Origin: a virus
Reading direction: 5' to 3' (one strand)
DNA: 20,580 nucleotides
IMG/VR virus record: IMGVR_UViG_3300025141_000983
Span: 1 to 20,580 of that record
Shown here: piece by piece, positions 1 to 20,580 of the stretch
How the letters are laid out: the number at the start of each line of letters is the position of its first letter
Numbering within the stretch: position 1 is the stretch's first letter
Program-made: the position numbers and the translations under genes
The notes under the pieces: generated by a model
Databases searched by the model: none
Told to the model about the DNA's origin: nothing
Seen by the model: only the letters and a program-made list of their open reading frames with translations

Positions 1-1
1 G

Positions 2-1012
2 GGTCAGATAGGCATCGAAAATGTCAGAGTGGTAGAGACTGCGGGAGATGAATTGGTGGCGGTTAAGCGCATCGATCTGGATCTGGAGACTGACGCCAGC
101 GCAAGAGAAATGGCCTATGCCGACAACCGAACGTCTGAATTGTCACTGGACTGGGATTCCAACGCTTTGTTGAACGACATCGAAAACGGCATAGATGTCA
201 GCAAGTTCTTCAGCGACAACGAAATAAACAAACTCTTAGGTCCAAAGCCGACAGAGGATGTGCCAGCACCAGACGCAACGGCAGAACTTCAAGAGAAGTG
301 GGGAACCGAACGCGGGCAGGTGTGGGAAATCGGACGGCACCGGCTGATGTGCGGCGACAGCACCAGCGCGGAGGATGTGGCGCACCTGCTGGGCGGGAAC
401 ACGCCTCAGTTGATGGTGACAGACCCTCCTTATGGTGTGAAATATGAGGGGGGGCAGGTTAACAAGAACAAGCGAGAACGATTAAAAGGCGATGATGCAC
501 CCGATGTTTTTCTGTCTGCTTTTAAGGTTGCATCCAAGAATATGCCAGTTGGGGCGTGGTATGTTTGGCACGCAGATAGGGAGGCAGAGCCAGTATATGC
601 TGCACTTAGAGAATCGGGTTATAAGGTTCGTTCCTTGCTGATATGGAAAAAACTTAACGCACATTTTGGCGCACCAAGCGCGCATTATTTACAAGAGCAT
701 GAGCCGTGCTTGTATGCTGTTAAGGAGTCTGCAAACTGGATTGGCCCAAGCACAGAACGAACAGTTTGGGAAATAGAACAGCCACACCGAAACGAGAACC
801 ACCCAACAGAGAAGCCGTTGGAGTGCATGGCGCGTCCCATCCGCAACCACGAAGGCGATGTATACGACCCCTTTTTAGGTTCAGGCACCACGATGGTAGC
901 CGCCGAACAACTGAACCGCACCTGCTACGGCATGGAGATCGACCCCGGCTATTGCGGTGTCGTGTTGGAGCGCATGAGCGAAATGGGATTAAATGGCAAT
1001 ATAGTTGCGTGA
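2..1012 (+). CDS. ParB-like / beta-class DNA methyltransferase, 5' end missing
   Basis: The frame is open to the left edge, so the true start is outside the window; a GTG at 29 is an internal possibility only. Visible residues 1-75 look like the end of a ParB-like domain, with the AYADNRTSELS element that precedes the catalytic part in phage ParB-methyltransferase fusions. The methyltransferase part shows DPPYGV (motif IV, near residue 141), HPTEKP (near 267) and DPFLGSGTT (motif I, near 289), ending in a YGMEIDPGY strand. Motif IV ahead of motif I defines the beta class, which transfers a methyl group from S-adenosylmethionine to adenine N6 or cytosine N4. The DPPY form favours adenine. No restriction partner is visible, so protection of phage DNA or regulation is more likely than a complete restriction-modification system. 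The middle of the gene is notably AT-rich compared with both ends. Family is secure; the methylated site is unknown. Confidence 0.9.
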   Translation, partial: GQIGIENVRVVETAGDELVAVKRIDLDLETDASAREMAYADNRTSELSLDWDSNALLNDIENGIDVSKFFSDNEINKLLGPKPTEDVPAPDATAELQEKWGTERGQVWEIGRHRLMCGDSTSAEDVAHLLGGNTPQLMVTDPPYGVKYEGGQVNKNKRERLKGDDAPDVFLSAFKVASKNMPVGAWYVWHADREAEPVYAALRESGYKVRSLLIWKKLNAHFGAPSAHYLQEHEPCLYAVKESANWIGPSTERTVWEIEQPHRNENHPTEKPLECMARPIRNHEGDVYDPFLGSGTTMVAAEQLNRTCYGMEIDPGYCGVVLERMSEMGLNGNIVA

Positions 1013-1060
1013 CACCAGCCTTTGGCACAGAAACATACAAAAGAACTTATACATAGAATT

Positions 1061-1897
1061 ATGCCTCCAAAGACAAAAAGCAAAACAGAGCGCGAACAGC
1101 ACCTCAACCTTGTCGCACAAGGACTTGCACAGGGCAAAACCGTTCGACAACAGGCTAAGGAATTGGACCGTTCGCCGGGGATGATTACACTGGACCGCCG
1201 AACTTTACGAATGCGGTGGGCAGAGCAGAACAAACACTATATTCAGGAAGAAAAATTCGACCAGCTGGAAAAATTAAACAGAGTCGAAGAAGAGGCGTGG
1301 GAAGCGTGGAACCGATCAATCGGTGAAACCGTAAAACAGACACGCCGAGTGACGCAGCGCAACGGACAGCAAGAGCAAACAGTATCAGAGGAAACCGTGA
1401 CGCTGGCAGGTGACCCACGGTATCTTGATCAGATTAACAAGGTTGTGTCTCGCCGCTGTGCTTTGCTGGGTATGGATGCACCACAGGAGATGGAGGTCAA
1501 TGCAACCACAGTCAACGTTCAGGCTCAACTCGACATCGGAGTATCAGACGCTTCTCGGTGGCTTGGCGAATTGCTCGGAAGTGGAGCAGTTCAAGATGCT
1601 GCGGTGGCTGTGCAAGAACGACCTATTCTTCCTGCTGGTGTACGTATGCAAGAGGGAGGACGCGAACCGTCAGTGGATACTGGAACGGTGCCGGGAGGTG
1701 GAGGAAAGCCCGAACGGAATGCTGGACCTGTGGGCGCGGGAACACTACAAGAGCACAATTATCACGTTCGCGCTGACGATACAGGACATTCTGAACAATC
1801 CGGAGGTGACCTGCTGCATTCTCTCCTACAACAGGCCAACGGCAAAGGCGTTTCTGAGGCAGATCAAGGAGGAACTGGAAAACAATCAGCAACTTAA
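1061..1897 (+). CDS. terS: Small terminase subunit (TerS)
   Basis: Probable DNA-recognition subunit of the packaging motor. The N-terminal 50 residues carry a helix-turn-helix-like stretch (AQGKTVRQQAKELDRSPGMI). A charged helical central region follows, with many Glu, Trp and Gln, and then the segment RRCALLGMDAPQEMEV, which resembles the C-terminal end of many phage TerS oligomerisation domains. Placement directly ahead of the large terminase supports the call. The start is uncertain: ATG at 1061 lies just ahead of the HTH but has a weak ribosome site, while a TTG at 1022 would add 13 residues. From codon 147 onward the reading frame overlaps the large terminase for 398 nt in a different frame, and the last ~100 residues are Gly/Gln-rich and low in hydrophobics. 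That tail may be a real overprinted extension or an accident of a missing stop. Confidence 0.7.
   Translation: MPPKTKSKTEREQHLNLVAQGLAQGKTVRQQAKELDRSPGMITLDRRTLRMRWAEQNKHYIQEEKFDQLEKLNRVEEEAWEAWNRSIGETVKQTRRVTQRNGQQEQTVSEETVTLAGDPRYLDQINKVVSRRCALLGMDAPQEMEVNATTVNVQAQLDIGVSDASRWLGELLGSGAVQDAAVAVQERPILPAGVRMQEGGREPSVDTGTVPGGGGKPERNAGPVGAGTLQEHNYHVRADDTGHSEQSGGDLLHSLLQQANGKGVSEADQGGTGKQSAT
1485..1499 (+). promoter_or_regulatory. Ribosome binding site that fixes the large terminase start
   Basis: A purine-rich AGGAGATGGAGG stretch sits just ahead of an ATG at 1500. The AGGAG at 1485-1489 is 10 nt from the start and the GGAGG at 1492-1496 is 3 nt from it. No comparable site precedes the upstream in-frame GTG at 1410. 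The site lies inside the small terminase gene, so the large subunit appears to be translated by internal initiation. Confidence 0.6.
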
Positions 1898-3038
1898 GGC
1901 GTGGTTCCCTGACATCCTGTATGCTAAACCGCAAACGCAGTCGCCCAAGTGGTCAGAGAATGACGGGCTAACGGTAAGGCGTCAGAGCAACCCGAGAGAG
2001 GCAACGGTTGAAGCGTATGGGCTGGTCGATGGGATGCCGACCGGCAGACATTATGGAACATTAGTGTATGACGATGTGGTGACCGAACACAGCGTATCCA
2101 CGCCTGACCAGATAAACAAAACGACAGAACGATGGGAGCTATCCATCAACCTTGGATCTGAGGGCGGCATCAGACGGTATATTGGCACCCGTTACGATGA
2201 TATGGACACATACAACACAATGCTGGAGCGGGGAGTCGCAACGCCACGGATTCACGCAGCAACAGACAACGGACAGATTTCGGGTCGGCCTGTTTTGCTC
2301 TCCGCACAGTATCTGGCAGAGAAGCGGCTGAACATGTCGGAATATATTTTTAGCTGCCAGATGCTGCTCAACCCTGTAGTGACTGCGAATGCTTTCTTCG
2401 ACATCCACCAGATCCATCGTTATAGCCGGGATGAAAAGCCTGACCAACTATCCATCTATGCCGCATCTGATTATGCGACGAAGGACAGCGCCGGGGACTG
2501 GACGGTGCATATCGTTGTCGGAGTGGACAGCCAGCAGCACATCTGGGTTCTCGACCTGTGGAGGGCGCAATCGCAGTCAGACGTGTGGGTAGAGTCAGCG
2601 ATTGATCTGATGAAAACGTGGCAACCTGTGCGATGGTTTGAAGAAAACTCGGTGATCAATAAGAGCATAGGGCCATTTTTGGTGCAGCGAATGCGGGAGC
2701 GTCGAGCGTTTATCCCACGATCACCTGTTGCGGTTGCTGCCAACAAGGCCGCAAGGGCGCGGTCGATACAGGGACGGATACAGATGGGAATGGTTCATGT
2801 GCCGTCTGATGCGGAGTGGGCCGACGATTTTCTGCTGGAGTTAAGGCGCTTCCCCAACACAAACGTAGACGATCAAGTTGATACCATCGCCTTCGTTGGT
2901 ATGGGGCTGGAGCAGATATACGGACCAATGGAGGTTGAAGACGTGGACAGGCCCGACCCTGTGACCAGCGCAGAAGCGATACTGACAAGCTTACGCAAAA
3001 AAAATAATAGCAAGTATTCCTCTAATTTCGTAGGATAG
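1500..3038 (+). CDS. terL: Large terminase subunit (TerL), packaging ATPase and nuclease
   Basis: Motor subunit that pumps DNA into the prohead and cuts the concatemer; 512 residues from ATG 1500. The N-terminal ATPase shows WAREHYKSTII (residues 78-88), the deviant Walker A region of the podovirus TerL group, and LVYDDVV (188-194), the Walker B strand with catalytic acid. The C-terminal RNase H-like nuclease shows AASDYATK (Asp 324), an acidic WFEENS strand and DDQVDTIAF (Asp 457, 458 and 461), consistent with a metal-binding acidic cluster. Conserved-looking TerL sequence is already visible by about nt 1590 (LRWLCKNDLFFLL), so at least ~300 nt of the overlap with TerS encodes real TerL. The stop at 3036 is followed after 1 nt by the next start. 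The last 20 residues are Lys/Asn/Ser-rich and poorly conserved in character. Confidence 0.93.
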   Translation: MQPQSTFRLNSTSEYQTLLGGLANCSEVEQFKMLRWLCKNDLFFLLVYVCKREDANRQWILERCREVEESPNGMLDLWAREHYKSTIITFALTIQDILNNPEVTCCILSYNRPTAKAFLRQIKEELENNQQLKAWFPDILYAKPQTQSPKWSENDGLTVRRQSNPREATVEAYGLVDGMPTGRHYGTLVYDDVVTEHSVSTPDQINKTTERWELSINLGSEGGIRRYIGTRYDDMDTYNTMLERGVATPRIHAATDNGQISGRPVLLSAQYLAEKRLNMSEYIFSCQMLLNPVVTANAFFDIHQIHRYSRDEKPDQLSIYAASDYATKDSAGDWTVHIVVGVDSQQHIWVLDLWRAQSQSDVWVESAIDLMKTWQPVRWFEENSVINKSIGPFLVQRMRERRAFIPRSPVAVAANKAARARSIQGRIQMGMVHVPSDAEWADDFLLELRRFPNTNVDDQVDTIAFVGMGLEQIYGPMEVEDVDRPDPVTSAEAILTSLRKKNNSKYSSNFVG

Positions 3039-3039
3039 T

Positions 3040-3363
3040 ATGAGCGGAAGAACACACAAAATAAAAGGCAGTCGCGTCGAGCGCGAGATTGTCAACACGT
3101 TAAAGGGCAGCGGCATCCCGGCATTTCGTGTGCCACTGTCTGGCGCAGGTGCTATTTCTGGTGATGTAAAATTTGGGCCGCGCCATAAATACACCGCAGA
3201 GGTCAAGGCCAGAAAGAACGGCAGCGGCTTTCAAACATTAGAAAAATGGATGGGCGATTGCGATGTCCTTATATTAAAACGGGACAGGCAGCAGCCGATG
3301 GTGTGCATGGATTGGGATCTGTTCGTATCGCTGATGGGCCACGAAGTCGAACAGGGAGAATGA
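3040..3363 (+). CDS. Small PDDEXK nuclease, Hjc-like Holliday junction resolvase
   Basis: A 107-residue protein with the architecture of archaeal Hjc-type and related phage endonucleases. It starts KGSRVEREIV (Glu 14 on helix 1), has a SGDVKF element (Asp 42) and then AEVKARK (Glu 54, Lys 56), giving the E...D...ExK metal site of the PDDEXK fold. The FQTLEKWM helix and a late LILKRD strand also fit. Expected role is cleavage of branched or cruciform DNA, clearing recombination intermediates that would stall packaging; this is inference from the family and from its position between terminase and portal. ATG at 3040 is one base after the TerL stop, with AGGA at 3032-3035 as a short ribosome site. 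Another PDDEXK nicking activity cannot be excluded. Confidence 0.8.
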   Translation: MSGRTHKIKGSRVEREIVNTLKGSGIPAFRVPLSGAGAISGDVKFGPRHKYTAEVKARKNGSGFQTLEKWMGDCDVLILKRDRQQPMVCMDWDLFVSLMGHEVEQGE

Positions 3364-3364
3364 A

Positions 3365-5407
3365 TTGAAGGCTGAAGAGCAAAAATATTGGCGCGACACG
3401 ATCAAAAACTGTGAGAAATACTACGCGCCCAAGCACGAACGCTGGAAGAAGCTGATTAAAATCTACAACATGGAAATGCAGGTTCCCGGTATGGAATCTG
3501 ATTTCATGGTGAAGATTTCTACCTTCTTTCCGCTGGTTCGGAAGCTGATTGCATCCATCTCATTTAATTATCCGAAAGTTTTTTTAAACGTCGATGACGA
3601 GCCGTTTGAGTATGGGTCGATGGTGCTGGAGCGGTTTGCCAACGAAGCACTCGAGGTGATGGATGTCAAGCCTGAGATCCACCAAACTATTTTTGACGTG
3701 TTGTTCTGCTACAGAGGCTGGCTGAAGATCGGCTACAATACAGCCAACTCCACAGAGGCAGAGGCACCTTACGTTTACAACGATGCATTGCAAGAGGATT
3801 TCACGTTCGTCAAAAGGATTAGCCCGTTCAACATTATGGTAGATCCTCTTGTGCCGCCGAACGATTTTGGCAGCGCACAATACGTGATCGAAAAGATGTT
3901 GGTGCCGCTCAAATTCGCCCAAGAGGACGAACGATTCCAGCAATTTAGACGGCAGTTGACTCCAGTTGCTGCCAGTGACGGCGATTCTACGCTCGACAAC
4001 GTGCTGGTGAACTATTCCAACGGAATGGTAGACACCTCAGAGGAAGAGGACGCCATTGCTGAAGCAAAACGACTTCAGAAAATGGTACTGCTTTATGAGA
4101 TCCACGACCGCGTAAACAAAAAGCGGATCGTTTTCGCAAACGACATTGAGCAGCCTATTGAAGAAATCGAGCACCCTTTCCTTGCACGGACACCCATTAC
4201 ACAGCCTGACCCGTTCAACGCCGAAGAAGTGTTATTGACGGGCGAGTTTAGCGAACCAGAAGGCTGGTTGACAACTAACGGCTTTCCCTATTTCAGTATG
4301 TCGTTTGACATTGGTGACGCCTTCTACGGTGTGCCGCTGATGGAATATGTCAGGGATTCGCAGCAGCTTATTCTGGAGAGCGTATCAAGGCGCGTAGACC
4401 TGCTCAAGAAACACGCACGAATCTCACTGGGCAACAGGGGAGAAAAGACGGCGAATCCCCACCTGCCCGACAGCCTTGGCAATCTTGAAGATGGGTCTGT
4501 ATTGTGGGTTAATGACCCCGGCACTGCACTAAGAGAACTGAATTGGGGCAACCCACCACAGGACCAGATACAGATTGAGCGTGACGCGCAGTTCTACGAG
4601 TCTCGCATCATGTCTGTAGAGGCGCGAAGTTCCAACACGGCAACAGAGGCCAGCATCAACGCATCAGAGGCGCAGCTGAACCGTGAGTGGATGCAAGTAG
4701 CCGTAGTCGATGCCTACGAGTGGATCATCGACAACGCCCTAAGCGTGATGAGCGACCAGAGGTATACGCCCAACGAGTATATCCTGAATATATCACCAGA
4801 GGGCGAACCCATAAGGCTTGCCGCGATTGAGAACTACTGGCTGCAAGGCAGACGCCGCATAGACATAGAAGCAGGGTCGATGCTGCCGCTAATCGAACAG
4901 CTTGAACGTGACGATACGCTGGGATTGTTTGACAGGCTGATACAGTTGCCAGAGGTAGACAGAGGCGAAGCCGTCAAAATGATGATTAAAGCATTCCGCA
5001 AGGTGGACGTGGACACGCTGCTGAAGGATGATCGGAATGCTGATGCAATGAAGGCGGCGCAGATGGAGTTGATGGGCTGGCTGCTACGCGGACAAGATCC
5101 CGGCGTACAGCCTGAAGAGGACCACCAGACACACCTTAAACTCCAATCGCCAGAAGTGGTGCAGCAGAACCCGCAGTTCGCTCAAGTGCCGCCACCGCAG
5201 CAGCAGATGGTATTGGCAGTGGTCCAGCAACACGCACAGCAGCACCGGCAGTTCCTACAGCAGCAAGGCGGGGCCGTTGGCTCTATGAGTGGAACAGGCC
5301 CTGTGGGGCCAGATGACTTGATGTCTCAGGTTCAGAGCAACGCACAGCGTGTTGCAAGCCTCATCAAAACCAACGCCGTTGATTCTCAGAATACGGCCCA
5401 ACTATAA
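3365..5407 (+). CDS. Portal protein
   Basis: A 680-residue protein in the portal position after terminase, matching the long podovirus portals that form the dodecameric DNA entry ring. Diagnostic-looking segments are KISTFFPLVRKLIASISF near residue 50, RISPFNIMVDP followed by an acidic run, FSMSFDIGDAFYGVPLMEY near 315, and the helical SINASEAQLNREWMQ near 435 that would lie in the stem/clip to crown part. The C-terminal ~110 residues are dominated by Gln and Pro (QQQMVLAVVQQHAQQ), resembling a helical barrel or flexible tail. The start is TTG at 3365, chosen because GGGAGA at 3354-3359 is well spaced, the protein begins with a portal-like charged helix, and the ATG at 3360 hits a stop after two codons. 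Start accuracy is moderate; function is confident from context and sequence type. Confidence 0.88.
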   Translation: MKAEEQKYWRDTIKNCEKYYAPKHERWKKLIKIYNMEMQVPGMESDFMVKISTFFPLVRKLIASISFNYPKVFLNVDDEPFEYGSMVLERFANEALEVMDVKPEIHQTIFDVLFCYRGWLKIGYNTANSTEAEAPYVYNDALQEDFTFVKRISPFNIMVDPLVPPNDFGSAQYVIEKMLVPLKFAQEDERFQQFRRQLTPVAASDGDSTLDNVLVNYSNGMVDTSEEEDAIAEAKRLQKMVLLYEIHDRVNKKRIVFANDIEQPIEEIEHPFLARTPITQPDPFNAEEVLLTGEFSEPEGWLTTNGFPYFSMSFDIGDAFYGVPLMEYVRDSQQLILESVSRRVDLLKKHARISLGNRGEKTANPHLPDSLGNLEDGSVLWVNDPGTALRELNWGNPPQDQIQIERDAQFYESRIMSVEARSSNTATEASINASEAQLNREWMQVAVVDAYEWIIDNALSVMSDQRYTPNEYILNISPEGEPIRLAAIENYWLQGRRRIDIEAGSMLPLIEQLERDDTLGLFDRLIQLPEVDRGEAVKMMIKAFRKVDVDTLLKDDRNADAMKAAQMELMGWLLRGQDPGVQPEEDHQTHLKLQSPEVVQQNPQFAQVPPPQQQMVLAVVQQHAQQHRQFLQQQGGAVGSMSGTGPVGPDDLMSQVQSNAQRVASLIKTNAVDSQNTAQL

Positions 5408-5419
5408 AGGCGGCGTCAA

Positions 5420-5815
5420 ATGGCAGGGTTTTTAAATACCAATCAACAGGCTATGATTCCAACGCGTTCTCCCACTGAAGAAGAGTTGCCATCGTTACTG
5501 GCTGCTAAAGAGCAGGAATTGCTTAAAAAAACTGGAGGAAACATGCCCGTTCAACATGCAGTTGTAGGTGGCGTACATAGGGTCATTGAATCAGAATCTG
5601 GACAGCCAGCAATGGGTGAAGATGGCCAGCCGATTGACGGCGGTGGATTTGAAACAGCCGACGAAGCACTGATGGCAGTCAGCCAGATCAACAAGGCTCT
5701 TTACGGCCAAGAGGGACCGCCCAACGGTGCGGCAGCAGCAGCGGGTCCGGCAGCAGGTGGGCCGGGAGACGTGCCGCCAGAAGCTCTTGCAACAATGCTT
5801 CAGCAGATGCGCTGA
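5420..5815 (+). CDS. Unknown small protein between portal and zinc-ribbon gene
   Basis: A 131-residue protein that I do not recognise. The N-terminal half is polar and helical (EEELPSLLAAKEQELLKKTG); the middle has a compact GGVHRVIESESGQPAM stretch; then comes a helix with TADEALMAVSQINKALYG and an Ala/Gly/Pro-rich low-complexity tail ending in a short helix. ATG at 5420 has a GGCGGC-like purine-poor ribosome site, so translation may depend on ribosomes leaving the portal gene 12 nt upstream. Its stop overlaps the next start (TGATG at 5813-5817). Location suggests a head-assembly accessory, but that is only positional inference. Confidence 0.75.
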   Translation: MAGFLNTNQQAMIPTRSPTEEELPSLLAAKEQELLKKTGGNMPVQHAVVGGVHRVIESESGQPAMGEDGQPIDGGGFETADEALMAVSQINKALYGQEGPPNGAAAAAGPAAGGPGDVPPEALATMLQQMR

Positions 5816-6246
5816 TGCCACGCCACGATTATGAGTGTCAGGATTGTGGGCATATAGAACAGGACGTGATTACGCGCAATCTGCCTGACTCATTGCCGTG
5901 CGAATGCGGCAGCGCAATGCACCGCACGTTCGCCAATTTTCATTTCAACGGCCATCTTGACAGCCAGCGCCACAACAAGATGTATGGAAAATTTCACGCA
6001 GGGTTCGGTGAAGTCGTTGACTCCTACGAACACAAACAAGAACTTTTGAAAAAATATGACGTGAGCGAAGCCGCTGACTCTGTTGGCGGTTCCCGCTCTT
6101 GGCGTGATCAGGCACCTGAAAATAAGCAGTCCAAAGAATTCACCCCTGCCATCGACCTGTCGCCAGACGAAGCTCGGCAGATGATGTCAGGAAAAACAAG
6201 CGCATCTCTTGATGCGCGACTCAACAAATATGTAGAGGACATGTAA
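5815..6246 (+). CDS. Zinc-ribbon protein, FmdB-like N-terminus
   Basis: A 143-residue protein starting PRHDYECQDCGHIEQ, with a second knuckle PCECGSAMHRTF. Cysteines 8, 11, 29 and 31 form a CxxC...CxC set able to hold one zinc ion, and the whole first 40 residues match the form of FmdB-type regulatory zinc ribbons. The remaining ~100 residues are polar and helical (DLSPDEARQMMSGK) with no recognised domain. It is translationally coupled to the upstream gene through a TGATG overlap and ends 1 nt before the scaffold gene. Being embedded in the head operon suggests a role in assembly or late regulation; neither is shown by the sequence. Confidence 0.8.
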   Translation: MPRHDYECQDCGHIEQDVITRNLPDSLPCECGSAMHRTFANFHFNGHLDSQRHNKMYGKFHAGFGEVVDSYEHKQELLKKYDVSEAADSVGGSRSWRDQAPENKQSKEFTPAIDLSPDEARQMMSGKTSASLDARLNKYVEDM

Positions 6247-6247
6247 C

Positions 6248-7123
6248 ATGGCAGAAGAAGGCATCGACTCCGGTCAAGATGATGCTACACCCTCCGCTGA
6301 CACGTCCGCTGATCAGACAGATATAGCTACAGATCTGTTTGGTGATGACGCACCTCAGTCTGAGCCTACATCGTCTGAGAACGGTACCTCCACAACCTTC
6401 GACCCCAACGCTGTAGATATTCGCCGCACGAAACTGGAGGAAATCCCAGACCAGCACCGTCCGTATTTTGAACCCGCTTATAATGCCTTGAAAAATTTGG
6501 AGGCTGGTTTCACTAAGCGAGATCAAGATCTTGCCGAAGCACAGCAGAAAGCAGCAGCAGCGGAACAGGAATGGCGAGATAGAATTCAGCAGATTGCGGC
6601 ACCTCCACCGCCGACACAAGCGGAGCAGTTAGAGACAACGCTTGCCAATGATTTGACGGATGAGCAACGGCAGGGCGTTGAGATGGTGAAACAGATCGTT
6701 GCCGCAGAAACGCAGCCGCTCTTACAAACTATGCAACAGATGCAGGGTATTGTGCCGACAGTGCAGCAATGGCAATATCAGCAAGAGCAGCAGAGCCAAG
6801 AACAGTTGGCTAACGAAATTGCCGATGCCCGAAACGAATACGGAGACGATGTCGAAAACTATGCGGATCAAATTGCTGCATTGATAAACACCAGCAACCC
6901 GCAAAGCAAATCTCCATACACGGTTCGGGAAGCCTACGAACTTGTTACTGGCAAGGCACAAGCCGTTGCAAATAATGCGCGAGAAATGGACAAAGCGGTT
7001 AAGGAAACAACAAAGCGACAGATTACATCACCATCGGGAACTCCTATTGTCACGCACGAAGGCGGGGACTTGTCTATAGCACAAACTCGCGCAGAGCTTG
7101 AGGCTCTGGGATTTGAACGTTAG
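6248..7123 (+). CDS. Capsid scaffolding protein
   Basis: A 291-residue acidic protein immediately ahead of the capsid gene, the standard scaffold position. The first ~55 residues are disordered and rich in Asp, Ser and Thr. Residues ~75-200 are strongly helical and Gln/Ala/Glu-rich (KRDQDLAEAQQKAAAAEQEW), which is coiled-coil-like; residues ~190-240 form further charged helices; the C-terminus (SIAQTRAELEALGFER) is a short charged helix that could bind the capsid protein. No protease motif is seen, so it probably leaves the prohead intact or is cleaved by an enzyme encoded elsewhere. ATG 6248 lies 1 nt after the previous stop. Sequence similarity in scaffolds is weak in general, so the call rests on composition, length and position. 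Confidence 0.78.
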   Translation: MAEEGIDSGQDDATPSADTSADQTDIATDLFGDDAPQSEPTSSENGTSTTFDPNAVDIRRTKLEEIPDQHRPYFEPAYNALKNLEAGFTKRDQDLAEAQQKAAAAEQEWRDRIQQIAAPPPPTQAEQLETTLANDLTDEQRQGVEMVKQIVAAETQPLLQTMQQMQGIVPTVQQWQYQQEQQSQEQLANEIADARNEYGDDVENYADQIAALINTSNPQSKSPYTVREAYELVTGKAQAVANNAREMDKAVKETTKRQITSPSGTPIVTHEGGDLSIAQTRAELEALGFER

Positions 7124-7128
7124 ATAAA

Positions 7129-7135
7129 CAGGAGA
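7129..7135 (+). promoter_or_regulatory. Strong ribosome binding site for the capsid gene (GTG start)
   Basis: CAGGAGA lies 7 nt ahead of GTG 7143. No ATG is available nearby in frame before the conserved N-terminus (DAAWTTTMRAHRKRL), so this site decides the GTG start. Confidence 0.65.
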
Positions 7136-7142
7136 ACAAACC

Positions 7143-8108
7143 GTGGCCGCAGTAACAAGTACCGAAACATGGGATGCCGCTTGGACAACGACAATGAGAG
7201 CGCACAGAAAGCGCCTCACCGACAACGTGTTCGACGAATACCCAACGCTTCAGATGTTCAAGCAAGCCGGGAACATCGAAACGGAATCAGGTGGAAAAGA
7301 AATCAAAGAAGATCTTCTTTACGGCAAGAACTCTGCCGAGTGGTTTTCTGATTACGACACGCTGAACACCGATGCCGTTGATGGCATCACGGCAGCTTTT
7401 TATCCGTGGCGCTATCAGGCCGTGCCGATCACCATTTCGATGACTGAGGAGATGGAGTCGCGCAAGTCTGACGCCGCAGTTAAACTGCTTTCCGCAAAGA
7501 CCGAACAGTCGATGAACACCATCCGCGACAGCATCAACGCGGCGATCTACGGGGCGCAGTCGGGCAAGTCCATGCTCGGGCTTCAGGACATCGTTTCTGA
7601 TTCTGCGGGTTCGACGCTTGCAGGTATCAGCGCGTCAACGAATAGCTGGTGGGACAATCAGCGCAACACGACAAGCACGGACTTCAACAGTTCAAGTGCG
7701 CCGTCTTACGCTGGCGTTCTGGCTCTGTCATCGCTTTACAATAACGCCAGCGAAGGCAACGACCAGATTACTGACATTTTCACGACCCTTTCGCTGTTCA
7801 CAGAATTTCAGGACATCCTGGAAGGCACTGGCTACCAACGACTTACGAGCAATCGTTCACCGTTCGATGGTGGCTTCCCGGCGTTCCGTAACGCCACAGT
7901 CAAATATGATCGTGACTGTGCCAGCCAGCACGCTTACCTGCTGAATCGCAAGTACATGAAACTGAAGATGCAGAGCGGCATGAACTTTGCCAAAACTCCG
8001 TTCAAGGAGCCTGTAAACCAGATGGCGAAAGTCGCATTCATCGTGGTCGGCACACAGCTGACTACCAACAATCGTCGGCGTCACGCTGTGGCAACGACAC
8101 TCACGTAG
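7143..8108 (+). CDS. Major capsid protein (HK97-fold type)
   Basis: A 321-residue protein following the scaffold gene. It has the pattern seen in podovirus and related coat proteins: an N-terminal helix leading to NVFDEYPTLQMFKQAG, a YGKN element, TLNTDAVDGITAAFYPWR near residue 73, then SMTEEMESRKSD and a spine-helix-like KLLSAKTEQSMNTIRDSIN. The middle contains a Ser/Asn-rich stretch (around STSTNSWWDNQRN) consistent with a surface or insertion loop, and the C-terminus has NFAKTPFKEPVNQMAKVAFI, a P-domain-like strand. It forms the icosahedral shell. GTG start with strong ribosome site. No cleavable leader is obvious, in keeping with a separate scaffold gene. Confidence 0.92.
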   Translation: MAAVTSTETWDAAWTTTMRAHRKRLTDNVFDEYPTLQMFKQAGNIETESGGKEIKEDLLYGKNSAEWFSDYDTLNTDAVDGITAAFYPWRYQAVPITISMTEEMESRKSDAAVKLLSAKTEQSMNTIRDSINAAIYGAQSGKSMLGLQDIVSDSAGSTLAGISASTNSWWDNQRNTTSTDFNSSSAPSYAGVLALSSLYNNASEGNDQITDIFTTLSLFTEFQDILEGTGYQRLTSNRSPFDGGFPAFRNATVKYDRDCASQHAYLLNRKYMKLKMQSGMNFAKTPFKEPVNQMAKVAFIVVGTQLTTNNRRRHAVATTLT

Positions 8109-8115
8109 GCCATAG

Positions 8116-8133
8116 CCGCCAAGCCAATGGCGG
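8116..8133 (+). other. Short RNA hairpin just after the capsid gene
   Basis: CCGCCA (8116-8121) and TGGCGG (8128-8133) can pair with a 6-nt loop, starting 8 nt after the capsid stop. Only two T follow, so it is not a normal rho-independent terminator. It could protect the 3' end of capsid mRNA or make readthrough partial. A weaker CCCT/AGGG pairing at 8139-8152 would enclose part of the ribosome site of the next gene. Confidence 0.4.
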
Positions 8134-8162
8134 TTCCACCCTGCCCATAGGGGATATGACAG

Positions 8163-8915
8163 ATGAGTTACAGAAACAGGAATCACGTTGCGAATCAGAT
8201 TGGTGGGATGGCAACAGGACAGGGAATTTACGAAGAGTCTTCAACGCCTAACCATTCAATCGGTGAGAAGCTTGAACTTGAGGACGGTCGTTGTTTTCGC
8301 TACGTATACACGGCAGCAGCAATCAACCCCGGCCTCTTGGTATCTCAGGATGTCAGCGCGACATCTATCGTCGAGTCGGATGGCAAGCTGACCGCCGCCA
8401 GTGCTGGGGCAACGGAGGTGACTTATACCGACAGCGGCACCGTCGGATCGGCTACCGCCGACCAGTATGCGGGTGGATACCTGCATATCACTGACGATGC
8501 TGGCGAAGGCCACCAGTACAGAATCAAGTCCAGCACGGCGGCAGAGTCGAATGCTGTGACGTTTACGCTCTATGATGGTTTGGCTGTTGCCCTAACAACG
8601 GACACAGACGTTGCCGTGACGGGCGGTTTGTGGTATAACGTGGTCGGTGCCACGGCTGGCACGGACGGTATTATTTCGGGCGTTACGCCTATCTCTCTCT
8701 CGGCCAATTATTACGGTTGGGTGCAGACGGCTGGCGTGGCAACTATTTTGGCTGACGGCTCTATTGCTATCTATGACAACCTCACGTTGTCTGATGGCGT
8801 TGCAGGTGCCGTCCAGTTGAAGGACGCAGAAACAGAGCCGCTGGTCGGCTACGCGATGTTTGCTCCCGACAATACGGGGCATGTTGGCGTAGTCCTTCAG
8901 GGACTCGTAGCATAG
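8163..8915 (+). CDS. Probable capsid decoration / head stabilising protein
   Basis: A 250-residue Gly/Ala/Thr/Ser-rich beta protein directly after the capsid gene. Segments such as YAGGYLHITDDAGEGHQYRI, TLYDGLAVALTTDTDVAVTG, SLSANYYGWVQTAGVATILA and AETEPLVGYAMFA have the look of head decoration proteins in aquatic phages, which sit on capsid threefold or local threefold positions. There is no signal peptide or membrane segment. ATG 8163 follows AGGGGA at 8149-8154. A terminator lies just after its stop, so it ends a transcription unit shared with the capsid gene. The family assignment is from pattern and position; a minor structural protein of other function is the main alternative. Confidence 0.7.
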   Translation: MSYRNRNHVANQIGGMATGQGIYEESSTPNHSIGEKLELEDGRCFRYVYTAAAINPGLLVSQDVSATSIVESDGKLTAASAGATEVTYTDSGTVGSATADQYAGGYLHITDDAGEGHQYRIKSSTAAESNAVTFTLYDGLAVALTTDTDVAVTGGLWYNVVGATAGTDGIISGVTPISLSANYYGWVQTAGVATILADGSIAIYDNLTLSDGVAGAVQLKDAETEPLVGYAMFAPDNTGHVGVVLQGLVA

Positions 8916-8923
8916 ACGCAATT

Positions 8924-8964
8924 TGCGGAGAGGGCGTATTGTCCTCTCCGCATTACTTTTATTT
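8924..8964 (+). terminator. Rho-independent terminator after the decoration gene
   Basis: A perfect 10-bp inverted repeat, TGCGGAGAGG (8924-8933) with CCTCTCCGCA (8943-8952), is separated by a 9-nt loop and followed by TTACTTTTATTT. It begins 9 nt after the stop. A GC-rich stem with a U-rich tail is the classical form. Because the downstream genes lack an obvious promoter, it may be a partial terminator that sets a higher level for capsid and decoration mRNA than for tail genes. Confidence 0.85.
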
Positions 8965-8975
8965 AGGAGAATTGC

Positions 8976-9509
8976 ATGGCAGCAGAAAAGGCGGCAAAGG
9001 CAAACGGTGAGGCGAATGGTGTTTTAGCTGCACTCAGGGAAGCAGTTAAACAGGCATCACCAGAAGAGCGCGATGCACTGGCAAGCGAGTTGGGTATCAG
9101 TCGGACCATCGGCAAGCCACAGCGTCAGCGTACACGCCGCGAGACAAACGAACAGGCCCAACAGATGTCGAGAATATCGGGCGGTGCCTCACATTCTCCG
9201 GATTTTGTCCCTGCTCCACCTGACTGGGTAGTGCAGCACGGCGGCGGGATGAACACGCACGAAGTCGAAACTATCGTGATGAATAAGGTCAGCGGCAGAG
9301 AAGAACCAACAACTACAACAGCACCTATCCCCGGCGAAGCAGCATATACAGGGAACTGGGCCGTTGAAATTTACAGAGATCGCTGGCTAAATAACCTGCC
9401 GCCACTGCCTACTACTCAAGCGTATGACGCTGAACGTGATAGATTTGGATCGTTCGGTGATACATACGATGGCGAACAGCTGGCAGCAACAGCGTCAATG
9501 GAGTCATGA
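8976..9509 (+). CDS. Unknown structural-region protein
   Basis: A 177-residue protein that I do not recognise. The first 45 residues are helical and charged (LREAVKQASPEERDALASEL), then a basic Arg/Gln-rich stretch, a Gly/Ser/Pro-rich section, and a C-terminal part with a compact hydrophobic cluster (GNWAVEIYRDRWLNNLPPLP). ATG 8976 has AGGAGA at 8965-8970. It overlaps the next gene by 4 nt (ATGA), suggesting translational coupling. It is the first gene after the terminator. Position between decoration and adaptor suggests a minor head or head-completion protein; this is inference only. Confidence 0.75.
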   Translation: MAAEKAAKANGEANGVLAALREAVKQASPEERDALASELGISRTIGKPQRQRTRRETNEQAQQMSRISGGASHSPDFVPAPPDWVVQHGGGMNTHEVETIVMNKVSGREEPTTTTAPIPGEAAYTGNWAVEIYRDRWLNNLPPLPTTQAYDAERDRFGSFGDTYDGEQLAATASMES

Positions 9510-9775
9510 ACAAATACGGCCAGAGTATCGTTGGCGACTTGTCTGTGACAGGAAACCTTGACACCGTGTCAATGAGCGGTGACGGCACTCAGCTTGTTTT
9601 TAATTTGCTGCATTTACAAGAGCAGTCTGCCGACCCCGCTGACCCGCCAGAAGGCATGGCGATATTGTGGCAGTCAGACGGAACCGCAGCAGGTGATGAT
9701 GGTGACATCCTTATAAAAATCACAGCGGGTGGCTCTACTAAAACAGCAACGCTGGTTGATTTCTCAGGGGTATAG
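9506..9775 (+). CDS. Small beta-rich protein, fibre-module-like
   Basis: An 89-residue protein. It begins GQSIVGDLSVTGNLDTVSMS, the form of triple-beta or beta-helix shaft repeats, and ends with ILWQSDGTAAGDDGDILIKI followed by a TKTATLVDFSGV strand, a module often seen in phage fibre or surface proteins. It contains no obvious cysteine or charged catalytic set. The start overlaps the previous stop (ATGA) and the stop abuts the adaptor ATG (TAGATG). A small head fibre or a plug/adaptor accessory are both possible; the sequence does not decide. Confidence 0.7.
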   Translation: MNKYGQSIVGDLSVTGNLDTVSMSGDGTQLVFNLLHLQEQSADPADPPEGMAILWQSDGTAAGDDGDILIKITAGGSTKTATLVDFSGV

Positions 9776-10498
9776 ATGACACTGGACAAATGCATTGAAC
9801 TCGCATTGGCGAACGCTGGCTTGTCCAGTGCTGCCGCTACATTCCAGACCAAAGCGCGGGACTATATAAATCTGGGAACAAAAGAAATTTCTGCGGTCAA
9901 GGAATGGCGCTGGCTGTTCGCCGAAGCAACAATTACCACAACCGCCAACACGTCAGAATATGATTTAGCTGACGATGTGATGCATCCAGTTTCGTTTCGG
10001 AATGTCACCGATGATTTTGAAATGCGAATGGTGGACGTGCTGAAGCTGGACCGCATCGACCCTGACACAGACCTGAAATCGGGAGCAGAGAACGCCGCCG
10101 TTGTTAAATGGAACTCCAGCAATACCAACTGGACCGTTCAGCTGTGGCCTACTCCTGACACGAACTCTGAAACAATTAAATATCGATACAGAAAATATAT
10201 TGCCGATTTTACTAGCGCCAACGACTCGTCAGAGTTAGGCGCGTTGGGGTTGCCCGATTGGGTACAGACGGCAGTGATGTATTATGCCGCTGCTAAGATT
10301 ATGCAAGAAAAGCAAGACCCTGAAGGCGCGGCATTGGCGCAGCAGTCGTATGAAAGAATGATCCGTCACTATATGGACATCGACATGAACACAGACGGGT
10401 CACAAGGATGTGTTACTCATCTGCTTCGGAGTGATGCTATGGGGTTTGGAGATTTCACTTTCAAGGTTACTGACGGCACGTTGGCCGTTGCCAGTTAG
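9776..10498 (+). CDS. Head-tail adaptor protein (SU10/phiEco32-like)
   Basis: A 240-residue protein resembling the adaptor that forms a ring below the portal in short-tailed phages. The N-terminal helices (LDKCIELALANAGL, then DYINLGTKEISAVKEWRWLF) are followed by a beta segment with TANTSEYDLADDVMHPVSFR and WTVQLWPTPDTNSETIKYRY, then C-terminal helices (LPDWVQTAVMYYAAAKIMQE). The conserved-looking EWRW and LWPTP elements are what I rely on. The start directly follows the previous TAG, with AGGGG six nt ahead. It should link portal to the nozzle encoded next-but-one. A gp4-like adaptor of P22 is the main alternative naming, with the same role. Confidence 0.8.
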   Translation: MTLDKCIELALANAGLSSAAATFQTKARDYINLGTKEISAVKEWRWLFAEATITTTANTSEYDLADDVMHPVSFRNVTDDFEMRMVDVLKLDRIDPDTDLKSGAENAAVVKWNSSNTNWTVQLWPTPDTNSETIKYRYRKYIADFTSANDSSELGALGLPDWVQTAVMYYAAAKIMQEKQDPEGAALAQQSYERMIRHYMDIDMNTDGSQGCVTHLLRSDAMGFGDFTFKVTDGTLAVAS

Positions 10499-10506
10499 GA
10501 TTTTAT

Positions 10507-10680
10507 ATGAGCAAAGAATCCGCAGAACGCGCACTGAATGAATTGGTCAATAGTGGCAAGGTTTATCCTGAAGACATTGCGCCCGTTCGTGAGTATATCG
10601 CCAGCTTGGAAAATCCACCTAAACCGGAACCCAAGCCTGCCAAAAAAGCCAAAAAAGCTAAAAAGGCGGCCAAGAACTAA
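10507..10680 (+). CDS. 57-residue lysine/alanine-tailed protein
   Basis: A short gene between adaptor and nozzle. ATG 10507 has TAGGA (10496-10500, overlapping the adaptor stop) six nt ahead; TAA ends at 10680, two nt before the nozzle start. The first 35 residues form a short acidic helical domain (SAERALNELVNSGKVYPED); the last 20 are basic with KPAKKAKKAKKAAKN. A histone-like Lys/Ala tail suggests binding to DNA or RNA, or an electrostatic contact inside the virion. No family recognised. Ribosome site, tight fit between neighbours and lack of stops make it a real gene. Confidence 0.7.
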   Translation: MSKESAERALNELVNSGKVYPEDIAPVREYIASLENPPKPEPKPAKKAKKAKKAAKN

Positions 10681-10682
10681 CA

Positions 10683-12221
10683 ATGGCAATTCGGGGTCAA
10701 TCTGTTCAGGTTGGGCCGTGGACGGGCGGCGTCAATTACGCCGTTCCCGCCGAAGACCTTCAGCCTAACGAATTGTTCTCTATGGAGAACATGCGCGTTG
10801 GTGTTGGTGGAGAAGTTTTTAAGCGTGGCGGCATAGCCACCTACAACTCATCGGCTATCAGTGGCACTCCAACAGTAACCGGACTTGTCGAGCATCGCTT
10901 TTCGGCGTCGAGCTCCAGAGGCTACGTCATCGCCGGGGCAAAGATTTACGAAGACAACCTGTCGGCTTCGTTTACGGATCGCACATCCTCAATGACAATT
11001 ACGGCAGGTGACGACAATACGTTTGCCTTTGCCAACTTTCGCGGCGACCTCTACGCCACCAACGGCGTAGCCGGTGATACGCTGCTTAGAATTACGGCAG
11101 CGGGAAATAACGCGGCGGCAGCAGATGTTGACTCACGTTTTACGACAGCGAAAACCATTGAAGTTTTTGACAATCGCCTCTGGTGGGGCAATTTGTCTAG
11201 TGGCGTCGATCGTGTTTGGCGCAGTGATTTGGCAGATGCGACAGCGTATGGGGCAAACGCCTTTTTTCAAGTCGGCGAAGATGTCACAGCACTAAAGAAA
11301 ATCGGCAACGCTCTCAGCATCCACACCACGGAAAGCATTCACCTTGCTATACCAACAGGCAACGCGGCTCTGCCCTATAAGTTGGTGCAACGTGCAAACG
11401 CTGGATCAGTTGGTGAACGATGCATTGCGAATGTCCAAATACCGGGAAGCGGTGAGGTTGTCATCTACGTTCGAGAGGATGGCATCTATCAGTTCAACGG
11501 TGACGCAGCGCAAAAAATAAGCTGGAAATTAGACGGTGAGCGATATTGGGAGAGCCTGAACAAGGCGCGGCTGCACAAATCCTTCGTTGTCAAATATCCT
11601 AAAAAAAATGAATTGTGGTTCTGGGTTCCGAACGGCACCGACCAGACCACAATGAACCAAGCCATTATTTACGACTATGTGCGGCAGATATGGTACGGCC
11701 CCTTTACTGGAGTCACTAGAAATTGCGGCGCAATTATTAATGACGAGCCGCATTTTGGTGGACATTCGTCGGGCCGTGTTTTTACTCATGAAAGCTCGAC
11801 GCTATCAGACAACAGCGGTTCGGCAACGTCAGGCATTGACGCTTTTTTAGAGACATCCAGCCCCACGCCAATGGGAACGGATGTAATGTTGAGGTGGTTG
11901 TTTTTACGCACATCATTTGACGTGCTTGGAAATTATGATGTATTGGTGACGTTTACTTCTCCCGGCATTGTAGGAGAATCTGCGACAATCAATATGCTCG
12001 GAGGCTTTGACGCTATTGAAACGGCATTTGAAATAGCAGCATCAAGCATTAGTTCCGATGCTAGTCTGGCATCATCAGACACAGATTTAGGGGGCTATGA
12101 CCCCACCATAAAAGTGCGCTATTCAAACGGCAGTAGTGAAGAAGATTTTAGAATCAGACGAGCGTCTGCCGTTTACAAACCTTTAGGGCGTGTCCGAAAG
12201 AGCGGGGCCGGGATAACATAA
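10683..12221 (+). CDS. Tail nozzle / packaged-DNA stabilisation protein
   Basis: A 512-residue beta-rich protein whose form matches the propeller-like tail proteins that close the portal channel (P22 gp10 or SU10/phiEco32 nozzle type). The N-terminus GPWTGGVNYAVPAEDLQPNE with a following ENMRVGVGGEVFKRGG is the typical entry of this group. Repeating beta stretches contain AFANFRGDLYATNG, IEVFDNRLWWGN, WRSDLADATAYGA, GEVVIYVREDGIYQFNGDAA and IYDYVRQIWYGPF, which look like propeller blades. The C-terminal ~120 residues are Ser/Ala-rich beta sequence with no enzyme motif. The stop TAA overlaps the next ATG (TAATG). The role is to attach to the adaptor, hold DNA in the head and form the tail tip. 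Confidence 0.85.
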   Translation: MAIRGQSVQVGPWTGGVNYAVPAEDLQPNELFSMENMRVGVGGEVFKRGGIATYNSSAISGTPTVTGLVEHRFSASSSRGYVIAGAKIYEDNLSASFTDRTSSMTITAGDDNTFAFANFRGDLYATNGVAGDTLLRITAAGNNAAAADVDSRFTTAKTIEVFDNRLWWGNLSSGVDRVWRSDLADATAYGANAFFQVGEDVTALKKIGNALSIHTTESIHLAIPTGNAALPYKLVQRANAGSVGERCIANVQIPGSGEVVIYVREDGIYQFNGDAAQKISWKLDGERYWESLNKARLHKSFVVKYPKKNELWFWVPNGTDQTTMNQAIIYDYVRQIWYGPFTGVTRNCGAIINDEPHFGGHSSGRVFTHESSTLSDNSGSATSGIDAFLETSSPTPMGTDVMLRWLFLRTSFDVLGNYDVLVTFTSPGIVGESATINMLGGFDAIETAFEIAASSISSDASLASSDTDLGGYDPTIKVRYSNGSSEEDFRIRRASAVYKPLGRVRKSGAGIT

Positions 12222-15200
12222 TGGCAAAACGTAAAACATACGCAGAGCGCGTCCGCGAGAATCGAGAGCGGTCGGCGCGAAAACGAGCCGAAACCATTGC
12301 AAAAAAAGGCGGCAATGCCTTTCAAGATTTTTTAGAACAGCAAGAGCAATTCCGCTCTGGGTTGTCAACGCCAGAAACGCGCGAACCAACAGCGGGACAA
12401 AAAGCAAAGACGCGGTTTGCAGAGATACAGGCGTCCGGTGGTGATGCGTTTCAAGATTTCTTGCGTCAGGCGCAGCAGCGCGAAGAGCAGCGCAAAAAAG
12501 CGATACCGAGGACAGCAGAGCAGCGTGTACAAGAGCGTTTTGCAGAGGTACAGGCTGGTGGCGGTGATGCGTTTCAGGATTTTCTGCAAAACAAAGACCA
12601 AACGCGGGTTGGCTTGGCTCCACCTATAGCAGCATCGCAGGAGATGCAACAGCGCACAGGGCCAGTCACTCCTGACATGCAAGCGCAGCTAGATGCGGCT
12701 CAACAACAGCAACAGCAGCAACTAGCGCAATCGCAACAACTAGATCCAAGGATGGCAGCGGCAGCAGCAACAGCACAGACAGGGCCGGGAGGAATACAGG
12801 AGCGGCAGGGTGACGCCACGGGCCAGCCGATGCCGACAGCTGAAATGGTGGTCCCGCCACCCTCAGCCCCCGATCAAGCACAGGCGGCAAAAGATCGCTT
12901 TGCGAGTGTTCAGGCTTCAGGCGGTGATGCGTTTCAAGATTTCTTGAAACAGGCAGAGGCGGTACAAGCAGGTGGCACAGTTGCAGCACCTGCGCCAACT
13001 CCAACGCCTACACCCGCGCCCACGCCTACACCGGCCCCGGCGCCCCCACCAACGGCAGCACCGCCACCACCGGCGCAAAAAGACGCGCCCCCTGTTGTAG
13101 CGCCGCCGCCACCTCCTCCACCTACGCCAGCGCCAGCACCCGCAGCGCCAGCCCCCGCCCCTGCTCCAGCGCCAGCCCCAGCCCCAGCACCTGCGCCCGC
13201 AGCCCCAGCACCGGCCCCGGCCCCAGCCCCGGCGCCCGTAGCAGAGGTTGTGCAACCGCAGGTGGCCCAGCCTCTGCCCGTGCCGCAAGTCGATCCGCTG
13301 GCTCAACAGCTACAAATGCAGCAGGAAGGAACGCGGCAGTTTCTCAATCAATTCGGTCAAGGCCAGCGCAATCGGTTGGCAGTGCAAGCGGCGGGGGCGT
13401 TTAATGAGGCAAGGCGAAATCAACCAATACAGACTCGCTTGCAAGAGACGCTGATGCAGCGGTTAGGGCAACAAGGCCAGCCCGATGCGATGACTCAGGC
13501 TGAGTTGACGCGATTTGGTCAGCAGCGCGACGAAGCTCAAGAACAACTAAAAGCTCAGTTGCAGCAGTTGGGATTGCTCACCGAAGGCGGCGATACAGCA
13601 GAACAATTAGCCAAATTCACAGGCCAGTCCCTGCTCGGTGAGCAGCAAATCATGGCGCAAGGACAACAGCGCGGCGAACGAGCTTTTCAAGATGCGCTTG
13701 GTTTGCTTCAGCAGCGTCAGAGCGGTCGGATGTCCGAAGCGCAGATGCGCCAGATGGAGCAGCAAGCGGGGCTGGCAGAGGGTCAGCTGGGCCTACAGGC
13801 ATTTGGTCAGGCGCAGCAGGGCGCACTGGGTCAGCAGAAGTTGGGACTACAGGAACGCGGACAGATGCTCCAAGAGGAACTGGGGCGCGGACGATTAGGT
13901 CTAGAGACAGAATTAGGCCGTGGCCGTTTGGGTCTGCAAGAGCGCGGACAGATGCTCCAAGAGGAACTGGGGCGCGGACGTTTGGGATTGCAGCGTGAAC
14001 AATTTGGAGAAGGGCAAAGGCAGTTCGATGTCGGACAACGATTCCGAGAAGAAATGGGACGCGGACAGCTTGGATTGCAGCGCGAACAATTCGGAGAGGG
14101 GCGGCGGCAATTTGATGTCGGTCAAGGATTCCGAGAAGAGATGGGACGCGGGCAACTGGGTCTACAGCGTGAGAAGCTTGGAGAAGGACAGCGGCAGTTC
14201 GACGCCACGCAAGGTCTGCGAGAACGTCAGTTTGGAGAAGGCCAGAGACAGTTTGACGCAAGCCAAGGACTAAGAGAGCGCCAATTCGGAGAAGGCCAGA
14301 GACAGTTTGATGTCGGTCAGCAGAGCAGAGAACGACAGCTAGACATTCAGCAAAACATCCAAGAAGGAAACCTTGATCTCGCCAAAAACAAACTGGCAGA
14401 AGATACGCGACGATGGGACATTAACCTTGATCGCGCTGACACGAAAGCCAAAACAGCCCGACGAGATAAACAATACGGCAACATGTTCAAGGTTGGCGAG
14501 TCACTCGGCTTTTTTGATAACGTGAAAAAAGACGGCTTGCTGAATACGTTGGGTGGCATTCCCGGTCTTGGATTCCTCAGAGGCGGCAGTGGCGGCCAGC
14601 AAGGTCAGCAGCAAGGTGGCGGTCAGCAGCAAGGTAACATAAGCCAAGCCCAAATGGATCAATTCCAGACGCTCGTCAATTTGGGCAACGATCCAGCCGC
14701 CGTTGCACAGCAAATGGGTCTGTCAGGTATTCCCGGCGGTGGAGGTGGTGGAGGTGGTGGGCGTTTTGGCGCCCTTTCATCGCTGGCGCGAAATCCAGCG
14801 GTAATGAATGCGGCAGAAACGGCTATAAATTTTATCCCCGGCGGCGGCACGATTCTGGGGGGCATTAAAATGGCCCGAAATCTTCAAAAACTTCCCGGCC
14901 TCAAACACCTAAGCAAATTCAAAGGCAAAGCCGCTAAAAAATTAGGCGGTTGGGCGAAGAAAGGTCTAGGCAAACTCTTTAGCGATGAGGACCTCAAAGA
15001 GGGCATTACGCCCATAAATGATGACCAGCTATTGAGCACGCTAACACAGACACCTGTCAGTTCGTGGAATTACAAGGGCGATAACAAAAAACACATCGGC
15101 CCAATGGCTCAAGATTTCGCAGCGTTCGGCACCGATACCAATGAAGGTGGCACCCGCACCATCGACGTGGTAGACGCCTTTGGCGTGAACTTTGCGGCCA

Positions 15201-15277
15201 ACCGTGCTTTGGCGAAGAAGCTCCAGCAGCAGCAACGCGAACTAAAACAGATCCGCAATAAAGGATGGTTTAACTAA
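12221..15277 (+). CDS. Large repetitive virion protein with C-terminal S74 self-cleaving chaperone domain
   Basis: A 1018-residue protein coupled to the nozzle gene by TAATG and opening the likely ejection-protein block. In order: a basic N-terminus; four GG(N/D)AFQDFL motifs (near residues 30, 73, 114 and 234); a Pro/Ala-rich linker (~255-345); a long Gln-rich helical part with repeat array (~546-707); a Gly/Gln-rich linker; a Gly-rich and then basic amphipathic segment (~848-920); and a C-terminal ~98 residues starting SDEDLKEGITPI with HIGPMAQDFAAFG and NFAANRALAKKLQ. The last part matches Peptidase_S74 intramolecular chaperones. Ser 921 and Lys 926 are spaced five apart, as are the Ser and Lys of the endosialidase dyad, predicting cleavage after residue 920. 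It is more likely an internal or ejection protein than a fibre because of its position and helical composition. A tail fibre is the alternative. Confidence 0.8.
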   Translation: MAKRKTYAERVRENRERSARKRAETIAKKGGNAFQDFLEQQEQFRSGLSTPETREPTAGQKAKTRFAEIQASGGDAFQDFLRQAQQREEQRKKAIPRTAEQRVQERFAEVQAGGGDAFQDFLQNKDQTRVGLAPPIAASQEMQQRTGPVTPDMQAQLDAAQQQQQQQLAQSQQLDPRMAAAAATAQTGPGGIQERQGDATGQPMPTAEMVVPPPSAPDQAQAAKDRFASVQASGGDAFQDFLKQAEAVQAGGTVAAPAPTPTPTPAPTPTPAPAPPPTAAPPPPAQKDAPPVVAPPPPPPPTPAPAPAAPAPAPAPAPAPAPAPAPAAPAPAPAPAPAPVAEVVQPQVAQPLPVPQVDPLAQQLQMQQEGTRQFLNQFGQGQRNRLAVQAAGAFNEARRNQPIQTRLQETLMQRLGQQGQPDAMTQAELTRFGQQRDEAQEQLKAQLQQLGLLTEGGDTAEQLAKFTGQSLLGEQQIMAQGQQRGERAFQDALGLLQQRQSGRMSEAQMRQMEQQAGLAEGQLGLQAFGQAQQGALGQQKLGLQERGQMLQEELGRGRLGLETELGRGRLGLQERGQMLQEELGRGRLGLQREQFGEGQRQFDVGQRFREEMGRGQLGLQREQFGEGRRQFDVGQGFREEMGRGQLGLQREKLGEGQRQFDATQGLRERQFGEGQRQFDASQGLRERQFGEGQRQFDVGQQSRERQLDIQQNIQEGNLDLAKNKLAEDTRRWDINLDRADTKAKTARRDKQYGNMFKVGESLGFFDNVKKDGLLNTLGGIPGLGFLRGGSGGQQGQQQGGGQQQGNISQAQMDQFQTLVNLGNDPAAVAQQMGLSGIPGGGGGGGGGRFGALSSLARNPAVMNAAETAINFIPGGGTILGGIKMARNLQKLPGLKHLSKFKGKAAKKLGGWAKKGLGKLFSDEDLKEGITPINDDQLLSTLTQTPVSSWNYKGDNKKHIGPMAQDFAAFGTDTNEGGTRTIDVVDAFGVNFAANRALAKKLQQQQRELKQIRNKGWFN
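12308..12946 (+). repeat. Four copies of a GGDAFQDFL motif in protein
   Basis: Copies end at nt 12334, 12463, 12586 and 12946. The last three share a 17-residue unit R-F-A-x-[IV]-Q-A-x-G-G-D-A-F-Q-D-F-L; the first has only the second half (GGNAFQDFL). Separating sequence differs in length and content, so the motif itself is what is conserved. Confidence 0.85.
12985..13245 (+). repeat. Pro/Ala/Thr-rich low-complexity stretch
   Basis: In-frame GCN-CCN codon runs encode alternating Pro-Ala with some Thr and a block of consecutive Pro. The DNA is C-rich on the + strand and strongly purine-rich on the other, with nested short repeats. The protein part should be an extended, stiff linker between the N-terminal motif region and the helical repeat region. 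Confidence 0.85.
13856..14310 (+). repeat. Helical repeat array with 87-nt then 54-nt period
   Basis: A 38-nt sequence at 13856-13893 recurs exactly at 13943-13980 (87 nt apart). The GEG[QR]RQFD element then begins at 14006, 14093, 14180, 14234 and 14288, spaced 87, 87, 54 and 54 nt. The GGAGAAGGCCAGAGACAGTT element at 14234 and 14288 is identical. In protein terms these are 29- and 18-residue units rich in Gln, Arg, Glu and Gly. Confidence 0.85.
14981..15274 (+). other. S74 intramolecular chaperone domain (part of the 12221-15277 gene)
   Basis: Residues 921-1018. It opens with the Ser-Asp-x-x-Leu-Lys signature, has a KHIGPMAQDF strand at the position of the usual GxxAQE element, and ends in a long helix. 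In endosialidases this domain trimerises the upstream chain, then cuts itself off at the Ser. Cleavage here is predicted, not shown. Confidence 0.75.
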
Positions 15278-16656
15278 TGGGAATCCTTGATCATTTAGGT
15301 TCGCTAACAATGGCTGCTGGTGAGGAGTTGCCGGGAATCACGCAACGCGCCACAGCCAAAGCTGTTCAAAAAGTCAACGCCGCTATTGGCGCAGATTTTG
15401 AGCAAGCGCGAGTTGCCGGTGATGTTGACCTAATGACGAAGGTGATGAACGATGCAAAAGCTGGTGCCTACAATATCGGAAACGAACCACCGTCACCAGA
15501 AGTATTCAATGTTATGTCGGAAGGCATTACTGGATACAAGAATGATGATTACACAAAGACGGTGGAGCGGCTAAAGGCTGCGATTGCTGCTGAGCCGTAT
15601 AATGTAGACCTTCAGATGCAACTGGCGAAATATACCGCTGAGGCATCGGGTCAGACATTAACCGATCAAGATTTAGCTGTCATGAAAGAAAATGTGACGG
15701 CGCGAACTGAAAACCTGAAAAGAGTAGAGGCAGCTGGCGTAGCGAAAGATGAAGCTGCCGCCGAAAAAGCAGAAATAGAAGTAGAAACAATGCAAGGCAA
15801 ACAAGAGGCGCTAAATCAATTTAATACTGCGTATGAAAGTGGCAACACGGAGAAAGCGGCAATATTAGCGGAGCGAATGGGCGATACAGAGTTGGCAAAA
15901 ATGATTCGCGGTGAAGGCGAATTTAATAAAGAGGTTTTTGATTCTGAGGAGAAATTCAGAACGAAATTTGAAAAGCAAACAGAAAACTTCACCAAAATTC
16001 AAAATGCATACTCTACGCTTTTACTAATCAATGAAAAGCCTACTGCCGCCAGTGACTTAGCGACAATCTTTGCGTTTATGAAAATGCTCGACCCCACTTC
16101 TGTGGTCCGCGAAGGCGAATTTGCCAACGCGCAAAACTCTGGCAGTGCTCAACAACAGTTGTGGAACAGTTACAACCAGATATTAAAAGGCTATCGCTTA
16201 GGCGACGTAGTAAAAGACGAAGACGGGAACGTGATCGATTTAGGAGAAGTGCGAACGAACTTCCTCAACACGGCTCGTTCGATTTACATGGCAGCGCGAG
16301 AAAGCAGAGACAGAACGGCCAGAAATATGCGAAACTTGGCAGCTTCTTATAAACAACTTAACCCCGACCGCGTGGTATATGACACAGAAACCGACCGCGT
16401 ATTTGCTGAACTGCCACAGGATAGATTGAGTGAAGCAGGTAGAAAAAGAGCAAAAGAGATTCAAGAAAGAGGTCACAAACTCGGCGCTTGGTCAGAGCTT
16501 ATGAAAACCACAGAAGGCATTGGGGTTCCGTTTGGGCAAGAGGATCAGTATCAGCCACCAAAAGACAGCAACGGCCAAGGCGGCGCAGATGGAAATGATA
16601 CAGGCGATGGCGGTGGCGGTCTGAAATGGAACTCGGAAACCGGGCGTTACGAATAA
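15277..16656 (+). CDS. Ejection / internal virion protein
   Basis: A 459-residue mostly helical protein, starting at a TAATG overlap with the previous gene. Its best landmark is residues ~230-285, a charged helix (EEKFRTKFEKQTENFTKIQN) followed by MLDPTSVVREGEFANAQNSG, a segment that recurs in DNA-ejection and internal virion proteins of many podophages. The first 130 residues contain alternating helices with some TPR-like spacing (AAIAAEPYNVDLQMQLAKY), which I would not call a domain with confidence. The C-terminus ends in a Gly/Asp-rich flexible tail and a short GLKWNSETGRYE strand. No signal peptide, membrane span or enzyme motif is seen. It would be packed inside the virion and released into the periplasm. 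Base composition is somewhat AT-richer than the fibre gene. Confidence 0.78.
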   Translation: MGILDHLGSLTMAAGEELPGITQRATAKAVQKVNAAIGADFEQARVAGDVDLMTKVMNDAKAGAYNIGNEPPSPEVFNVMSEGITGYKNDDYTKTVERLKAAIAAEPYNVDLQMQLAKYTAEASGQTLTDQDLAVMKENVTARTENLKRVEAAGVAKDEAAAEKAEIEVETMQGKQEALNQFNTAYESGNTEKAAILAERMGDTELAKMIRGEGEFNKEVFDSEEKFRTKFEKQTENFTKIQNAYSTLLLINEKPTAASDLATIFAFMKMLDPTSVVREGEFANAQNSGSAQQQLWNSYNQILKGYRLGDVVKDEDGNVIDLGEVRTNFLNTARSIYMAARESRDRTARNMRNLAASYKQLNPDRVVYDTETDRVFAELPQDRLSEAGRKRAKEIQERGHKLGAWSELMKTTEGIGVPFGQEDQYQPPKDSNGQGGADGNDTGDGGGGLKWNSETGRYE

Positions 16657-18788
16657 TGGACATAACACTTTTACGGCAAATGGGGCTGTCAGCCGATCAA
16701 CTGAACAAGGCTGGAATCACGCCCGATATGAATCGGGATGAGGTTGTTCGTCGCTTGAACGCTGCCAATGTAGGACCTCCTTCTGCGCCCAGCAAACCTA
16801 AGGAAGATTCTGTACAAATGCCGACAGCAGTCGAAGACTCTGTACAAAAGCCGACAGCAGTCGAAGACGAGCCAGCAGGTGATGGAATCCTATCGCAGCT
16901 TGCTGGTATAAGCGGCAGAACGAGAATGTCACCGACTCCGTTTGGCATGATCCCACTTCCCGAATCTGTTGCAGGGGAATATGGCATACGCGTCCCTAAA
17001 TACGGTGAACTTTCAGAAGGCTTTAAAAAGCTCCCTGCTCAAGCGTTAGAGGCTACCACTGGTGCCTTGCGTTCTGCGTATGGCTTTTTTCAAAAACCAG
17101 AAGAACGTGAGCAAATGGTAAAAGAGGGATTTCAGACTTTTGAAACGTTAGGCAAGGGAGCGTCAGACATTATAACCGGGGGCAAAGTATCACCTGTCGG
17201 CTTCGATACTTATCGAGTCAGACCGCCGACATCAACAGAAGGATCAGAATCGAAAGAAGCTGAATTTGTAAGGTCTATTCCCAAAGCTATTCTTGGACAA
17301 GTTCAAAAAACTGTTCTGGACCCCGGCGGGCAATTTGCGAAAGACCCGTTAGGGACATTGGGAATTGCTCGTCTTGCATTAGGTGCAGCTGACCCTGTCG
17401 GCATAGGTTTTAGAGTTGGGGGGCAGTTGTTTAAAAAACTTGGAACAAAATTTACTGAAGGATTGCCAGCACGATTAGGCAATCAGTCAGGAACAGGAGA
17501 AGAATCCCTGAGAATAGCGCAACAAATAGGACGCGAAGAAGGTTTCGCGCCGGGAGCGCCGGGATTCACTAGAATCGCTGGTGAGGATCAGCCGCGAACA
17601 AAAATATTCCAAGAATCGCAAAGCAAAATACCGATGACCGAAACCATGCAACGCTTCGCTGACGCCGGCGCGGAGGTGCGTAAATTTAAAAGCGATAGAT
17701 TCGATGCGGACGTAAAGCGCGTGCTTAATGACAATCCCGGTCGAGAAATGGATTTAGATAAAGTGCGCGAAGACATGCAAGAGGTTTTGAGACAGAATAA
17801 ACTGACTACAACCAGAGATAAGAATGGACAGTTAGTACTTCAGGCTCAGCCGGATTCAAAATACACAGGAGCAGAGGACCAATTAGCCCCTGTTTTGAAA
17901 ATTCTACAAAATGCTGACCAATGGCAAAACAATAGCATTGAAGGCTTGTGGGAGTTGCGGAAAAACGTTGATGTTCTAAGAAGGACGAACGAAAACTTTT
18001 CCATGAGCAAAGATGTCAATGATATTGCAGAAGCGGTCAGGGGTTCAATCAACAACCAGCTTCACGCAATAGGGGACTTTAGAAAACTCGACAATGATTA
18101 TAGTGCCGCGATGAATTTTGTGGGGCAGATGGAGAAATCGCTTGGAATCAAACGGGCGAAAGGGTCTGATGCTGCCGGGGCGCGGATTGATGAAGTGGAG
18201 TTGCCTGCTATTGAGCCAGCGCAGTATACCAAACTTGGAAACATATTAAATGACAGAACAAGTAAAAATAATCAATTGGGTCAGTCCATTATTGATGAAA
18301 TGGACAAGATACTTGAAAAACAAACCGGAATAAAAGGTTCTTTAAAAGCAGAGTTGGCGGGTCAGCGTCTTTCTACAGAAGCGCCACTGGGAATAGCGGG
18401 AAAAACACGTAGCCAGAAGGGTCCATTGACTGCTGGTGCTACCGCAGCCCTGACTACACAGATAGCCACCCAGAACCCTCTTAAGGCGGGTGCCGTGGGT
18501 CTGGGTGTATACGTCACAGCAATGCTGCGGCAACTGGTTATCGAAAACCCCAAAACGTTGGGGAATTTATTTAGAGGATTAGGCGCGACAGAGCGCAAAA
18601 TCAAACAAATCACAGATTTTTCACAATCTGTTCTTCAAAGCGCACCGGCTAAGGTAGCAAAGGGCGGTGTGGCTTTTGGTGTATTGATGGATGCAGCGAT
18701 TGATGAAGCAGATGACGATATATTAACAACGGTTGGAAGCATAAGGCGAAACAAGCCACTGGTAAGAGAATATTATCCGGGCCAATAA
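16656..18788 (+). CDS. Ejection / internal virion protein, membrane-active type
   Basis: A 710-residue protein. An in-frame ATG exists at 16626, but ATG 16656 is preferred since it overlaps the preceding stop (TAATG), the same junction used at 12221 and 15277. Residues ~1-40 form a small UBA-like or SAP-like helical opening (LRQMGLSADQLNKAGI), followed by a Pro/Ser-rich linker with a 10-residue tandem duplication. A central part has ALEATTGALRSAYGFF, and two Gly/Ala-rich hydrophobic stretches, near residues 230-255 and 588-630 (AGAVGLGVYVTAMLRQLV), could enter a membrane. The acidic C-terminus ends shortly after DEADDD. I see no lysozyme or transglycosylase catalytic motif. Role is inferred: third member of the ejection set, helping DNA cross the inner membrane. 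Confidence 0.72.
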   Translation: MDITLLRQMGLSADQLNKAGITPDMNRDEVVRRLNAANVGPPSAPSKPKEDSVQMPTAVEDSVQKPTAVEDEPAGDGILSQLAGISGRTRMSPTPFGMIPLPESVAGEYGIRVPKYGELSEGFKKLPAQALEATTGALRSAYGFFQKPEEREQMVKEGFQTFETLGKGASDIITGGKVSPVGFDTYRVRPPTSTEGSESKEAEFVRSIPKAILGQVQKTVLDPGGQFAKDPLGTLGIARLALGAADPVGIGFRVGGQLFKKLGTKFTEGLPARLGNQSGTGEESLRIAQQIGREEGFAPGAPGFTRIAGEDQPRTKIFQESQSKIPMTETMQRFADAGAEVRKFKSDRFDADVKRVLNDNPGREMDLDKVREDMQEVLRQNKLTTTRDKNGQLVLQAQPDSKYTGAEDQLAPVLKILQNADQWQNNSIEGLWELRKNVDVLRRTNENFSMSKDVNDIAEAVRGSINNQLHAIGDFRKLDNDYSAAMNFVGQMEKSLGIKRAKGSDAAGARIDEVELPAIEPAQYTKLGNILNDRTSKNNQLGQSIIDEMDKILEKQTGIKGSLKAELAGQRLSTEAPLGIAGKTRSQKGPLTAGATAALTTQIATQNPLKAGAVGLGVYVTAMLRQLVIENPKTLGNLFRGLGATERKIKQITDFSQSVLQSAPAKVAKGGVAFGVLMDAAIDEADDDILTTVGSIRRNKPLVREYYPGQ
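16806..16865 (+). repeat. 30-bp in-frame tandem duplication
   Basis: Two adjacent 30-nt units (16806-16835 and 16836-16865) differ at only two bases by eye and encode DSVQMPTAVE and DSVQKPTAVE. They fall in the linker after the N-terminal helical domain. This looks like a recent slippage duplication. Confidence 0.85.
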
Positions 18789-18792
18789 GGAG
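18787..18792 (+). promoter_or_regulatory. Ribosome binding site fixing the GTG start of the fibre gene
   Basis: AAGGAG overlaps the preceding TAA stop and lies 7 nt ahead of GTG 18800. No ATG occurs in frame until well inside the gene, so this site determines the start. Confidence 0.65.
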
Positions 18793-18799
18793 CGTCAGC

Positions 18800-20580
18800 G
18801 TGGGAACCATATCAAGACAATATAGCTTCGTCGCTGGAGCGATTCCCAGTGCCGCAAACTGGAACGCAGATCCAAATAATTTTATTACGCTCGTCAATGG
18901 GCAACTCGACGAAGCCAATGTAGACTATTCATCGGCAGACGGGATTGCTACGCTACAGAATACGCAGACGCTCTCCGGCGCCAAGACGTTTTCGAGCGCC
19001 AGCGGCACGACTTTTAACTACGGCGTTACAATTAACGAAGGCAGCAACGACAGCGACACGCGCATCGAAACGAACAATATGACACACGCGGTCGTTGTTG
19101 ATGCGGGGTTAGACGCTATCTCGTTTGGCGCAGCAGCGGTGGATGATTCGTTTGTGCAAATTGCTAAAGGCGCGTCCACCAGCACGGCGACACAGAATAC
19201 CTATCACCTGTCAGTCGCTCCCGGCGGGGCAACGACGATCCCGTCAGGCACCACTGCCTATGTCGGCAGCGTGAACATCAACGAGCCAAATATCACGGCA
19301 ACCGGGACCGTCACCAATGCGTTCACCGTTCGCATCGCTGGCGCACCGACAGAGGGCAGCAGCACCAACTATGCACTGTGGGTGGATGCAGGTGCTACGC
19401 AACTCGACGGGGCCTTGAGTGTCGGTGTAGATGGTACCGGCGCAGATGTCACGTTCTACGGTGACACGTCAGGCAAGCAAGCCTTGTGGGACCAAAGCGA
19501 AGACACGCTACAGCTAAACGACAACACCAACCTGACATTCGGCACAGGAGCGGACGCTGACATTTTCTACGATGGCACAGACCTGAACATATCCCCTGCC
19601 GTGGTTGGGTCTGGTGACATCGTCGTGAACGGTGCGTCGATGGAGTTTGCTGACTCTGAGGGCGTGACATTTGGAACAGGCAAGGACGCGACGATTCAGT
19701 TTGACGGCTCCAACACCGTATACAACACAGCTGGCTACCACTCGTTTACGGGCGGGGACCTCCACGTAGGAAATGGTCAAGGCCTTGTCGTCGGACACAC
19801 AGCACAGTTGGCAGTCGATTTCACCCCGGAAACACAGATTCTTGGATCGGCTGTTCAGGACGCTTCGATGCTAATGGCCGATTTCCAAGCGACCACCAAT
19901 AGCCCTGTTCTTGGGATGCTGAAGAGTCGTAACGGCACCATCGGGTCGAACACGATTGTGCAGGACGGCGACCAGATTGGGACGTGGGTTGGCTACGTCG
20001 ATGATGGGACCGACTATGCCAGCAAGGCGGCACAAATTCTGATGTCTGTTGACGGTACGCCGGGAGCGAATGACACGCCGGGGCGCATCACGTTTTTGAC
20101 GACAGCAGACGGTGCCGCATCCCCCACAGAGCGTATGCGTATCGACAACACCGGTGCTATCACGAAACCTACGAATCCCTGCTTTTCGGCGTTCTCTGCC
20201 ACGCAGAGCAACGTCACTGGGGACGGGACCACCTACACCATGACGTATACCACGGAGATTTTTGATCGAGGAGGCGACTTCTCTAGTGCTACGTTTACGG
20301 CACCGGTGACAGGGATTTATCAGCTGACAATGCTCCTGAACATTTCGGGCCTGACATCGTCACACACAGACACCCGCATCACGCTGGTGACGAGCAATCG
20401 GTCGTACAACCTCATGATTGAGGACGCTGTATCCTCTGACGTGGCGGGGTTCGTGCGGACGACATTCACCATTTTAGCCGACATGGATGCCTCCGACACC
20501 GCCACGGTAACGGTCCAGACGAGCAACGGGACTAAGGTTGTAGACATCGACACGGGCAACGGCTTCATGGGCCATCTGGT
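18800..20580 (+). CDS. Fibre-like protein with C1q/TNF-like end, 3' end missing
   Basis: The frame runs from GTG 18800 to the window end without a stop (593 codons visible). Residues ~1-30 (ISRQYSFVAGAIPSAANWN) resemble the attachment end of podophage fibres. A long beta-rich shaft follows, with TLSGAKTFSSASGTTFNYGV, RIETNNMTHAVVV, and paired TFGTGADADIFYDGTDLN (residue 246) and TFGTGKDATIQFDGSN (residue 290) modules 44 residues apart. A domain near 340-450 contains GDQIGTWVGYVDDG and MRIDNTG. From ~459 the sequence FSATQSNVTGDGTTYTMTY, DFSSATFTAPVTGIYQLTM and ILADMDASDTATVTV has the pattern of a C1q/TNF-like jelly-roll head, which commonly trimerises and binds ligands. It likely mediates host contact. 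Hand counts show higher GC than the two genes before it. Confidence 0.82.
   Translation, partial: MGTISRQYSFVAGAIPSAANWNADPNNFITLVNGQLDEANVDYSSADGIATLQNTQTLSGAKTFSSASGTTFNYGVTINEGSNDSDTRIETNNMTHAVVVDAGLDAISFGAAAVDDSFVQIAKGASTSTATQNTYHLSVAPGGATTIPSGTTAYVGSVNINEPNITATGTVTNAFTVRIAGAPTEGSSTNYALWVDAGATQLDGALSVGVDGTGADVTFYGDTSGKQALWDQSEDTLQLNDNTNLTFGTGADADIFYDGTDLNISPAVVGSGDIVVNGASMEFADSEGVTFGTGKDATIQFDGSNTVYNTAGYHSFTGGDLHVGNGQGLVVGHTAQLAVDFTPETQILGSAVQDASMLMADFQATTNSPVLGMLKSRNGTIGSNTIVQDGDQIGTWVGYVDDGTDYASKAAQILMSVDGTPGANDTPGRITFLTTADGAASPTERMRIDNTGAITKPTNPCFSAFSATQSNVTGDGTTYTMTYTTEIFDRGGDFSSATFTAPVTGIYQLTMLLNISGLTSSHTDTRITLVTSNRSYNLMIEDAVSSDVAGFVRTTFTILADMDASDTATVTVQTSNGTKVVDIDTGNGFMGHL

Follow-up and report, generated by a model that had tools for sequence, protein, structure and literature searches.

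S74 chaperones are usually read as a mark of tail fibres. The window spans an entire IMG/VR virus record (20,580 bases) and holds a podovirus structural block; here, the product of the gene at 12221-15277 ends in such a domain and stands in an ejection block. This locus raises the question of which role an S74-ended protein has at that place.

Gene order and ejection slots

The S74-bearing gene is closely joined to both neighbors. Its ATG overlaps the stop codon of the P22/SU10-like nozzle gene, and its own stop codon overlaps the ATG of the next gene (Table 1). Further upstream, a small protein is encoded at 5815-6246 between the portal and capsid genes; we take its start to resemble a Cys4 zinc ribbon. 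The two genes behind the S74-bearing gene encode 459 and 720 aa and fit ejection slots two and three, because P22 gp20 and gp16 measure 471 and 609 aa (gp7, 229 aa) in a review table (literature facts throughout are drawn from excerpts of PMC10386132, PMC9144972, PMC8954989, PMC10052179, PMC4992974, PMC8326128, PMC7824862 and PMC3909814). By gene order and sizes, the S74-bearing gene occupies the P22 gp7 slot, ahead of the gp20-like and gp16-like genes. The gene context thus upholds the position between a nozzle and two ejection-type genes that was assigned by the sequence-only reading, an earlier note made from this DNA alone. Among relatives of the 459-aa protein, the nearest (L097:3-7468; L-numbers denote fetched loci of related viruses) has slots one and two ahead of the nozzle gene, and its slot one is without S74.

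Table 1. Features of the window and loci with the PAPS-reductase-like gene.
Feature	Position or loci	Strand	Basis or remark
Portal-like gene	3365-5407		name by position only
Major capsid protein	7143-8108		phrog_9953
SU10-type adaptor	9776..10498	+	PF24175, 68.5 bits
Nozzle / P22 gp10-like	10683..12221	+	phrog_3287 'virion structural protein'; 28 % match to 'phage stabilization protein'
S74-bearing protein, 1018 aa, first ejection slot	12221..15277	+	open ORF
N-terminal part, four copies GG[DN]AFQDFL / GGNAFQDFL (residues 30, 73, 114, 234)	12308..12970	+	
Pro/Ala-rich stretch, residues 251-356 (P 44 %, A 30 %)	12971..13288	+	composition
Core common to S74-less sister slot-one proteins, residues 402-481, motif LGLLxxGGDTA	13424..13663	+	hhalign
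Gln/Arg/Gly-rich helical-looking repeats (GRGxLGL, RQFD), residues 555-735	13883..14425	+	similar repeats in L135
Gly-rich, then basic amphipathic end, residues 840-920, net +13	14738..14980	+	
Peptidase_S74 / intramolecular chaperone (ICA) domain, residues 921-1018	14981..15274	+	profile, fold
Predicted self-cleavage site between F920 and S921, with catalytic Lys926	14981..14998	+	dyad spacing as in MyRF and endoNF
Predicted long C-terminal helix, residues 983-1013	15167..15259	+	model; trimerising helix in MyRF
Second ejection slot, gp20-like, 459 aa	15277..16656	+	relatives in Mx8, CRP-901, MW202867; size as P22 gp20
Third ejection slot, 720 aa	16626..18788	+	relative in L135; gp16-like in size
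Separate tail fibre gene, incomplete at the record end	18800..20578	+	phrog_18345, E 1.8e-33
S74-less loci with PAPS-reductase-like gene, about 3.2-4.6 kb	L264, L265, L267, L268, L272, L273, L276, L278-L281, L284, L294, L295		

The C-terminal S74 domain

The S74 domain on the 12221-15277 product is genuine. Residues 921-968 match Pfam Peptidase_S74 with an E-value of 1.8e-9 and 38.2 bits, above the curated cut-off of 22 bits, and the DNA-level match at 14981-15124 scores 43.5 bits. Ser921 and Lys926 (Lys at +5) are both in place, and F920 directly precedes the serine. In the PDB, a profile of 69 sequences detects tail fibre 8jov, MyRF 7dc3 and neck appendage 3gud, with E-values from 1.7e-9 to 2.4e-8 (MyRF and neck appendage at 2.4e-8); a PDB search with the whole protein returned only low-complexity Pro/Ala-rich matches. 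Residues 841-1018 were modelled as a monomer from the 69 sequences; across most of the S74 part the mean pLDDT is about 80-96, with one S74 block at 69, and it falls below 60 upstream of S921. The best four VIA-align matches of the model are all ICA domains (MyRF, Z 6.4; endosialidase, 5.8; T5 L-shaped fibre, 5.3; neck appendage, 5.1), which are modest values in absolute terms, and the next unrelated match has a Z of 3.2. MyRF and endosialidase are also the top two Foldseek matches, with E-values of only 0.008 and 0.17. Profile score, dyad and fold together make a chance match very unlikely and confirm the C-terminal S74 domain with Ser921 and Lys926 that had been proposed from the letters.

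In the excerpted MyRF work, S587 and K592, equivalent to S911 and K916 of endoNF, are indispensable, the cut falls before the serine, and trimerisation is driven by the C-terminal helices. A Ser or Cys with Lys at +5 lies near the model start in 114/114 S74 hits of the fetched loci (112 Ser and 2 Cys). In L075:4327-5799 and L088:6954-8285, the catalytic Ser is replaced by Cys and the Lys at +5 is retained. The retention of the pair in every hit speaks against an S74 domain that stays uncut as a permanent trimerisation domain of a virion protein, as do the S74-less homologues described below that end exactly at P1, and we regard this arrangement as very unlikely. The tag on the 12221-15277 product most likely cuts itself off after folding.

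The chain upstream of S74

The composition of the upstream chain bears out its description as Gln-rich and Pro/Ala-rich. Residues 1-250 contain 17 % Gln and 17 % Ala, residues 357-500 contain 25 % Gln, and residues 500-760 contain 18 % Gln and 17 % Gly. Directly ahead of the predicted cut, residues 840-920 consist of 25 % Gly and 14 % Lys with a net charge of +13, and residues 903-920 have the top hydrophobic moment of the scanned stretch (0.53). Charge and moment therefore agree with the basic amphipathic end that the sequence-only reading had placed there. Coiled-coil heptads were sought in residues 501-770 and rejected, because no periodicity of 3.5 or 7 was found (best period 3.63, weak).

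By composition only, a beta-rich stalk before S74 is absent. The window protein has values of 0.48 for QAERKLM and 0.43 for TSVIYNDG, compared with 0.51 and 0.43 in the helical S74-bearing set and 0.27 and 0.64 in 12 fibre-type S74 proteins, so that in this composition it resembles the helical set, unlike the fibre type. The mean hydropathy before the cut is +0.47 in the helical set (n 83, which leaves out L046, L071 and the window) versus -0.22 in the fibre type (n 12). A hydrophobic pre-cut tail was rejected as a general rule, as the window departs from it with a score of -0.48 over its last 25 residues.

In the lineage of the window, S74 is a portable module, since the window has it and its sisters do not. 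In sisters whose nozzles are 34-40 % identical, the slot-one proteins measure 980-1312 aa, and S74 is found in slot one in 0/9 of the loci with a complete ORF, three of which encode the same 1292-aa protein. One sister group shares a core with window residues 402-481 (hhalign E 1.1e-5, 33 % identity, probability 82 %). L135, which has related repeats, is without S74 and has a terminal segment that is hydrophobic and rich in Gly, and the near-identical contig L184 breaks off inside the Pro/Ala-rich stretch. Since the sisters are without S74, the evidence on exact ends comes from other families.

S74 in slot one of other podoviruses

The sequence-only reading had set S74 at this place against its best-known position on tail spikes and fibres; the combination is not unusual, as it recurs in many podoviruses and is already present in PHROG families. 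Eighty loci were fetched through the family of the 459-aa gp20-like protein alone. An upstream ORF is present in 78 of the 80, directly adjacent in 68, and 63 of these neighbors are distinct; eight of the 63 end in S74, a count that excludes the S74-bearing ORF of L168, 323 bases upstream. In a Pfam scan of the whole records, S74 was found in 16/80 (11/50 plus 5/30), some of them on fibres. In Mx8, p54 ends in S74 and lies upstream of a relative of the 459-aa protein with one small gene between, and the slot-one counterparts of the Roseobacter phage CRP-901 and of MW202867 carry no S74. S74-less slot-one proteins tend to have a hydrophobic tail (mean +0.37 versus -0.25 for the whole protein, n 55), which parallels the S74-bearing ones before the serine. 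A peptide-pattern search with the C-terminus of the window protein alone gave no close relatives.

The S74 part is only 66-75 residues in Mx8 p54 (L004:7034-8035) and in the slot-one ORFs of L128, L136, L137, L140, L147 and L172, and parts of this length seem to be without the long C-terminal trimerising helix. The 1030-aa slot-one protein at L046:5172-8264 has two tandem S74-like Ser-Asp-x-x-x-Lys openings.

The S74-bearing slot-one relatives match phrog_4287 'DNA ejection protein', phrog_6121 and phrog_8003, and in L137 and L128 a phrog_598 'DNA ejection' domain is joined to S74. The recurrence thus covers several slot-one families that match different PHROGs. These names bear on an alternative in which the window protein is a tail-tip protein, plug or needle that sits below the nozzle as a trimer, undergoes fibre-like maturation by S74 and stays outside the capsid. 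The gene does lie directly behind the nozzle, trimeric tail proteins typically end in S74 (hits include a tail fibre and a neck appendage), and tail-fibre PHROG families match too, mostly through the S74 part. However, the slot and the two following genes match ejection blocks, a separate fibre gene follows, and the PHROG names of the S74-bearing slot-one proteins are DNA ejection or virion structural protein. A tail-tip protein is therefore rather unlikely, and less likely than an ejection protein given the slot and the PHROG family names. The earlier hypothesis of a trimerised internal or tail-tip protein survives in its S74 domain with a cleavage-competent pair on a non-fibre, helical-looking protein, whereas its tail-tip option loses ground.

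S74-less Bcep22-like homologues mostly end at the predicted cut

A natural experiment in Bcep22-like phages supplies the strongest of the new evidence: there, S74-less homologues end at the residue before the predicted scissile serine. The Bcep22-like S74 protein follows a nozzle-like gene and an acetyltransferase and precedes the ejection genes. With its helical part as the query, BLAST recovers Burkholderia phages in which that gene is without S74; in these phages, S74 matches are confined to other genes further upstream. One of these S74-less forms, JC1 gp64, was detected in virions by mass spectrometry according to the excerpted report. Its C-terminus reads GTVAGAGIMAF and then stop; the Itty13 counterpart reads GTVAGLGMMAF up to the predicted cut and continues with SSKELKE. 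End-points were compared in 41 loci retrieved with only the helical part as query, of which 24 carry S74 and 17 lack it. Relative to the predicted scissile bond of the nearest S74-bearing relative, the offset is 0 in 19 of 20 distinct S74-less rows (for example, L264 versus L263), which include five named phages and many near-duplicates. The exception, L302, diverges earlier. The Rhizobium homologue RHph_TM27A, left out of the 20, is without S74 and has a different tail whose end is not at the cut. In other families, S74-less ends lie at +2 (L099 versus L137), +1 (L125 versus L136), +7 (L152 versus L140) and +14 (L100 versus L140), and most remaining pairs are uninformative, as the alignment stops before the cut. 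The Bcep22-like ends argue that the mature protein of these phages would end right before the serine.

A PAPS-reductase-like gene lies directly behind slot one in 14/14 S74-less loci (L302 apart), compared with 0/14 S74-bearing loci and 0/8 named S74-bearing phages. The name is a motif reading, and the gene is so annotated in four of the five named relatives; the DC1 counterpart is annotated phosphoadenosine phosphosulfate reductase. A tree of the sample fetched by the helical part, which leaves out L302, requires at least 3-4 changes of S74 state; an earlier tree was built mostly from S74-fetched rows and is hence biased. The swap may be one old cassette moving by recombination, and since a single exchanged 3' cassette is possible, the end-point offsets do not count as independent events.

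Exact ends would also arise from fusion of a domain at its own boundary. Ordinary domain shuffling, with S74 added at a domain boundary that the exact ends mark and with no ejection-specific role, would suit the patchy occurrence of S74 in the fetched loci, its lack in the sisters and the cassette exchange with the PAPS-reductase-like gene. Such shuffling appears most improbable given the conserved catalytic pair and the recurrence in the same slot across several slot-one families.

Proposed role of the S74-bearing protein

These results point to a likely answer, in which the 12221-15277 product is an ejection-block protein that fills the P22 gp7 (T7 gp14) slot and trims off its own S74 chaperone before virion entry. 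It would be made with a C-terminal S74 intramolecular chaperone, and three chains would meet via the S74 domain and the C-terminal helix, after which the upstream helical chain would assemble. The Ser921/Lys926 pair would then cut between F920 and S921 and shed the 98-residue tag. The product of residues 1-920, with its basic amphipathic end, would enter the virion and later take part in DNA ejection, and so probably helps push viral DNA into bacteria. We infer the trimer, cleavage, virion location and ejection role. More tentatively, S74 may be a swappable, self-removing end-guard under which the membrane-active C-terminus of a gp7-type protein stays inert and pre-assembled up to the cut; untagged phages would reach the same end by a stop codon, with the PAPS-reductase-like gene replacing the tag in Bcep22-like phages.

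Ejection-block proteins that end in S74 are often annotated 'tail fiber domain', here and in many podoviruses. In the excerpted LASTA/SJM3 study, mutations in such a gene are discussed as tail fibre changes. A search of open-licence PMC papers found no description of S74 on ejection or internal virion proteins; the nearest statement, in the excerpted jumbo phage review PMC7824862, is that fibres, spikes and other low-complexity proteins make use of S74. The combination of S74 with an ejection-block protein is already known from database families; new are how large and repeat-rich the window member is and the evidence of exact ends in homologues that lack S74. If the tag self-trims, it offers an easy test of how ejection proteins stay folded before packaging, together with naturally occurring homologues, tagged and untagged, that share a mature end.

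Comparison with known systems

P22 gp7 and T7 gp14 occupy the same slot as the window protein, ahead of gp20-like and gp16-like proteins that are similar in size, but they have no S74 and no detectable sequence match to it. The gp7 role is accordingly suggested by position. Homology to P22 gp7 was not supported by profile comparison (hhalign probability 0.1 % against a gp7-like set, with the best alignment on the LGLLxxGG motif); hhalign against the Mx8-type set gave 4 % and an E-value of 0.0097, with reversed and off-core controls at 0.015-0.48. The window protein has no match to phrog_598 or phrog_4287. In the excerpted literature, P22 gp7 also undergoes trimming by a protease, which acts at the N-terminus.

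The window domain has the same fold, dyad spacing and C-terminal helix as the ICA/S74 domains of endosialidase, T5 fibre and MyRF. In contrast to these proteins, its upstream chain is Gln/Gly-rich and helical-looking, with no beta-helical stalk, and the gene sits in an ejection block. Mx8 p54 and the phrog_6121 and phrog_4287 proteins likewise end in S74 before a homologue of the 459-aa protein, but they are mostly about 280-450 aa and several have a short S74. The Bcep22-like slot-one proteins (POI1126 gp26, Itty13, Parlo gp78, LASTA, PEp14 and SopranoGao; phrog_8003) measure about 390-490 aa and have a hydrophobic Gly/Ala end, whereas the window protein is 1018 aa, repeat-rich and basic amphipathic at its end; BLAST returned no match outside S74. 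Common to both is a helical protein that ends in S74, with the nozzle before it and the ejection genes after it.
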